A stretch of DNA of 64,000 nucleotides from NCBI RefSeq assembly GCF_014696675.1, contig NZ_JACJQN010000001.1:558001-622000 (forward strand), written 5' to 3'. The notes beneath the pieces are model-generated. The model searched no databases. It was given only the letters and a program-made list of their open reading frames with translations, and was not told the origin of the DNA. The stretch is from Phormidium tenue FACHB-1052. Its GTDB lineage: Bacteria > Cyanobacteriota > Cyanobacteriia > Phormidesmidales > Phormidesmidaceae. A program made the translations under genes and the position numbers. Below, in pieces: positions 1 to 64,000 of the stretch (the stretch's first letter is position 1; every line of letters begins with the position of its first letter).

Positions 1-987
1 GCGCTCTACGGCGGAGCTAGCCACCTCTGGCTCCAGCAGAAAGTTGATCCACTGGTAGGCGGCATCGACGTTGGGAGCGGTGGCAGGGATCGCTAGGGTG
101 TCAGTCCACAGGGATGCTCCGCTGGCGGGAATGATGTACTGCATGCGCTCGTCTTCGAGGGTGAGGGCGATCGCATCACTGGAGTAGGCCATCGACACGC
201 TCAGGTCGCCACTGAGCAACTCATTCTCAAAGCCCGTAGTCTTAAAGGCCGCGATATGGGGCCGCAACTCTAGCAGGCGGTTGTAGGCGGCTTCAATCTC
301 GTCTGGGTTGTTGGAGTTGTAGGAGTAGCCCAGCGACTTGAGGGTGGCTCCCAGGGTTTCGCGCATATCGTCCAGCATGGTGATACGGCGGGAAAGTTGA
401 GCCTGGTTATCCCAGAGAAAGTTCCAGTCGGTGGGTTCGCCGGGGGAGGCCTCGCGGTTGTAGAGCAGCCCCGTGGTGCCCCAGCAGAAGGGCACGCTGT
501 GGGCGTTGTTGGGGTCGTAGGCGGGGTTACTCCACTGAGCTCTGAGATTTTCTAGCCCAGTAATACGGCTTTGATCGAGAGCGGTGAGCAAGTCTAGCTC
601 CAGCATTTCCGACACCATATAGTCGGAGGGGTAAATGATGCTGTAGGCGTCGCCGCCCCCCGCCTGTAGACGGGTGAGCATGATCTCGTTGGAATCGTAT
701 ATGTCGACGACCACCGGAATGCCCGTGCGTTCGGTAAAGGCCTGGGCAAGGCCATCATCGGTGTAGTTGGCCCAGGTGTAAATGTGCAGAGCGCCGTCGT
801 TTGAACCCCCACCCGCCGGTGGCCCCGCCAGGTTTTGGCGGCAGTTGGCTGCTGCCAAGCCTGTTACGACCGCTGCTGACCCCTGCAAAAACCGCCGCCG
901 ACTCACGGCAAAACGGCGCGAGTCGGCGGGCGTTTGTAGTCGCGTTCCAGGCACAGGCATTCTCCAGGGGGTTAAGGGGCTAGACAT
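1..987 (-). CDS. potD: Spermidine/putrescine-type ABC transporter substrate-binding protein (PotD family), 3' end outside window
   Basis: The reading frame is open from an ATG at 987 to the left edge, so the C-terminus is missing. The N-terminus carries a twin-arginine-like signal (SRRRFLQGSAAVV, residues 29-41) followed by a Cys-containing hydrophobic stretch, so the protein is expected to be exported to the periplasm, perhaps folded. The mature part reads like extracellular polyamine-binding proteins: LHIYTWANYTDDGLAQAF near the start, then a segment on an ITTY-like pattern (YSIIYPSDYMV), and at the window edge DAAYQWINFLLEPEV, typical of the PotD C-terminal lobe. It lies 124 bp downstream of potA on the same strand, so the two probably form one uptake operon with permeases beyond the edge. 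A second in-frame ATG at 960 is possible. The substrate (putrescine, spermidine or a related cation) is inferred from the family only. Confidence 0.85.
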   Translation of the reverse strand, partial: MSSPLTPWRMPVPGTRLQTPADSRRFAVSRRRFLQGSAAVVTGLAAANCRQNLAGPPAGGGSNDGALHIYTWANYTDDGLAQAFTERTGIPVVVDIYDSNEIMLTRLQAGGGDAYSIIYPSDYMVSEMLELDLLTALDQSRITGLENLRAQWSNPAYDPNNAHSVPFCWGTTGLLYNREASPGEPTDWNFLWDNQAQLSRRITMLDDMRETLGATLKSLGYSYNSNNPDEIEAAYNRLLELRPHIAAFKTTGFENELLSGDLSVSMAYSSDAIALTLEDERMQYIIPASGASLWTDTLAIPATAPNVDAAYQWINFLLEPEVASSAVER

Positions 988-1111
988 AGCAGCGGTCGCC
1001 GCCGTCTTTAGCGCGAAGAGGGAGCGACCTTACCTTTAGTTTCTAAGTATATGGCGATCGGCCTGGGGTAACGCTCGATCGCCGCGATCGCCGCCCCAAA
1101 GTCACCGCCGC

Positions 1112-2233
1112 CTAGGCCGCATCAAGCACCAGGCAATCGTCGGCGGCCCAGTGCACATACACGGCGGTATCAACTCCCACCAGCGATTCGGCCCGGTTGG
1201 GCTGGCGCACCATCAGCGTTTCGCCTGAGCCCAGACGCACTACGCAGTGGAGGTGGGTACCCAGATACATCAGATGGCTAATGTGCCCCTGATAGCAGTT
1301 ATTAGCGGCAGTCGGCGCGCTGAGGCTAAGGTTAATTTTTTCGGGTCGCACACTCACAACCACGGTCTGAGCCTTGCTGCTGTCGGCTGCGCAGGCCAGC
1401 ACCCGCAGACCACTGCCGGTAGTGACTTGCACCTGGCGGGGATAGACCTGATCAATGCGCCCAGGCAGCAGGTTGGTATCGCCAATAAAATCAGCGACAA
1501 AGGCGGTACGAGGGCGATCGTAGATGTCGCTGGGGGTGCCGATCTGCTCAATCTGACCGTTGTTCATCACGGCGATGCGGTTAGAGAGCGATAGAGCCTC
1601 CTCCTGATCGTGGGTGACCATAATAAAGGTGATGCCTAGCTGGCGGTGCAGGGTAGTCAGCTCGACCTGCATCTGCTTGCGCAGCTTTTGGTCGAGGGCA
1701 CCCAGAGGCTCGTCGAGCAGCATTACCGCTGGGTGGTTGACCAAGGCGCGGGCCAGCGCCACCCGCTGCTGCTGCCCACCAGACAGTTGGGCGGGATAGC
1801 GGGTGGCCATAGATTCCAGGCGCACCAGGCGCAGGGCTTCGGCAACGCGATCGCGCACCTGGGCCGATGCCACGCGGCGAATTTTGAGGCCAAAGGCAAT
1901 ATTGTCTTTGACCGTCATGTGGTCAAACAGGGCATAGCTCTGAAAGACCGTGTTGACGGGGCGGCGGTGGGCGGGCACGGTGCTCACGTTGGCCCCCTGA
2001 ATCAGCACATCGCCAGCGGTGGGCGTTTCAAACCCCGCAATTAGGCGCAGAGTGGTGGTTTTGCCGCAGCCTGAGGGGCCTAAAATACTAAAGAATTCGC
2101 CCGGTTGCACCGTCAGGTCGAGATCGCACACGGCCATCTCGGCTCCAAAGGCCTTGACCACCCGCCGCAGTTCGACATCCGGCAGGCTTGCTGAGGTTGC
2201 TGTCACTGCCGCAGAACGCACCGTCTGAGCCAT
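1112..2233 (-). CDS. potA: Polyamine ABC transporter ATP-binding protein PotA
   Basis: ATPase subunit that energises import of spermidine/putrescine at the inner membrane. From the ATG at 2233 the protein has 373 residues. It shows Walker A GPSGCGKTT (residues 52-60), the ABC signature LSGGQQQR (150-157) and Walker B MLLDEP (171-176), then a C-terminal region of TOBE type with VSVRPEKINL. This two-part build and length match PotA/CysA-class importer ATPases. The start at 2233 is chosen over upstream TTG (2287) and ATG (2254) because AGGAG lies 8 nt before it. The potD-like gene follows on the same strand. Specificity for polyamines rests mainly on that neighbour; closely related ATPases serve iron or sulfate importers. 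Confidence 0.9.
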   Translation of the reverse strand: MAQTVRSAAVTATSASLPDVELRRVVKAFGAEMAVCDLDLTVQPGEFFSILGPSGCGKTTTLRLIAGFETPTAGDVLIQGANVSTVPAHRRPVNTVFQSYALFDHMTVKDNIAFGLKIRRVASAQVRDRVAEALRLVRLESMATRYPAQLSGGQQQRVALARALVNHPAVMLLDEPLGALDQKLRKQMQVELTTLHRQLGITFIMVTHDQEEALSLSNRIAVMNNGQIEQIGTPSDIYDRPRTAFVADFIGDTNLLPGRIDQVYPRQVQVTTGSGLRVLACAADSSKAQTVVVSVRPEKINLSLSAPTAANNCYQGHISHLMYLGTHLHCVVRLGSGETLMVRQPNRAESLVGVDTAVYVHWAADDCLVLDAA

Positions 2234-2496
2234 GGCCGTTTCTCCTGGGTTCATCCCAACTGTAGCGATCGCCCCTGGGATAGACAAGTCGCTGCCGTCA
2301 CAACCACTGCCCTGGTTTTAGCCCTAGTGTTAGGCCGATGCCAGCGCAGCACTGCCTTTACTTTACCCACCTTGGCGATCGCCGACGCATCCTGCCCTAA
2401 AAAAGCCGATATTCCCCGCCTTAGCCGCCAAAAAGACGGCATTGACCAGCCAGCAAAACGTTACCATGGCACCAAATAGTGCTCGGGAGTACAGTT

Positions 2497-3057
2497 ATGC
2501 CCGCAAAACTTGACCAGTCGCCGCTTCAGCGCCGTCGGACTACCCTGGCAAGGTGGGCAATGGCGATCGCTGCGGGGGTTGCGATCGTCGGCTGCCGACC
2601 CAGCCCGCCGCCCCAAAGCGAAACCCTAACCCCTGCCCCAGCGTCCCCCACCGACTCTGCCCCTGAAACCCCAGCCGCACAGCCCACTCAAGCCCCGGCT
2701 CCGACCCCAGCCGCCCCAGCCAACACGCCCACCGCCACCCTGCCCAATACCCTAATCAGAGAATGGCAGCCCCTCAGCAACGTGTTGCTCGCCTTTGGCC
2801 CCATGACCCTAACCCCTGAGCAGGTGCAGTGGAGCAGTGGACAGGTCAGCCCCTACACCTTGATCAGTACCGAGGGTGGCTATCTGCTGGAACTAGAGGC
2901 CCGCCCCAGCTTTTACGACACCCAAAACCGCTACATCAAGCTGATTCCCAAAACCGACGCCAACACCGCCGAGTCGATTGAAGTAGCCTTTTATCCGGAT
3001 GCCACCCAGCTTCAAAACGACGAATACATCATGTATGGCGGCTACTTCGCTGAGTAG
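2497..3057 (+). CDS. Proline-rich putative lipoprotein of unknown function
   Basis: 186-residue protein beginning at the ATG at 2497, preceded by GGGAG 7 nt upstream; an upstream in-frame GTG at 2479 is less likely. A positively charged N-terminus and one hydrophobic segment end in a lipobox-like VAIVGC, with Cys at residue 33, so a lipid-anchored exported protein is expected. Residues about 35-90 are an Ala/Pro/Thr-rich linker, which suggests a flexible tether away from the membrane. The C-terminal 100 residues form a compact, mixed-composition domain (FGPMTLTPEQVQWSSGQ, IKLIPKTDANTAESIEV). I do not recognise a family. It is divergent from potA and convergent with pilQ, from which it is separated by a hairpin terminator. 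Confidence 0.75.
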   Translation: MPAKLDQSPLQRRRTTLARWAMAIAAGVAIVGCRPSPPPQSETLTPAPASPTDSAPETPAAQPTQAPAPTPAAPANTPTATLPNTLIREWQPLSNVLLAFGPMTLTPEQVQWSSGQVSPYTLISTEGGYLLELEARPSFYDTQNRYIKLIPKTDANTAESIEVAFYPDATQLQNDEYIMYGGYFAE

Positions 3058-3080
3058 TCATTCATCCTCAGCAAAAAATA

Positions 3081-3111
3081 GGGCAGATGCATCCAATCAT
3101 TGCATCTGCCC
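3081..3111. terminator. Bidirectional hairpin terminator between the lipoprotein gene and pilQ
   Basis: A perfect 11-bp stem (GGGCAGATGCA 3081-3091 with TGCATCTGCCC 3101-3111) encloses a 9-nt loop. An A-rich run precedes it (3072-3078) and a T-rich stretch follows, so it can act on both strands. It sits between two convergent genes, where such a structure is expected. Confidence 0.8.
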
Positions 3112-3190
3112 GTTTAGTTAATCGTCTTCTTTACAGAAAACCTGTGAACCTTTACCCACCCAAATAGTCAGCTCGCAGCAGGAAAATGGA

Positions 3191-5386
3191 TTATTCTTCC
3201 TGGCGACCTCTATTTTCCAAAATCTCTTGCACAGACTCACTGGGGGTGTACTGATAGCCAAAGGTCGACTGGTCTGAGTCATCTAGAATCTGGGGTGTCA
3301 GCAGCACAATCAGTTCTCGGCGCTGGTTGTCGGTCACCGTGCTGCGGAACAACGCCCCCAGAATGGGAATATCGCCCAAAATGGGAATTTTGTTGACGCT
3401 GTTGCGCTCCGACTCTTGAATGATGCCGGAAAGCAGCAGGGTTTGACCATCGCGAATGCGCACCTGACCCGAGCTAATTTGGCGCTCTGATAGCAAGAAA
3501 AACGTACCAGCGTCACTGGTGAAGCTGTCGGTCGGGGCCGAAATACTAGGAGCTACCGAGAGCGACACAAAGCCATTGTCATCAATGCGATCGACGTCAA
3601 TTTGCAAAATCAAGCCAGCCGGCTCAGTTTCAATTTCTAAGGTAGTCAAGGTTCCCGTCTCGGTCACCTCAATGGTTTGCGTCAGCTCAGTCACCACATC
3701 TTGAGTGAGCTGAACTGTAGCCGTCTGCCCCTCCTGCACAATCAAAGTGGGGTCAGTAATGATCTTACCGTTGCCGTTTTGCACCGTTCCTAGCAGCTGA
3801 GCCAAGAAATTGCCGGAGGTATTATTGGCTCCAGGGCCACCTAGCGGACGCGGCGTGATCGGTGTGCCCGTGGGAGTGCCCTGGCTTATAGGATTAGGCG
3901 TACCACCATCGCCAATATTCAGAATACCGAGACCGCCAGAGCTAAGCACCCCAAACAGCCCGTTCTGGAATGAGAAGCTGGTACCAAAGGCATCTAGGGA
4001 GTTGAGATCAATGTCAATAACTCTGACGTTGACCGCAACCTGCCGTCTCCGCAAGTCAATGCGGGTGAGTTGCTCGGTGGCAATAGCGATCAGATCAGCC
4101 CGACCGACGAGGGTTACTGAGTTAGTGCGCTCATCAGCAACTACCTGCAACCCGCGAAGAATTCCTTGGCTATCTTCATAGTCGACCCGGCTCACCTCGA
4201 TCTGTTCAACCGTTGAGGTCTGGGTTTCGGTAATTGGGGGAGTTCCCTCTGCAACGGTCACAGCATTGACGTTGGTGACCAAGCGCTCTCGACTGACGGC
4301 GCTCTCGGCACCCAGGGCCACCAGGAAGTTGGTGGCCACAGCAGCATCAACTTGATTCAGCCGTAGAGTTCTAGCAGAGACATTCTGGGCCGAAACCGGC
4401 AGCGTCGGGCCAACATAGACACTGCGGCCTACCCGGTTAGCCTGCAAACCAGTGACTCGCAGAACGTGGTTAAACACATCCTGCACAGATTCATTCTCAA
4501 TATCCAGACTGACGGGCGGGCCATCAGCACTGCCACCTTCTGCCCCACCTTCAGTCCCGCCCCCAGCGGGGGTAAACACCAGGTTGAGGCCTGCCGCCCG
4601 CGCTAGCAGCGACAAAACCTCGCGGGCTGGGGCATCCCGCAGCAGCAGCTTGGGAATTCGCTCGTTGCTGCCCAAGTTGATGTTGTTAAAGGAGGGCACT
4701 CCCTCCGCCACGGCAATATCGCCAATTGGAGGAGCTACAGCCCGGGGCAAAAAGGGAGGCGTTTGCTGCACCTGAGGGCGAGGCACAGGGGTGCCATCAA
4801 TGGTGACTTCAGGGCTGGGTACCAGCACATCGGGACTGGCCGGAGTGGGCACCTCTGGAGCAGCTTCGGGAGCCGGTTCCGGGGCCGGCTCTGGGGCGGC
4901 TTGGGCGACAGTAGGAGGAGTGGCCGGAGCAGGTACGGTTTCGATCTCAGCAGGCACGGGGGTAGGAGCCTGGGCGGTCTCACCATCGTTGCGAATCGAC
5001 AGCACCACCTGGTTGTCGCTGGATTCTACGGCCCCAGTGGGGGGCTGGCTGGTGCCACTGACGGTGATGCGCACGCTGTTAGCGTCGAGGGGCACCACAG
5101 ATACCTGGCTGATGCCGGGGGCCGGGTTAGCCTGGGTAAAGCTACCACCGTCGGGTAGGTTGAGCTGGGCGCGGGTGATGTCGGCCTGTAGGGTGTTGCC
5201 CTGGCTGACGGTAAAGATGCTGCTGTTGTCGCCTCCCTGGGTGTCAAACACCAGGTCTAACCCTGTGGCGGTGGGGTTGAGGCGGACATTGGTAATGCTG
5301 GTTACTGAGGCCAGGCCAGGCTGGGCGGCTAGGGCAACGAGGGTGCTGCCAAGTAGAAAGGGTTGCAGGTTCATTAGACGGTTCAC
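3191..5386 (-). CDS. pilQ: Type IV pilus secretin PilQ with AMIN domain
   Basis: Outer-membrane secretin through which the type IV pilus is extruded; needed for motility and natural competence in cyanobacteria. The 731-residue protein has a signal peptide (residues about 1-26), an AMIN domain (about 27-120) for peptidoglycan or envelope targeting, a Pro/Ala/Glu-rich linker (about 130-220), an N-terminal secretin domain (around 247-320, LLLRDAPAREVLSLLARAAG), and a C-terminal secretin domain ending with the hallmark NKIPILGDIPILGALF. The GTG at 5386 is taken as the start because GGAGGAG lies 6 nt upstream; an ATG four codons in is the alternative. It is the last gene of the pilM-N-O-Q operon, 109 bp after pilO. 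Confidence 0.95.
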   Translation of the reverse strand: MNRLMNLQPFLLGSTLVALAAQPGLASVTSITNVRLNPTATGLDLVFDTQGGDNSSIFTVSQGNTLQADITRAQLNLPDGGSFTQANPAPGISQVSVVPLDANSVRITVSGTSQPPTGAVESSDNQVVLSIRNDGETAQAPTPVPAEIETVPAPATPPTVAQAAPEPAPEPAPEAAPEVPTPASPDVLVPSPEVTIDGTPVPRPQVQQTPPFLPRAVAPPIGDIAVAEGVPSFNNINLGSNERIPKLLLRDAPAREVLSLLARAAGLNLVFTPAGGGTEGGAEGGSADGPPVSLDIENESVQDVFNHVLRVTGLQANRVGRSVYVGPTLPVSAQNVSARTLRLNQVDAAVATNFLVALGAESAVSRERLVTNVNAVTVAEGTPPITETQTSTVEQIEVSRVDYEDSQGILRGLQVVADERTNSVTLVGRADLIAIATEQLTRIDLRRRQVAVNVRVIDIDLNSLDAFGTSFSFQNGLFGVLSSGGLGILNIGDGGTPNPISQGTPTGTPITPRPLGGPGANNTSGNFLAQLLGTVQNGNGKIITDPTLIVQEGQTATVQLTQDVVTELTQTIEVTETGTLTTLEIETEPAGLILQIDVDRIDDNGFVSLSVAPSISAPTDSFTSDAGTFFLLSERQISSGQVRIRDGQTLLLSGIIQESERNSVNKIPILGDIPILGALFRSTVTDNQRRELIVLLTPQILDDSDQSTFGYQYTPSESVQEILENRGRQEE

Positions 5387-5495
5387 GGTTCACTCCTCCA
5401 TCACAGATGCGGCTGGGCCGCGCGGGGTTTGACTAGGCTAGGTGGGTAGATTAGGCCACTGGGGTGGCAGTAGCAACGGGGTTTGAAGGGCTGGA

Positions 5496-6404
5496 CTAGC
5501 CACCCTCAGGCGGAGGCGCACCTTCGACGGGGGCTTCACCCTCGGCGGGAGCAGGCGGCGGGGGCGGCTCGGGCGGAACGCTGGGGTCGCCTATGGGCAC
5601 GAGCACTTCGAGGGTGAAGTCGGTGAGCAGCAATCGGCTAATACCGAGCAGTTCCTCTTCGGTGGCGTCAGCTGGCGGCGGCGCAATGCTCTGCTGCATA
5701 TCTTTAATAATGATCAGCGGCTCTAGGCGCTCAATGTTGCGCATAATGCTGAGCGTCTGCGGGAACAGCGCCTGCATCGATACATCGACAGTGACGCGCT
5801 CTAGTTTGCCGTTGAGTTCTGGGGCGCGGTCAGTAACTGGCTCTGGTGGGCTGGGGTTAAACCGCAGCAGCTCAGAAGAAAAGAGCTGTTTTTGTACTTG
5901 GGGAGTAGCAGCAAACTGAGTCTTGACCCGCTGAATCTGCTCTCGGGTAAGCCCTAGGGCCGCGAGTTGGGCATTGTCGAGGGTAGCGGGGTTGGCCCGC
6001 AGCACATCGGCGATCGCAGCGTTGCTGTTTTGAATCTGCTGGTTGATGTCGAGCAGCAGGGTATCGAGGGTTTGGGAACCACCCAATAGGCTGTAAACGC
6101 CCACCCGTTGCTCTAAAGCCGAATTTAGCTCAGCCTGTAGCGCAGCGCGGTCTTGAAGACTGGCCCGCTGCTGGTCAACCTGAGCCTGCTTTTCGGCGAC
6201 CTGGATCTCCAGGGCATTTTTTTCCGCCACTACAGGCTTGACTAAAAAGTTGTACAGGGCAAAGGATCCGGCCAGACCCAGCACTGCCAGAGCAATACCC
6301 TGCAACTTGGGGGTGAAGTCAATACCAAAAACGTTGGGGTAAGTAGGGCCGACGTCTAAGGCCTGATTATCGTCGGCGGGAAGGAAATCACCCGATGCGG
6401 TCAT
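5496..6404 (-). CDS. pilO: Type IV pilus inner-membrane alignment protein PilO
   Basis: 302-residue inner-membrane protein that pairs with PilN to form the periplasmic alignment subcomplex between the PilM/PilC platform and the PilQ secretin. A cytoplasmic N-terminus of about 35 residues is followed by one membrane segment (about 36-56, IALAVLGLAGSFALYNFLV), a coiled-coil-prone Gln/Ala/Glu stretch (about 60-110) and a periplasmic ferredoxin-like region. The last 30 residues are unusually rich in Pro and Glu. The start codon overlaps the pilN stop (ATGA at 6401-6404) and is preceded by AAGGAG, indicating translational coupling. No pilP gene is present, as is usual in cyanobacteria. Confidence 0.92.
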   Translation of the reverse strand: MTASGDFLPADDNQALDVGPTYPNVFGIDFTPKLQGIALAVLGLAGSFALYNFLVKPVVAEKNALEIQVAEKQAQVDQQRASLQDRAALQAELNSALEQRVGVYSLLGGSQTLDTLLLDINQQIQNSNAAIADVLRANPATLDNAQLAALGLTREQIQRVKTQFAATPQVQKQLFSSELLRFNPSPPEPVTDRAPELNGKLERVTVDVSMQALFPQTLSIMRNIERLEPLIIIKDMQQSIAPPPADATEEELLGISRLLLTDFTLEVLVPIGDPSVPPEPPPPPAPAEGEAPVEGAPPPEGG

Positions 6405-7177
6405 TCGATCACTCCTTTTTCTCTCAGGGCTTGAAGACGGGTTACTAAACCGACCGTACCCTGGCGTTCAAGCTCATCCACCAGCTGGGAGGCTGGGGTA
6501 TCAGTAATGTTGGCCCCGATGGTGTAGTCGATCAAAAAGTCAGGGTCGCCTACGGCAGTACCTGGGCAGCGGCCCTGGGTTTGGGGGTCAAGCAAGGTGG
6601 GTTGCTGCTGAGCCTGGCTAATCGCTACAGTCTCGGACTGCAACAGGGGCGATCGCTGGAGCACCAGGGCAAAATCATTGATCTCATCGTAGGAACACGC
6701 CACACCGTTAATGGAAATCCCTTCAGACGACTCCGGCACAACATTGGGATCAGTTGCTTCGGGGGTCGTCGTCGTCTCACTAAGGCTGACGATTTGAACG
6801 CGGGCTGGAGTGCGGGTACGAATATCTTGCAGCAGCGCCGACCAGGGCAAAATCTCGTTAAAAACCGTCACAAAGGCGTTAATTTCAGAGCGAACTAAGT
6901 CGATCTGCCCCTGAATACCGCTGATCTCTTGGAGCTGACTTTGCAGCTGGGCCGTCTCGGCGTCGAGCGCAGCACTGCGGGCTTGAAGCTGGTTGACCTG
7001 ATTTTTCGTCACCGCCAAGTAGCCGCCCACCAGCGCTAGGAACGCTAGCGCCGCCGCCCCTCCAAAAATAAGCGGTTTGCGATCGCCTGGAGCCACTCCG
7101 CCACCCCGCGCTCGGGGCTTGGCCTCAAAGACGCGAACTTCGCGATCCTTGAGAAAGTTGATATCGAGACCGTACAT
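6401..7177 (-). CDS. pilN: Type IV pilus assembly protein PilN
   Basis: 258-residue inner-membrane component. The short cytoplasmic N-terminus MYGLDINFLKDR carries the LDINFL-type motif by which PilN docks into PilM. One membrane helix follows at about residues 34-52 (IFGGAAALAFLALVGGYL), then a coiled coil (about 55-90) and a periplasmic domain. The ATG at 7177 is 2 nt after the pilM stop and preceded by GGGAGG, and the stop overlaps the pilO start, so the three genes are tightly coupled. Confidence 0.93.
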   Translation of the reverse strand: MYGLDINFLKDREVRVFEAKPRARGGGVAPGDRKPLIFGGAAALAFLALVGGYLAVTKNQVNQLQARSAALDAETAQLQSQLQEISGIQGQIDLVRSEINAFVTVFNEILPWSALLQDIRTRTPARVQIVSLSETTTTPEATDPNVVPESSEGISINGVACSYDEINDFALVLQRSPLLQSETVAISQAQQQPTLLDPQTQGRCPGTAVGDPDFLIDYTIGANITDTPASQLVDELERQGTVGLVTRLQALREKGVIE

Positions 7178-7179
7178 AG

Positions 7180-8280
7180 CTACACCTCCCGCATGCCAAG
7201 ACCGATTACTGTCGCCAACCCCGCCCGCTGACTCTCGGGAATATCCTCAGCCACCTCCAACGACAGCGCTGAGATCGGGTCGATTTGACTGGCGGGCAGA
7301 CTCAGCCGCTGGGCCAAAAACTCGTCGAGCTGGCCAATGGAAGCCCCCGGCCCAGCCAGCAACAGCTGCGCCACCTCCATGTCTTCACCCTGGTTGAGGT
7401 AAAAGTCAATGGAGCGGCGCAGCTCGTCCGACAGCTCGCCCAGCACCCGCAGCATGGCCGTGGTGCCAGGGTTGGTGTTGCCCATCTGGGGCGCACCCAC
7501 GGTATCCATCGTTTGAATGGGTACCGTCATGCCCTGGAGCAGTTCGGTGTTGCGGGAAGGAGGCAGATTCATGGCCCGGCTGAGGGCGCTTTGAATTTGG
7601 AAGGTGCCAATGGGGACGGTGCGCGAGAAGTGGGGCACCCCGTCAACCACAATGGAGATCTCGGTATTTTCAAACTCGATGTCGACGACAGCGGCGGCCT
7701 CCTGGGGCGTAAACTGCCGCAGCTGCTCCCGAATCGTGCGAATCAGGGCAAAGCTGGAGGTTTCGAGCACGTTGAGGGCTAGCCCCGCCTGCTGAAACAC
7801 CTCAATGTAGGGGTCGGTGAGGTCTTTGCGCACTGCCACCAGCAGCACCTGCACCTTCTCAATGCCGTCTTCGTCAACGAAGTAGCCCAGCTTTTGGTAG
7901 TCAACATCGGCCTCCTCACGGGGGAAGGGCAGGTAGAGACTGGCCTCCTGGTTGAGCACCATTTCGCGCAGCTCGTTGTCGTCAAGCTCGGCGGGCACCG
8001 GAATAACGCGGGTAATCGCTCGCCCTGGGATAGCAGTGGTGGCCTGTTTGACCTTGAGCTTGCTCTCAGTGAGCACCGTTTGAATGGCATCGGCCATGGC
8101 GGCGGTGTCTAAAATCTGGCCTTCCTCGTAAATGCCCTCAGCCAGCTCTACCGAGGCCAGAGCTTCTAACTTAAGCGAGGTTCCCTGCTTTTTAAGGCGG
8201 GCCAAATTAACTCTCTCGGGAGTGAGCTCAATGCCAACTCCCCGAGGCTTGCGATTAAAAATGGCTTTGAGGCTATCCAC
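7180..8280 (-). CDS. pilM: Type IV pilus actin-like ATPase PilM
   Basis: Cytoplasmic actin-fold protein that binds the PilN N-terminus and links the cytoplasmic pilus motor to the envelope complex. The sequence begins VDSLKAIFNRKPRGVGIELTP and has the expected nucleotide-binding segments, including AVVDIEFENTEISIV and LLLAGPGASIGQLDEFL near the C-terminus. I place the start at the GTG at 8280 (366 residues), which matches the usual PilM N-terminus. The frame is open 20 codons further upstream to 8340, but that extension is unlike the family. First gene of the pilMNOQ operon and divergent from purT across a 430-bp intergenic region. Confidence 0.9.
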   Translation of the reverse strand: MDSLKAIFNRKPRGVGIELTPERVNLARLKKQGTSLKLEALASVELAEGIYEEGQILDTAAMADAIQTVLTESKLKVKQATTAIPGRAITRVIPVPAELDDNELREMVLNQEASLYLPFPREEADVDYQKLGYFVDEDGIEKVQVLLVAVRKDLTDPYIEVFQQAGLALNVLETSSFALIRTIREQLRQFTPQEAAAVVDIEFENTEISIVVDGVPHFSRTVPIGTFQIQSALSRAMNLPPSRNTELLQGMTVPIQTMDTVGAPQMGNTNPGTTAMLRVLGELSDELRRSIDFYLNQGEDMEVAQLLLAGPGASIGQLDEFLAQRLSLPASQIDPISALSLEVAEDIPESQRAGLATVIGLGMREV

Positions 8281-8711
8281 GGTAGTATCCGAAAAACAGG
8301 TGGGTATATAGAAAACCTGCTCGGTTAAAGTGACAACCAAGCAGACCCAAACGAGCCCGTTTCTTCCTTCTCAAACAGCCATTTTCAGGCATTCAAGAAG
8401 AGATTCAGCGGCCCAGCAATTATCCCTAGGGGAAAAGTGCTAACGAATGGTACACAATTTAATTCAGATTTTCCACTTTTCTTTTGAAGCACTTTTTCTG
8501 GGCTGAGAGATAGCCGATGCTGTATCTCCGGCCCGCACACCCAATGGTCTCGCTGTCGCTCCTGAGGTGATGCCAAGCCCACTAGAGCTTGGTATCACCA
8601 GCGATGTTACACACAATTCTAAAAAGTGAGCACTTAATATTGAGAAACTATGGCTCTGTCGCTGTATTTCTTTACGCGCTGTTTTTCTTACCCGCCTGGA
8701 GCAACCCTGTT
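8281..8711. other. Divergent intergenic region between pilM and purT
   Basis: 431 bp with locally AT-rich stretches (about 8435-8490). It must hold the promoters of the pilus operon and of purT. Short open frames on both strands lack ribosome sites and recognisable motifs. No riboswitch or RNA gene was recognised. Confidence 0.5.
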
Positions 8712-9929
8712 ATGACTACGCCTCTATCGCCCTTAGCGCCCCTGGGCACCCCCTTAAACAACGATGCCCAGCGGTTGCTGCTGCTGGGGTCGGGTGAGCT
8801 GGGTCGAGAGGTAGCTCTAGAGGCCGTGCGCCTAGGGCTAGAGGTGATTGCCGTCGATCGCTACGACCAGGCCCCCGCCATGACCGTGGCCCACCGCCGC
8901 CACGTCATCGACATGCTGGATGGCGCAGCGCTCCGCAAAGTCGTCGAGCAGGAGAAACCAGGGTTGATCGTGCCGGAAGTGGAGGCGATCGCCACTGAGA
9001 CCCTAGTGGCACTAGAAGCCGAAGGCTGGCGAGTCATCCCCACTGCCCGCGCCACCCAGCTGACCATGAACCGCGAGGGCATTCGGCGGCTGGCGGCAGA
9101 GGAATTAGGGCTGAAGACCTCGCCCTTTCGCTTTGCTGGCACCGAGGCGGAGTATCTAGAGGCCATAGAAGCGATCGGACTGCCCTGCGTGGTGAAGCCG
9201 ATCATGAGTTCGTCGGGCAAGGGCCAGAGCACGGTGCGCCAGGAGTCCGAGGTGCTGACCGCATGGAAGTATGCGGGGGAAGCGGGTCGGGGCAAGAGCG
9301 ATCGCGTCATTGTCGAAGGCTTCGTGCCCTTCGACACCGAGATTACCCTGCTGACGGTGCGGGCCAGTGACGGCACCCACTTCTGCCCCCCCATCGGCCA
9401 CCGCCAGGAGGCGGGCGACTACCGCGAGTCGTGGCAGCCATGCGCCCTGCACCCCGATACTCTAGCGGCCTGCCAGGAAATGGCCAAAGCGGTCACCGAT
9501 GCCCTGGGCGGCTGGGGCCTGTTTGGGGTGGAGCTATTCATTGCCGGAGAGGCGGATCAGCCTCAGACCGTGTACTTCAGTGAGATCAGCCCCCGGCCCC
9601 ACGACACCGGCATGGTAACGATGGTGAGCCAGCACCAGTCAGAGTTTGAGCTACACGTGCGAGCCATCATGGGCCTGCCCATTGGCGAGATTACGCTGGT
9701 GCAGCCGGGGGCCTCGGCGGTAATTTTGGCAGGCGGAAAGAGCGATCATCCCCAATATGCTGGCCTGGACAAAGCCTTGCAGGTGCCCACCAGTAAAGTG
9801 CGGCTGTTTGGCAAGCCCACCGCTCATCCCAATCGCCGCATGGGAGTAGCCCTGACGTTGGGCGATACGATAGAAGAGGCCAAGGAGCGGGCGATCGCCT
9901 GCGCCCAGCAGGTGCAGGTAATTTTATAA
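8712..9929 (+). CDS. purT: Formate-dependent phosphoribosylglycinamide formyltransferase PurT
   Basis: Catalyses ATP- and formate-dependent formylation of GAR to FGAR, step 3 of purine biosynthesis, in the cytoplasm. From the ATG at 8712 the protein has 405 residues, close to the family length of about 390. It shows the N-terminal nucleotide-binding fold ([17 protein letters not shown]), the ATP-grasp domain with [12 protein letters not shown], and the metal-binding segment [14 protein letters not shown]. The frame is open 41 codons upstream, but that hydrophobic extension is foreign to the family and is excluded. It stands as a single gene. Cyanobacteria can also use the folate-dependent PurN; which one is used here cannot be told from the window. 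Confidence 0.93.
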
Positions 9930-10020
9930 ACCCCCACCGCAACCGCACAAATTAAGCGAAAATGAACAACCGTGACTGGGTGCGCCCTTTTCCCACTTCG
10001 TTCTTCCTTCTTTTTTCGCC

Positions 10021-11304
10021 ATGAGACTCCGCCCCTACGCCCGCTTTGGTCTGTTTGCCCTGTTGGGTCTGATGATGAGCTGGCTAGTGGCCTGCGGTAG
10101 CGGACAGCCCAGCGCTACCGCCCCCGCAGAGGGCGGCAGTCAAGAGGTCGAGTTTTGGACGATGCAGCTCCAGCCTGATTTTACCGACTATTTCAATGGG
10201 CTGATTGCCGACTACGAAGCGCAAAACCCCGACACCACCGTGCGCTGGGTCGATGTGCCCTGGGCCGACATGCAGAGCAAAATTCTCACCGCCGTCACCG
10301 CTGGCACCGCCCCCGATGTGGTCAACCTCAACCCCGACTTTGCCGCCCAGTTGGCCAGCCGCAACGCCTGGCTGCCGTTAGATGACAAAGTGCCCGCCGA
10401 GGCCAAGCAGGTTTATCTACCCAACATCTGGGAGGCCAACACCCTCAATGGCCAGAGCTTCGGCATTCCCTGGTATCTGACCACCAACGTCACCCTGCAC
10501 AACCAGGAGTTACTGGAGGCCGCTGGGGTCGAGCCGCCCACCACCTACGCTGAGCTGGCCGAGGTGGCCCGCCAGGTGAAAGAAAAAACCGGCAAGTACG
10601 CCTACTTCACCACCTTCGTGCCCGAGGACTCCGCCGACGTGCTGCAATCCTTTGTGCAGATGGGGGTCGAGCTGGTGGATGATCAGGGCCAGGCGGCCTT
10701 CGACACCGACGCGGGCCGCGCCGTCTTCCAGTACTGGACTGACCTCTACCAGCAGGAGTTGCTGCCCCAGGAGGTGCTGACCCAGGGCCATCGCCGGGCG
10801 ATCGATCTCTACCAGGCCGGAGAAGTAGCGCTGCTATCCACTGGGGCAGAATTTTTTCCCACCATTGAGGCCAACGCCCCCGACATTGCCGCCGTCACTG
10901 GCAGCGGCCCCCAAATTACCGGCGACACCGGCAAGACTAACGTCGCGGTGATGAATGTAGTGATTCCGGCGGGTACCGATGTGCCCGATGCGGCGCTAGA
11001 TTTTGCCCTGTATGTCACCAACGACGCCAACCAGCTCAGCTTTGCCAAAGCCGCCAACGTGCTGCCTTCTACCACTGGGGCGCTTGAGGATGGCTACTTT
11101 GCTGCCGAGGCCACCAAGGGCGTGGAAAAGGCGCGATCGGTCAGTGCCGAGCAGATGAACCAGGCTGAGGTGCTGATCCCCGCCATGGATGGAGTTAAGG
11201 AACTGCAAGCCATCATTTACGACAACCTGCAAGCGGCGATGCTGGGCCAAAAAACCGTAGACCAAGCTGTCAGCGACGCCGCAGCTGCTTGGAACGCTCG
11301 ATAG
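10021..11304 (+). CDS. Sugar-type ABC transporter substrate-binding lipoprotein (family 1)
   Basis: 427-residue extracellular solute-binding protein. A signal peptide ends in the lipobox LVAC with Cys25, so the protein should be lipid-anchored. The mature domain starts VEFWTMQLQPDFTDYFNGL and contains FGIPWYLTTNVTLHN, typical of the carbohydrate-binding family 1 (MalE/UgpB-like). A late segment (LDFALYVTNDANQLSFAK) matches the C-terminal lobe. No permease or ATPase gene accompanies it in this window, so it may work with a transporter encoded elsewhere. The sugar bound cannot be inferred. It is followed by a hairpin-rich repeat and a convergent hypothetical gene. Confidence 0.88.
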   Translation: MRLRPYARFGLFALLGLMMSWLVACGSGQPSATAPAEGGSQEVEFWTMQLQPDFTDYFNGLIADYEAQNPDTTVRWVDVPWADMQSKILTAVTAGTAPDVVNLNPDFAAQLASRNAWLPLDDKVPAEAKQVYLPNIWEANTLNGQSFGIPWYLTTNVTLHNQELLEAAGVEPPTTYAELAEVARQVKEKTGKYAYFTTFVPEDSADVLQSFVQMGVELVDDQGQAAFDTDAGRAVFQYWTDLYQQELLPQEVLTQGHRRAIDLYQAGEVALLSTGAEFFPTIEANAPDIAAVTGSGPQITGDTGKTNVAVMNVVIPAGTDVPDAALDFALYVTNDANQLSFAKAANVLPSTTGALEDGYFAAEATKGVEKARSVSAEQMNQAEVLIPAMDGVKELQAIIYDNLQAAMLGQKTVDQAVSDAAAAWNAR

Positions 11305-11442
11305 CCGGTAGGGTGCATCCGCATAGCGATGCACCACCGAGGGAGATGAACGCTTCTTGTCACAGTGAGCGGTTCATTACGGCGGAGCGCAATTTAAGCT
11401 CCGGGGATCTTAGGTAGCTGACCGCCTAATGACACCCTACGG
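11305..11442. repeat. Hairpin-rich MITE-like intergenic repeat with near-identical inverted ends
   Basis: The segment between two convergent genes is bounded by inverted ends: CCGGTAGGGTG at 11305-11315 and CACCCTACGG at 11433-11442. Inside are a perfect 8-bp hairpin (GGTGCATC 11312-11319 with GATGCACC 11328-11335) and a second hairpin GGAGC/GCTCC (about 11384-11402). It encodes no protein. This layout matches small non-autonomous repeats scattered in cyanobacterial genomes; whether it is repeated elsewhere cannot be seen here. Confidence 0.6.
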
Positions 11443-11446
11443 ATAA

Positions 11447-11833
11447 TTACGACTTGAGCAACTGATCTAAAATCGCTCGGGCCGGTTGGGCGCGCTCCAG
11501 TGCCCCTTGGTAGTCGCTGTAGAGCTTCAGCAGCTTAGAGAGGCCGCTGATGCCGCCGCGCAATTCTTCTAGATCGTCGCCAGATACCAGTTCGCCGTCG
11601 AGCAGCCGCACAATTAGAGGCTTGATATCGCCCACATCTTGCCGGGCTTTTTGCAGCTTTTCGACGGTGCTCAACAAGGTCTTGAGGTCTTTGAACAGGT
11701 CGTCAATTTGGTCGTGATCGACCGCTTCAACAGCGGTGTCTTCGCCATCGTCATCGACTGGAACCGCAGTGTCTAAATCTATAGTGGCGCTGTCTGACTC
11801 TGCGATCGCGCCGTTCCGTTTTGCCTGTGCCAT
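11447..11833 (-). CDS. Small acidic conserved-looking hypothetical protein
   Basis: 128-residue cytoplasmic protein with an ATG at 11833 and GGAG upstream. The N-terminal 40 residues are acidic and low in complexity (DLDTAVPVDDDGEDTAV), probably disordered. Residues about 40-128 are helical with heptad-like leucines (LFKDLKTLLSTVEKLQKAR, LSKLLKLYSDYQGALE), suggesting a coiled coil or helical bundle for protein contacts. No enzymatic motif is seen and no function is assigned. It is convergent with the solute-binding protein gene and on the same strand as the next, unrelated gene. Confidence 0.7.
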   Translation of the reverse strand: MAQAKRNGAIAESDSATIDLDTAVPVDDDGEDTAVEAVDHDQIDDLFKDLKTLLSTVEKLQKARQDVGDIKPLIVRLLDGELVSGDDLEELRGGISGLSKLLKLYSDYQGALERAQPARAILDQLLKS

Positions 11834-12009
11834 TGAGCCGTCTCCGTAGAAACCGTGGATGGGGAGAGTATAGTCTAGCCTGGTTCAGGAGTACTATTGA
11901 CTAACTCACTGCTTTCCCTGAGTTTTACCACGTTGGCCCTGCTGAAGCGCAATAAGTTGCGCGAACAATCGACCCCTGACGGCAAAACCTGACTCAGCGC
12001 AGCAGGCCT

Positions 12010-13809
12010 TTACTCAAACACAATGGTTTCCTGCTGCTGGAGCTGCTTGCGCTCGCGCTTGGTGAGCTTACGGCGGCGACTGGCCTCTTCTAAACGCTGT
12101 TGTAGTCGCTCTTTTTGGTCGATTTCGGGCAGTTTGAGCACAATGCCTGCCGCCAGCCAGTAATACACATTCACCGGATCTACATCCAGCGGGTAGTAGT
12201 AGGGAAAGATGCTGATAAATAGCACAAACACCCACATAGAAGCGCCATAGCCCCGCAGGTTAGGGTCTTTGATGGAGCGGTAGGCTTTGAAGGTGGCGAC
12301 GGTGAGGGAGAGGTACACCGCCAGGGTGGCCAATAGCCCCAATGGCCCAATTTCGTACATCAGCTTGGGATGGTAGGTTTCGACCAGCTCGGTTTTGCCA
12401 AAGATGCGGGCGGCGTTGGTGGCGCGGCCCACCCCTCGGCCCAAGATGCCCTCCTGCTGTTTTTGAGCCCACTGGAACTGCTGCACAATAAATTCATGGG
12501 GCGGCGAGGCACTCCAGCGGCTTTCAAAGCTGGCCCACCGTTCGTTGACCACCGCTGGGTTTTGGGCCATAAACAAGGTGAGAATGAGCGCCAGACCAAT
12601 GCCGATGGGCAAAAAGCGCTTCAAGTTAGCTACTTGACCCGTGAGAATTAGCAATCCAACAATGGTGACAGGCACCAGAGCCAGGGCGATGCGCTGCCCC
12701 GAAACCACCGCCATCACTCCCACCGCCGCCAGCGACCCCAGACCTACGATGCGCCACAGGGGGCTGCGATCGCTAAACGCCGTGCCAAAGGCAAAAAATC
12801 CGCTTGAAATCAAAAACCAGCCCCACTGCCAGGGGGCATTAAACGTGCCCGGCAGGCGAATCTGGCCCTGGGCCGGGGTATACAGCAGCGACCCACCGAC
12901 AAAACAGCGCGACTCCAGGGATGCTTTGAACAGGTCTTCGCCCTCGCCGATAGTGCCCTGGCAAATGCCCAGTCGCAGCATCATGTACTGAATGAAGCCC
13001 AGGCCGCAGCAGACCAAAATCAGCACCACTTGCAGGCGCAGGAGGAAGTAGACGTCTTCGCGATCGCGCAGCAAATAGTAAATGCACGGAATAATTAGCA
13101 CGTAGCCGATCAGCACCTTCAGCCCGAGCACGCCGATCAAAATTGGCACCTCGCCCCCCGCCGCATCGAGCTGCTGGCCCCCATTCACCACCAGCAGGGT
13201 CAGCCCGCTCATCCCCAGCAGCGTCAGCAGCGGAATTTTGATCATTTGAGGAATAATCAGCGGCTGCCGAGTGCGGCGGCAAAACTGCATCACGCCAATC
13301 AGCGCGGGGATATAGATGGCATCTTTGGCTAACTGCAAAATGCCGCTGCCCCCCAGGGCATAGGTAACGGTGCCGCTAAAGGGTACGTAGATAATCAACC
13401 CATAGATCGCCTGGCGGGGATATTTGAAGGAGAGGGCTAGGCATGCGATCGCCACCACCGCCGCCAGCGCCAGCTTTGGTTCCCCCAGCAGCGCCAGCAA
13501 GACTCCGATCAGCCCCGCGACAAACAATGTTGCCGACAGGTATTGAATTAATTCCTTCCGCGCCTTTTGGGCCTGGCGCTTCTTAGCTCGCTCTGCTTTG
13601 CGGCTGAGGGGAGAAGCTTGATCCGCCCGATCCTTTTTGCCTTTGCGCCATTGGGGCCGAGACGTTTTTACCTGAGTCTGGGGAGTATCTACCACGGCAC
13701 GATCGCATGGGGCTTGCACTGTCAGGGTAGCCTTTAGCCCAACGCTTTGAGCAGCGCTCGTCCCATCGCCACACATTCCACAACAACAAGCGGAACCCAG
13801 ATTCTCCAT
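12010..13809 (-). CDS. hpsL: HpsL-like hormogonium polysaccharide membrane protein (O-antigen ligase/polymerase type)
   Basis: 599-residue polytopic inner-membrane protein. Residues about 60-90 are a basic stretch (SRKAERAKKRQAQKARKEL), followed by about ten hydrophobic segments including FKYPRQAIYGLIIYVPFSGT, LQLAKDAIYIPALIGV and FNAPWQWGWFLISSGFFAF. These resemble the cyanobacterial HpsL family, recognised from memory, which belongs to the O-antigen ligase/polymerase superfamily and is linked to the exopolysaccharide secreted during gliding. A basic, Gln-rich cytoplasmic tail ends the protein. The N-terminal 20 residues contain an unusual Cys cluster (ACCCGMCG) and the ATG at 13809 has no strong ribosome site, so a downstream start is possible. 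No other hps gene is adjacent. Confidence 0.72.
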   Translation of the reverse strand: MENLGSACCCGMCGDGTSAAQSVGLKATLTVQAPCDRAVVDTPQTQVKTSRPQWRKGKKDRADQASPLSRKAERAKKRQAQKARKELIQYLSATLFVAGLIGVLLALLGEPKLALAAVVAIACLALSFKYPRQAIYGLIIYVPFSGTVTYALGGSGILQLAKDAIYIPALIGVMQFCRRTRQPLIIPQMIKIPLLTLLGMSGLTLLVVNGGQQLDAAGGEVPILIGVLGLKVLIGYVLIIPCIYYLLRDREDVYFLLRLQVVLILVCCGLGFIQYMMLRLGICQGTIGEGEDLFKASLESRCFVGGSLLYTPAQGQIRLPGTFNAPWQWGWFLISSGFFAFGTAFSDRSPLWRIVGLGSLAAVGVMAVVSGQRIALALVPVTIVGLLILTGQVANLKRFLPIGIGLALILTLFMAQNPAVVNERWASFESRWSASPPHEFIVQQFQWAQKQQEGILGRGVGRATNAARIFGKTELVETYHPKLMYEIGPLGLLATLAVYLSLTVATFKAYRSIKDPNLRGYGASMWVFVLFISIFPYYYPLDVDPVNVYYWLAAGIVLKLPEIDQKERLQQRLEEASRRRKLTKRERKQLQQQETIVFE

Positions 13810-13871
13810 CCGGGTTCCGCTGGCTACTTTTCTCGGGGCTTAACTGTCTAATCGAGTTCCAAACCTAGAAC

Positions 13872-14915
13872 CTACAACTCAAACCCAAAATCCCAGACGA
13901 TCGGCTCCCAGCCGTAGGCATCGCCTTGGGCGCGCACGTGACCGAGGCCGGGGAAGGGCATGTGGGGCACTAGCAGTTTGCGGCGATCGCCCGTAACCGT
14001 CTCCAGCAATTGTCTTCGCGTAGCCACGCCCTCGGTGGGATCAGTGTCAAAGGCCACTTCCCAGTCAGGATTTTCCAGGTTCAGAGGGTCGCTAAAGAAC
14101 ACGTCCCCGGTGGCCAGCAGGCTGTCGTCGCCGGAGGTGATCAGGTAAGAGGCTTGCCCAGGGGTGTGGCCCACCGAGGGTACCGAGACAACGCCGGGGA
14201 TGATCTCGTCGCCTAGGGTGAAACGGGTGGTGCGGTCAGCGATCGCCCCCAGCCATTCCTTCGCTACGGCTACCGTAGTCGCCTGGGTATCTGCATCCGA
14301 CAGCGCGTTGGGCATTTCTACCGTCGGTGCCGTCCAAAAGTCCCACTCTGGCTCAGAAATGTAGTAGCTGGCGTTGGCAAAAACCGGGTTGCCGCTGTCG
14401 TCGAGAATGCCGCCGATGTGATCGGGGTGAGCATGGGTCAAAATGACGGTGTCAATGGTGTCGGGGGCAATGCCCGCCGCTGCCAGATTGTCGGCCAGAT
14501 AGCCGACGGTGGGGCCAAAGGTGTTGCCCGCCCCAGTGTCGATCAGCACCTTGTGCTCATCGGTTTCTAGATACAGCACGTTGAGATGGGCTAAGACATT
14601 GTCAGTCGGCAAAAAGTTGTCCATCAGGGCTGCCGCTGCCGCCTCAGGATCGGCATTGGGCACAAAGAACCCCACCGGGAACGTCAGCGTGCCGTCACTC
14701 ACCACCCTTGCGCTGTAGTCGCCCACAGTAAAACGGTAGGTCGTGGCATTGGTAGGGATGGCCCGTTCTACGGCGGGTTCAGTCTGGGCATGGGCCGTTG
14801 TGGATGGCCAGTGCGGCCCGCCCAGCCAGAGAGAAAAGCCAAGGGTAGCTGTGGCGACGAGGGCCATCAGTCCCCACCGCTTTGAATGCTTTGCAGCAGC
14901 TAAAAAATTGGGCAC
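13872..14915 (-). CDS. Exported metallo-beta-lactamase-fold hydrolase
   Basis: 347 residues starting at the GTG at 14915, which has GAGGAG 7 nt upstream. A signal peptide covers residues about 1-43 and ends near TTAHAQ, so the protein is periplasmic or secreted. The metal-binding motif THAHPDHIGG places His161, His163, Asp165 and His166 for a dinuclear site. Further expected ligands are in VGHTPGQASYL and DVFFSDPLN. The fold is shared by lactonases, glyoxalase II-like enzymes and aryl hydrolases; the overall layout resembles the exported lactonase-like group, but the substrate is not determined. Monocistronic, 62 bp upstream of hpsL on the same strand. Confidence 0.87.
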   Translation of the reverse strand: MPNFLAAAKHSKRWGLMALVATATLGFSLWLGGPHWPSTTAHAQTEPAVERAIPTNATTYRFTVGDYSARVVSDGTLTFPVGFFVPNADPEAAAAALMDNFLPTDNVLAHLNVLYLETDEHKVLIDTGAGNTFGPTVGYLADNLAAAGIAPDTIDTVILTHAHPDHIGGILDDSGNPVFANASYYISEPEWDFWTAPTVEMPNALSDADTQATTVAVAKEWLGAIADRTTRFTLGDEIIPGVVSVPSVGHTPGQASYLITSGDDSLLATGDVFFSDPLNLENPDWEVAFDTDPTEGVATRRQLLETVTGDRRKLLVPHMPFPGLGHVRAQGDAYGWEPIVWDFGFEL

Positions 14916-15067
14916 GAATCGTCTCCTCAGTACAACGTCAGGCTGCTTTGGGGGAAACCAGCCCCCTCATACCTCACTCATCGTAGATCAGGAGTTTTGC
15001 CGCTGCATGGTGCTGGATTAGGATAGAACCAGCAATCGCCGCCCACCTCGCCAGGGTTAGGTAACCA

Positions 15068-15388
15068 GTGCCACCACTCACCACCGATCTGCTCGACCAA
15101 ATTACCCAGCGTTTGGTGACTGCCCTTCAGCCAGAGCAGATCATTTTGTTTGGCTCCTATGCCTACGGCGAACCCACCGCAGACAGCGATATTGACCTAC
15201 TCGTGATTGTTTCGCAGTCAGACGAACCTCGCTATCGCCGAGCGCGAGTCGCCTACAAAGCGCTGCGGGGGTTAGGCATTCCCAAAGATATTTTGGTAAT
15301 GACCCGCGAAGAAGTCGAGCGCAAGAAGAACGTGGTGAGTTCCCTGGTCTGTCAAGCAATTCGCCAGGGCAAAGTTCTTTATGGCTGA
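15068..15388 (+). CDS. MNT-type nucleotidyltransferase, probable antitoxin of a HEPN/MNT pair
   Basis: 106-residue minimal nucleotidyltransferase with the signature GSYAYGEPTADSDIDLLV: Gly29-Ser30 and the metal-binding Asp41 and Asp43. A third acidic residue is likely in PKDILVM. Starts at the GTG at 15068. Its stop overlaps the following HEPN gene by 8 bp, the usual translational coupling of MntA/HepT modules. In characterised modules the MNT protein AMPylates and silences its HEPN partner; that role is inferred here from family and neighbour. Confidence 0.85.
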   Translation: MPPLTTDLLDQITQRLVTALQPEQIILFGSYAYGEPTADSDIDLLVIVSQSDEPRYRRARVAYKALRGLGIPKDILVMTREEVERKKNVVSSLVCQAIRQGKVLYG

Positions 15389-15773
15389 GGATCAGCGTGC
15401 GGAGGTCGAGAAATGGCTGACCATCAGTAGACGAGATTTGCAATCAGCCAGAGCACTTTTTAAAGAACTGATACTTGAAAATGTTGTCTACCATTGCCAG
15501 CAGTCAGCAGAGAAAACGCTGAAGGCTTATCTTGTGAATCAAGGCGTAGTATTTCCAAAAACCCACGACCTAGACCTAGATGTTTTGCTCGATCTCTGCT
15601 GCCAATCGGATACAGGTTTCAGACGTTGGGATGATGCAGCAGATATCTTAACTCCCTACGCCACAGAGTTTCGTTATCCCTCAGACAGCCTCGAACCCGA
15701 AGAAGAAGATGCCCAACAGGCTATAGAGTTGGCCGCGTCAATTCTCGATTTTGTCATTCAAAAACTGCCCTAG
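15381..15773 (+). CDS. HEPN-domain protein, probable toxin of a HEPN/MNT pair
   Basis: 130-residue helical protein with the HEPN core VYHCQQSAEKTLKAYLVNQG and a C-terminal helix, length normal for the family. HEPN proteins paired with MNT genes are often RNases that act through an R-x(4-6)-H motif. I cannot find that motif clearly here; the conserved-looking late segment is EFRYPS. The protein may therefore be a non-nucleolytic HEPN or use different residues. It overlaps the MNT gene by 8 bp and ends 6 bp before a sensor kinase gene, an unrelated neighbour probably brought close by insertion of the module. Confidence 0.82.
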   Translation: MAEDQRAEVEKWLTISRRDLQSARALFKELILENVVYHCQQSAEKTLKAYLVNQGVVFPKTHDLDLDVLLDLCCQSDTGFRRWDDAADILTPYATEFRYPSDSLEPEEEDAQQAIELAASILDFVIQKLP

Positions 15774-15779
15774 AGGTCT

Positions 15780-17171
15780 ATGTTTCAGGCGACTCGGCGG
15801 CGACTGGCGCTTTGGTATACGGCGGTGACGGCGGTGCTGCTGCTGCTGTTTGCCAGCGGTTTTTATCTCTACGTACGCACCACCCTAGTCGAGCGGGTGG
15901 ATGACACCCTGAACCATGTGGTGGAAATTGTGGAGCGATCGCTCGTCATCGAACCCGACGCCGCCGGGGATCACATCTTTGCCACCGTCGATGCCAATAG
16001 CCCGCCGCTGCGCGTCAATGTGGAAGCCAGCTTTCGCGACAACGCCCGCGCCGTCGAAGACGACCACATCGACCTGGAGTGGTTTGGCCCCGATGGGCAG
16101 CTGCTGTGGTCCACCTTTGCAGACCTCCAGCCCGTGCCCCTGCACGTGAACCCGGCGGGCGAAACCGTGCGGGTGGGGCAAGAGACCTTTTTTCGCCAGA
16201 TTACCGAGCGGGTGCAAGACCAGGGGCAGGTGCTAGGCTATCTGCGGGTCAGCCATCCCTGGTTTGAGGTGACGAAACCCAGTCGTCGGCTAATTGTAGA
16301 TCTGGCCCTGGGCACCAGCTTAATGGTGGGGGCGGTGGCGGCGATCGGCTGGCTGCTGTCGGGCATCGCTATGGCCCCAGTGCGCGACTCGTACCAACAG
16401 CTCAAGCAGTTCACTGCCGACGCCTCCCACGAGCTGCGTAACCCGATCGCCGTGATTCAAACCAACGCCCAGGTGGCCCTGTCCGACCCCAACCCCGATG
16501 TGGAGATTCAGCAAAAGCAGTTTCAGGTGATTGAGCGCCTCACCCGGCGACTGGGGCGGCTGGTGGATGACCTGCTGTTTCTCGCCCGCCAGGAGAGCGG
16601 ACTGATTGCTTTTACCCCCGCTTCGCTCAGTCTGGAGGGGCTGCTGGAAGATGTGCTGGAGGAGCAGCAGGTGATGGCTACCGAACGCCAGATCGCACTG
16701 CAAATGGCAGTAGCAGAAAACGGTTTGGGTAAAAATTCTGGCAAACAGCGGTCTAAAAACGTAGCCCTGTTGGCGGCTCCCCCCACGGCTAGCTCCACGA
16801 TTTTGGGCGATCCCGGCCAGCTCACTCGGCTGTTCACCAACCTGATCAGCAATGCGGTGCAGTACACCCCCAATGGCGGCACCGTGACGGTCAAGGTCAA
16901 GCCTACCAAACACCAGGGACAGCCAGGGGTGCAGGTGACGGTGCAGGATACAGGCATTGGCATGGATAGCGAGGCGATCGCCCACGCCTTCGATCGCTTC
17001 TATCGGGCAGACCCATCGCGCCTGCGCAGTGGCGAGCAGGGCACGGGGCTGGGGCTGGCGATCGCCAAGGTGATCGTCGATGCCCACCGGGGCCACATTC
17101 ACCTCGACAGCCAGCCTGGACAGGGAACCACGGTAACTGTAGTGCTACCCCAGGGCGGATTGGGCGGATAG
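15780..17171 (+). CDS. Two-component sensor histidine kinase
   Basis: 463-residue membrane kinase. TM1 is at about residues 12-32 and TM2 at about 175-200, enclosing a periplasmic sensor domain of about 140 residues. The phosphorylated His217 lies in the H-box DASHELRNP, followed by the dimerisation helix. The ATPase domain has an N-box (LFTNLISNAVQYTP), G1 (DTGIGM), F-box (FDRFYRADPSR) and G2 (GTGLGLAI). The organisation resembles cyanobacterial OmpR-class kinases of the RppB/NrsS type, but the signal is unknown. No response regulator gene is adjacent, so it is an orphan within this window. Confidence 0.9.
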   Translation: MFQATRRRLALWYTAVTAVLLLLFASGFYLYVRTTLVERVDDTLNHVVEIVERSLVIEPDAAGDHIFATVDANSPPLRVNVEASFRDNARAVEDDHIDLEWFGPDGQLLWSTFADLQPVPLHVNPAGETVRVGQETFFRQITERVQDQGQVLGYLRVSHPWFEVTKPSRRLIVDLALGTSLMVGAVAAIGWLLSGIAMAPVRDSYQQLKQFTADASHELRNPIAVIQTNAQVALSDPNPDVEIQQKQFQVIERLTRRLGRLVDDLLFLARQESGLIAFTPASLSLEGLLEDVLEEQQVMATERQIALQMAVAENGLGKNSGKQRSKNVALLAAPPTASSTILGDPGQLTRLFTNLISNAVQYTPNGGTVTVKVKPTKHQGQPGVQVTVQDTGIGMDSEAIAHAFDRFYRADPSRLRSGEQGTGLGLAIAKVIVDAHRGHIHLDSQPGQGTTVTVVLPQGGLGG

Positions 17172-17345
17172 CATGACTCCGGTCATCTACAGGCAACCCC
17201 AGCTAGCCGAGCGCTGTTTGAGCAATGCGCCTATGACCTAGACACAGTTACGGTTAATGCCGCTGAAGCTGCGGTGGGCTTTTATCAAACGGTAGGGTTT
17301 AGGGCCCAGGGCGATCGCTTCTTTAAGCATGGAATATGGGGTTAA
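17172..17345 (+). pseudogene. Remnant of a GNAT acetyltransferase gene (C-terminal fragment)
   Basis: Directly after the kinase stop, an open frame without a start codon reads LFEQCAYDLDTVTVNAAEA then VGFYQTVGFRAQGDRF and ends at TAA 17343-17345. This matches the C-terminal third of GNAT acetyltransferases (beta6-beta7, the FYxxxGF motif). The acetyl-CoA-binding RxxGxG loop is missing, so it cannot be functional. It is probably a decayed gene whose 5' part was lost when the kinase/HEPN block was joined here. Confidence 0.65.
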
Positions 17346-17365
17346 CCCATGGTCTGGGTTAACCC
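17339..17365. repeat. Paired GGGTTAACCC palindromes forming a hairpin
   Basis: Two identical 10-bp palindromes at 17339-17348 and 17356-17365 are separated by 7 nt and can fold into a 10-bp stem. The first overlaps the stop of the GNAT remnant. No T-run follows, so it is not a classical terminator. Confidence 0.5.
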
Positions 17366-17790
17366 TGCGGTGAGTCTCTAGGAAAGTCTCGCCCTAGTTC
17401 ACGCCTCTTCCCCCTTGGGGTGGATGGGCGAATCGCCTGGTTGCCGTAATTTTGAATGTGGGGCACGATTCTTGACTCTGCTTGAGAAACGTCAACGGAG
17501 GTTAAGCGCAACCAACTGTTTTTCAAAAGCGGGTTAAAATTAGCAAAGCTATAATCACTGGGTAGACACCTTAGCGATCGCGTCAGTCGCCCTAGTTCCC
17601 AATGCCGCCACCGCTGTTCCAACGGCACTAGTTTGGCTCTTAGCGTTTAACCAATCTGCCGCATTGCCCCCAGAGCAATGATCCCTGGCTCCAAGCTTTT
17701 TCTAAAACCCAATCCCTGGTTGCAGCCCGGCTAATGCTAAGTTGGCTGCTGCGTTCAGGATTTATTCAATTCCTCACTCATTTTTCTCCT
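17366..17790. other. Intergenic region upstream of the GH57 gene
   Basis: About 425 bp without a supported gene. Short frames on the minus strand (17359-17628) are Arg-rich and lack motifs, and a hydrophobic in-frame upstream extension of the GH57 gene (from 17734) has no family support. Presumably it contains the promoter of the glycosidase gene. Confidence 0.45.
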
Positions 17791-20454
17791 ATGGCTGATT
17801 CACTCCAGCATCCGGCATTGCAGGCTAGTTCTGCGGTCTCCACGGCCTATGATGGCCCCCACGATGGCTTGATCCCCGCTGTTAGCACCGGGGTTTTTGT
17901 TTGCGTCCACGGCCACTTTTACCAGCCGCCCCGCGAAAATCCCTACCTGGATGCGATCGAGAAGCAGCCCAGCGCCGCCCCCTTCCACAACTGGAACGAG
18001 CGCATTCACCACGAGTGCTATCGGCCCAACGCCTACGCCCGCATTCTCAACGATCGCGGGGAAGTCGTCCGCATCGTCAACACCTTTGAATACATCAGCT
18101 TTAACATCGGCCCCACCCTGATGAGCTGGATGGAGCGCCACGATCTCGAGACCTACCAGCGCATCATCGACGCCGATCGCAACAGCTGTGCAAGGCTGAG
18201 CGGGCACGGGAATGCGATCGCCCAGGTCTACAACCACATCATTTTGCCCCTGGCCAACCAGCACGACAAAGTTACCCAGGTGCACTGGGGCATTGAGGAT
18301 TTTCGCCGCCGCTTTGGCCGCAATCCTGAGGGGATCTGGCTGGCAGAAACCGCCATTGATTACCCCACGCTAGACGTGCTCCACGCCGAGGGGATCAAAT
18401 TCACCATTCTGGCGCCGTCGCAGGTGCAGCGCTGCCGCCCGATGGTCAGCTACAACGGCGAGCGTGACACCTGGCAAGAAGTCGGCGGTGGCCAGATCGA
18501 CCCCAGCCGCCCCTACCGCTGCTTCCTCAAGCATGCCGACGGCAGCCCCGACCCCAGCCGCTATATCGACATTTTCTTCTACGACGGCCCGATCTCCCGC
18601 GACATGGGCTTTAACGACGTGCTGAGTTCCTCCCAGCACTTTGTCGGGCGCATCGGCCAGGCCATCCACGGGGATCACCGGCCTTTTCAGCTGATTTCGG
18701 TGGCCACCGACGGCGAGACCTTTGGCCACCACCGGGGCGGGGCCGAAAAAGCCCTTGCCTATGCCCTCACTGAAGAATTTCCCCGCCAGGGCTGGACGGT
18801 GACCAACTACGCCCACTACCTGGCCACCCACCCGCCCACCTGGGAAGCCGAACTGAAGCCCGTCACCGCCTGGAGCTGCTCCCACGGCGTCGATCGCTGG
18901 CAGGATGACTGCGGCTGTGGCGGCGGCGGCGAATGGCACCAGCAGTGGCGACGCCCCTTGCGCGACACCCTCGACTGGCTGCGCGATCAGCTGGTCGCCG
19001 TCTACGAAGCGCAGGGGTCAGACCTGCTGCGCGATCCCTGGGCGGCGCGCAATGCCTATGTGGCGGTGGTGGGCGATCGCAGCCCTGAAAACCTAGACGC
19101 CTTCTTTGCCACCCACCAGACCCACAAGCTGTCGGCGATCGAGCGGGTCACTGCCCTGCAACTGCTCGAAATGCAGCGCCACGCCCTGTTTATGTACACT
19201 AGCTGCGGCTGGTTCTTTGAAGAACTCTCTCGCCCCGAGGGCACCCAGATCCTCCGCTACGCTGCCCGTGCGATGGAGCTGGCTGGCGAAGTCTCGGGGA
19301 TCGCCCTGGAAGCCGAGTTTGTGAAGCGCCTGGGCCACGCCGCCAGCAATGTGGAAGAATTCGTCACCGGCACTGGAGTTTACGAGTCTCTGGTTAGGCC
19401 TTCCCGCATTACCCTAGAGCAGGTGGTAGCTCACTACGCCATGGGGTCGCTGTTCACCGACTACCACCGCGAGCAGACCGTCTACTGCTACACCGTCGAG
19501 CAGCACGACTACCGCCGCCAGCGCCTCGGGCCGATTTCCCTAGCGGTGGGTCTGGTCGAAATTACTTCCACCATCACCCGCGAGAGCATTAGCCTCGCCT
19601 TTGCCGTGGTACACCTGGGCGGCTGGGACTTTCATTGTGGGATCAAGGGAGTGCGATCGCGCCTCGACTACACCCAGGCAAAAGCCGCCGTGTTTGAGAG
19701 CCTCAGCCAAGCCAGCGCCGCCCAGGTAATTCTTGCCATCAACAGCGCCTTTGGCCCCCACACCTACGGCCTGCAAGACCTGTTCGCCGAAGAGCGCCAC
19801 CGCATGATGGGACTGCTCTCCCAAGATACCCTGCTGCGCCTCGACCAGCTCTACGCCCAGGTCTACCGCGACAACTACGGGGTGCTGCGGGCCTTCCACC
19901 GCGACGGTCTGCCTGTGCCCCGTGAACTGCAAGTGGCGGCGGATATTGCCCTCAGCCACCGGGCGATGGAGGTGCTGCAATCCCTGGAGCGCGAGACCAG
20001 CGACCCCACCGCCAGCCCCCTGCGCCAAGGTGAAGACTATTTGAATGAATTGGAGGCGATCGCTACCGAAGCCAGCACCTGCAATGCTTCCCTGTCGCTA
20101 GCGGCGGCCAAACCCATGCTGGAGCGACTGATTGGGCGATCGGTCTGGCAAATTCTCAACCAGGCACCGGCAGAATCCCTCGCCGCCGATGTCGATTGGC
20201 TGGGGCGACTGGTCAACCTGGGCCAGCAGCTCAACCTGGGCCTTTCGTTAGAACGCCCCCAGGAGCTGTATTACCAGCACCTCAACCGCCAGGTGTTTGC
20301 CCTACTCAAACAGGCAGCAGTGTCTAGAAAACCTCTCGGCTCCGACAGCCGCGCCCAGGTCAACGACATCCTCCGCCTCGGCGAATACCTGTCGATGGAT
20401 GTGGGAGCCGTGCTGAAGGCATTGGATCACCTCGCTCCGGGTCGCCCTGCATAA
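17791..20454 (+). CDS. Glycoside hydrolase family 57 protein with DUF3536 domain
   Basis: 887-residue cytoplasmic protein. The N-terminal GH57 domain starts with VCVHGHFYQPPRENPYLD (about residues 37-54) and includes NGN-region motifs and EGIWLAETAIDY with Glu186 as the candidate nucleophile. Around residues 305-320 TDGETFGHHRGG supplies the acidic second catalytic region. The C-terminal half is the DUF3536 domain usually fused to this GH57 branch. A Cys-rich loop (DCGCGGGGEW) lies between them. GH57 members act on alpha-glucans as amylases, 4-alpha-glucanotransferases or branching enzymes, so a role in glycogen metabolism is plausible but unproven. The start at 17791 is chosen because the 19 codons before it are not family-like. 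Confidence 0.88.
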   Translation: MADSLQHPALQASSAVSTAYDGPHDGLIPAVSTGVFVCVHGHFYQPPRENPYLDAIEKQPSAAPFHNWNERIHHECYRPNAYARILNDRGEVVRIVNTFEYISFNIGPTLMSWMERHDLETYQRIIDADRNSCARLSGHGNAIAQVYNHIILPLANQHDKVTQVHWGIEDFRRRFGRNPEGIWLAETAIDYPTLDVLHAEGIKFTILAPSQVQRCRPMVSYNGERDTWQEVGGGQIDPSRPYRCFLKHADGSPDPSRYIDIFFYDGPISRDMGFNDVLSSSQHFVGRIGQAIHGDHRPFQLISVATDGETFGHHRGGAEKALAYALTEEFPRQGWTVTNYAHYLATHPPTWEAELKPVTAWSCSHGVDRWQDDCGCGGGGEWHQQWRRPLRDTLDWLRDQLVAVYEAQGSDLLRDPWAARNAYVAVVGDRSPENLDAFFATHQTHKLSAIERVTALQLLEMQRHALFMYTSCGWFFEELSRPEGTQILRYAARAMELAGEVSGIALEAEFVKRLGHAASNVEEFVTGTGVYESLVRPSRITLEQVVAHYAMGSLFTDYHREQTVYCYTVEQHDYRRQRLGPISLAVGLVEITSTITRESISLAFAVVHLGGWDFHCGIKGVRSRLDYTQAKAAVFESLSQASAAQVILAINSAFGPHTYGLQDLFAEERHRMMGLLSQDTLLRLDQLYAQVYRDNYGVLRAFHRDGLPVPRELQVAADIALSHRAMEVLQSLERETSDPTASPLRQGEDYLNELEAIATEASTCNASLSLAAAKPMLERLIGRSVWQILNQAPAESLAADVDWLGRLVNLGQQLNLGLSLERPQELYYQHLNRQVFALLKQAAVSRKPLGSDSRAQVNDILRLGEYLSMDVGAVLKALDHLAPGRPA

Positions 20455-20522
20455 CCAGTCCGACGTTGGAAATCGTCCTGGTTCTAAAATAGAAATAGCT
20501 CAGTTGGCATTGCTAGGCTGTC

Positions 20523-20801
20523 ATGCAGTTTGAATGGGATGAAGCAAAAAATCTCGAAAATGTTCGCAAACACGAGATTGACTTTGCCGATGTCCCTGAA
20601 ATCTTTGAAGGCCCAATGCTAATTGAGCTAGACGAACGGTTTAACTATGGTGAAGACCGATGGTTTGGCATTGGGCTTCTCGGCAACGGCGTAGCAGTTG
20701 TGGTTTGGATAGAACGCCAAAACGATGTGATCCGAATTATCTCAGCACGAAGGGCTAACCGACATGAGCGGCAAAGACTTAAGCAATACCTCTCGTACTA
20801 A
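20523..20801 (+). CDS. brnT: BrnT-family toxin (ribonuclease)
   Basis: 92-residue protein with the BrnT pattern: FEWDEAKNLENVRKHEIDF at the start, FEGP in the middle, and IRIISARRANRHERQRLKQY at the end, which carries the conserved RR/ER residues of the RelE-like RNase fold. In characterised systems BrnT cleaves RNA and is neutralised by BrnA, which also represses the operon. The antitoxin gene follows with a 38-bp overlap. Confidence 0.9.
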   Translation: MQFEWDEAKNLENVRKHEIDFADVPEIFEGPMLIELDERFNYGEDRWFGIGLLGNGVAVVVWIERQNDVIRIISARRANRHERQRLKQYLSY

Positions 20802-21039
20802 TTGGGCAGCACTAGAGTCACTAGACGATGAAGGAATCGATTATTCCGATATTCCTCCTCTGACAGAAGAGTTCTTTGAGAAGGCGACACTAAGAATTCC
20901 GGCGTCACAAGCACAGCAGCTTGTGCAAATTGAGCCTGATGTGTTGCAGTGGTTTCAGGCTCAAGGCGAAGAATACAAAGATCTAATCAACTCGATTTTG
21001 CGTCGTTACGTTGAAAGTCATACTGGGTCAAGTTCTTAA
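20764..21039 (+). CDS. brnA: BrnA-family antitoxin
   Basis: 91-residue protein with the BrnA layout: an N-terminal toxin-wrapping region (IDYSDIPPLTEEFFEKA) and a C-terminal ribbon-helix-helix-like part (DVLQWFQAQGEEYKDLINSILRRYV) that binds DNA and dimerises. It overlaps brnT by 38 bp in another frame, the usual toxin-first order of this family. Its stop overlaps by 4 bp the stop of a convergent antitoxin-like gene. Confidence 0.88.
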   Translation: MSGKDLSNTSRTNWAALESLDDEGIDYSDIPPLTEEFFEKATLRIPASQAQQLVQIEPDVLQWFQAQGEEYKDLINSILRRYVESHTGSSS

Positions 21040-21239
21040 GTTTGCTCGGCATGATGCTCAGCTATTGCTGAGGCGGCAAGTTTAGCTAATAGATCTGGTG
21101 AGCGGGAAAATGACTCATCCCAACTCCGCTCTTCTTCAATTTCTTCCAGGATGATGAACGCGATCGCATTTTGCTCACTTTCAGGCAAAGTCTGCAACCG
21201 TGCGATCGCCCTGGACAATATATTGTGCCTCATCGCCAT
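21036..21239 (-). CDS. Orphan antitoxin-like protein
   Basis: 67-residue protein from the ATG at 21239. It reads LQTLPESEQNAIAFIILEEI then EERSWDESFSRSPDLLAKLA, matching small cyanobacterial antitoxins normally followed at once by a RelE/ParE-type toxin gene. Here the downstream side is occupied by the convergent brnA gene, so the cognate toxin has been lost or lies elsewhere. The frame is open further upstream to 21332, but that part looks like out-of-frame neighbour sequence. Function is inferred from resemblance only. Confidence 0.6.
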   Translation of the reverse strand: MAMRHNILSRAIARLQTLPESEQNAIAFIILEEIEEERSWDESFSRSPDLLAKLAASAIAEHHAEQT

Positions 21240-21393
21240 CAAGCAACTTGCGGTCTTGGACATAGTTCCAGAAAGATTCTGGCCAGCCGTTTTCCGAAAT
21301 AATGTCCCGGTTATGTAGCTTAAGCAGTTCAACTCGGACTACTTTGTTCACTGGAATTTCGTGAGCTGGAATCTTCTAAAATTTTGCACTCAT
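21181..21393 (-). pseudogene. Possible decayed small gene upstream of the orphan antitoxin
   Basis: A minus-strand frame starting at an ATG at 21393 is interrupted by TAG after five codons, then stays open to TGA at 21181-21183, with segments such as VNKVVRVELLKLHNRDI and NGWPESFWNYVQDRKLLDGD that look protein-like. A 56-residue version could start at the GTG at 21351. It overlaps the antitoxin-like gene by 59 bp in another frame. No family is recognised. Confidence 0.25.
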
Positions 21394-21663
21394 AACATCA
21401 CCGCAAAAACTAAGTACTTATCTGACATTGGAAATTTAAACCAGACCTTAAACGATTCCAGAGAAAATTTCATATCGATTTAGACTTACTATCTTTTCAA
21501 GAATTTAAGTTTTTTGAGAGCTTAGACAATCTTTTTCGTAAAACGTTTGGCATTAGCGGTGCGCATAGAACATGAAGCATGAAAAGTCAGTTGATTGCAC
21601 GTCCGCTGCATATCGTTGTTAGATTGCGCTAGCACCGTACGAACGGGCGCTACCCTCAACACC
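21394..21663. other. AT-rich spacer without a recognised gene
   Basis: This stretch is clearly richer in A and T than the flanking genes and contains no open frame that I can support. With the toxin-antitoxin genes and the nonsense-interrupted frame next to it, it has the look of a recombination or insertion scar. Confidence 0.4.
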
Positions 21664-22188
21664 TTACTTCTTTACGCGGTAGGAAAGCAGCACAACACCG
21701 CTGTCATAAACCTTGCTATCGATTAACTCTAAATCAACATTCTTGCCGATGTCGGCCATCAGCGGGATACCCGAGCCGAGCAGCAGCGGATTCACCTTCA
21801 GGATGACCTCGTCGATAAGGCATTCTTTAAACAGCGCTGTCGCTAAAGCTGCGCCGCCACACAGGTAGATGTCTTTACCCGTTTCAGCTTTCAGTCTCCT
21901 GACCACATGCACGGCGTCCTCGCCGACGACCTCGACACGCTCGTCCGGGCTCTCCTTCATCGTGCGCGAAAAGACGTAGCTCTTCAGGTGCGGGTAGGGG
22001 TCGGTAACGCCCACCTTCAGCCCCACCTCGTAGGTATTACGCCCCATGAGGACGGCACCGTACGACTGTAAAGACTTTAGATAATCTGCTACATGCTCAC
22101 CTTCCATGGGGAAGCAGTCGAAGGAGCCGTCCTCACGAGCGATAAACCCATCGGCGCTAGTGGCGACATGATACTTTAGTTTTCGCAT
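21664..22188 (-). CDS. Dihydrofolate reductase-like (RibD C-terminal type) protein
   Basis: 174 residues from the ATG at 22188. It contains the reductase-fold motifs [14 protein letters not shown] at the N-terminus, [11 protein letters not shown], and [15 protein letters not shown] near residue 115-130, plus a C-terminal [18 protein letters not shown]. This is the DHFR-like superfamily of RibD C-terminal domain proteins, NADPH-binding cytosolic reductases of mostly unknown substrate. It lies 100 bp from ribBA on the same strand, but a riboflavin role should not be assumed since most stand-alone members are not RibD. Neighbouring AT-rich DNA suggests it may have been acquired. Confidence 0.83.
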
Positions 22189-22290
22189 CCTGCTTAAATC
22201 CAATCCAATACGAGACCAGCTAACAAATTACTATGCTGACAGTTTCCGTATAACTTCCCCTAGGAAAGCAATTACACGGATAGTCTCTAA

Positions 22291-24036
22291 CTAATCTGCT
22301 GGAATGTGGCTGGAGAAGACATAGATGCGCTGGCTTTCTAGACTGCCACAGAGGTCGGAGGGTTTGACAGTTTCGGGAGTTGGCACTGCATCGTGGTGAA
22401 ACACCTGGCGATCGAGGCCCACCTGCAAGCCGCTGAAGGGGTCGCTGCCATTAGAGATTAAGAAGGCGAGCTGGTCAATCTCGGGCCAAGCAGCGAGTTT
22501 GTCGAGCAGGGTGGCGATCGCCTTCATCTGCGGTAGTTCACAGTCGTGGTACCACGCGTCAGCCCCCTCGACAGGCAAAGTATCTAGCCCCAAATTCACG
22601 ATTAGATCGGGCTGGCTAAATAGTGCCGCCGCCACCGGGCGGGCTTCTTCTTGCAGCATCAGGCCCTGGCTGTGGGCCAGCTCGCGCAGGTGCTCTAGCT
22701 TTTGGTAGCGCTCCTGCACCGGCAGATCGCCGCTGCGCCAGTGGATCGCCACCGTAGCCAGATAAGTTTGCACCAGCAGGTGGCCCAGCTTTTGGGCCTT
22801 AGTAGCCAAGTAGCCCGAGTTGTAGTCGGTGGCCTCGATAATCAGCGGCACCCGGTTCACCATTTCTAAGCCATAGCCTTTGATGCCCGCAATTTTGCGC
22901 GGGTTGTTGGTGATCAGGCAAAACTTTTGCACGCCGATGTCGTTGAGAATCTGCGCGCCGATGCCGTAGTTGCGCTGGTCTACCGGTAGGCCCAGCTTTT
23001 CGTTGGCCTCTACCGTATCGAGGCCCATGTCTTGCAGGGAGTAGGCCTTGAGCTTGTTGACCAGGCCAATACCGCGCCCCTCCTGGCGCAGGTAGACCAC
23101 CACGCCGCGCCCCGCAGCATCAATCATTTTGAGCGCCGCCTGGAGCTGCATGCGGCAGTCGCAGCGCAGGGAGCCAAAGGCATCGCCCGTCAGGCATTCG
23201 GAGTGGACGCGCACCATCACCGACTGGTCGGCAAAGGTGGCAGGGTCGCCCTTGACCATAGCCACATGCTCGGAGCCATCGAGCAGGTTGCGGTAGGCGT
23301 AGATGGCAAAGTCGCCAAACTGGGTGGGCATCTTAGCCACCGCCTCGCGCTGCACAAAGCGCTCGTGCTGAAGGCGATAGTGAATGAGGTCGGCGATGCT
23401 GATCAGCTTTAGGCCAAAGTTTTTGGCGTAGTTGACCAGCTCTGGCAGCCGTGCCATCGAGCCGTCAGGATTTTGAATTTCGCAGATCACCCCGGCGGGG
23501 TAGAGGCCCGCCAGCCGAGCCAGATCGACCCCGGCTTCGGTGTGACCCGCACGCTTGAGTACGCCGCCTTCCTTGGCTCGCAGTGGAAAGATGTGTCCCG
23601 GACGGCGTAGGTCTTGGGGGCGGGCGTTTGGGTTGATGGCCACTTGAATGGTGCGGGCGCGATCGTCGGCGGAAATGCCGGTGGTAACGCCCCAATTCAG
23701 GCCGGCGTCGATGCTGACGGTGAAGGCGGTCTGCTCGTTCTCGTCTTCGAAGGCGCTGGGGCTGACCATGAGGGGGAGATCGAGTTGATCGAGCCGTTCG
23801 CCGGTCATGGCCAGGCAGATCAGCCCGCGCGCTTCTACCGCCATAAAGTTGATGTTGTCGGGGGTGGCAAACTGGGCGGCGCAGATTACATCGCCTTCGT
23901 TCTCGCGGTTTTCGTCATCGACTACCACAATCGACTTACCGGCGGCCAGGTCGTGGAGCGCCGACTCAATGGAGTCGAACTGAAAACCGGGCGGCAGTTC
24001 AAGCTCGGCGGCAGAGGGTTTAGGGGCTTGAGACAT
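22291..24036 (-). CDS. ribBA: Bifunctional riboflavin biosynthesis protein RibBA
   Basis: Makes 3,4-dihydroxy-2-butanone 4-phosphate from ribulose 5-phosphate and 2,5-diamino-6-ribosylamino-pyrimidinone phosphate from GTP, the two committed precursors of riboflavin. From the ATG at 24036 the protein has 581 residues. The DHBP synthase domain (about 20-215) has VVDDENRENEGD and GHTEAGVDLARLAG. The GTP cyclohydrolase II domain (about 220-415) has the zinc site ECLTGDAFGSLRCDCRMQ and RQEGRGIGL. A C-terminal extension of about 160 residues of unknown function follows, as in other cyanobacterial RibBA. No FMN riboswitch was recognised upstream. Confidence 0.94.
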   Translation of the reverse strand: MSQAPKPSAAELELPPGFQFDSIESALHDLAAGKSIVVVDDENRENEGDVICAAQFATPDNINFMAVEARGLICLAMTGERLDQLDLPLMVSPSAFEDENEQTAFTVSIDAGLNWGVTTGISADDRARTIQVAINPNARPQDLRRPGHIFPLRAKEGGVLKRAGHTEAGVDLARLAGLYPAGVICEIQNPDGSMARLPELVNYAKNFGLKLISIADLIHYRLQHERFVQREAVAKMPTQFGDFAIYAYRNLLDGSEHVAMVKGDPATFADQSVMVRVHSECLTGDAFGSLRCDCRMQLQAALKMIDAAGRGVVVYLRQEGRGIGLVNKLKAYSLQDMGLDTVEANEKLGLPVDQRNYGIGAQILNDIGVQKFCLITNNPRKIAGIKGYGLEMVNRVPLIIEATDYNSGYLATKAQKLGHLLVQTYLATVAIHWRSGDLPVQERYQKLEHLRELAHSQGLMLQEEARPVAAALFSQPDLIVNLGLDTLPVEGADAWYHDCELPQMKAIATLLDKLAAWPEIDQLAFLISNGSDPFSGLQVGLDRQVFHHDAVPTPETVKPSDLCGSLESQRIYVFSSHIPAD

Positions 24037-24326
24037 CTCCGCTTCTGGGTTAAGCACGGTGGGGCGAACCTGTAGAAAGTACGATTGCTTCTAAAATTCT
24101 AGCTTTACGGCCTGCGCTTCATCGGCAGAATCGCTGCATCCGACCCCGCCGTTCTTGGCCTGGGACAATCGGCCCGCGACAGCATCCCAAGCCACCATGT
24201 TGAATTGAGATTACTGGTTTACTATTACAGTGCTGAACGAAGGGGAAGGTGCTAACTGGGTTAGCGATCGCCCCCAAGCCCGGCTCTCGGCCCTGTCTAT
24301 TCTTTCAACCAGCTAGCCCCAGAACC
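24037..24326. other. Divergent promoter region of ribBA and argC
   Basis: 290 bp between divergent genes. The argC frame is open upstream to 24249, but those residues do not match the family. No conserved RNA structure was recognised. Confidence 0.4.
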
Positions 24327-25394
24327 ATGAGCGAGTCGTCACCCGTCGGAAAAATCAAAGTCGGCATTGTGGGGGCCTCGGGCTATGGAGGGGTACAGCT
24401 AGTGCGCCTGCTTACTCAGCACCCCGAGGTGGAGCTGGTCTATTTGGGAGGCGACAGCAGTGCCGGACAGCCCTACACCGACATCTATCCCCACCTGGCT
24501 GACTCCGTAAATTTGACGGTAGAAGCTGTAGACTTGGGCGAAATTGCCCAGCGCTGCCAGGCAGTGTTTCTCTCGCTGCCCAACGGGCTGGCCTACACCA
24601 TGGCCCCTACCTTGTTAGAGCGAGGCTGTCGGGTGCTCGACCTCTCGGCTGACTACCGCTTTGAAAATTTGAATACCTATCAGTCGTGGTACGGGGGCGA
24701 TCGCACCGACCAGACCACCGCCGTCGAAGCCGTCTACGGGTTGCCCGAGCTGTTTCGCGATCGTATTCGCAACGCCCGCCTGGTGGGCTGCCCCGGCTGC
24801 TACCCCACCGCCAGCCTGCTCGGCATTGCCCCCCTGCTCAAACAGGGCCTCGCCCAGCCCGAAACCCTAATTATTGACGCTAAATCGGGCACCTCGGGCG
24901 GCGGACGGGTAGCCAAAACCGGCATGTTGTTGGCTGAAGCCAGCAACTCTCTCGGAGCCTACGGCGTTGCCCGTCACCGCCACACCCCCGAAATTGAGCA
25001 AATTTGCACCCATTTGGCCAGTCAAGAGGTCACGGTGCAGTTTACGCCGCACCTGATTCCGATGGTGCGGGGCATTTTGGCCACCATCTACGCCACCCTG
25101 CGCGACCCTGGCCTGGTGCGCGACGACCTGCTCACCATCTACAGCGCTTTCTACCGATCATCCCCCTGGGTGACGGTGCTGCCCAGCGGCACCTACCCCC
25201 AAACCAAGTGGGCCTGGGGCACCAACCGCTGCTACATCGGCCTCGAAACCGACGCCCGCACCGGGCGGGTAGTGGTCATGTCGGCGATCGACAACCTGAT
25301 GAAAGGCCAGGCCTCTCAGGCCGTGCAGTGCTTCAACCTAATGATGGGTCTTGAAGAAGGCCTTGGTCTACCGACCACTACCTTTTATCCTTAA
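24327..25394 (+). CDS. argC: N-acetyl-gamma-glutamyl-phosphate reductase ArgC
   Basis: NADPH-dependent third step of arginine synthesis, reducing N-acetylglutamyl phosphate to the semialdehyde. The 355-residue protein from the ATG at 24327 has the Rossmann motif [18 protein letters not shown], the catalytic Cys in [21 protein letters not shown], and HRHTPEIEQ with the catalytic His. The C-terminal segment [18 protein letters not shown] is typical. Length equals that of other cyanobacterial ArgC proteins. It is a single gene, divergent from ribBA. Confidence 0.96.
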
Positions 25395-25558
25395 TCCCAA
25401 ATCCGAATTACATAACCCCGATTCCCAAGAGGCCAAACCTTAGGGGTGTAGGCATAGCCAAGCCAGGGGCTTTATCGCATTTGCCCTTCTAAAGCGTGGA
25501 TAGCCAAGCAGGATTTAGTATTAGCTGTCAGGGACTATCAAAGAGTTTTAATGCGTGT

Positions 25559-27262
25559 TTAGAGGGCTGTCAGATTGCCGACTTTTGTTCTGGCTGCCGT
25601 TGCTACGACTTCAATTAACTGAATTGGATCAATGGGTTTGGAGAGAAATTGTTGGAAGCCACCTGCGAGGGCTTGATCTCGAGCTTCTTGCTTGGCAAAG
25701 GCCGTTAGGGCGATCGCCGGGATTGTTATCCCCCGTTCTTGTTCAACCATCCGAACCCGTTGCAGTAGTTCATAACCATTTTCGTTGGGCATGGCAATGT
25801 CACTTAACAACACGTCGGGGTGTGAGTGTTGCAGGTAATCTATCACCTCTTGTCCAGTCGCCACCGCCGTGACTTGAGCACCCGCTAGCTCCAGCGCGGT
25901 TACTAGATAATTTCGATTATCAACATTGTCATCTACTACCAAAACAGAGATATTCTCTAGGGCTAAATTGCTATGCACTGACTCCGGGTTTGACATATCG
26001 AAAGATGGATCAAGTTGGGTTGGAATGTGCAACGGCAGCAAGATAGTAAAGGTCGTGCCTTTATCCTTGCCCTCGCTAGCAGCGTCAATTTTGCCGCCGT
26101 GAAGCTCAACGAGTTGGCGGACGATCGCCAATCCTAGCCCTAACCCATCATGAGGACGGGTGGAAGAGGAATCTGCTTGGCGAAAGTATTCAAAAATCTG
26201 AGGTAGAAAATCAGCGTCAATGCCGATGCCGGTGTCAGCTACAGTGATTTGGGCAAATGCAGGGATTGGTGAGGGGGGTTGGGTCGTTCGTTGTGACTCT
26301 TGGTCTCTGCTAATTATCCATGACTCATCACCCATAATTCGCTTTAACCCCACCTCAACTCGCCCACTTTCTGGCGTGAATTTAATGGCATTTGAGAGTA
26401 AGTTGCGAATGATTTGCTGTAGGCGTTGCATATCGCCGCTGACAATGCAGGGATCGGGCATAAACTCACCCGTCAGTTGAATACCTTTTTCGTTTGCGGC
26501 AGGACGAATGGACTCCAGTTCTTCTGAAATCAAGTTGAGTAAATTGACCGGCTGTTGATGAATTTTCACTCTGCCGCCGGTAAGGCGGGCAACATCCAGG
26601 ATGTCATCAATGAGTTGCGCCTGAGATAGGGCATTGCGATTAATCGTTTCGATCGCACGACTCTTCGCGCTCTCGTCAAGTTTGCCTGCTAGCAATAGTT
26701 TTGACCAGCCTAAGATCGAGTTGAGCGGGGTTCGTAGTTCATGGGAAACGATCGCCATGAATTCATCTTTCATGCGGTTGGCAGATTCTGCTTGTTGACG
26801 AGCAAGCTGTTCTTGGATAATCTCGATCTTCTGCATAGCTAATTCCGCTGATTGCCGCTGGATCTCCTGGGTCTTTTTGAACAATTCAACAAATACAGAG
26901 ACTTTAGAAATGAGAATGTCAGGGTTAATTGGTTTGAGTAAATAATCCACTGCTCCCAACGCGTAGCCCTTCATCTGCAAGTGATCGTCGGTGCCAAAAG
27001 CAGTGACAAAGATGATTGGGGTATGTTGCGATCGCTCTCGCTGCCGAATCAGGGATGCGGTTTCAAATCCATCCATGCCTGGCATTTCTACATCTAACAA
27101 AATTGCGGCAAAATCCTGATTCAGCAGACAGCGAAGCGCCTCTTTCCCTGATTGGGCGGTCACGAGGTTCTGCCCCAATTTGCACAAAATTTCTTCTAGG
27201 GCGATCAAGTTTTCTACGCGATCGTCAACCAGAAGAATGTTGGCTTTGAGCTCAAAGGACAT
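25559..27262 (-). CDS. Hybrid sensor kinase: receiver - histidine kinase - receiver
   Basis: 567-residue soluble protein with no membrane segment. REC1 covers residues about 8-125 with phospho-acceptor Asp57 (LLDVEMPGMDG). A short coiled coil (about 125-165) leads to the HisKA domain with His174 in IVSHELRTP. The ATPase domain (about 283-412) has NLLSNAIKFTP, DTGIGI and GLGLGLAI. REC2 covers about 438-557 with Asp488 (SDIAMPNENG). It starts 89 bp downstream of the giant HAMP-repeat kinase on the same strand, so the two are probably co-transcribed and may form a phosphorelay. No DNA-binding output is present in either protein. Confidence 0.92.
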   Translation of the reverse strand: MSFELKANILLVDDRVENLIALEEILCKLGQNLVTAQSGKEALRCLLNQDFAAILLDVEMPGMDGFETASLIRQRERSQHTPIIFVTAFGTDDHLQMKGYALGAVDYLLKPINPDILISKVSVFVELFKKTQEIQRQSAELAMQKIEIIQEQLARQQAESANRMKDEFMAIVSHELRTPLNSILGWSKLLLAGKLDESAKSRAIETINRNALSQAQLIDDILDVARLTGGRVKIHQQPVNLLNLISEELESIRPAANEKGIQLTGEFMPDPCIVSGDMQRLQQIIRNLLSNAIKFTPESGRVEVGLKRIMGDESWIISRDQESQRTTQPPSPIPAFAQITVADTGIGIDADFLPQIFEYFRQADSSSTRPHDGLGLGLAIVRQLVELHGGKIDAASEGKDKGTTFTILLPLHIPTQLDPSFDMSNPESVHSNLALENISVLVVDDNVDNRNYLVTALELAGAQVTAVATGQEVIDYLQHSHPDVLLSDIAMPNENGYELLQRVRMVEQERGITIPAIALTAFAKQEARDQALAGGFQQFLSKPIDPIQLIEVVATAARTKVGNLTAL

Positions 27263-27351
27263 GGTGTGGAGAATTGGAGGACGGAGAGGACGAACTGCCA
27301 AGCAAAGCGTGAGTTGGGGGTGAGAGGAGCCCAGTTCTCACCCTCTAGCAC

Positions 27352-30300
27352 CTAGTCTCTGGATTGGGAGAGCCAGACTCGTAGTAGTGACAGCAGTTGC
27401 TCCATTTCGACCGGTTTCGTAATGTAATCGGTTGCACCTGCTTCCAGACATTTTTCGCGATCGCCTTTCATGGCTTTAGCCGTGAGGGCAATCATCGGTA
27501 AATCGGCAAACTGACTAATCTGTCGGATTGCCCCCATGGTTTCATAGCCGTCCATTCCAGGCATCATAATATCCATCAGTACTACATCAACATCAGGATT
27601 TGCCTGCAAAACACTGATGCCATCTTGGCCGCTTTCGGCGTAGAGCACCTGCATTTGCTGACGCTCTAACAGGCTGGTAAGGGCAAAGATGTTGCGAACA
27701 TCATCATCTACAATCAGCACTTTTTTGTCTGCCAGAATCGGATCGTTCCGCCGTAGTTGTTCTAGCATCGACCGTTGGTGATCAGGTAGGTTTGCCTGAA
27801 TCCGGTGGAGGAACAGACTGGTTTCGTCGAGCAGGCGTTCGGGCGATCGCGCATCCTTGATGATCAAGGTGTCAGACAGGCGGTGCAGTTCTGTTTCTTC
27901 CTGAGTGGTTAGATCTTTGCCCGTGTAGACGATGATTGGCAGGCGACCTAGGTTCGGTTCGCGTTTGATTTGTTCGAGTAGCTCAAAATCCTTAGCATCG
28001 GGCAGCATCAGATCGAGAACTACACAATCAAACTGTTCGGCGCGAATAGCGGCTAGGGTTTCGGCAGCGGTGGCCACTGCCGTGATGCTGACATCGCTAT
28101 TTCCAATCAAATCGACGATGCTTTGGCGTTGCTGGTCGTCGTCTTCTACCACTAGCAAGCTCTTGACTAACCGTTCCACAAACTCTTTCATGCTGGCCAG
28201 GGCATTGAGCAGAGATTCACTGCTGACGGGTTTTTGGAGGTAGGCGATCGCGCCCTGTCGCAAGCTGCGACCCTGCCCATCTTCTACGGTCATGATGTGA
28301 ACCGGAATGTGGCGAGTATCAGGGTCGTGCTTGAGATAGTTGAGCACGGTCCAACCGTCCAAAACGGGTAACCGGATGTCAAGCATGATGGCGGAGGGTT
28401 GAAATTCTCGCGCCATCTGGAGTCCCACATCTCCCCGGGTGGCAACTAAGCCTTTGAAGCCGTGTTCCCGCGACAGATCGAGCAAGATGCGGGCGAAGTT
28501 AACATCATCTTCAATGATGAGCAAAGAGCGATCGTCGGGTTGAATCGAAACGCGATCGTCTTCCAGCATCGGATCAACTGAAAAGGTACCCACCTGAGTT
28601 GCGGTGACAGAAATAGCATCTCGGATTCCCCCTGACGGGGCGGGTGACGCGACTTCTGGGGGGCGCAGGGCGATCGTCGAGTTAACCGGGTAAGCCGTGG
28701 AGCCCGCTCTGCGAGTTTCTACCGGCATGGTTCTCTGCTCCCTACCGTCCCATCTGCCTGTCTCCCCGTTCTCCTGGCGCTCCACATAGGTCAATGGCAA
28801 ATATAGGGTAAACGTACTGCCCTGACCCAGTTCACTCATCAGGCGAATTTCACCTCCCAAAAGCTGGGCGATTTCCCGGCTAATCGACAGGCCTAAACCG
28901 GTGCCACCATAGCGGCGGCTCGTTGTTCCATCTTCCTGCTGGAAGGCTTCAAAGATAATCTGCTGCTTCTCGGGAGCAATGCCGATGCCCGTATCGGTCA
29001 CCGCAAAGGCAATTACTTGATCCGCCTGATTTAATCTGGCTTTCTCTAGACTCCAGCCTTGGGTAACAACGCTAATTTCTAACTCGACTTGTCCCCGCTC
29101 TGTGAACTTGAAGGCGTTTGCCAGCAGGTTTTTTAACACCTGTTGCAGCCGCTTGGCATCGGTGTAGAGGGTGCGTGGTAGTTGCTCGCTGAAGCGCATG
29201 GAAAAATCGAGTTTGCGATCGATGGCAACCTGGCGAAAGGTACGCTCTAGATGAACTTGCAGATCGGCGAACAGGATCGGCTCGGCATTGACTGAAATGG
29301 TGCCGGATTCGATCTTCGCCAGATCGAGGATGTCGTTAATCAGCCCTAGCAGGTCATTGCCCGCGGAGTAAATGGTCTGAGAATATTCCACCTGCTTGTG
29401 GGTCAAGTTATTCTCGCTGTTGTCAGACAGCAGTCGCGCCAGAATCAGCAAGCTGTTCAGCGGAGTTCGGAGTTCGTGGGACATGTTTGCCAGAAACTCA
29501 GACTTGTATTTAGATGTGAGCGCTAGCTGTTCAGCTTTCTCTTCCAAAGACAATCGCGCCTGCTCAATTTCGCTGTTTTTGCGCTCCACTTCCCTGTTCT
29601 GCTTCGCCAATAGTTCGGCTTTTTCTTGTAGTTCTTCGTTGGTCCGTTGTAGTTGCTCTTGCTGGCTCTTGAGTAAGTCTTCTGACGCTTTCAAGGATTG
29701 CGCCTGCTGCTCCAAACGCCGGTTGGTGTCGGTGAGCTCAGTTTGCTGGCCCTGCATTTCTTCTGCCAGAGATTGGGACTGTTTGAGCAGTTCCTCGGTT
29801 CGCATACTGGCGGCGATCGTGTTGAGAACGATCGCGATACTTTCGGTCAATTGGTCAAAGAAGGTGAGGTGAATTTCATTAAAGCGGTTGAAGGACGCGA
29901 GTTCGACTACTGCCGTCACTTGCCCCTCAAACAGAACGGGCAGCACGACCACATTCATCGGCGAAGCTTCACCCAGGCCAGAATTGATTTTGATGTAGTC
30001 TGAGGGCACCTCAGTGACCAGAATTCGCTCTTTCTCCAGGGCACATTGTCCGACCAAGCCTTCGCCGAGATAGAAGCGATTGGCTAGACTCTTGCGCTCT
30101 CGATAGGCGTAGGTGCTGAGCAATTTCAGGATTGGTGGATGGATCTCGCTGGTTTCTAGCAGGTAGAATACGCCGTGTTGAGCGGATACCAGAGGAGCCA
30201 GTTCGGACAAGATCAGCTTGGAAACCGTTTCCAGGTCGCGCTGACCCTGCAACATCCGCGTAAATTTTGCCAGGTTGGTTTTGAGCCAGTCTTGCTCGAT

Positions 30301-33300
30301 GTTTTTCTGGGTGGTTTCGCGCAGGTTGGCAATCATCTGGTTGACGTTGTCTTTCAGAATGGCAACTTCGCCCTGGGCCTCAACCGCAATCACCCGCGTC
30401 AAATCGCCCTTGGTCACGGCGGTTGCCACTTCGGCGATCGCGCGTACCTGAGTGGTCAAGTTGGCCGCCAGTTCATTCACGTTGTCGGTCAAATCACGCC
30501 AGGTGCCTGATGCCCCCGGCACTTTCGCCTGACCACCCAGTTTTCCTTCAATCCCTACTTCCCGGGCTACGGTTGTCACCTGATCGGCGAAGGTTGCCAG
30601 CGTGTCGATCATCTCGTTGATCGTGTCGGCCAGGGTTTCAATTTCCCCTTTGGCATCCAGCATCAGCTTCTGTTTTAGGTTGCCGTTGGCGACGGCAGTC
30701 ACGACCTTAGCGATGCCTCGAACCTGCGCCGTCAGGTTGCCGGCCATGGAGTTGACGTTATCGGTCAGATCTTTCCAGATACCGGCTACGCCAACTACCT
30801 GGGCTTGACCGCCCAGTTTGCCTTCGGTGCCCACTTCGCGCGCCACCCGCGTTACCTCGGAGGCAAAGGAACTCAGCTGATCCACCATCGTGTTGACGGT
30901 GTTTTTCAGTTCAAAAATCTCACCGCGCACATCTACGGTAATTTTCTTGGACAGGTCGCCGTTGGCGATCGCGGTTGAGACCTCGGCAATGTTCCGCACC
31001 TGCGCCGTCAGGTTGCCGGCCATCGAGTTTACCGAGTCGGTCAGGTCTTTCCAGGTGCCGGCAACCCCAGACACCTGCGCCTGTACACCCAGTTTGCCTT
31101 CGGTGCCCACCTCCCGCGCCACCCGCGTTACCTCAGAGGCAAAGGAGTTGAGCTGATCCACCATGATGTTGATGGTGCTTTTTAGGTCAAGAATCTCACC
31201 TTTGACATCGACCGTGATTTTCTTGGAGAGATCGCCGTTCGCCACCGCCGTTGTGACTTCGGCAATGTTCCGCACCTGCGCCGTCAAACTACCCGCCATG
31301 AAGTTTACCGAGTCGGTCAGATCTTTCCAGGTGCCCGCCACCCCAGGCACCTCTGCCTGGACGCCCAACTTCCCTTCGGCGCCGACTTCCCGCGCCACCC
31401 GCGTCACCTCCGAGGCAAAGGAATTCAACTGATCCACCATCGTATTGACGGTGTTTTTCAGCTCCAAGATTTCGCCCTTAACATCCACCGTGATTTTCTT
31501 GGACAAGTCGCCGTTGGCCACAGCGGTTGTCACTGCGGCGATGTTCCGCACCTGGGCCGTCAAACTGCCGGCCATGAAGTTGACGGAATCGGTTAGATCT
31601 TTCCAGGTGCCAGCCACGCCGCGGACATCAGCCTGCACACCCAGCTTGCCTTCGGCACCCACTTCTCGGGCCACCCGCGTTACCTCAGAGGCAAAGGAGC
31701 TGAGCTGATCCACCATGATGTTGATGGTGTTTTTCAGCTCCAAGATTTCACCTTTCACCTGCACGGTAATCTTCTTGGACAGGTCACCGTTGGCGATCGC
31801 CGTTGCCACGTCAGCAATGTTTCGCACCTGCCCGGTGAGGTTGCCTGCCATCGAGTTCACATTGTCGGTCAAATCCTTCCAGGTGCCGGCAACGCCAGGA
31901 ACTTCCGCCTGCACGCCCAGTTTCCCTTCCGTTCCCACTTCCCGTGCGACCCGCGTTACCTCAGAGGCAAAGGAACTGAGTTGATCCACCATCGTATTGA
32001 TCGTGTTCTTCAGTTCCAGAATTTCACCTTTGACATCCACCGTGATTTTCTTGGACAAATCGCCGTTGGCCACAGCGGTTGTCACCTCGGCAATATTCCG
32101 CACCTGCGCTGTCAGGTTGCCCGCCATCGAGTTCACGGAATCGGTCAAATCCTTCCAGGTGCCAGCCACCCCGCGCACCTCGGCCTGGACGCCCAGTTTC
32201 CCTTCAGTGCCCACCTCCCGCGCCACCCGCGTCACCTCCGAGGCAAAGGAGTTGAGTTGATCCACCATGATGTTGATAGTGCTTTTCAGGTCGAGGATTT
32301 CGCCTTTTACGTCTACCGTAATTTTTTTGGAAAGATCGCCATTGGCCACAGCGGTGGTCACTTCGGCAATATTCCGCACCTGCGCCGTCAAACTACCCGC
32401 CATGAAGTTTACTGAGTCAGTCAAATCCTTCCAGGTGCCAGCAACGCCACGCACTTGCGCCTGCCCGCCCAGTTTGCCATCGGCTCCCACTTCCCGCGCT
32501 ACCCGCGTCACCTCAGAGGCAAAGGAGTTCAACTGATCCACCATTGTGTTGACGGTGTTTTTCAGCTCCAGAATTTCACCTTTGACATCGACCGTGATTT
32601 TGCGGGACAGGTCACCATTGGCGATCGCCGTTGCCACTTCAGCAATGTTTCGCACCTGCCCGGTCAAATTGCCCGCCATCAGGTTTACGTTGTCCGTCAG
32701 ATCTTTCCAGGTGCCAGCAACGCCAGGCACTTCCGCCTGCACGCCCAGCTTTCCTTCGGTGCCCACTTCCCGCGCCACCCGCGTTACCTCAGAGGCAAAG
32801 GAATTCAGCTGATCCACCATCGTGTTGACGGTGTTTTTCAGCTCCAGAATTTCACCTTTGACATCGACCGTAATTTTGCGGGACAGGTCACCGTTGGCGA
32901 TCGCCGTTGCCACTTCGGCAATGTTTCGCACCTGTCCGGTCAAGTTACCGGCCATGAAGTTTACCGAATCGGTCAGGTCTTTCCAGGTGCCCGCCACGCC
33001 GCGCACCTCGGCCTGGCCGCCCAGCTTACCCTCAGCGCCCACTTCCCGCGCCACCCGCGTCACCTCAGAGGCAAAGGAGTTGAGTTGATCCACCATTGTG
33101 TTGATGGTGCTTTTCAGGTCAAGAATTTCGCCTTTAACATCCACCGTAATTTTCTTGGACAAATCACCGTTTGCCACAGCGGTCGTCACTTCGGCAATGT
33201 TTCGCACCTGCGCCGTCAGGTTCCCCGCCATCGAGTTCACGGAATCCGTCAGGTCTTTCCAGGTGCCAGCTACCCCAGGCACCTGCGCCTGCACACCCAA

Positions 33301-34092
33301 CTTTCCTTCGGTTCCCACTTCCCGCGCCACCCGCGTCACCTCAGAGGCGAAGGAGTTGAGCTGATCCACCATGATGTTGATGGTGCTTTTCAGGTCAAGA
33401 ATTTCGCCTTTGACATCGACCGTAATTTTCTTGGAGAGGTCGCCGTTGGCCACAGCGGTCGTCACTTCGGCAATGTTCCGTACCTGCGCCGTCAGGTTCC
33501 CCGCCATCGAGTTCACGTTATCGGTCAAATCTTTCCAGGTGCCAGCCACCCCTTTGACTTCGGCCTGCACGCCCAGTTTCCCCTCGGTTCCCACTTCCCG
33601 CGCCACTCGCGTCACCTCAGAAGCAAAGGACTGCAGCTGGGCCACCATTGTGTTGACAATTTGTGCCGTTTGCAGAAACTCCCCTTGCAGCGATCGCCCT
33701 TCGATCTCCGTTGCGATCGCCTGCGACAGGTCACCATTGGCTACGGATCGGATTACCCGTGTAATCGCCGCCATGGGCTGCACTAAATCCACAATCAGCG
33801 TGTTGATTGACCCTTCACAGGCTTTCCACGACCCTTTTGCTCCACCTAACGAAGCCCGTTCGTTCGTCTTGCCCTCTTTCCCCACCACTCCGCTGATCCG
33901 CTCTAGCTCCGTCGCGATCTGCTCGTTCTTGTCAATGATGTCATTGAGCGTATCAGCAACTTTTCCGGCGATCCCCGTCTGATCAACCGGCATTCGCACT
34001 GAAAAATTTCCTTTCTTCACTTCGGTCAAAACTTTAAGCAGTTGCTTCAGGTCGAAGCTATTGGTCTCAGTGAGGGTTTGAGCGGTTGTCAT
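27352..34092 (-). CDS. Giant soluble hybrid histidine kinase with twelve tandem HAMP-type units, GAF and three receivers
   Basis: 2246-residue protein without transmembrane segments. N-terminal HAMP-like helices lie at about residues 15-56 and 103-155. Twelve tandem units of exactly 92 residues follow (about 156-1259), each with AREVG-x-EGKLG, a short linker ([10 protein letters not shown]), and a HAMP core ([17 protein letters not shown]). Next come a GAF domain (about 1275-1430), a coiled coil (1430-1530), HisKA with His1539 (MSHELRTP), HATPase (about 1645-1770, [14 protein letters not shown]), and REC1 (Asp1905), REC2 (Asp2027), REC3 (Asp2174). The architecture is that of group III (Nik1/Os-1-like) kinases, which sense osmotic or envelope stress through poly-HAMP arrays; those commonly have about five to seven repeats. 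Followed by a second hybrid kinase gene. Confidence 0.93.
30316..33627 (-). repeat. Twelve tandem 276-bp repeats encoding HAMP-type units
   Basis: The gene region encoding residues 156-1259 consists of twelve in-frame copies of exactly 276 bp. Units 1-10 (upstream end, high coordinates) are very similar in DNA as well as protein; units 11 and 12 (about 30316-30867) are diverged. Variants come in two interchangeable blocks, [22 protein letters not shown] and [22 protein letters not shown] being split among units in a mosaic order, which indicates duplication and gene conversion. Confidence 0.9.
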
Positions 34093-34606
34093 AAACTTCT
34101 ACGGCTGCTTGTGGTGAGGATGGTGATAAAAAAAGATGATGCTGAATCCAATTTTGCAAGTAACCCCCCATCCCCAACCCCTTTTTCCAAAAAGGGCGAA
34201 GGGGAGCCGGATTCAATGTTCCTCTCCCGCTCTGGGAGAGGAATTTGGGGTTAAGGGCTACAAAAGTGGGACGCATCCGATGACGCTTGAGACCGTGAGG
34301 TAGTAGGTTTCTACAGCGAAAGGCTTTTCAAAGGACAAACACGCTCCCCCTTATGGATCATCTACCGCAAAGGATAGAATCGGCTTCATACCTTGGACAG
34401 AAGGCTAAATTATCATTGATCAGTCTAAAGAGAGATGTCGATATAGCAGTTTTGGCTCAATTTAGGTAGGCTAGCCATTACGCTTAAATTTACACAATAG
34501 TTGCTTGCAGGCTGGATGGCGAGTAGTTGGCAATGGATCGTAATTACATTTCCGACTGTTAGTTATCTACTGCCCATACCAGCTCCCCTACTAACCCGCA
34601 ATTCCC
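34093..34606. other. Upstream region of the giant kinase gene with two hairpins
   Basis: 514 bp lacking a supported gene. Two strong inverted repeats stand close together: CCCTTTTT/AAAAAGGG at 34179-34196 and TTCCTCTCCC/GGGAGAGGAA at 34219-34243. The second type is a familiar motif of cyanobacterial intergenic repeats. The region between about 34330 and 34560 is AT-richer and probably carries promoters for the kinase operon and the next gene. Confidence 0.5.
34219..34243. repeat. Palindromic intergenic repeat (CTCTCCC/GGGAGAG type)
   Basis: A perfect 10-bp stem TTCCTCTCCC (34219-34228) and GGGAGAGGAA (34234-34243) with a 5-nt loop, preceded by a second hairpin at 34179-34196. No coding role is visible. 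Confidence 0.6.
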
Positions 34607-34939
34607 TTGGACGACCAATCCTTACCGAATGAATCGAGTCAGTGGGGAATCAATTTACCCCAACTGGTCGAAGCTGTAGTTCAAGCTGTCACAAAAGTCG
34701 GTGAAAGCCGGGACTTAGAGACTGCCTTAGCCATTCGGGATGAAATCCGGCGCTTACCGGACGAGCTAGTGACCGAGGTTTTGAATCAGTTGATTCTAAG
34801 ATTAATTTTTATTGATCTGCCGCTGTGTCGTTGGTTTGTGCTAGACGTGTTTTTGCATGATGCTGATCCAGAGGCAAAAGCTGATGTCGCCGAGCGAATT
34901 AATATGTTGATGACAGATTTGCGATCGCAGCAAAAATGA
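34607..34939 (+). CDS. Hypothetical protein
   Basis: 110-residue frame that begins at a TTG at 34607; the start has no clear ribosome site and could be elsewhere. The composition is protein-like and mostly helical: LPQLVEAVVQAVTKVGESRD, then LPDELVTEVLNQLILRLIF, and an acidic C-terminus DADPEAKADVAERINMLM. No family is recognised and no operon partner is evident. Confidence 0.5.
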   Translation: MDDQSLPNESSQWGINLPQLVEAVVQAVTKVGESRDLETALAIRDEIRRLPDELVTEVLNQLILRLIFIDLPLCRWFVLDVFLHDADPEAKADVAERINMLMTDLRSQQK

Positions 34940-35201
34940 TTTTTTTCGTACAGTAGCCCAAGCTTGATTGCTTACTATAAGGTTGTGAATAAGCAACCAA
35001 GGCAGGATGCCTTGAATCAAATAGACTGATTCATTCACGCAACACGCCCGCTCTAGTCATACCCGCTGTTGCCCCATTGGCCTGACATTGAGCATCGCAC
35101 TATATTCAGGCATCAGATGGATGTGGCGCTCTTATGCCAGTTTCTTGACCAGTTACAAGCATTACATTCAGCGGGAGCTTGCGTTTACCGACTAGGCTCG
35201 C

Positions 35202-35588
35202 CTAATCCGTCCAGACCACCTGGCGTTCTGACTTGGTGCGATAGCCCGTTTGCTCCTGAATGATCCGGCCTGACTGAGCGGGGTCAAAGTAGCGATCAAA
35301 ATCGGCTCGTAAACGGGCATGGGTGACTTCGGCCTGGTCAAGGTCGCGGCGCACTACCTCTAGCTGCTGCACCTGAGCCTGGAGATAAGGCACCAAACGC
35401 CCCAGTGACACCGCCGATACCAGCACTAAAAAACCGTTTACTCCTAGCCGAGCGCTCAGCTCAAACACTGGGGTGTGGCGGGCTAAGCGCCGCAAAGGGT
35501 CGGCCCGCCGCTGTCCTCGTCGCCGCTGAGGAGACATTCGATGGGCAGAAGACGTAGACAGCGAGCTACGAGATCGGGAACGGCGCAT
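35202..35588 (-). CDS. Small single-pass membrane protein with coiled coil (FtsB/DivIC-like topology)
   Basis: 128 residues from the ATG at 35588. The N-terminal 35 residues are Arg/Ser-rich and cytoplasmic, followed by one membrane segment (about 48-66, LGVNGFLVLVSAVSLGRLV), a coiled-coil stretch (about 67-100, LQAQVQQLEVVRRDLDQAE) and a short tail. This topology and size resemble division-site proteins of the FtsB/FtsL/DivIC class, but no diagnostic motif is seen, so the comparison is structural inference only. It lies between two unrelated genes. Confidence 0.65.
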   Translation of the reverse strand: MRRSRSRSSLSTSSAHRMSPQRRRGQRRADPLRRLARHTPVFELSARLGVNGFLVLVSAVSLGRLVPYLQAQVQQLEVVRRDLDQAEVTHARLRADFDRYFDPAQSGRIIQEQTGYRTKSERQVVWTD

Positions 35589-35807
35589 AGGTTAGGTGCT
35601 ATAAGCTGGCCTTTATTATGCCTGAGAATAATGAGAATAAACGCCATCTGCCTCCAGAAGTAAGCGGTTTGCCTTTTAGGCGATCGCAAATCTCCAACCT
35701 TGGTTAGAAACTCCGCTTTGAATGGCCTTTAAACATCTAAGCATTATGAAAAACCAGGAGTTGAGTTTGGGGTTAAGGCATAATAAAGGCAATGGATTTC
35801 CTACACC

Positions 35808-36569
35808 ATGCCCCGACGCATTTTTATTGGCGACATTCACGGTCACTTCGATGGTCTGCAACGGCTGTGGGAGGCGATCGCCCCAGAACCCGACGATAAA
35901 GTCTACTGTGTCGGCGACCTGATCGATCGCGGCCCTAAGAGTGCTGATGTGGTTGACTTTGTGCGCCGTAACGCCGCTGGCTGCGTGCGGGGCAACCATG
36001 AGCAGCTGATTCTCGACACCTTTGTCGACGGCAAGATCAATCCTCCCACCCTCCAGGGCTGGATCTTTAGCGGTGGTCAGGCCACTCTATCCAGCTACCA
36101 CGGCTCCGCCGCCACCCTCGAAGACCACCTTGACTGGCTGCGCCAGCTGCCCCTATACATTGACCTGGGCGATCTGTGGCTGGTGCATGCTGGGGTCAAC
36201 CCCATGCTGCCCATCGCCGAACAGAGCAGCTACGAAATGTGCTGGATCCGTGAAACCTTCCACAGCAGCCTGACGCCTTTTTTCTCCGACAAGCTGATCA
36301 TTACCGGCCACACCATTACCTTTACCTTTCCCGGCGTAGACCCTGGCCAAATCGTCGCTGGGCGCGGCTGGCTCGATATTGATACTGGCGTTTACCACCC
36401 TCGCAGCGGCTGGCTCACTGCCCTCGACTGGGATAACCAAATCGTCTACCAAGTCAATGTATTTGAGCCCATTGAACGGGTGCGATCGTGCGCCGAAGCC
36501 ATTACCTACCTCGACCCCACGCTGATCAAAAAACGTCCCCGCGACATGGTCAGCCGATCGGCGTTTTAG
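35808..36569 (+). CDS. Calcineurin-type metallophosphoesterase (serine/threonine phosphatase family)
   Basis: 253-residue cytoplasmic enzyme with the complete dimetal phosphoesterase signature: GDIHG (residues 8-12), GDLIDRG (36-42), GNHEQ (62-66), then LVHAGVNP and ITGHTITF. This set and the length match the bacterial PrpA/ApaH-like group, which dephosphorylates proteins or symmetric dinucleotides. The exact substrate cannot be told. The gene is monocistronic and followed by a hairpin at 36601-36626. Confidence 0.88.
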   Translation: MPRRIFIGDIHGHFDGLQRLWEAIAPEPDDKVYCVGDLIDRGPKSADVVDFVRRNAAGCVRGNHEQLILDTFVDGKINPPTLQGWIFSGGQATLSSYHGSAATLEDHLDWLRQLPLYIDLGDLWLVHAGVNPMLPIAEQSSYEMCWIRETFHSSLTPFFSDKLIITGHTITFTFPGVDPGQIVAGRGWLDIDTGVYHPRSGWLTALDWDNQIVYQVNVFEPIERVRSCAEAITYLDPTLIKKRPRDMVSRSAF

Positions 36570-36600
36570 CCCGCCCCTTTCCATAGAAGAATAGAAGAAA

Positions 36601-36626
36601 TGCCTGGGTAAACTTTTACCCAGGCA
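36601..36626 (+). terminator. Hairpin downstream of the phosphoesterase gene
   Basis: A perfect 10-bp stem, TGCCTGGGTA (36601-36610) with TACCCAGGCA (36617-36626), and a 6-nt loop, 32 bp after the stop codon. The T-rich stretch begins about 11 nt later (CTTTTATTT), so termination is probable but not classical. Confidence 0.6.
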
Positions 36627-36794
36627 AGAGCTAGGCTTTTATTTCAGAGTTCAGTTTTGGCTAGGGCGGCTAAAATACTGGCTTAAGTTGGTAGCGAGAC
36701 AAAACGGCTCTGGCTGGAGCAAACTTTCGGTCAAGCTCAGTTTTCGCCGTTACCGCTGCACGTTGAGTTTGAGTCGGCCCTAGGAGAATGCGTT

Positions 36795-36956
36795 GTGTTT
36801 ACTGGCCTAGACCTAGTTGTGATATTGCTGGTGTTTTTCGCGTTCTTTTACGCCACGGGCTCTAGCAAAGACTCGGAATTTAAGCTAGAGCCGCTGACGC
36901 TACTGGTGGTAACGATTGTGGTGGGGATGATCGCCGTTTCACTTCTGAACCGTTGA
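36795..36956 (+). CDS. Small two-helix membrane protein (53 residues)
   Basis: A 53-codon frame starting at a GTG at 36795, with AGGAG 8 nt upstream. It encodes two hydrophobic segments, LDLVVILLVFFAFFYA and LTLLVVTIVVGMIAVSLL, joined by a short charged turn (SSKDSEFKLE). The paired helices and good ribosome site make a real small membrane protein likely. No family is recognised. It lies between the phosphatase gene and the convergent DUF1400 gene. Confidence 0.6.
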   Translation: MFTGLDLVVILLVFFAFFYATGSSKDSEFKLEPLTLLVVTIVVGMIAVSLLNR

Positions 36957-36985
36957 GCTGGCCAAGGGCTCTCAATGGGAGAAGA

Positions 36986-37513
36986 CTACAGAAAAATTGA
37001 CAGGGGTCGCAGAAAACTGGCCAGACTATTGTAGGCATCCTGAATGCGATCGCCCTCTAGCACCACTTCTTCGGTGGGGTACTTTTGCAGCACCTCCAGC
37101 AGGGTGATCTGGTTATCGTCGCTGGCTGACAGCACCAGGGCCGATCGCAGCGCCTGGCGATCGGCCTCGCCTTTGCCGGTATGAATAGAGTCGCCGAGCT
37201 GGTCAAGCGCCCACTCTCCAGGGCCGCTGTTGAGAGAGCGATCGAGCACAACCGAGTTGACGGGCAGCGGGCGAGTTAGCAGCGATCGCAGCTCTGCCGG
37301 ATTTTGCCCCGCCTGATCGAGCAACCCGCCGAGCGGCCCAGACGATTCTCCAGTTTCGGCCAAAGCAGCCAACAGCGCTACGGGCACCGTGCGGCTAAAC
37401 CCCCGGTAATTAAGGCGCACCGACTCAGCCGCCCCCGCTGGAGCTACTAGGGCACCCAGGCCCAGGCTGATGAATACTACTGCCGTTGCGACTTGACCGG
37501 CTCGATGTTGCAT
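36986..37513 (-). CDS. Exported DUF1400 protein
   Basis: 175-residue protein with a signal peptide (about 1-28, ending near APAGAAE), starting at the ATG at 37513 with GGAGG 5 nt upstream. The mature part, with VRLNYRGFSRTVPVALLAAL, LLDQAGQNPAELRSLLTRPL and DRIQDAYNSLASFLRPL, matches the DUF1400 domain that in cyanobacteria is often fused to alpha/beta hydrolases. Here it stands alone, with no hydrolase domain and no catalytic serine motif. Periplasmic location is expected; function is unknown. Confidence 0.82.
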   Translation of the reverse strand: MQHRAGQVATAVVFISLGLGALVAPAGAAESVRLNYRGFSRTVPVALLAALAETGESSGPLGGLLDQAGQNPAELRSLLTRPLPVNSVVLDRSLNSGPGEWALDQLGDSIHTGKGEADRQALRSALVLSASDDNQITLLEVLQKYPTEEVVLEGDRIQDAYNSLASFLRPLSIFL

Positions 37514-37787
37514 CGCGACCTCCTACCGATTGTTCTGCTGACGTCACGGCTTGCCCAAAGGTTGCAGCCCTGACGCGTGTAATCAGTATAACGAGGCTGA
37601 CTCAATCGCCCAGCAAACCTGTGACGCGTTAGCCCTGTGGCCACAGGGCTAGCCGACTAATCTCAGCACTTAATGATGGGTTGAGACTAGCGGCAGAAGC
37701 GATGTAGTAGACAAAGCATTTTCTAAACATTCAGCACTCTAGTTTTTCTTATTAGAAGTGCCGCACTAGCATTTTCACTAATAGCGC

Positions 37788-38111
37788 TCAGACTTCCTCC
37801 AAGTACTTAACTAATCGCTTCTCATGACCCACAGAAGAAAGTTTTGTCAATTCTGCAGCTTCAGTACCATGGGGATTATTTGAATAGCCAAATGAGAACC
37901 ACAGGTCATGCCCCTGATCTGTCAACAGGTCGATTGTTTTACTTCCATGACCAATAAAGAGTTCCTTCAGCCGATTGCGAATATTATTTGCCTTTCCGAG
38001 ATAGACAGGTAAGTCTTCTGCGGTTTCGTCGTAAATTGCATAGATACCCTCTATTTCTGGCACTGAGTTTATATGAATGCTGGCAAAAGGTTTGACCTCA
38101 TTTCCTCTCAT
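37788..38111 (-). CDS. GIY-YIG domain protein
   Basis: 107-residue protein containing a GIY-YIG-like core: GIYAIYDETAEDLPVYLGKA followed by NNIRNRLKELFIGHGSKT, where the conserved Arg and Gly-Lys-type residues of the nuclease fold are present. The ATG at 38111 has AAGGAG 6 nt upstream and is preferred over the ATG at 38132, which has none. The catalytic Glu could be in PHGTEAAELTKLS. The surrounding sequence is AT-rich compared with its neighbours, consistent with acquisition. Whether it is an active nuclease is unknown. Confidence 0.72.
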   Translation of the reverse strand: MRGNEVKPFASIHINSVPEIEGIYAIYDETAEDLPVYLGKANNIRNRLKELFIGHGSKTIDLLTDQGHDLWFSFGYSNNPHGTEAAELTKLSSVGHEKRLVKYLEEV

Positions 38112-38132
38112 TGCCTTCTCCTTAGGTGCCAT

Positions 38133-38593
38133 AAAAAACTTATTTATCGACACCAAGAAGGGTCGATTCAACTTGCATTTAACTTATTCAATCCTTTGGA
38201 CACGGATTCATAATATATGTTTGGCCATCGTCTCTCCACTATGGTCAAGGGTCTATAGAATTTCTGTGGTCATAACTTAGCCCGGCGTCAAAGAGTAAGT
38301 TGGCCATTGATGCTGAACACCGCTGTGATTAATTTCACTATGCCTTTGTTAGACACTTTATTACTTGAGCGTTAAACAGCATTGATGCCAACGCCATCGT
38401 CTTCGCCTCTGTAAAACTTACCTGCCTAGGAAAAGTCAGGTATCTCATTATGGTTGGTCAATATACTGAGCCATGTCTCTACGGTTGACTCAGTAATATT
38501 TGCGGTTATTTGGTGATTTTTCGTGGGTGAATTGGCGATCGCGCCGTAGGATTAACGGAATTGAATCAAGGAATCAACTAGTCACCAGGGCTG
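38133..38593. other. AT-rich intergenic stretch upstream of the STAND gene
   Basis: About 460 bp with no supported gene and lower GC than the flanks. It follows the GIY-YIG gene and precedes the divergent STAND/TPR pair, so it probably holds promoters for both. Confidence 0.45.
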
Positions 38594-39994
38594 ATGAGCA
38601 AAAAGCGCGATCGGTTAAAAGCATCACTAAAGGGGCTAGAGCTGGTTGAAGACACCATTCGTCAACGGGGATGGGGGCGGCAGTCGGCGGCTTGGTACGA
38701 TCGCGCCCATGTCTCCCTCGCTACCCTGCGACGGTTTTGGCAGCGGATTCCGATCAGTGCCGATTACTTCAAAGCGATTTGTGAGGCAGCCCAGGTCGAT
38801 TGGCAACAGGTGGCCGATCGCACTCCACCCTCGGCAAAGCCAGCCCTCTCTGACAATTACTACGGCGAGGTTTGGGTTGGGCGAGCCGCCCTGCTCGATG
38901 AGCTGGTGGAGCGCAGCCAAACGCACTGCCGTCTACTGCTGATCACAGGCATGACCGGGGTGGGCAAAACGGCTCTGGTCAATCAGTTGCGCCACCGGCT
39001 AGCACCGTCTTTGCCGAACCAGCGCTGCATTACCTTTGATGCCCGCGATCAAACCAGCTTTAGCCAGATCGCCCCATCCCTGAGCGACAGCCCTGTAGAA
39101 ACCGCCTCGCTTTTGCCTGAAGAAAGAGTGAGTACGGTGGTGAACCAGTTGGCAACTCAGCCCAGTTTGCTGGTGCTAGACGGGCTAGAAGCCGCGCTGC
39201 AGGGCAACGAAGACACCGGCTGGAGTGAGTTTAAAGACGCCGAGTGGAAGCAGTTTTTCCATCGCCTGTTAGCGGCTCAAGCGTGCAAGAGCGTGGTGCT
39301 GGTGGCCACGCAGGAGTTTCCGGTGGAGCTGCGATCGCTCGGCAGCCGTTATCAATCCATCTGGCACTGCGCTTCCCTCAAAGGGTTAGCGCCCCCCGAG
39401 CAAATGCTGTTATTCGAGCAATTGGGGCTAGAACCCAAGGCCGATAGCCTGACCCAAGACCGGCTCCGCCGCATTGGAGCAGCCTACGAGGGCCACCCCC
39501 TCACCCTCCAAATCATCGCGGGAGAAATTCTCAACGCTCCTTTTCATGGCAACTTCGACGCTTACTGGAGCACCTACGGCCAAGAGATCGAGCGGCTAGA
39601 GCAGGTCGCCCAAGCCCTGCCCGTGGAGGGAGAAGACGATGGGCTGAGGCTTGATTCCTGTACCCGGCGTTTGCGGCAAATTGTGCGCCAGCGGGTTGAA
39701 GCCAGCTTTGACCGCCTGCGGCAGGAGGTGCCATTGGCCTACTGGCTGCTCTGTCTAGGGTCGGTCTATCGTCGCCCGGTGGTAGAGGCCTTTTGGCTGA
39801 ATCTGTTGGCCCCCCTGCAACCCAATCTCGACCAGCAGCAGCTCATGGTAGACGCGCTGCTCGATCGCTATCTGGTCGAAGACCTCATAGAGCAAGGTCA
39901 GCTACACCTGCGCCAGCACAACTTAATCCGCAGCACTGCCCTGAGCCACCTGCGTCACCTGAGAACCCGCGATGACAACCCTGCCAGCTCCTGA
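38594..39994 (+). CDS. STAND/NB-ARC-type signalling NTPase
   Basis: 466-residue cytoplasmic protein. An N-terminal helical domain (about 1-75), resembling the helix-turn-helix-like modules that precede NTPases in cyanobacteria, is followed by the NTPase core: WVGRAALLDEL, Walker A GMTGVGKTA (119-127), Walker B LLVLDGLE (192-199), a sensor region (LVATQEFP), and a GxP motif (EGHPLTLQIIAGEI). A winged-helix-like region occupies the C-terminus. STAND proteins oligomerise on signal binding; the sensor is usually a repeat domain. Here that sensor seems to be on the next, overlapping gene. Confidence 0.8.
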   Translation: MSKKRDRLKASLKGLELVEDTIRQRGWGRQSAAWYDRAHVSLATLRRFWQRIPISADYFKAICEAAQVDWQQVADRTPPSAKPALSDNYYGEVWVGRAALLDELVERSQTHCRLLLITGMTGVGKTALVNQLRHRLAPSLPNQRCITFDARDQTSFSQIAPSLSDSPVETASLLPEERVSTVVNQLATQPSLLVLDGLEAALQGNEDTGWSEFKDAEWKQFFHRLLAAQACKSVVLVATQEFPVELRSLGSRYQSIWHCASLKGLAPPEQMLLFEQLGLEPKADSLTQDRLRRIGAAYEGHPLTLQIIAGEILNAPFHGNFDAYWSTYGQEIERLEQVAQALPVEGEDDGLRLDSCTRRLRQIVRQRVEASFDRLRQEVPLAYWLLCLGSVYRRPVVEAFWLNLLAPLQPNLDQQQLMVDALLDRYLVEDLIEQGQLHLRQHNLIRSTALSHLRHLRTRDDNPASS

Positions 39995-41450
39995 GTACAA
40001 AACTCTAGAGGCTATGCCCCTAGACAGCTTAATTGCCAGCACCCTAGGAGGGGATCTGGCTGCATTGCGGCCCAGCCAGTTGGCCAATCTGCCGACGGTG
40101 GATCTTTCATCGCCCTGGGTATATGCCCACTATCTGGCGATCGCGCAGTGGTTGGAGCACTACAGACCTCACAGCCAGGCCCCTTTAGACCAGGTGCGGG
40201 GCTGGCTAGAGGCGTTTTATCACGCCTGTGAGGCGGAGTTGTGGCCGATCGCCCAGGCGATCGCTACGGCTCCCGTCAGCGATGGCATCGCTCTTTATCG
40301 GCAGCTGGGGCTGTGGGGGCACCGCCGTGAACAGGTCGAGCTGTGTGAGGCCTTGTTAGACCGGGTAGATCAAGAGTTACAGACCGAGCTACGGCAGCTA
40401 GCTGGAGACTGCTGGCAGCAGTTGGGAGCCTACGACAAAGCCAAACACCACTACGAAGTTCTGTTAGCAGAAAGTCGCGCCCAACCCAATCTGCGGCTAG
40501 AGGTCAAGGCCCGCCATAGCCTGGCCGATTTAGAGATGGCATGTTTGCGCTATCGCCCTGTCATCAAAGAGCTAGAAGCGATATTACCCCTGGCCCAAAC
40601 CTTGGCGGACTGGGAAACGACGGCCAAGGTTTTGCAGCAGCTTGCCCGAGCCAATGGTTATACCAGGCGCACTCGCCGCAGTCTGGAGGTGTTGCAGGAG
40701 GCGTTGGCCCTGGCCCAAACCCATCGGCTTTCAGCCCAAGAAACAGCCACGCTGTACCATTTTGCCAAGATGTACGAATGGCGTGGCGAACCAGAGAAAG
40801 CATTACCTTACTTCAACCGCTGCTTAGTGTTGAGCCAAAATCAAAACGACCTGACCCTGCAAGCCAGTACCCTCACAGGGCTGTGTCGGTGTTCTTGTCT
40901 CAGCCGTGATTGGCCAGCGGCGATCGCCTACGGTCAGCAAAGTCTTGCCCTCTCTCGCGAAATCCACGCCTATAGCCAAGAGTTCATCATCCTTAACGAT
41001 CTGGGCGTGATTTATACCTACGGTCTAAGCGATTTTGCTGAGGCCATGACCTACTTCAAACAGGCCGAAGGCATGGCTCAACGCATGGGGGAAGGGCAGG
41101 GCGCGATTGCGATTATCACGGCTCACCAGGCCTACTGCTACGCCGCCCTAGGCCAAGCCAGCCTAGCCCACCAGGCTATCCAAATGGCCTTGGCCGCAAT
41201 AGAGGAAGAAGATATCGAAGCGTATATCGGCGCGATCGTCTACGCTTGTCTGGCCAAAGTGCGCTGGGAGCAACGCCATTACAGAGAAGCTCTAGTGTTG
41301 GTTTACCGAGCACTGCGCCTATCGCCTCCGTGGGAGACTGCCAATAGTCGTTTGCTGTTCCGCAAGTTTTTGGAAACCCTGGCTCGCCCCTTAGAAAAAT
41401 GGCGATTGCTCGGCGTTGCACTGCTAAAGAGGCAAAAAGGAGCTGGATAA
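39972..41450 (+). CDS. TPR-repeat protein, probable sensor partner of the upstream NTPase
   Basis: 492-residue protein built of tetratricopeptide-like helix pairs (for example LQELRQLAGDCWQQLGAYDKA-type, LKELEAILPLAQTLADWE, ALAQTHRLSAQETATLYHFA, KALPYFNRCLVLSQNQNDL). It starts 23 bp inside the STAND gene in a different frame, giving tight coupling. TPR arrays are the usual ligand-binding C-terminal part of STAND/MalT-like proteins, so the two polypeptides probably form one split sensor. A frameshift that broke a single ancestral gene is the alternative. No catalytic motif is visible in it. Confidence 0.78.
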   Translation: MTTLPAPEYKTLEAMPLDSLIASTLGGDLAALRPSQLANLPTVDLSSPWVYAHYLAIAQWLEHYRPHSQAPLDQVRGWLEAFYHACEAELWPIAQAIATAPVSDGIALYRQLGLWGHRREQVELCEALLDRVDQELQTELRQLAGDCWQQLGAYDKAKHHYEVLLAESRAQPNLRLEVKARHSLADLEMACLRYRPVIKELEAILPLAQTLADWETTAKVLQQLARANGYTRRTRRSLEVLQEALALAQTHRLSAQETATLYHFAKMYEWRGEPEKALPYFNRCLVLSQNQNDLTLQASTLTGLCRCSCLSRDWPAAIAYGQQSLALSREIHAYSQEFIILNDLGVIYTYGLSDFAEAMTYFKQAEGMAQRMGEGQGAIAIITAHQAYCYAALGQASLAHQAIQMALAAIEEEDIEAYIGAIVYACLAKVRWEQRHYREALVLVYRALRLSPPWETANSRLLFRKFLETLARPLEKWRLLGVALLKRQKGAG

Positions 41451-41475
41451 CCGTCGAGGCTGCGGCCCACCCACG

Positions 41476-42684
41476 TCAGGGCTGGCGAAAAATCAGCCAA
41501 CTGCCCACGGCGAGGATGTAGCCCGTCCCGACCAGGGCAACAGTGCCAAAGGGCAACCCCAGGTCGTAGAGGGTGCCGCCCACCACCAGCCCCAGGCTAA
41601 CGGCAAGGTTTGAGACTGACATCAACAGGGCGTAGGTAAGCCCCTCGGCCAGGGGTGGGCAAGCGGGCACAACTCGCCCAAACAACCCCAGAAATCCAAC
41701 GATCCCCAGCAGACCGCGCAGCAGGTAAACCCCATAGGCCGAATTCACATCGTGCATGAAAGCCAAGCTGAGGGTGGCCCCCGCCTGGCCAATGACAGCT
41801 AAGCTCAGCAGCGGCAGCTGCGGCGCACGCCAGGCCCATAGCCCAAACCCGATCGCCCCCAAAGCCGTGCCCACCGCCTCCACCGCCTTGAGTTGGCCAA
41901 TCACCCCATTGCCAAAGCCCAGCTCCTGGGTCTGATAGAGGTAGTCCACCGGCAGCGGACTGATCTGTAGCACCACGACCAGGCCAATCACCCGACGCAG
42001 GTAGGGTTGTCTCAAGGCTCGGCAAAATTGCTGCCAACTGGCCCGCAGACGTTGGGTAGCGTCGGGTCTTTCAGGCAGCTTCCAGACCACCAGCCCCAGG
42101 GCAACCCCAGGCAGCAGGGTACTCAGCCAAAAGATTGTGCGTAGGGCAACGTGGTCGGCCAACCATCCTCCAGCCAAAAACATGGCTACCGCTGTGCTGC
42201 CCCACCCCACCCACTGAGCCGCCTGAAACAGGTTCGCCCGCTGTCGCCGCTGCCCTTCTACAACCATTAACCGATCAGCTAGCACATCCGAGACAGCCAC
42301 CGCCGTAGAAACGATGCTGATGCCGATCAGCAGCTCGACAGCGGTGGGCTGCGGCACCAGACCCAACCCCCCAAATCCCGCCACCACCAGGCCGTAGCAC
42401 AGGATCAGGTAGCTTTTAATCCGATAGTTCACCAGCGCAACCCCATCGGCTAGCAGCGCCCACAGCGGCTTGGTAAACCAGGGCAGCAGCACCGCAGCCT
42501 GAAAACTAGCTAGCTGTGTTGCCGAAAAGCCCAGGGCATCGGTCAGGTAGGCGGCTACGGGCAAATAGGCCAAGCCTGGATTGCTGCTGGCCGCCTGCAC
42601 CGCATATAGCAGCGTCATGAAGCCCACCAACGATCGTTCTGTCAGGCGATGGGGCGTAGCCGGTAGTGCTGGGGGCGATCGCAT
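41476..42684 (-). CDS. MFS transporter of folate/biopterin-transporter type
   Basis: 402-residue inner-membrane protein with about 12 membrane segments. It has FMTLLYAVQAASSNPGLAYLP near the N-terminus, FTKPLWALLADGV as the motif-A-like loop, and DVLADRLMVVEG, all typical of the folate-biopterin transporter branch of the major facilitator superfamily. The gene is 98 bp downstream of the GntR regulator on the same strand, so substrate import may be controlled by that regulator. The substrate is not established: this branch includes folate transporters but also proteins of unknown specificity. Confidence 0.83.
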   Translation of the reverse strand: MRSPPALPATPHRLTERSLVGFMTLLYAVQAASSNPGLAYLPVAAYLTDALGFSATQLASFQAAVLLPWFTKPLWALLADGVALVNYRIKSYLILCYGLVVAGFGGLGLVPQPTAVELLIGISIVSTAVAVSDVLADRLMVVEGQRRQRANLFQAAQWVGWGSTAVAMFLAGGWLADHVALRTIFWLSTLLPGVALGLVVWKLPERPDATQRLRASWQQFCRALRQPYLRRVIGLVVVLQISPLPVDYLYQTQELGFGNGVIGQLKAVEAVGTALGAIGFGLWAWRAPQLPLLSLAVIGQAGATLSLAFMHDVNSAYGVYLLRGLLGIVGFLGLFGRVVPACPPLAEGLTYALLMSVSNLAVSLGLVVGGTLYDLGLPFGTVALVGTGYILAVGSWLIFRQP

Positions 42685-42782
42685 CGGTCGTCAGGTTTGG
42701 TGCAGCTCATGGTAACGGTTAGCCCTGGCCCCAGGTCGATGCCCACCGTTGAGGTTTGTGGTTGATCGATTGGTCAATCCCA

Positions 42783-43502
42783 TCAATCGGTTTTGGCTGG
42801 CGTGCTGAGGGAATAGCAAAAGCGATCGGCGCGAGAAATCGTGGATCCATGCAGCACCGGCTGCTGGTTCTGGGTATAGGCCGTATAGCGATACACCATC
42901 AGGGCGTGGCCCAGCGGCACCTCCAGATAGCTGCTGAGATCGTAGTCGGCGTGGGTGCATTCAATCACGCCGTCTAGCCGTTCAACCGGGATGCCGTTTT
43001 CAGCCAGGGTAGGAAAGGTCATCTGTCGCTTGAACAGGGGGACAAAGGGTTCACCCAATTCAGTGCTCAAGTAAGAAACATCCACTGCCCCAGCCGCACC
43101 GTCCATGCGCAGGAGTTTTTTTTGCAGATACACTCCAGTTTTTTTGACAATGCCCAGCTCGGTGGCGACGTCAGCCGGTGCAGGCACTGTTTCAAAGACT
43201 AAATTTTCAAAGGAGAAGGCGATCCCTTGACGGGCCATATCCTGCTCCAGAAACACCAGCGGGGTAGAGAGGGAATAGGTGACCTTTTTTTGGGGGGTAA
43301 CGAAGACGCCCTTGCCTCGGTAGGCGATCGCCAATCCTTGGCTGACCAAATTCGCCACCGCCTGACGGGCCGTAATGCGGCTGACGCTGAAGGTTTCCAT
43401 TAGCTGGTGCTCACTGGGCAGGCGATCGCCAGACTGGTACTCCCCCGCCTCAATCTGGTGGCGCAGCTTTTCAGAGATGCTGACATGTAGCGGAGTAGCC
43501 AT
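42783..43502 (-). CDS. GntR/HutC-family transcriptional regulator with UTRA domain
   Basis: 239-residue repressor-type protein. The N-terminal winged helix (about 1-72) has YQSGDRLPSEHQLMETFSVS and RITARQAVANLVSQGL, the GntR signature. The C-terminal UTRA ligand-binding domain (about 85-235) places it in the HutC subfamily. Divergent from the desaturase gene; an inverted repeat in the shared region (43577-43592) is a candidate operator. The ligand cannot be deduced from the sequence. It precedes the MFS gene on the same strand. Confidence 0.9.
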   Translation of the reverse strand: MATPLHVSISEKLRHQIEAGEYQSGDRLPSEHQLMETFSVSRITARQAVANLVSQGLAIAYRGKGVFVTPQKKVTYSLSTPLVFLEQDMARQGIAFSFENLVFETVPAPADVATELGIVKKTGVYLQKKLLRMDGAAGAVDVSYLSTELGEPFVPLFKRQMTFPTLAENGIPVERLDGVIECTHADYDLSSYLEVPLGHALMVYRYTAYTQNQQPVLHGSTISRADRFCYSLSTPAKTD

Positions 43503-43576
43503 GGTCAGGGAACCATCAACGGACGGCGGACATTCTTCAAAACGGCTTGGTCACCCCGCATAATTGTGCTAAGCTC

Positions 43577-43592
43577 ACTTGTCATAACAAGT
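43577..43592. promoter_or_regulatory. Candidate GntR operator: ACTTGT-cata-ACAAGT
   Basis: A perfect 6-bp inverted repeat with a 4-nt spacer lies between the divergent GntR gene (start 43502) and desaturase gene (start 43738). HutC-type regulators bind short palindromes of this GT-N-AT-N-AC style. It is placed to control both transcripts. The assignment to the adjacent regulator is inference. Confidence 0.55.
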
Positions 43593-43737
43593 TGATCGAG
43601 GGTCGTTGTGCTGGCCAATTTAGTCAGCAGTTTTTTGTGGGAAAAGGGATTTGAGCGTCTGGGCGTTTCGCAACCCGGTTGTTTCCCACGTTTAATTATC
43701 TGACGTTGCCCCAACATTTTCTACCAGAACGTTAACC

Positions 43738-44670
43738 ATGCTTACGAATCCTACCCCTGCGGTCGAAGCCACGTTGCCCCGTCAGCCGCGCCAGATTTTA
43801 TCGGCGGCGACCTTGACCACCCTCAACCAGCGATCGAACTGGGCCGGGGCCAGGCAGTTTTTGGGCCACTTGGCAGTGACGGCCATCAGCGGCTACCTCT
43901 GGGCCACCGCTCCTGTGGAGCTGGCTCTGCCCGCCTTAGTGGTCTATGGAGCCAGCCTAGCGCTGATGTTTTGTGCCATGCACGAGTGCTGCCACCGCAC
44001 CGCCTTCGCCAACCCCCGGATCAATGACGGTGCCGCCTGGCTGGCGGGGCTGCTGTCGTTTTATAACAGCACGTTTTACCGGCGCTACCACAAGTGGCAC
44101 CACCGCTACACCCAGATTCTGGGCAAAGACCCTGAGCTAGAAGACGACAAGCCTACCAGCTTGAGCAACTACATCTGGCAGATGAGCGGCATTCCCTGGT
44201 GGATCGGCAAGGTGCGCTACCACAGCAAAGTCGCCCTAGGGCAACTCGACGGTCTATATTACTTACCCGAAAGCTCCCACACCGAGGTAGTTCGTTCAGT
44301 GCGTCTTCAGCTGCTGGCCTACACAGCGGTAATTGTTGTCTCGACCCTGCTGGGCCAGCCGTGGTTTTTGTTTACCTACTGGGTGCTGCCGCTGGCGGTG
44401 GGTCAACCCCTGCTGCGGGTTGTGCTGCTGGCCGAGCACACCGGCTGCCCCAACGACGCCAACCCGCTGATCAACACCCGCACCACGCTCACCGTCTGGC
44501 CCCTGCGTTGGCTAATGTGGAACATGCCCTACCACGCGGAGCACCACCTCTATCCATCAATTCCGTTTCAGGCGCTACCGGCGGCCCACGAGCAGCTCAA
44601 GCCCTACTTTGCCTGCATTGATGCTGGCTACGTGCAGGCCCATCGCAGTATTGCGGCGGATTTTAGCTAA
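43738..44670 (+). CDS. Membrane fatty acid desaturase-family protein
   Basis: 310-residue integral membrane di-iron oxygenase. It carries the three histidine boxes HECCH (82-86), HKWHH (118-122) and HAEHH (266-270), with hydrophobic spans between them, the pattern of acyl-lipid desaturases and related hydroxylases/ketolases. The second box, which in desaturases normally reads HxxHH, fits. It ends in a stop that shares its last A with the start of the next gene, so the two are translationally coupled. It is divergent from a GntR regulator. The substrate could be a fatty acyl chain, carotenoid or other lipid; only the family is certain. Confidence 0.87.
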   Translation: MLTNPTPAVEATLPRQPRQILSAATLTTLNQRSNWAGARQFLGHLAVTAISGYLWATAPVELALPALVVYGASLALMFCAMHECCHRTAFANPRINDGAAWLAGLLSFYNSTFYRRYHKWHHRYTQILGKDPELEDDKPTSLSNYIWQMSGIPWWIGKVRYHSKVALGQLDGLYYLPESSHTEVVRSVRLQLLAYTAVIVVSTLLGQPWFLFTYWVLPLAVGQPLLRVVLLAEHTGCPNDANPLINTRTTLTVWPLRWLMWNMPYHAEHHLYPSIPFQALPAAHEQLKPYFACIDAGYVQAHRSIAADFS

Positions 44671-45686
44671 TGGGTAGGGCCACACCGGGGCGATTTGCGC
44701 TTCAGGAGTTTTCCCTCCAGTGCGGGGTTGTACTGCCCCAGGTGGAGGTGGTGTATCAGGTCTATGGCGAGCTGAATAGTCATCGCAACAACGCCATCCT
44801 CTACCCCACCTCCTACGGGGCGCAGCACACCGATGTTGACTGGCTTATGCGCCCCGGTGGCATTCTTGACCCCGATCGCTGGTGCGTGGTGATGGTCAAC
44901 ATGCTCGGCAATGGCCTTTCGACCTCGCCCAGTAATGATCCAGCCGTCGCCCAGCCCGGCGTCTACTTCACCCACTACGACAACGTGCGCGCCCAGCACG
45001 CCCTAGTTACGCAAGAACTGGGAATCGACCAGCTAGCCTTGGTCTACGGCTGGTCTATGGGAGCGCAGCAGGGCTACCACTGGGCAGCCCTCTACCCCGA
45101 TCGCGTACAGCGCCTGGCGGCCCTCTGCGGCACCGCCAAAACCACCGATCACAACAAAATTTTTCTCTACAGCCTGCGGGCCGCCCTCACGAGCGACCCG
45201 ACTTGGAACGGCGAACGGTTTGAGGGCATTCCCGATCGCGGCTTTCACACCTTTGCCCAGATCTACGCCAGCTGGGCCGCCAGCCAGGCCTACTACCGAG
45301 CCAAGCCCTACCTGGCCTGGGGCTACGACTCGCTTGAAGACTATATTCTGCGCGGCTGGGAGGCAGGCTACCGCCAGCGCGACCCCCACAACCTGCTGGC
45401 GATGATCGACACCTGGCTGCGCTGCGATGTGAGCGATAATCCGGTTTACCAGGGCGACTACGCTAAAGCGATGGGGTCAATCACCGCCAAAACCCTGGTT
45501 ATGCCAGCCACCACCGATCTGTACTTCACCCCGGAGGATTGCGAGGCCGAGGCGGCACTGATTCCCAATGCCGAGTATCGGCCCATCCCCTCCATTTGGG
45601 GACATCGGGCGGGCAACCCCTACCAAAACTCTGAGGATGAGGCGTTTATTCGGGAGGCGATCGCAGCCCTGTTGAGCCAGTCCTAA
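44670..45686 (+). CDS. MetX-like alpha/beta-hydrolase-fold acyltransferase or hydrolase
   Basis: 338-residue cytoplasmic protein of the homoserine O-acetyltransferase/MetX branch of the alpha/beta hydrolase superfamily. The nucleophile is Ser129 in GWSMGAQQG, and later ATTDLYFTPED and IWGHRAGNP supply the candidate Asp and His. The oxyanion-type strand is YPTSYGAQHTDVDWL. It overlaps the desaturase stop by one base (TAATG), so a shared role is likely. In MetX itself homoserine is acetylated; the fusion-like context with a desaturase makes that role doubtful here, and a lipid or ester substrate is an inference. Confidence 0.82.
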   Translation: MGRATPGRFALQEFSLQCGVVLPQVEVVYQVYGELNSHRNNAILYPTSYGAQHTDVDWLMRPGGILDPDRWCVVMVNMLGNGLSTSPSNDPAVAQPGVYFTHYDNVRAQHALVTQELGIDQLALVYGWSMGAQQGYHWAALYPDRVQRLAALCGTAKTTDHNKIFLYSLRAALTSDPTWNGERFEGIPDRGFHTFAQIYASWAASQAYYRAKPYLAWGYDSLEDYILRGWEAGYRQRDPHNLLAMIDTWLRCDVSDNPVYQGDYAKAMGSITAKTLVMPATTDLYFTPEDCEAEAALIPNAEYRPIPSIWGHRAGNPYQNSEDEAFIREAIAALLSQS

Positions 45687-46070
45687 ATCGATGAGAACAG
45701 GCCATAGATCGCCAAGTTAATTTATGCATGCACCCGTGAACCACCGGGTTTTAGCAGTGGTTACAGTTATTTTCAGGGAGGGCTATGGTTGACATCGCCA
45801 CGGCCCGTTGCGGCTTAAAGCAAAGGATTGTCTGGCCAGTGTAGGTGTCGTGGAGGATCATGACGACCCGGACAGTCGAACCACCGGGACTGTTGCCCCA
45901 GCTATGGTTGCCCCGGCCTAGGGAAAATCCCGCTTGCGGCCCACCACCATGAGGGGTTGCCCACCCCAACCAGCGGGGCCGGATCGCTTTGAGAACGCTT
46001 TGGGAACGGTTCTGGATCGGCACCTTTCGTACCGTAGGTTCAGATGTTGAGTAACCCATCGGAGAACCTT
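45687..46070. other. Intergenic region with one weakly supported minus-strand frame
   Basis: 384 bp between the MetX-like gene and the GNAT gene. Apart from the minus-strand frame listed next, nothing could be supported. The region shows direct CACCGGG copies near 45739 and 45893, but no clear hairpin. Confidence 0.4.
45751..46059 (-). CDS. Possible small hypothetical protein
   Basis: A 102-codon frame whose C-terminal half has protein-like composition (GSTVRVVMILHDTYTG, CFKPQRAVAMSTIALPEN) and GC-rich third positions like its neighbours. No ribosome site and no family are recognised, and its start is only 11 bp from the start of the divergent GNAT gene. It may be a chance frame. Confidence 0.35.
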   Translation of the reverse strand: MGYSTSEPTVRKVPIQNRSQSVLKAIRPRWLGWATPHGGGPQAGFSLGRGNHSWGNSPGGSTVRVVMILHDTYTGQTILCFKPQRAVAMSTIALPENNCNHC

Positions 46071-46733
46071 ATGTCCCAACAGACTTCTACTGTGGCGCAG
46101 CCCACCGCCCTGGGCGATCGCGGCCTGGTCAAACTGTCAGAGCATCAAACGTCTACAGCAGCGGCGATTTTGGCCCGCAGCTTTGTGGATGACCCCATGT
46201 TTGACTTCATCTTCCCCCAGTGGGACACGCGGCTACAGGCGCTGACGGCCTTCTTTCGCCCCTTTGTGATCGATGGTCTGCGGCGCGGAGAGGTGTGGCT
46301 GGCCCCAGCGGATCAAGGGGCGTGCGTCTGGTATCCCAGCGACGTGCCCCTCTTTTGCGATGCGTTTGAGGCGGTGATAGACGAGGCGATCGCAACCGCC
46401 ACCCATTTTGCTGGCCCCGCTGCCGCTGCCCGACTAGAACACCTTGTCAACCAGGTCAGCGCTTACGAGCCCACCGTGCCGCGCTACGAAATCCTGTGGA
46501 TTGGTCTGGTGCCCGAAGCCCGAGGCCAGGGTCTGGGTGGTCAGCTCCTTCAGCCTGCGATCGCCGCCGCCGATGCCCAACAGGTGGGCTCTTATCTAGT
46601 GTCATCCAACCACCGCAATCTCTCGTTCTATCAGCGCCACGGCTTTCAAAAAACCGCCACCATTGCGATCAGCCCCACCTATGCCATGACCGGCATGGGT
46701 CGCCGTCTCGACCAATCATCCCTAGCTGCTTAA
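46071..46733 (+). CDS. GNAT family N-acetyltransferase
   Basis: 220-residue cytosolic acetyltransferase from the ATG at 46071, which has GGAGA 5 nt upstream. The acetyl-CoA-binding signature is VPEARGQGLGGQLL, followed by the beta-bulge strand and SFYQRHGFQKT near the C-terminus. The acceptor is not identifiable; proteins of this layout modify amino groups on small molecules or protein N-termini. Monocistronic; precedes a homocysteine methyltransferase-like gene by 118 bp. Confidence 0.87.
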   Translation: MSQQTSTVAQPTALGDRGLVKLSEHQTSTAAAILARSFVDDPMFDFIFPQWDTRLQALTAFFRPFVIDGLRRGEVWLAPADQGACVWYPSDVPLFCDAFEAVIDEAIATATHFAGPAAAARLEHLVNQVSAYEPTVPRYEILWIGLVPEARGQGLGGQLLQPAIAAADAQQVGSYLVSSNHRNLSFYQRHGFQKTATIAISPTYAMTGMGRRLDQSSLAA

Positions 46734-46851
46734 CCCGTAGCTTGGGCGCAGCCCGCCCCCAAAAGCCTTGACCCAGGCGAACCCGCCGTACTTTCCCTGA
46801 GATGACTCAGCTGAAGACCGAATTATCTATCACCCAGACCAGGAGGCCCCT

Positions 46852-47838
46852 ATGGCACGCTATCGACACAACTTGCCCCAGCTGTCCGATCACCTATTCT
46901 TAGCTGACGGTGGCATCGAAACTACGCTGATCTTCCACAACGGCTTTGATCTGCCCTACTTTGCCGCCTTTGACCTGTTGCGCCACACCGAGGGCCAGCA
47001 GGCGCTAGACAACTACTTTCGCACCTATGCCGCTCTGGCCGCCGAAAACCAGGTGGGTCTGGTTCTCGAGAGCGCTACCTGGCGCGCCAGTGCCGACTGG
47101 GCTGCCAAACTGGGCTACACGCCCGAAGACCTAACCCAGGTACAGTATCAGGCCATTCAACTGCTAGAGGCCGTGCGCAGCCAGTACGACACCGAGCGAT
47201 CGCCCATTGTCATCAGCGGCTGCATCGGCCCCCAGGGCGATGGCTATAATCCCGAGAGCTTTCTGACTGCGGAGGAAGCTCAGGTTTACCACCAGCCACA
47301 GATCGCGGCGTTTCGCGATACCGAGGCCGACCTGGTGACGGCCATTACGATGACCTACGTACAAGAGGCGTTGGGTATTACCCGCGCCGCCCAGGCGGTC
47401 GAGATGCCTGTAGTGATTTCCTTTACGGTGGAGACCGATGGCCGTTTGCCCTCGGGGCAGGCGTTGGGGGATGCGATCGCCCAGGTCGATGCTGCTACCG
47501 ACAATGGCCCAGCCTACTACATGATCAACTGTGCCCACCCCAGCCACTTTGCCCACATTCTCGCTACGGACGAACCTTGGCTCAAGCGCATTCGCGGCCT
47601 GCGGGCCAATGCTTCTACCAAAAGCCATGCCGAACTCGACGAAGCCGAAGACCTCGATGACGGCAACCCCGCAGAACTGGGCCACCAGTATCGCGAGCTC
47701 AAGCAGGCACTGCCCAACCTGAACGTGCTGGGAGGCTGTTGCGGCACCGACGATCGCCACATAGCCGCTATTTGTCAGGCCTGCCTGCCCCTGTGGTGGA
47801 ATCAAGCCGCCGGGGCTGGCCTGTTGCGGCGGATCTGA
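46852..47838 (+). CDS. Homocysteine S-methyltransferase-family protein
   Basis: 328-residue cytosolic enzyme with the BHMT/Hcy-binding fold: LADGGIETTLIFHNGF at the N-terminus, SGCIGPQGDGY, and the zinc ligands in INCAHPSH and the paired Cys of GGCCGTDDRH. These three Cys residues bind zinc that activates the thiol substrate. Start at 46852 is supported by AGGAGG 5 nt upstream. The methyl donor (S-methylmethionine, betaine or other) is not determinable. The gene is convergent with the OsmC gene. Confidence 0.88.
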   Translation: MARYRHNLPQLSDHLFLADGGIETTLIFHNGFDLPYFAAFDLLRHTEGQQALDNYFRTYAALAAENQVGLVLESATWRASADWAAKLGYTPEDLTQVQYQAIQLLEAVRSQYDTERSPIVISGCIGPQGDGYNPESFLTAEEAQVYHQPQIAAFRDTEADLVTAITMTYVQEALGITRAAQAVEMPVVISFTVETDGRLPSGQALGDAIAQVDAATDNGPAYYMINCAHPSHFAHILATDEPWLKRIRGLRANASTKSHAELDEAEDLDDGNPAELGHQYRELKQALPNLNVLGGCCGTDDRHIAAICQACLPLWWNQAAGAGLLRRI

Positions 47839-47903
47839 TTTGCCTACTAGCCGCTTCACGCTCAGCCCCTTGCTGGTCATCCCTGGGTACTGGCGTGCCT
47901 GAC

Positions 47904-48413
47904 TCAGCTGGAACCTGACGAATTAGGACTTCCGTCGGGTTCCAGCTGCACCGATGGCTCACACTGCACTGGAAAGTTCATCGAATTGGCAATAAAACAC
48001 TTTTGATGGGCCTGTTCGTGAAGCTGTGCCGCCAGCACACTGTCGCTCTCGGGCGTAATGGTCACGATAGGCCGAAGCAAAACCTTAGAGAACTGCCCGC
48101 CACCCTCTACCGATTCCATCATGGTGCCGATTGGATAGTCGACGTAGCGGGTGACAATTACCTGGGCCTCAGCGCACAGGTGCAGGTACCACAGCATGTG
48201 GCAGCTCGATAGCGAGGCGACCAGCAGCTCTTCGGGATTGTATTTGGTTTTGTCGCCCCGAAAGACCGGGTCAGCAGAGGCCGCGATCGCCGGTTTGTCG
48301 GCAGCGGTAATGGTGTGGGCGCGATCGTAAGCGCTATAGCTCTGGGTGCCTTGACCGGTGTTGCCCGTCCAGGTCACCTCAACCCGGTAGAGGTGGGGCT
48401 TTGCTTTGGTCAT
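47904..48413 (-). CDS. OsmC-family peroxide-detoxifying protein
   Basis: 169-residue protein from the ATG at 48413, with GAGGA upstream. The two redox-active cysteines expected in the family are Cys71 in SLSSCHMLWYL and Cys139 in AHQKCFIAN; these reduce organic hydroperoxides. The RGDKTKYNPEELL segment is typical of the family N-terminal region. It is 26 bp downstream of a GNAT gene on the same strand, so they are probably co-transcribed. Part of the cell's oxidative-stress defence, inferred from family. Confidence 0.9.
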   Translation of the reverse strand: MTKAKPHLYRVEVTWTGNTGQGTQSYSAYDRAHTITAADKPAIAASADPVFRGDKTKYNPEELLVASLSSCHMLWYLHLCAEAQVIVTRYVDYPIGTMMESVEGGGQFSKVLLRPIVTITPESDSVLAAQLHEQAHQKCFIANSMNFPVQCEPSVQLEPDGSPNSSGSS

Positions 48414-48439
48414 CCTAGTCCTCTGAAAGTTAAGACAGG

Positions 48440-48889
48440 CTACAGATCTAAGGTAAGAATGACACGATCGCGGCACCAAATGCCGTTTTCATAAATTGGC
48501 TCTGGATAGTGGCGCACAAAGTAGTCGCGATCGATCGACTCCATGCGAAAGCCCATTTTTTGGTAAAAGGCCAGCTGCCCAATGCCAGCGGTGCCGGTGC
48601 CTACAATCATGCGCTTGGCTCCCTGCTGACGCGATCGCTCCACAGCCGCCGCCAGCAGCAACTTCCCCAACTTCTTGCCCTGGTGGCTGGGGGCAACGGC
48701 AATATTCATGACTTCGACTACCTGGCGATCGCGCGGCAGCAGAACCACCACAGCAATCACAGACTCCTCCGCCAGCAGCCCCATCACCGTAGATTGATGA
48801 ATGTAGGCTTCGATCAGCGATCGCGACGGATCGGCATCCAGCAGTAGTGGCCAGGGCCATTCTGCTGGGGTGAGATCTTTTACCTGCAT
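48440..48889 (-). CDS. GNAT family N-acetyltransferase
   Basis: 149-residue acetyltransferase. The acetyl-CoA-binding loop is VAPSHQGKKLGKLLL, with LAFYQKMGFRME as the C-terminal FYxxxGF motif. It precedes the OsmC gene by 26 bp and shares its strand. It is smaller than the GNAT at 46071 and not closely related to it. No substrate is suggested by the sequence. Confidence 0.86.
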   Translation of the reverse strand: MQVKDLTPAEWPWPLLLDADPSRSLIEAYIHQSTVMGLLAEESVIAVVVLLPRDRQVVEVMNIAVAPSHQGKKLGKLLLAAAVERSRQQGAKRMIVGTGTAGIGQLAFYQKMGFRMESIDRDYFVRHYPEPIYENGIWCRDRVILTLDL

Positions 48890-48967
48890 AGCCTGTCCAA
48901 CCGTGGGTGGGCCAATGTATCTAGCAACCGTGAAGAACGAAAACCCACCATTAGGATAGCCCTCAGC

Positions 48968-48998
48968 AAAAAAGGGCGTCCCATGGGACGCCCTTTTT
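48968..48998. terminator. Strong bidirectional terminator downstream of petE
   Basis: A perfect 20-nt palindrome, GGGCGTCCC-AT-GGGACGCCC (48974-48993), is flanked by six A on the left and five T on the right. It lies 49 bp after the petE stop and upstream of the GNAT gene, so it isolates the highly expressed plastocyanin transcript. Confidence 0.88.
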
Positions 48999-49046
48999 CA
49001 CAACTATTGTTAAGCCTGAGGCCTTAAGCACCTCAGAGTCAAAAGA

Positions 49047-49463
49047 CTAGTTCTCTAGAATGACCTTGGCTACCATGCCAGCGCCACGGTGGGGAGCGCA
49101 GTAGTAGGTGTAGGTACCAGCAGGCATGTCGCTGGTAAAGGTGGTGGCGTAGTTCTCGCCAGGGGCAAAGGTCAGCTGGGTGTGGGAAATGCTGTCGGCC
49201 AGAGCCTTGTCGCCGGGCACACCAGCAGCGTCAAACACGACGTTGTGGGGGGCCATTTTGTTGTTGACCCAGGTCACGGTGTCGCCGGGCTTAACGGTGA
49301 CGGTGCTAGGTTCAAACACCAGCAGACCCGCATCAGAACCCATTTTCACATCATAGTTGGTGGCCGCAGCGGGGGCAGAGGCCAGGGTGAGAGTACCCAC
49401 CACTAAAAGAGCAGACAGAATAACCAAGCCCAAACGCTGGGCGGCGCGGAATACACGTTGCAT
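49047..49463 (-). CDS. petE: Plastocyanin precursor
   Basis: Thylakoid-lumen copper protein that carries electrons from cytochrome b6f to photosystem I. The 138-residue precursor has a signal peptide (about 1-35) cleaved near APAAA. The copper ligands are His73, Cys122, His125 and Met130, in PHNVVF and [12 protein letters not shown] terminator follows at 48968-48998. psbV is the next gene upstream on the same strand, with 220 bp between; petE/psbV proximity also occurs in Anabaena and suggests conserved synteny. Copper-dependent regulation is known in other cyanobacteria, but no site is recognised here. Confidence 0.97.
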
Positions 49464-49683
49464 AACTACCTCTAAAGCTCGTATCTCTAGTTCAATTAGT
49501 CAGGAAGCCGTTGAACAGCCTTCCTATGGCATATTACCTGCTTTGCGCAGTAACTTGGGGCCTCAACCCTGGAGTAATTGCCGTCCTCGGCAACCGACAA
49601 AACTCTGTGAGCAGAAATCGCAGGTGTACACTCCAGGGCTTAATCATCAAACGATGGAGAAGACCCAAGTAACCTATCCATCC

Positions 49684-50190
49684 CTAGACTTGAGGAGCAG
49701 AGAAGCGGGTCTTACCAGCTCCCCACATGTCGCCAATCACCCTGGGCTGAAGCAAAATATGGCCTGAAATCGCCACGAGATCTTCCTCAGTCAAACTACG
49801 CATTTTCGGGAAGATATCAGCACTCTTTTTGCTGGGGTGTACCTGAGAAATATCGGTCAGACCGTCGTAGGTCATCGGCTCTTTCAGATAGGCCACCAGG
49901 GATTCAAGGTTATCGCGGGGAGGCAAGGAACCGGCTAGGGAGTCCGGATCAAGGCCAACGGTGGGGTTGGTTTTGGTGATCCCCCCGACGTGGCAGGTGC
50001 CACAGGCGTAGTTAAACTGGCGACGGCCACGGGTTACCTGCTCCAAAGACAGCACATAAGTGTCCCCTGCGGGATTGAGCTGTACAGTACGGGTGGCTTC
50101 ATCTAGCTCAGCCGCGACAGCGTCTCCCATGACCAGGTGGCTGACAAAGAAGAGTGCGACCGCAACTAGCCAAATGCATCTCTTCAACAT
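49684..50190 (-). CDS. psbV: Photosystem II extrinsic cytochrome c550 (PsbV)
   Basis: Stabilises the oxygen-evolving manganese cluster on the lumenal side of photosystem II. 168 residues from the ATG at 50190, with a signal peptide (about 1-27, ending near AVAAE). Haem attachment is CGTCH (63-67) and the second axial His is in SGHILLQPRVIG. The mature core is typical: GGITKTNPTVGLDPDS, LVAYLKEPMTYDGLTDIS. The tail is odd: instead of the usual short GGGKIYY-type end it reads GAGKTRFSAPQV. Petrology of the tail cannot be verified here. It is followed by petE and preceded by accD on the same strand. Confidence 0.93.
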   Translation of the reverse strand: MLKRCIWLVAVALFFVSHLVMGDAVAAELDEATRTVQLNPAGDTYVLSLEQVTRGRRQFNYACGTCHVGGITKTNPTVGLDPDSLAGSLPPRDNLESLVAYLKEPMTYDGLTDISQVHPSKKSADIFPKMRSLTEEDLVAISGHILLQPRVIGDMWGAGKTRFSAPQV

Positions 50191-50389
50191 GGTTCTCCTC
50201 GAATGTATAGGGCTTGGGTATGAAATCAACACAGCTATGTTAAGTCCAACTTAGAACCTAGAGTTTCCCATGAGGCAAAACTCCACGTCTGATCTTGGAT
50301 TTAGATGTAATTCAACGGAGTTTTCCCCATTAAATTATTCACGTAATGTCTATCATGCCACCGAAGGGGGCCATTCCCAATGCTCGCCG

Positions 50390-51334
50390 TTATAAATCGA
50401 CGCCAATATGGGTTGGCTCTGCGGCATTGAGGCCGTTGGCCCAGGGGGTGTGGTTATCGACAACAGCGGGGGCAGCGACCGGCTGGTGCAGACGAATGAG
50501 CTGAGCCAAGGTCTGCTTGAGCTGGGTGCGCGGCACGATCGCATCGACAAAGCCGTGGTCGCGCAGGTACTCGGCGGTTTGAAAATTGTCGGGCAGTTTT
50601 TCGCGTAGGGTTTGCTCGACGACGCGGCGACCGGCAAAGCCAATGGTGGCCTTGGGCTCAGCCAAAATGATGTCGCCCAGCATGGCAAAGCTGGCGGTGA
50701 CGCCCCCAGTGGTGGGGTGAGTGAGCACCGGCATGTAGAGCAGTTTGGCTGCCTGGTGCTGCTGAAGCGCGCCCGAAATTTTGGCCATCTGCATCAGGCT
50801 GAGCATGCCTTCCTGCATGCGGGCTCCACCGGAGGCACAGACGATGATCACCGGGCGGCTCGTGGCGGTGCCGCGCTCGATCAAACGGGTGAGTTTTTCA
50901 CCGACCACCGAGCCCATGCTGCCGCCCATGAAGCGAAAGTCCATGACGCCGAGGGCGACGGGCAAGCCGTCTAGTGTGCCGAGGCCGGTTTGCACAGCGT
51001 CGGTGAGTTTGGTTTTGGCCTGGGTATCGCGCAGGCGATCGCCGTAGCCCTTGCGATCCTTAAATTTGAGTGGATCTTGAGGCTGAATGTGAACATCGAG
51101 AGGCTGCCAGGTGTTGGCGTCAATTAGCTGGCGAATGCGCTCGTCGCTAAAGATGCGGTGGTGGTGACCACAGTCGCTACATACCCACTGATTGGTGCGC
51201 AAATCTTTGGTGTAGGTGAGCACGTCGCAGTGTTCACACTTCGTCCAGAGACCGTCGGCAATTTCTCGCTCCTGGCGGTCTTCGCTAATGGGACCTGACT
51301 TACGGCGATTGGCAAACCAGTCAAACAGAGACAT
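50390..51334 (-). CDS. accD: Acetyl-CoA carboxylase carboxyltransferase subunit beta
   Basis: Carboxyltransferase beta subunit that makes malonyl-CoA for fatty acid synthesis together with AccA. 314 residues from the ATG at 51334. The zinc ribbon has Cys33, Cys36, Cys52 and Cys55 ([16 protein letters not shown]). The crotonase-like core includes [15 protein letters not shown] and [11 protein letters not shown], the usual CoA/oxyanion region. It starts the accD-psbV-petE stretch on this strand, though separate transcription is likely given 200-bp gaps. Confidence 0.96.
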
Positions 51335-51519
51335 GCGTGGGTTCATCGGCGACAGAACGACCTAAAAGTGTTCGTTTTGAACACAACCCCCATCCTACCG
51401 GGTTTGCTCCTTCTCCGATAGATGGGCTCCGATAGATGGGCTGAGTCAGACGCGGGTTATGAGCGCCGCGACTGGAGCCATGGCAGAACTAGGGCTAAAC
51501 CAAGGTTGCAGCCTGGCCG

Positions 51520-54087
51520 CTACTTTGTCGTCATGACATAGACCCCGTCCCAGTCTTCGGGGGGCGGCTGCACTAAATATTGCCGGGCGCGGCTCAGGTG
51601 CACGGTCACGGCTTTGTCGTGGGGGCGCATCTGCTGGGCCTGCTCAAATAGGCGCAGAGCTTGCTCAAACTGCATAGCGGTGTAGGCGCTGCGGGCCTGG
51701 GCGTAAAGGCCGAGAAAGGCTTCGGTATCGGCGGTGAGCGGGGCGTCACGCTGATCGATCAGTTCATAGATGCCAACGGCGCGCTGTTTGCCTTTAACCT
51801 GGGTGCGGTCTAGCTCGCGGGCCCAAATTCTGTCGGCGCAGAGGGCATAGGTGTACTCGCTGATCACGATGTCGCAGCCATACTCTTTGGTCACCCCCTC
51901 CAGGCGAGAGCTGAGGTTAACTCCGTCGCCGATAACGGTGTATTCCATTTTGCGCTGGGAGCCAATGTTGCCCGAGACGACTTCGCCGGAGCTAACACCA
52001 ATGCCAATGCGAATTTTGGGCTGCCCTAGAGCCCCGCGTTCGTTATTAAACTTAGCTAGCCGTCGCCGCATGTCGAGGGCGCTTTGCACAGCGGCCCAGG
52101 CGTGGTTAGTCAGGGGCAACGGTGCACCAAACACGGCCATCAGCGCGTCGCCAATAAACTTATCGAGGGTGCCCTCAAAATGAAAGACCGACTCCACCAT
52201 GGTTTCGAAGTAGGCGTTGAGCATTTCGACGACTTTGTCGGCTTCCAGGTCTTCGGTCAGGGTGGTGTAGCCGCGAATATCTGAAAAGAGCACCGTGACA
52301 TCTTTGCGCTCGCCTTTCATCAGCAGATCGTCACCTAGGGCCATCACCCGCTCGGCGACACCGGGGGTCATGTAGCGGTAGAGGGTGCTCTTCATCCGCT
52401 TTTCTTGGCTGATATCTTCGAGCACGAGCAGGCCGCCCAGCACACCGCCCTCGGGGTTAGTCAGGGGGTTAACGGTGAGATTGATGCTGCGCTCAATGAT
52501 CTGCACCACCTCTTTGGGTACCGGAGTCCCGGTCGGATCGCCCCAGGGTCGGTAGAGGGCAGGATTGTCGCTGTCGGGCAGGGCCAGCTCAGAGATCGGG
52601 TCTAGCTCAGTGCCAGGGCCAGGGGCGATCGCTACCCGCAAACTCTGCTCCGGCACGTAGTGGCGCGCTCCGGTACTGAGGCTGTCTTGAATGCGACAGC
52701 GCAGGCTCTCAACGGGGATCGCCTCCCACACCGGGCGGTGGAGTAGAGCCGCGCACCAGCGATCGCGAATGGTGCGACTGTGATCGGTGTCTTCGGGGCA
52801 ACCGATTAGCTGGAGGGCAGCATCGTTGATGGTGATAATTCGCCCGTCCATATCGGTGGAAATTACCGCATCGGAGAGGCTTTGTAGAATGTCTTTTTGG
52901 TACTGCTTCTCGACTAAAACGCTCTCAAACAGCTTGGCGTTTTCTAGGGCGACACCGGCCTGAATGTTGAAGGCCCGCATGAAGGCTTCGTCTGAGGTGG
53001 TGAAGGTGCCCTGGGCCTTATTGATTAGCTGGGTGACGGCAATCAGCTTGCCGCCCGAGTCAAATACCGGCATGCAGAGGATATTGCGGGTGCGGTAGCC
53101 GGTGCGTTTGTCGGGTTCGGGGTTGAAGCGGGGATCCTGGTAGGCATCGGGGATATTGAGCAGTTCACCAGTAGTGGCGACATGGCCGACAATGCCGCTG
53201 TTTTTAGGATTGCGCAGCTCCACCATCGATTTGCCATCGGCAGATTTTACCTTTGACCACAGATCGCCGCTCTCATCGTCGATCAGCCAGAGAGTGCTGC
53301 GATCGGCCTGCATGAGCTGACGGGCTTCTCCCATCACAGATTGCAGGGTCTTCTCCAGATCTAAGCTCTGCTCCAGCGACGAGATCGCCTTGAGCAGAGC
53401 AGCCACGCCCTTCTGGTTGCGGGCGGCGATGTAGAACGAGTTGCAGCTTTCGAGAATCACCCCCAGGGATTCGGCAAACTCTTTGAAGTGGCGCTCGTCT
53501 TGCTCGTCGAAGGGGGTGTGGTTGAGCTTGTTGAGCAGCTGCACCACCGCCACAATGTTGTCGGTTTTTTTGCTCAACACCGGCATGCAGAGAATGCTGC
53601 GGGTGCGGTAGCCAGTCTTTTTGTCGTGGGTGGGGTCAAAGCGATCGTCGGCGTAGGCGTCGGGAATATTCAGCGGCAGCACATGGGTAGCCACGTGGCC
53701 CGAGATGCCCTTGCCCATGGGCACGCGAATTTCGAGCGATCGCTCCCCATCCCCCTGGGCAATCTTCGACCACAGCTCCTGCTTTTCCTGATCCACCATA
53801 AAAATGGTGGTGCGCTCAGCCTGAAGAATCTGACCGATCTTGAGGGTAAACGCCTCCAAAATCTGCTCCAGCATGACCTCCAACGACTCGTTGTTGATCA
53901 TGTCGATGGCGCGCAAAAAATGCTCAAACTCCGCCGTAATTTGGTCGAGCAGACTGATGAACTGCGGCGTGGGCAGATCGCGCACCCGGTTAGTGAGAGA
54001 ACTGGTTTGGTTAGCCAGAGACAGCGCGGTGATCATGCTGCGTTGGTTGAAGACCGGCCCCGAAAGGCCATCGATCTGAGGTGCCAT
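51520..54087 (-). CDS. cyaB: CyaB-type adenylate cyclase with tandem GAF and PAS domains
   Basis: 855-residue soluble cyclase, nearly the length of Anabaena CyaB1/CyaB2 (about 860). GAF1 is at about residues 70-220 and GAF2 at about 235-395, both with the N-K...F..DE cyclic-nucleotide-binding motif (NKLNHTPFDEQDE; NKAQGTFTTSDE). A PAS-like domain (about 400-555) and the class III catalytic domain (about 590-770) follow, with VLFSDIRGYTTLTEDL, FIGDALMAVFGAP and EYTVIGDGVNLSSRLEG. A TPR-like tail is present (about 790-840). In Anabaena such GAF pairs bind cAMP and activate the enzyme; the same positive feedback is inferred here. Confidence 0.91.
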   Translation of the reverse strand: MAPQIDGLSGPVFNQRSMITALSLANQTSSLTNRVRDLPTPQFISLLDQITAEFEHFLRAIDMINNESLEVMLEQILEAFTLKIGQILQAERTTIFMVDQEKQELWSKIAQGDGERSLEIRVPMGKGISGHVATHVLPLNIPDAYADDRFDPTHDKKTGYRTRSILCMPVLSKKTDNIVAVVQLLNKLNHTPFDEQDERHFKEFAESLGVILESCNSFYIAARNQKGVAALLKAISSLEQSLDLEKTLQSVMGEARQLMQADRSTLWLIDDESGDLWSKVKSADGKSMVELRNPKNSGIVGHVATTGELLNIPDAYQDPRFNPEPDKRTGYRTRNILCMPVFDSGGKLIAVTQLINKAQGTFTTSDEAFMRAFNIQAGVALENAKLFESVLVEKQYQKDILQSLSDAVISTDMDGRIITINDAALQLIGCPEDTDHSRTIRDRWCAALLHRPVWEAIPVESLRCRIQDSLSTGARHYVPEQSLRVAIAPGPGTELDPISELALPDSDNPALYRPWGDPTGTPVPKEVVQIIERSINLTVNPLTNPEGGVLGGLLVLEDISQEKRMKSTLYRYMTPGVAERVMALGDDLLMKGERKDVTVLFSDIRGYTTLTEDLEADKVVEMLNAYFETMVESVFHFEGTLDKFIGDALMAVFGAPLPLTNHAWAAVQSALDMRRRLAKFNNERGALGQPKIRIGIGVSSGEVVSGNIGSQRKMEYTVIGDGVNLSSRLEGVTKEYGCDIVISEYTYALCADRIWARELDRTQVKGKQRAVGIYELIDQRDAPLTADTEAFLGLYAQARSAYTAMQFEQALRLFEQAQQMRPHDKAVTVHLSRARQYLVQPPPEDWDGVYVMTTK

Positions 54088-54344
54088 GGGAACCCTATTC
54101 AAGCGTGGCAGATGGAAAAACAATGGGCGCAGTCAGCCGCCTGGATAAATTGAGGAACTGTGCAGGCTCATTCCAGAAGCGGCAAATCGACAGGGAAACT
54201 TCTCCCCACAAAACCCTCTCGCCGAGGTATTAGTGAACCTGCTAACACCTCTTACTCTAACCGTATACCCCAGGTCGTAGGACAGAAAGTTGCGATTCGC
54301 ACAGAATGCCCGATCCCTGACTGCGCCTTAACATACCCGGCCTT

Positions 54345-55100
54345 TCAAGCATGCGACACAGTAGTGCCAAAACCATGGGCCAAAAAAGTCACCACCTCTG
54401 CCCAGGCCGCGTCAGTAGCAGCAGGGTCGTAGCGGTAGCCATCGTCGCGCATAAAGGTGTGATTGGCCGGGTAAATCAGGGGTCTATGGTCAACGCCCGC
54501 TGTGGCCAGGGCACTGAGAATCGTTTCGCGACCCTCAGCAGGCACGTGGGGATCTTGATCCCCAAAGATCAGGAGCAGCCGGGCGGTGATGTTGCTCAGG
54601 CGCTCCAGGGTGTCGGCCCGGTCTTTGCCCAACTTGCCGCTGTGAATGCCGGTCGGATAGCAGCACACCGCCGCCCTGACAGCAGGGTTTAGCGCCGCCC
54701 GACAGGCCAAATGGCCCCCGATGCAAAACCCCACTACCCCCAGTTGTCCAGGGGCGACGGCGTCTGAGGTCTGAAGCCAGTGCAGCGCTGCGATCGCATC
54801 GGCATCGTACTGGGCAACCGCCGTCCGGCTAGCAGCATCATTACCCCGCAGACGACCCAGGTCATTCGGTTCAATCACGGTGCCAAGGGGCTCTAGGCGA
54901 TGGAAGATCTCTGGAGCCGCTACGACGTAGCCATATCCGGCCAGGCGATCGGCCAGGCGCAGAATTGGCCCGCCTAGCTGATAAATATCTGAGTAAAACA
55001 AAATGCCGGGATACTGACCAGGTACGACGGGCTCCGCCACATAGAGCCGCATCAGGCTATCATCCACGGTCAAACCCACCTCGCGGCGTTTAATCTGCAT
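54345..55100 (-). CDS. Dienelactone hydrolase-family protein
   Basis: 251-residue alpha/beta hydrolase from the ATG at 55100, with AAGGAG 5 nt upstream. The nucleophile is Cys126 in GFCIGGH, with Asp in IFGDQDPHVPA and His in PANHTFMRDD completing the Cys-Asp-His triad typical of dienelactone hydrolases. Upstream open frame to 55229 lies in a G-rich repeat and is excluded. In cyanobacteria such proteins act on unknown esters or lactones. The gene is divergent from the beta-lactamase-like gene. Confidence 0.88.
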   Translation of the reverse strand: MQIKRREVGLTVDDSLMRLYVAEPVVPGQYPGILFYSDIYQLGGPILRLADRLAGYGYVVAAPEIFHRLEPLGTVIEPNDLGRLRGNDAASRTAVAQYDADAIAALHWLQTSDAVAPGQLGVVGFCIGGHLACRAALNPAVRAAVCCYPTGIHSGKLGKDRADTLERLSNITARLLLIFGDQDPHVPAEGRETILSALATAGVDHRPLIYPANHTFMRDDGYRYDPAATDAAWAEVVTFLAHGFGTTVSHA

Positions 55101-55160
55101 TAGATCTCCTTGAGAAGCACAACTTAGGATTTGGCCAAGCTGAGTTTGATGGGAGTAAGG

Positions 55161-55266
55161 GAGTGGGGGGTGGGGGGTAGGGAGCAAAACCACAACGAGG
55201 TTTCCGCCTTTGTCTGCTCCCGACCCCATCTGAACCCTTTCACTCCCTACCCCCTACCCCTCACTC
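55161..55266. repeat. G-rich imperfect inverted repeat in a divergent promoter region
   Basis: A GAGTGGGGGGTGGGGGGTAGGGAG-type arm (55161-55184; described by its key residues only) is mirrored by a C-rich arm (55241-55266, CTCCCTACCCCCTACCCCTC). The arms are about 24 nt and imperfectly complementary. The run of four G-tracts on the plus strand could form a G-quadruplex. It separates the dienelactone hydrolase and beta-lactamase-like genes. Confidence 0.55.
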
Positions 55267-55337
55267 ATCCACCCATCCACCGCTATGGTGAAGGATGATT
55301 TAATCAACAAGCGGTTACGCAGAACACAAGCACTGGC

Positions 55338-56276
55338 ATGACAACATTTTTTGCCCCCAATCCTGACCTGCAAACCTCCCTGGAAGGAGTGTTAGAGCAG
55401 GTGCGGGCCGAGTTTGCGCTGACGCCGACTCAAATTGCTGTGACCTGGGTGGTCTATGACCGGCCCTACCTCGTCAATACTGGCGGGGCCTTGAGTGCCG
55501 ATGATTTTTGGCAACGCCGTCCTCGGGGAGCCAGCTACCGGGGGGTTGAGCTGGTTTACCCGGCCAGTGTGGTGAAACTGTTTTACCTGGTAGCTGCCCA
55601 CGAGTGGGTAGAGCAGGGCATGATTCCGACGACGACAGAGCTAGATCGGGCACTCAAAGACATGATTGTCGACTCTAGCAATGACGCGACTTCTCTAGTT
55701 GTCGATCTGCTCAGCGGCACAACCAGCGGCCCGGAGCTGCCCCCTGGCCCCTTTGAAACCTGGTGTTACCAGCGCAACATTATCAACCGCTTCTTTCAGT
55801 CGTTGCCGTGGCCTGAGTTGGTGGGGGTCAACCTGAATCAAAAGCCCTGGGGCGATGGCCCCTACGGTCGCGAGCGGACTTTTGTGGGCGAGCATTACGA
55901 GAATCGCAACCGGCTCACCACCGATGCCACGGCCCGGTTGATGCACAGCATTGCGGGCGGAGTGGCGGTGTCGGCGGCGCGATCGCAGACCATGCTCTCC
56001 CTGATGGCGCGCCACCAACCCACTACCCTGCCAGAACCCGGCGAAGAAGACCAGTTCACCGGCTTTTTGGGAGAAGGCCTACCCCAGGGTACTCGGCTCT
56101 ATTCAAAAGCGGGATATACCAGCAAGGTGCGCCACGACGCCGCCTACTTTGAGCTACCCAGCGGCGAACCCGGTCTGTTAGTAGCGTTTATCGAAAGCTC
56201 TGGGCACAGCAAAAATCGACAAATTTTACCTCGGTTGGCCAGTCTCATAGTTCAGCATATGGTGGTCAGTCCGTAG
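55338..56276 (+). CDS. Class A beta-lactamase-like serine hydrolase
   Basis: 312-residue protein of the serine beta-lactamase/penicillin-binding fold. The nucleophile motif S-x-x-K is Ser77-Lys80 (PASVVK). The SxN-type loop is SSND (113-116), and KAG near residue 265 replaces the usual KTG. There is no signal peptide or lipobox, so the protein seems cytoplasmic, unusual for a true beta-lactamase; the Glu166 region is not clearly recognisable. A peptidase or esterase role is as likely as antibiotic hydrolysis. Confidence 0.82.
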   Translation: MTTFFAPNPDLQTSLEGVLEQVRAEFALTPTQIAVTWVVYDRPYLVNTGGALSADDFWQRRPRGASYRGVELVYPASVVKLFYLVAAHEWVEQGMIPTTTELDRALKDMIVDSSNDATSLVVDLLSGTTSGPELPPGPFETWCYQRNIINRFFQSLPWPELVGVNLNQKPWGDGPYGRERTFVGEHYENRNRLTTDATARLMHSIAGGVAVSAARSQTMLSLMARHQPTTLPEPGEEDQFTGFLGEGLPQGTRLYSKAGYTSKVRHDAAYFELPSGEPGLLVAFIESSGHSKNRQILPRLASLIVQHMVVSP

Positions 56277-56568
56277 AGTTAGAGCCAATGTTCCAAGATA
56301 CGGATCGTCCTTCGGTATTGATCTGCCTTAATGTAGAGTCGCGTCTATCCAAAGTAGGTGCAGAATGTTGTCAACATGGCCTCGCTCCTAGGCTGGAGAT
56401 GGTACAATTCAGCCAATTTCAGAGGCACATGTGGTGTGTGAATCTGTAGCGACGGGAATGGTTTTAACTTTCCTGAATCTCACTACGGCAATGCGATTTT
56501 AAGAGCGATTAATCATTGGCATTTAGCCGATGAGCCTGACTGTTAAAAATCTGAGGAGTGAACGAATC
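56277..56568. other. Intergenic region upstream of the beta-barrel-like gene
   Basis: 292 bp without a supported gene. AT-rich near 56460-56520. Probably contains the promoter for the following exported protein. Confidence 0.4.
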
Positions 56569-57393
56569 ATGGCGTATCTCAAGCAAGTTTCCCTGGCTCT
56601 AAGCTTGGCGGCTGTAGCCGGTATGGCAGCCCCGGCCTTGGCCCACAACCACTTGGCCGAGCTAGAGCTGGCCCAAAACACTTTAGCTGAAACAGTCGAA
56701 AGCTCTACTGAAGCAACCGCTGAGCCTGTTGTCGCTGACGAAGCCACCACCGCTGAAGTGCCCGCTGCATCTGAAGTGCCTGTTGTTGAGGCGATCGCCC
56801 CCGTGGAGCCCATGGAGTCTGACGCCAGCCTGCTAGCTCTACCCGAGGCTGCGTCGCTAACCGCTGACCAAAGCCTGTTCGAAACCGCCGATATTGAGTC
56901 GGCTCTGACGGCGGCCACCATTGAAACCACTCCCGCCGCTAGCGATTCTATTGACCTAGCCCAGAGCACCCGCGCCGCCTACGAAATCTCCCCCGCTTAC
57001 CTGGGCGTGGGCGGCAACATCGGCATCGGCAACCGCGACAACAGCGCGCTGTCTAGCTTTGGTTTCAACGTCATCAGCAAAATTTCCCTTGGGCCTCGCT
57101 TCTCGGTACGGCCTGGGGCTACCATTACCAACAGCCGGTCAAGCTTTACTATTCCAGTGACCTACAACTTCAGCACCTTGAGCTACAACGGGTTTCGTGC
57201 CCAGCCCTATGTTGGAGCCGGGGTCGAAATTCCGACCAGTGGCGATGTGGGCCTGCTGATCAATGCTGGGGCTGACGTACCCATCTCCCGCGACTTTACC
57301 TTTAACGCCGTAGGCAACTTCCGAGTCACCAGCGGCTTTGCTCTGGGTATCTCCCTGGGTGTTGGCTACAACTTCCCCTTCATCTTTGAATAG
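56569..57393 (+). CDS. Exported protein with C-terminal beta-barrel-like domain
   Basis: 274 residues from the ATG at 56569 (GAGGAG upstream). A signal peptide covers about 1-24, ending near APALAH. Residues about 25-150 are acidic, Ala/Glu/Thr/Val-rich and probably disordered (ESSTEATAEPVVADEA). The last 115 residues alternate polar and hydrophobic positions (PAYLGVGGNIGIGNRDNS, PRFSVRPGATITNSRSSF, FALGISLGVGYNFPFIFE), ending in aromatic Phe, as outer-membrane beta-barrels do. An outer-membrane or surface protein is inferred; no family is recognised. Confidence 0.72.
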   Translation: MAYLKQVSLALSLAAVAGMAAPALAHNHLAELELAQNTLAETVESSTEATAEPVVADEATTAEVPAASEVPVVEAIAPVEPMESDASLLALPEAASLTADQSLFETADIESALTAATIETTPAASDSIDLAQSTRAAYEISPAYLGVGGNIGIGNRDNSALSSFGFNVISKISLGPRFSVRPGATITNSRSSFTIPVTYNFSTLSYNGFRAQPYVGAGVEIPTSGDVGLLINAGADVPISRDFTFNAVGNFRVTSGFALGISLGVGYNFPFIFE

Positions 57394-57449
57394 ATTGAGG
57401 GATAAATTACCCGTCTGCCCATGCCTCTGAGGCAACGGTAGCCACTTAT

Positions 57450-57484
57450 AAGGGGATCGTGTTTAGGCTCGATCCCCTTTCTTA
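57450..57484. terminator. Hairpin terminator after the beta-barrel-like gene
   Basis: A perfect 10-bp stem, AAGGGGATCG (57450-57459) with CGATCCCCTT (57470-57479), with a 10-nt loop and a T-rich tail (TTCTT). It lies 57 bp after the stop codon. Confidence 0.75.
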
Positions 57485-57555
57485 TAAAGCTGCTGACCAG
57501 GGCTGAATCGCGCGACTGACCTGGGCATTCTGAAGGCACGATTCAGGGTGCGACG

Positions 57556-59028
57556 ATGGCAGAACAGTCCATGGCCTGGGCCAGCGTGCTCCAGGCATTT
57601 CAGCAAATTTGGGGCTACAGCGACTTTCGACCGCCCCAGGATGCGATCGTTAGAGCCTTACTCAATCGTCAAGATATTTTGGTCGTGCTGCCCACCGGCG
57701 GCGGAAAATCGGTGTGTTTTCAGCTACCGGCGCTGCTGCAATCGGGCCTAACGCTGGTGGTGTCGCCCCTAGTGGCGCTGATGGAAAACCAGGTGCAAGA
57801 GCTACACGACAAAGCCCTGCCCGCTGCCACCCTCCACAGTCAGCTGCCGCCGCCCGTCCGCCACCGCACCCTCAGGGTGTTAGAACGGCAAGAATTGCGG
57901 CTGCTCTACGTTTCGCCTGAGACCTTGCTCAGCCCGCCCGTTTGGGAGCGGCTTTGCCAACCAAAACTCCGACTCAACGGCCTCATCTTGGATGAGGCTC
58001 ACTGCCTCGTTCAGTGGGGAGAGACCTTTCGTCCTGCCTATCGCCGCCTGGGGACAGTGCGAAAAGCGCTGCTAGACTGCCGCCCGGCTGGCAGCACCTT
58101 ACCCATTGCGGCCTTTACTGCCACCGCTGACCCTGCGGCCCAAACCGTTCTGCATGAAGTGCTACAGCTTCAGTCGCCCCAGGTGGTGCGGCTTAACCCC
58201 CACCGTCCTAACTTAGATCTGCGGGTGAAGGCTGTGGTCAGCGAGGGCCAGCGTAAGGGCGTGTTGAAGCGCTACCTTGAGCAGCACCCTAACCAGGCGG
58301 GGTTAGTTTACGTGCGCACTCGCAAAGACAGCGAGGCGATCGCCCAGCAGTTGGGCGATCGCTATCGAGTCGCGCCCTACCACGCCGGGTTGAGCAGCCG
58401 CGATCGCCGCCAGATCGAGGCTGACTGGATGGCCGACAAGCTCCAGTTCGTGGTCTGCACTTCGGCCTTTGGCATGGGGATCAGCAAGTCCAATACCCGC
58501 TGGGTGGTGCATTACCAGGCCCCCTGCACCATTACTGAGTACGTGCAGGAGGTGGGGAGAGCCGGGCGCGATGGCAATGCCGCTGAGGCGCTGACTTTGG
58601 TAAGTGAGCCGACGGGCTGGCTGGAACCGGGCGATCGCCAGCGAGCCAAATTCTTTGAGGCCCAAACCCAGGCCCTACAGCAAAAGGCCCAGCGCCTGGT
58701 GAGCCAAATTCCGCCCGAGGGAGACGTACGCGACATTAGCCAGCAGTTTGAGCACGGAGCCATCTCCCTGTCGTGGCTGCACAGCGTCGGCCAGTTAGAG
58801 TGGGTGAGCCCGTTTCAATACCAGCTTAATGACCGGCCAGGACAACCGGCAAAATTGCAGGCGTCAGCCAGCCAGCAGATGCATCAGTTCCTCCACAGCC
58901 GTCACTGTCGCTGGCAGGCTCTGCTGGTAGCCTTTGGTTTTCGCAGCGAGGCGCAGCGCTTGGGGGGATGTGGTCACTGCGACAACTGTCATTCCCCGGC
59001 CAAAGCTCGTCGGCCTGCCGCGAACTAA
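57556..59028 (+). CDS. recQ: ATP-dependent DNA helicase of the RecQ family
   Basis: 490-residue superfamily II helicase that unwinds DNA 3'-to-5' during recombination and repair. Motif I is LPTGGGKSVCFQ, motif II LDEAHCLVQWG, motif III AFTATADP, motif V FGMGISKSNTRWVVHY, and motif VI QEVGRAGRDG. The zinc-type Cys cluster lies at the very C-terminus (GGCGHCDNCHS), and the HRDC domain of longer RecQ proteins is absent. In RecQ the usual motif II is DEAHC(I/V)SxWG; here LVQWG, a small deviation. The gene is monocistronic. Confidence 0.92.
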   Translation: MAEQSMAWASVLQAFQQIWGYSDFRPPQDAIVRALLNRQDILVVLPTGGGKSVCFQLPALLQSGLTLVVSPLVALMENQVQELHDKALPAATLHSQLPPPVRHRTLRVLERQELRLLYVSPETLLSPPVWERLCQPKLRLNGLILDEAHCLVQWGETFRPAYRRLGTVRKALLDCRPAGSTLPIAAFTATADPAAQTVLHEVLQLQSPQVVRLNPHRPNLDLRVKAVVSEGQRKGVLKRYLEQHPNQAGLVYVRTRKDSEAIAQQLGDRYRVAPYHAGLSSRDRRQIEADWMADKLQFVVCTSAFGMGISKSNTRWVVHYQAPCTITEYVQEVGRAGRDGNAAEALTLVSEPTGWLEPGDRQRAKFFEAQTQALQQKAQRLVSQIPPEGDVRDISQQFEHGAISLSWLHSVGQLEWVSPFQYQLNDRPGQPAKLQASASQQMHQFLHSRHCRWQALLVAFGFRSEAQRLGGCGHCDNCHSPAKARRPAAN

Positions 59029-59227
59029 TTGTGAATTTCCACCGTCTTTAGGCCATGCACAAACTGATACCTGCCTGCGATCGCGATCGGCAAGATCAGC
59101 AATTTGAGAGTTAACACCCCAGATTTTTCTATAGTTTTTGTTACCGTTAGGTATCAGATTTTCAAGTTTTGCGTTTGATTATTTCAGATAACTCCCGTAG
59201 CATGGCGAGGATACCCACACGGTCTCT

Positions 59228-60850
59228 ATGAACATTCTTTTGGTTTATCCCCGCTTTCCTCAAAGCTTTTGGTCGTTTGACAAAACGCTAGAGCTAGTTG
59301 GGCTGAAGGCGCAACTGCCCCCCTTAGGACTAGTGACCGTAGCGGCAATTTTGCCCCAAACTTGGGACTACAAGCTGGTAGACCGCAACGTGCGGGAAGT
59401 GCATGAAGACGAGTGGCGCTGGGCCGACATTGTCATCATCTCGGCGATGATCGTCCACCGCGTAGACTTTTTAGACGCCGTACAGACCGCTAAGCGCTAC
59501 GGCAAGCTAGTGGCGGTGGGTGGCCCCTACCCCACCGCTATCCCCCAAGAATCTGAAGCCGCTGGGGCCGACTTTTTAATTTTGGACGAAGGGGAAATCA
59601 CCCTGCCCATGTTTGTTGAGGCAGTGGAACGGGGCGACCAGCGCGGCACTTTCCGCTCCGGCGGTGAAAAGCCCGATGTCACCGGCACCCCCGTGCCCCG
59701 CTACGACCTGCTCGAGATGGATGCCTACGCCGAGATGTCGGTGCAGTTCTCGCGCGGCTGCCCCTTCCAGTGCGAATTTTGCGACATCATTGTGCTCTAC
59801 GGTCGCAAGCCCCGCACCAAAGCCCCCGAGCAGCTACTGGCCGAGCTGCAATGCCTCTACGACCTGGGCTGGCGGCGCAGCATCTTCATGGTCGATGACA
59901 ACTTCATCGGCAACAAGCGCAACGTCAAACTCCTACTCAAGGCCATGAAACCCTGGATGGAGGAGCACGGTTATCCCTTCTCCTTTGCCACTGAGGCCTC
60001 TGTGGATCTGGCTCAAGATCCAGAGCTGATGCAGATGATGGTCGACTGCAACTTCGGCACCGTCTTTTTGGGCATCGAAACCCCCGACGACGACAGCCTC
60101 AACATGACCAAAAAATTCCAGAACATGCGCGACCCCCTTTCGGAGTCGGTGATCTCCATTGCCCAAGCGGGGCTGCGGGTGATGGCCGGGCTGATCGTCG
60201 GCTTCGACGGCGAAAAATCTGGGGCCGGTCGGCGCATCTACGAATTTGTGGAGCAGACCGCCATTCCCACCGCGCTGGTGAGCATGCTGCAAGCCTTGCC
60301 CGACACGGCCCTGTCTCACCGTTTAGAGAAAGAAGGCCGCCTGCTGAGCAAAAGCGCCGACATCAACCAGACCACCCTGATGAACTTTGTGCCCACCCGG
60401 CCCATCGAAGAAATCACCGAAGAGTACATCCAGGTGTTTTGGGATCTCTACGACCCGCTGACGGTGCTCAACCGCACGTTTCGCCACTTCTTGATGCTGG
60501 GCGAGGCCCAAAAGCGCAACTACAAAAACCGCACCGTCTCCGCTGGCGCTCCCGACATCAACTGGGTCACCATTCGCGCCTTTTTGATTGTGGTGTGGCG
60601 GCAGGGCGTGCTGCGCAAGACCCGTCTGCGATTTTGGATCAACCTGGCCATCATGCTATGGCGCTATCCAGCGGTAGCTGCCAACTACATATCGGTGTGT
60701 GCCCAGGCTGAGCACTTCATCGACTTCCGCCAGCTTGTGCGGCAGAACATTGAGGAACAGCTGGCGGCTTACCTAGAAGCTAAGCAACTCACCGATCAGA
60801 CAGCGGCAGCCGCCGCATCGGTTGAATCTGTTGCTGTGCCTGTCAGCTAG
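59228..60850 (+). CDS. B12-binding-domain radical SAM protein
   Basis: 540-residue protein. The N-terminal domain (about 1-145) has the cobalamin-binding Rossmann-like fold (NILLVYPRFPQSFWSFDKTL, AVGGPYPTA). The radical SAM core has the cluster motif CX3CX2C, Cys178, Cys182 and Cys185 (RGCPFQCEFCD), then VDDNFIGNKRNV. The C-terminal third belongs to the DUF4070-type region common in this group. It uses SAM and cobalamin for a methylation or rearrangement. Related enzymes include the hopanoid C-2 methylase HpnP, but the sequence alone does not settle the substrate. A terminator follows at 60889-60923. Confidence 0.87.
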   Translation: MNILLVYPRFPQSFWSFDKTLELVGLKAQLPPLGLVTVAAILPQTWDYKLVDRNVREVHEDEWRWADIVIISAMIVHRVDFLDAVQTAKRYGKLVAVGGPYPTAIPQESEAAGADFLILDEGEITLPMFVEAVERGDQRGTFRSGGEKPDVTGTPVPRYDLLEMDAYAEMSVQFSRGCPFQCEFCDIIVLYGRKPRTKAPEQLLAELQCLYDLGWRRSIFMVDDNFIGNKRNVKLLLKAMKPWMEEHGYPFSFATEASVDLAQDPELMQMMVDCNFGTVFLGIETPDDDSLNMTKKFQNMRDPLSESVISIAQAGLRVMAGLIVGFDGEKSGAGRRIYEFVEQTAIPTALVSMLQALPDTALSHRLEKEGRLLSKSADINQTTLMNFVPTRPIEEITEEYIQVFWDLYDPLTVLNRTFRHFLMLGEAQKRNYKNRTVSAGAPDINWVTIRAFLIVVWRQGVLRKTRLRFWINLAIMLWRYPAVAANYISVCAQAEHFIDFRQLVRQNIEEQLAAYLEAKQLTDQTAAAAASVESVAVPVS

Positions 60851-60888
60851 ATTTAGCCCTAGTGCCACGTAAGGAAAATTCATTGCAA

Positions 60889-60923
60889 ATGGCCGAGGGG
60901 TTTTAGCCTCTCGGCCATTTTTT
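60889..60923 (+). terminator. Terminator downstream of the radical SAM gene
   Basis: A 12-bp stem with one G-T pair, ATGGCCGAGGGG (60889-60900) with CCTCTCGGCCAT (60907-60918), a 6-nt loop, and a run of T ending at 60923. The 49-residue gene on the opposite strand ends 50 bp further on. Confidence 0.85.
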
Positions 60924-60973
60924 GGCACGGGTTAAGGGGTAGTCACAACCTCTGTCTAAAAATGGAAAAGACG

Positions 60974-61123
60974 CTACTGATGGATTGGCCCTAATGATGC
61001 CGCATCCATCAGGCACGATCGCCGCCACTGTTGATAGGCCCGTTGATAGTCAGCCCAGGCTTTCAGCTCGCCATCGGGGCCTTCGTAGCGGTGCTTAAAC
61101 TGCTCCCAGCAAACTTTTTCCAT
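60974..61123 (-). CDS. Small basic protein (49 residues)
   Basis: A 49-codon frame from an ATG at 61123, with AGGAG 7 nt upstream. The sequence is rich in aromatic and charged residues (VCWEQFKHRYEGP, DGELKAWADYQRAYQQWRRS) and helical in character. Its own ribosome site and its isolation between a terminator and the nrdJ gene support it as a real small gene. No family is recognised. Confidence 0.6.
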   Translation of the reverse strand: MEKVCWEQFKHRYEGPDGELKAWADYQRAYQQWRRSCLMDAASLGPIHQ

Positions 61124-61486
61124 GGGGCCGCTCCTAATCAGAAAGGGCTGATTTAGAAAGTTTTGGATCCTAATTTGATGATGACAGAAACCTTAGAGCT
61201 GGGGTTGACCTTGCAACACAACTTGAACTTCTGAGCAGTACAACTTAGAGACTCTAAATTGAGAATCAGACTTTGTGAAGCAAGGAATTTCTAGATTTAG
61301 CGCTATGTCTACAGAATGTTGATTGCTAGACACTACATCTGAAGATAATCAGTTATGATGAACGACCATTGGGGCAATCTACTCGGCCCAGGCGAGAATC
61401 TGCCGATGCATGCGGGTTTCTACCTCTGGGTTTGGGCAACGCGCCGATCTACGTATGTACTCTCTTGCTAGCAAAAGGCTGATCCC
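61124..61486. other. Upstream region of the ribonucleotide reductase gene
   Basis: 363 bp, AT-rich between about 61200 and 61370. Class II reductase genes are sometimes preceded by cobalamin riboswitches; I looked for the conserved B12-box and GAATCCC-like elements and did not find them. No RNA gene was recognised. Confidence 0.4.
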
Positions 61487-64000
61487 ATGGTTCAAGAACT
61501 TCCCCGTACCCGGTCACAGGGGCCATTCCCTGAGGCAGCTCCGGCGGCGTTTCCTGTGTTTTATCGCACCTACAGCCGTCGGGGCGAGGTGGTAGAGGGG
61601 CAGCGCGAAACCTGGGATCAGGTGTGCGATCGCACCCTAGCGGGCCTGATTGAACTCGGCAACCTCACAGACGAAGAAGCCGCCCTACTCAACCGCATGC
61701 AGCGCCAAGTCAAGGCACTACCTTCTGGCCGCTGGCTGTGGGTGGGCGGCACCGACTGGAGCAAGCAGCCCGAGAACTTTTCTGGAGCCTACAACTGCAC
61801 CAGCACCGACGTGGTTGACTGGCGCGCCTTCGGCCTGATGATGGATCTGGCCATGATGGGCTGCGGCACCGGGGCAATTCTCGAACCCAAGTACATCAAT
61901 CAAATCCCTGTCATTCGCAACCGCCTAATCGTCACCATGGCGGGCGACATCGGCGAAACTCCCGTGGCCGATCGCCGTGAAGTTACCGACGTTGCGATCG
62001 AGGGCAACCAGGTGGCTATTCGCGTCGGCGACAGCCGCCAGGGCTGGGTGAAGTCCTACGAAACGCTGCTTGAGCTGTCTACCGATGAGCGCTTCACTGG
62101 GGAAGTCCAGGTCACCATCGACCTGCGCGACGTGCGCCCCGCAGGCGAAAAGCTCAAAGGCTTTGGCGGCGTGGCCAACCCCGTGCGCCTATCCCTGCTC
62201 TACGATCGCTGCGCCAGCATTCTCAACAAAGCTCTGGGTCGCCAGCTCAGCTCGGTCGAGTGCTGCCTGCTGATCGACGAAGCTGCCGCCTGCGTGGTAG
62301 CGGGCAACATTCGCCGCAGCGCGGGCATGCGCCAGTTTGACAGCAACGATGAATTGGCCGCCAGCGCCAAAGACAACCTCTGGCAGCAAGACGCCGAGGG
62401 CAACTGGCGCATCGACCCCGAGCGCGACGTGCTGCGCATGGCCAACCACACCCGCGTCTTCCACACTAAGCCCAGCCTGCAAGACTGCATCGATTCGGTC
62501 CGCAAGCAGTTTTATTCGGGCGAAGGCGCAATCCAGTGGGCGGGGGAAGCGAAAAAGCGAGCGGGCGGAGACGATCGCTACGGCTTGAATCCGTGCGTCA
62601 CGGCTGACACCTGGGTACATACTGGCGATGGGCCACGGCAGGTAAAAGACTTAATAGGTCAACAGCACAGCACTTACGTCAACGGAGAGCTATTTAGCAC
62701 TACCCCTGAAGGCTTTTTCTACTCGGGAACCAAGTCAGTCCTGAAGCTCGTGACCCAGGAAGGTCAGACCCTGCGACTAACCGGCAACCATCGCGTGCTG
62801 AAGGTGACAGCCCAAACTCAAAAAGCTCAGTATACGGAATGGGTCGCTGCGGACACCCTTCAGCCTGGCGATCGCGTCATGTTGCACAACCATCGGGACT
62901 TGCAGCCATGGGACGGCCCAGGTAATGCTGAATCTGGTTGGCTGTTGGGAAACCTAGTGGGCGATGGCAGCTTGGCCGAAACCCAGTGGAATGACGCGGC
63001 GCTCCTTAGATTCTGGGGCGATTCCCAGGAGGAAATGAGTGAGCATGCGATCGCTCTATTGACCACTAACGTCGGCTATGAGCGTCGAACAGCCTCGGCG
63101 CACTACCACACCCAACTTAAGCATCGAGTGGTTAACTCTGCTGGCCTGGCTAGATTAGCAGCTAAATTTGGCATTGCCCCACGACAAAAAGCCGTTACAA
63201 CTGCGATTGAACAGGGTAGTTATGAGTTCTACCGGGGCTTTTTGCGAGGCCTTTTTGACGCCGACGGTAGTGTTCAGGGGCATCAGACCAAAGGTGTCAG
63301 CGTTCGCCTGGCCCAAAGTAACCTGACTAACCTAGAAGCCGTGCAACGGATGCTAGGTCGCCTGGGCATTGTAGCGACGATTGACCAAGAGCGACGGCCC
63401 GAGGGCCATCGGCTGCTGCCCGATACCAATCGTGAGCCCGCCTCCTACTTCTGCCAATCCCAGCATGAGTTAGTGATTGCCAATGATAACCTGCAAGTCT
63501 TTGAGAGCCTAGTTGGTTTTCGGGAACCATTCAAATCTGCCAGGCTAACCGACTTACTTGCCAACTACAAACGCCGCCCCAACCGGGAACGGTTCACGGC
63601 GACTGTAGCTACCATCGTGCCCGATGGCGTAGAAGCGGTTTACGACTGCACCGTACCGGGGCCAAATCGATTTGATGCCAATGGCTTTGTCGCTCACAAC
63701 TGTGGTGAGATCCTGGGGGCCAACTTCCACTGCAATCTGGCGGAAGTACACCTCAACCAGCTCGATCCGACGAACTTAAAGGATCAGGAAGACGCCTTCA
63801 CCGCAGCGGCCCTGTCTGTAGCGGTGCTGCTCAACCACCAGTTCAACGAGCCCCGCTACCAGAAGTCGCGCCTGGAAGACCCGATCGTCGGTGTCTCCTT
63901 CACCGGTCTGTTTGACTTCTTCGTAATTGCCTTTGGGGTCGAGTGGCTGCGCTGGTGGGAAGCCGGTCGCCCCAACACCATGCAGGGGCTTGACTTCAAA
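61487..64000 (+). CDS. nrdJ: Class II (adenosylcobalamin-dependent) ribonucleotide reductase with intein, 3' end outside window
   Basis: Converts ribonucleotides to deoxyribonucleotides using B12 radical chemistry; the oxygen-independent class common in cyanobacteria. Starts at the ATG at 61487 and is still open at the window edge (838 codons seen). The N-terminal part shows ENFSGAYNCTSTDV with the redox Cys, MMGCGTGAILEPKY, and GNIRRSAGMRQFDSND. At 62594 the frame enters an intein, which ends at 63700; the extein resumes with the catalytic-site segment CGEILGANFHCNLAEV. Joining NP with CGEI restores the highly conserved NPCGEI motif, proof that the insertion sits in the active site. Confidence 0.95.
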   Translation, partial: MVQELPRTRSQGPFPEAAPAAFPVFYRTYSRRGEVVEGQRETWDQVCDRTLAGLIELGNLTDEEAALLNRMQRQVKALPSGRWLWVGGTDWSKQPENFSGAYNCTSTDVVDWRAFGLMMDLAMMGCGTGAILEPKYINQIPVIRNRLIVTMAGDIGETPVADRREVTDVAIEGNQVAIRVGDSRQGWVKSYETLLELSTDERFTGEVQVTIDLRDVRPAGEKLKGFGGVANPVRLSLLYDRCASILNKALGRQLSSVECCLLIDEAAACVVAGNIRRSAGMRQFDSNDELAASAKDNLWQQDAEGNWRIDPERDVLRMANHTRVFHTKPSLQDCIDSVRKQFYSGEGAIQWAGEAKKRAGGDDRYGLNPCVTADTWVHTGDGPRQVKDLIGQQHSTYVNGELFSTTPEGFFYSGTKSVLKLVTQEGQTLRLTGNHRVLKVTAQTQKAQYTEWVAADTLQPGDRVMLHNHRDLQPWDGPGNAESGWLLGNLVGDGSLAETQWNDAALLRFWGDSQEEMSEHAIALLTTNVGYERRTASAHYHTQLKHRVVNSAGLARLAAKFGIAPRQKAVTTAIEQGSYEFYRGFLRGLFDADGSVQGHQTKGVSVRLAQSNLTNLEAVQRMLGRLGIVATIDQERRPEGHRLLPDTNREPASYFCQSQHELVIANDNLQVFESLVGFREPFKSARLTDLLANYKRRPNRERFTATVATIVPDGVEAVYDCTVPGPNRFDANGFVAHNCGEILGANFHCNLAEVHLNQLDPTNLKDQEDAFTAAALSVAVLLNHQFNEPRYQKSRLEDPIVGVSFTGLFDFFVIAFGVEWLRWWEAGRPNTMQGLDFK
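62594..63700 (+). mobile_element. Intein with LAGLIDADG homing endonuclease inside nrdJ
   Basis: 369-residue insert starting at Cys1 (62594-62596, CVTADTWVHTGDG) and ending with Val-Ala-His-Asn (Asn369 at 63698-63700), followed by the nucleophilic Cys+1 of the extein (TGT 63701). Block B is seen in LTGNHRVLKVT, block F/G in VYDCTVPGPNRF and FVAHN. Between them are two LAGLIDADG-type motifs, LLGNLVGDGSL and FLRGLFDADGSV, which define a DOD homing endonuclease. All splicing residues are intact, so self-splicing and homing are both plausible. Confidence 0.94.

Follow-up and report, generated by a model that had tools for sequence, protein, structure and literature searches.

The 64,000-nucleotide stretch of Phormidium tenue FACHB-1052 DNA analyzed here (the window) ends within nrdJ, the gene for a B12-dependent ribonucleotide reductase (RNR), and the active-site motif of this gene is interrupted by an intein. 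Does the intein spread among nrdJ genes, was it simply inherited, is it decaying, or does it serve its host as a switch? Its sequence, conservation, predicted fold and distribution make it highly probable that the element is a full-length LAGLIDADG intein of class 1 that moves horizontally, located directly before the radical cysteine of what is apparently the only RNR of the genome; splicing, DNA cleavage and homing are the activities predicted for it.

The nrdJ ORF starts at position 61487, and the whole gene (1488–4778 in L002) encodes 1,096 residues. As computed from the joined flanks, the product without the intein is 727 residues in size; the extein scored 432 bits (cut-off 340) against TIGR02505, the equivalog model of adenosylcobalamin-dependent ribonucleoside-triphosphate reductase. 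At E 0.001, the only PDB relative of the 727-residue enzyme is 1L1L, the Lactobacillus leichmannii enzyme. Cys370 and Cys380 of the spliced enzyme align with C408 and C419 of 1L1L, respectively, as found by manual counting along the alignment. C408 is, as we take it, the thiyl-radical cysteine of the L. leichmannii RNR, and C419 is presumably one of its reducing pair. With its TIGR02505 score above the cut-off, and with cysteines where the L. leichmannii enzyme has C408 and C419, the enzyme belongs to the monomeric class II RNRs (RTPR). Upstream of this B12-dependent RNR gene, at 59228–60850, the window encodes one B12-binding radical SAM protein (DUF4070). Between 60850 and 61600, no leader RNA was matched by Rfam at E up to 1. 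Further away, at 27352–34092 on the minus strand, the window encodes a histidine kinase of 2,246 residues in which HAMP domains were matched twelve times, together with a GAF domain and three receiver domains of the response-regulator type.

The intein is 1,107 nt in length; its 369 codons are free of stops and in frame with the nrdJ ORF. With slashes marking the splice junctions, the protein reads RYGLNP/CVTADTWV...GFVAHN/CGEILG, and in the numbering of the spliced enzyme, the insertion separates Pro369 from Cys370. The preliminary description had placed an intact DOD intein at 62594–63700, splitting NPCGEI between Pro and Cys, with both splice junctions, the penultimate His and both LAGLIDADG motifs present. 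Its coordinates are exact to the base; the junctions LNP/C and HN/CGEI are seen, and C1, H368, N369, D124 and D224 were all found. The identification as an intein was confirmed far beyond chance. In Pfam, the element matched Intein_splicing (E 8e-10) and LAGLIDADG_3 (PF14528, E 3e-23); in NCBIfam, it matched the N-terminal region (25.1 bits, cut-off 24.5) and the C-terminal region (20.3 bits, cut-off 15.6) of inteins. All class 1 intein residues, C1, T63, H66, D351, H368, N369 and the +1 Cys, are present in the window, and the two motifs with their catalytic Asp residues, D124 and D224, are those of a LAGLIDADG (DOD) endonuclease.

The AlphaFold2 model of the intein is confident (pLDDT 92.5, pTM 0.91). 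PI-PfuI gives the best structural alignment (Z 28.8 over 327 residues, rmsd 4.1 Å), and the TliVMA intein ties with it (Z 28.0 over 316 residues); in the Foldseek order, TliVMA comes first and PI-PfuI third. The splicing half of the model aligns with the DnaB and RecA mini-inteins (Z 19–20, about 130 residues) and is thus predicted to adopt the Hint fold. The conserved splicing residues and intact endonuclease motifs support the view, already taken in the preliminary description, that the element would be competent for splicing and looks capable of homing.

Table 1. Features of the interrupted nrdJ gene and of homologous insertion sites. Positions are those of the window, except for the intron-like inserts, which are numbered within their own loci.
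Feature	Position	Strand	Basis or remark
N-extein of nrdJ, residues 1–369, ending ...RYGLNP	61487..62593	+	TIGR02505 E 3e-129; 1L1L match
Site homologous to intein site a (NIRR/S278)	62317..62318	+	filled in certain relatives; empty here
Full-length class 1 intein, 369 aa, CVTADTW...FVAHN	62594..63700	+	
Cys1 codon, nucleophile of the N-S acyl shift	62594..62596	+	sequence
Block B His66 (TGNH)	62789..62791	+	59/59 relatives
Homing endonuclease domain, residues 106–329, approximate borders	62909..63580	+	LAGLIDADG_3; model aligned to PI-PfuI, I-DmoI
LAGLIDADG motif 1, WLLGNLVGDGSL	62939..62974	+	catalytic Asp124 at 62963–62965
LAGLIDADG motif 2, RGFLRGLFDADGSVQ	63233..63277	+	catalytic Asp224 at 63263–63265
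Penultimate His368 and terminal Asn369	63695..63700	+	sequence
C-extein of nrdJ	63701..64000	+	runs on 777 bases past the window edge to the stop codon
Cys370 of the spliced enzyme, +1 splicing nucleophile, aligned with C408	63701..63703	+	1L1L alignment
Site homologous to intron-like insertion point (NPCG/EI)	63706..63707	+	filled in L075, L080, L084; empty here
Site homologous to intein site c, before Cys380 (C419 of 1L1L)	63730..63731	+	empty here
Intron-like insert of L075, 748 bases	3136–3883		
Intron-like insert of L080, 1,181 bases	3231–4411		
Intron-like insert of L084, 338 bases	3000–3337		

In the life cycle that we propose, translation would give a precursor whose RNR active site is broken. 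Cys1 would attack the carbonyl of Pro(-1), and the chain would then move onto the +1 cysteine; as judged by the 1L1L alignment, this nucleophile of splicing is the predicted catalytic cysteine of the RNR itself. Asn369, aided by His368, would cyclise, and the exteins would be joined as NPCGEI. The endonuclease domain would cut intein-free nrdJ alleles at the same site, and homing would follow when the cut allele is repaired from the intein-bearing one. Proline at position -1 is generally unfavourable for splicing, which counts against this explanation.

Inteins at the same position (site b) were found in many other genes. A total of 73 were extracted, 14 of which were duplicates, leaving 59 distinct alleles. 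T63, H66 and D351 are kept in 59/59; C1, H368 and N369 are also kept in 59/59, partly by construction, because extraction demanded Cys at position 1 and HN before Cys, Ser or Thr at the end. No such condition was set for T63, H66, D351 or the endonuclease residues. No RNR match was lost to these conditions; the seven pattern matches lacking such an end are all located outside the RNR active-site motif. Both catalytic Asp residues are kept in the window; among the 59 distinct alleles, 52 retain the first, 53 the second and 51 both. In a survey of the class, whose 38 carriers were found by the N-terminal DNA pattern alone, 32 keep both. Because both Asp residues persist at these frequencies, the endonuclease appears to be maintained in most alleles and to be decaying in some, such as L028, L031, L112 and L128.

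Compared to the nearest allele, L071, the intein of the window has a dN of 0.044 and a dS of 0.66; for the endonuclease part, the values are 0.056 and 0.81, respectively. In both cases dN is low relative to dS, and the intein and its endonuclease part are therefore under purifying selection. We consider it quite improbable that the element is decaying, with splicing intact and the endonuclease inactivated through changes outside the motifs. Such decay does take place in the family, where 8 of the 59 distinct alleles are without at least one endonuclease Asp, but the window allele is full length, holds both Asp residues and shows a dN/dS of about 0.07 against L071 in the endonuclease part. In another pair of alleles, L020 and L021, the endonuclease parts are almost identical at silent sites (dS 0.01), compared to 0.18 for the splicing parts and 0.34 for the exteins; this looks like a recent conversion of the endonuclease part alone.

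The distribution of the intein is patchy at every level covered. At the family level, 58 of the 63 genomes matched the spliced 120-residue junction; the site is uninterrupted in 42, filled by intein b in 13 and by an intron-like insert in 3. One of the 13 carriers, G050, contains the last 178 intein residues only, where its contig ends. Within the genus (26 genomes), 19 sites are uninterrupted, 6 contain the intein and 1 contains an intron-like insert. The class survey covered 195 cyanobacterial genomes: the intein DNA pattern was present in 44, the exact empty site in 108 and neither pattern in 49. After inspection, 38 were RNR inteins, 32 at LNP/CGEI and 6 at TNP/C in another RNR type; G168, G226, G175, G199, G205 and the second G181 match, which belong to another protein (YDTWG), and G180, which is without an intein, were removed before counting.

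The same frame recurs in related loci of GTDB genomes, where the intein is flanked by NP/ and /CGE in 29 of 31 cases; the two exceptions are L029, truncated by the end of its contig, and L030, which does not occupy an RNR site. Most of the framed loci (24/29) are GLNP/CGEI of the monomeric RNR. The host RNR of the remaining five gave no tblastn alignment with the monomeric enzyme; L023 (labelled Aphanocapsa) and L025 (Gloeobacterales) read TNP/CGEI, and L026, L027 and L032 (proteobacteria) read TNP/CGEQ. We infer that these five hosts are dimeric NrdJ. At 4488–5957, L030 (Neobacillus drentensis) contains a 489-codon ORF whose endonuclease domain is 43% identical to that of the window intein; the ORF has neither an N-terminal Cys nor a C-terminal His-Asn, and may be an intein-derived endonuclease that stands on its own.

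To follow the history of the element, extein and intein trees were compared. The family extein tree has 49 rows; it was built with the site columns removed by a quick search with SH-aLRT only, L054 and L078 were left out as too short, and L057/L085 and L067/L086 each represent the same genome. The window falls in a supported 7-row clade, the other six rows of which are empty, and the carrier label changes 11 times for 12 carriers, a count made without a shuffle control. Among 24 carriers, the family of the window is one clade for the extein (98/96), whereas its monophyly is rejected for the intein, with a log-likelihood 47.9 lower and a p-AU of 0.0023; the AU test used the 24 of the 59 alleles with most extein sequence, and the intein tree contains one long branch (L028). 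Because the extein keeps the family together and the intein rejects this, we conclude that the intein has moved horizontally within the history of the family.

The intein could instead have been inherited vertically from an old ancestor, with repeated exact loss or recombination with empty alleles, and with an endonuclease that is intact and no longer spreading in the genus. Between the window and L071, the dS of the intein equals that of the extein (0.66 and 0.67, respectively), which fits a common carrier followed by later losses, and the six genus inteins share one 10-row fork of the intein tree together with four others. However, the window and L003 differ by a dS of 1.59 (near saturation) in the intein and of 0.53 in the extein, and the Cyanobium/Synechococcus inteins L012 and L013 belong to a supported 9-row set holding the genus inteins, although their exteins are among the most distant. 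Together with the rejected family monophyly and the frequent label changes, these observations render purely vertical descent rather unlikely. Empty sites in relatives, combined with an intein history unlike that of the host gene, are the marks of a mobile intein, and we retain horizontal movement as the preferred reading. The preliminary description had regarded a fresh or mobile state as possible. Mobility is borne out by the patchy distribution and the AU test; freshness is plausible, as the window is surrounded by empty relatives in the tree, but even the closest intein sampled differs from that of the window by a dS of 0.66. The simplest reading is a gain in the window's own lineage, losses in the relatives being the other option.

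In the nrdJ gene of the window, GC3 amounts to 0.572 for the intein, compared to 0.768 for the extein; codon composition was rejected as proof of recent arrival, since the same direction was observed in 25 of 28 carriers (mean difference 0.086). At codons 365–371, the window differs from its nearest empty allele, L041, at 7 bases, and 9 of 721 such stretches (itself included) are as different; when the six clade mates are taken together, 6 of 721 reach the same difference, the highest of them starting at codon 355 in a variable stretch. These values are suggestive only of a possible co-conversion of the flanks, and no donor flank was found among the 59 alleles. A donor was not found either: the peptide patterns used to look for a phage vehicle matched no IMG/VR stretch, and all phage and plasmid matches are below 60% in identity. 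Class II RNRs resembling the N-extein are present in cyanophages, so that a phage route is conceivable.

The preliminary description also stated that DNA replication depends on correct splicing, and that the site is a potential regulatory switch. The genome is 99.99% complete (the tool's figure) and gave one match to the N-extein, so no second RTPR was found; a profile search of the genome gave no match to PF02867 (RNR large chain), PF00268 (small subunit) or PF13597 (NrdD). PF02867 missed the divergent NrdJ of the window as well and is blind to a second RTPR, which the N-extein search covers. Because no second RNR was found, splicing is probably essential for the supply of DNA precursors. The dependence stated in the preliminary description is thus reasonable.

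A further step would be needed for the intein to act as a conditional switch that gates RNR activity, for example in response to redox or cobalamin state. An intact active site is impossible in the precursor, and the enzyme is the only RNR found. In Aquifex RNR R2, an intein that separates two metal ligands is reported to raise the iron content and aid iron loading (PMC8772380), and conditional splicing has been reported for other inteins (PMC6195587, PMC5790916). Conserved presence would be expected of a needed regulator, yet only 6 of the 26 genus genomes carry the intein; with 19 uninterrupted sites in the genus and six empty clade mates, there is no conserved dependence. The intein is not a required regulator, because it is missing from most of the genus; its patchy distribution argues against a conserved regulatory switch. 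No regulatory feature was identified in the element, and we regard such a switch as very improbable indeed.

The intein shares its surroundings with other elements. In 9 of the 59 distinct carriers of intein b, a second intein (intein c) starts with HCVAG at the C419 position, leaving ten host residues (CGEIxGxxFH) between the two. The tandem is whole in L070/L003, L073/L006, L074/L005, L024 and L031, whereas only the start of intein c is reached in L090, L107, L112 and L126. In the five of nine loci that reach its end, intein c is 336 residues in size and ends with GTLTGQ/C, with Gly-Gln and without His-Asn. LAGLIDADG_3 is the only Pfam match of intein c of L003.

The inserts of L075, L080 and L084 are located between NPCG and EI (codons 371/372), six bases from the intein site. 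Read in the frame of the 5' flank, they contain 13, 8 and 9 stops, respectively, and their flanks read NPCG and EI. The L080 insert encodes, at 3423–4358, a protein of 311 residues that resembles phage endonuclease I and contains a NUMOD3 motif; neither match reaches its Pfam cut-off. Rfam gave no match for the three inserts at gathering level, and L084 stayed unmatched even when E was raised to 1; because of this, the inserts are termed intron-like here. In the same three loci, nrdJ is also broken upstream: the first frame hits a stop, and another frame (33 to 44 open codons) leads into NPCG. In L008, the loop at this upstream place is longer, and the frame reads through. The gene of the three loci may consist of two parts; alternatively, it may contain another intervening sequence.

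We tentatively propose that different elements compete for insertion into the active-site loop of RNR. In cyanobacterial nrdJ, intein b (+1 nucleophile at the C408 position), intein c (+1 nucleophile at the C419 position, the second active-site cysteine) and the intron-like element insert at three distinct points within 30 bases, and inteins related to that of the window occupy the position of intein b in class I, monomeric class II and, as the five loci above suggest, dimeric class II enzymes. A splicing nucleophile that is also the catalytic Cys would make inexact removal lethal, and one occupant may block the homing of the others.

Distant relatives point to the same position. A search with the intein gave 26 matches, and all four RNR inteins examined among them, in SPbeta BnrdE (NC_001884), an uncultured large phage (LR756511), Brochothrix phage A9 (NC_015253) and a Miltoncostaea plasmid, are inserted before the corresponding motif cysteine at SNL/CSE or SNL/CTE and aligned over all 369 residues. 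Some of the other matches are in other proteins, for example in a tape measure gene. Different from the window intein, to which they are 24–27% identical, these four inteins are found in class I-type RNRs and have Leu instead of Pro at -1. PI-PfuI (1DQ3) and TliVMA (7QSS), the best structural matches, share 19% identity with the window intein and are longer, with 454 and 432 residues, respectively. PI-PfuI is, we assume, the Pyrococcus furiosus RIR1-1 intein, and the insertion sites of both presumably differ from that of the window intein. A profile of 28 relatives finds 1DQ3, with residues 116–275 aligned on 141–297 (E 0.005). The match to NF006207 (PRK08332), a model of B12-dependent RNR, crosses the intein end into the C-extein, with residues 413–758 on 943–1262 of the model, which suggests that the model contains an intein at the same site, though a distant one.

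Full-length (type II) inteins in cyanobacterial nrdJ are reported for Thermosynechococcus (PMC9403480). They resemble the window intein in gene, kind of element and strain-to-strain patchiness. A review cites a group I intron in the RNR gene of Nostoc punctiforme and inteins in cyanobacterial RNR genes (PMC12702839), and intein sites are on average close to active sites according to another study (PMC3359363). The accessible literature, which excludes most subscription papers, contains no naming of the +1 residue as the class II RNR radical cysteine and no description of the b/c tandem. Full-length inteins in cyanobacterial nrdJ are therefore known from print, and the window intein is a well-preserved member of a known, patchy family.

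The intein is ordinary for its family; the setting is the useful part. The genome has one detectable RNR, presence and absence are sharply divided within one genus, near relatives are natural empty-site recipients, and a single catalytic loop accommodates two inteins and an intron-like element. This setting allows direct tests of homing, of whether neighbouring elements block each other, and of what it costs the host to have an RNR that depends on splicing. Other inteins were noticed in the genome of the window (G000). On contig C36, at 163.5–166.7 kb (L034–L037, L039), a gene reading like DnaB helicase contains two inteins; on contig C1, at about 806 kb (L038), a gene reading like a DnaX clamp-loader contains one, which has a long middle part with no LAGLIDADG motif seen by eye.
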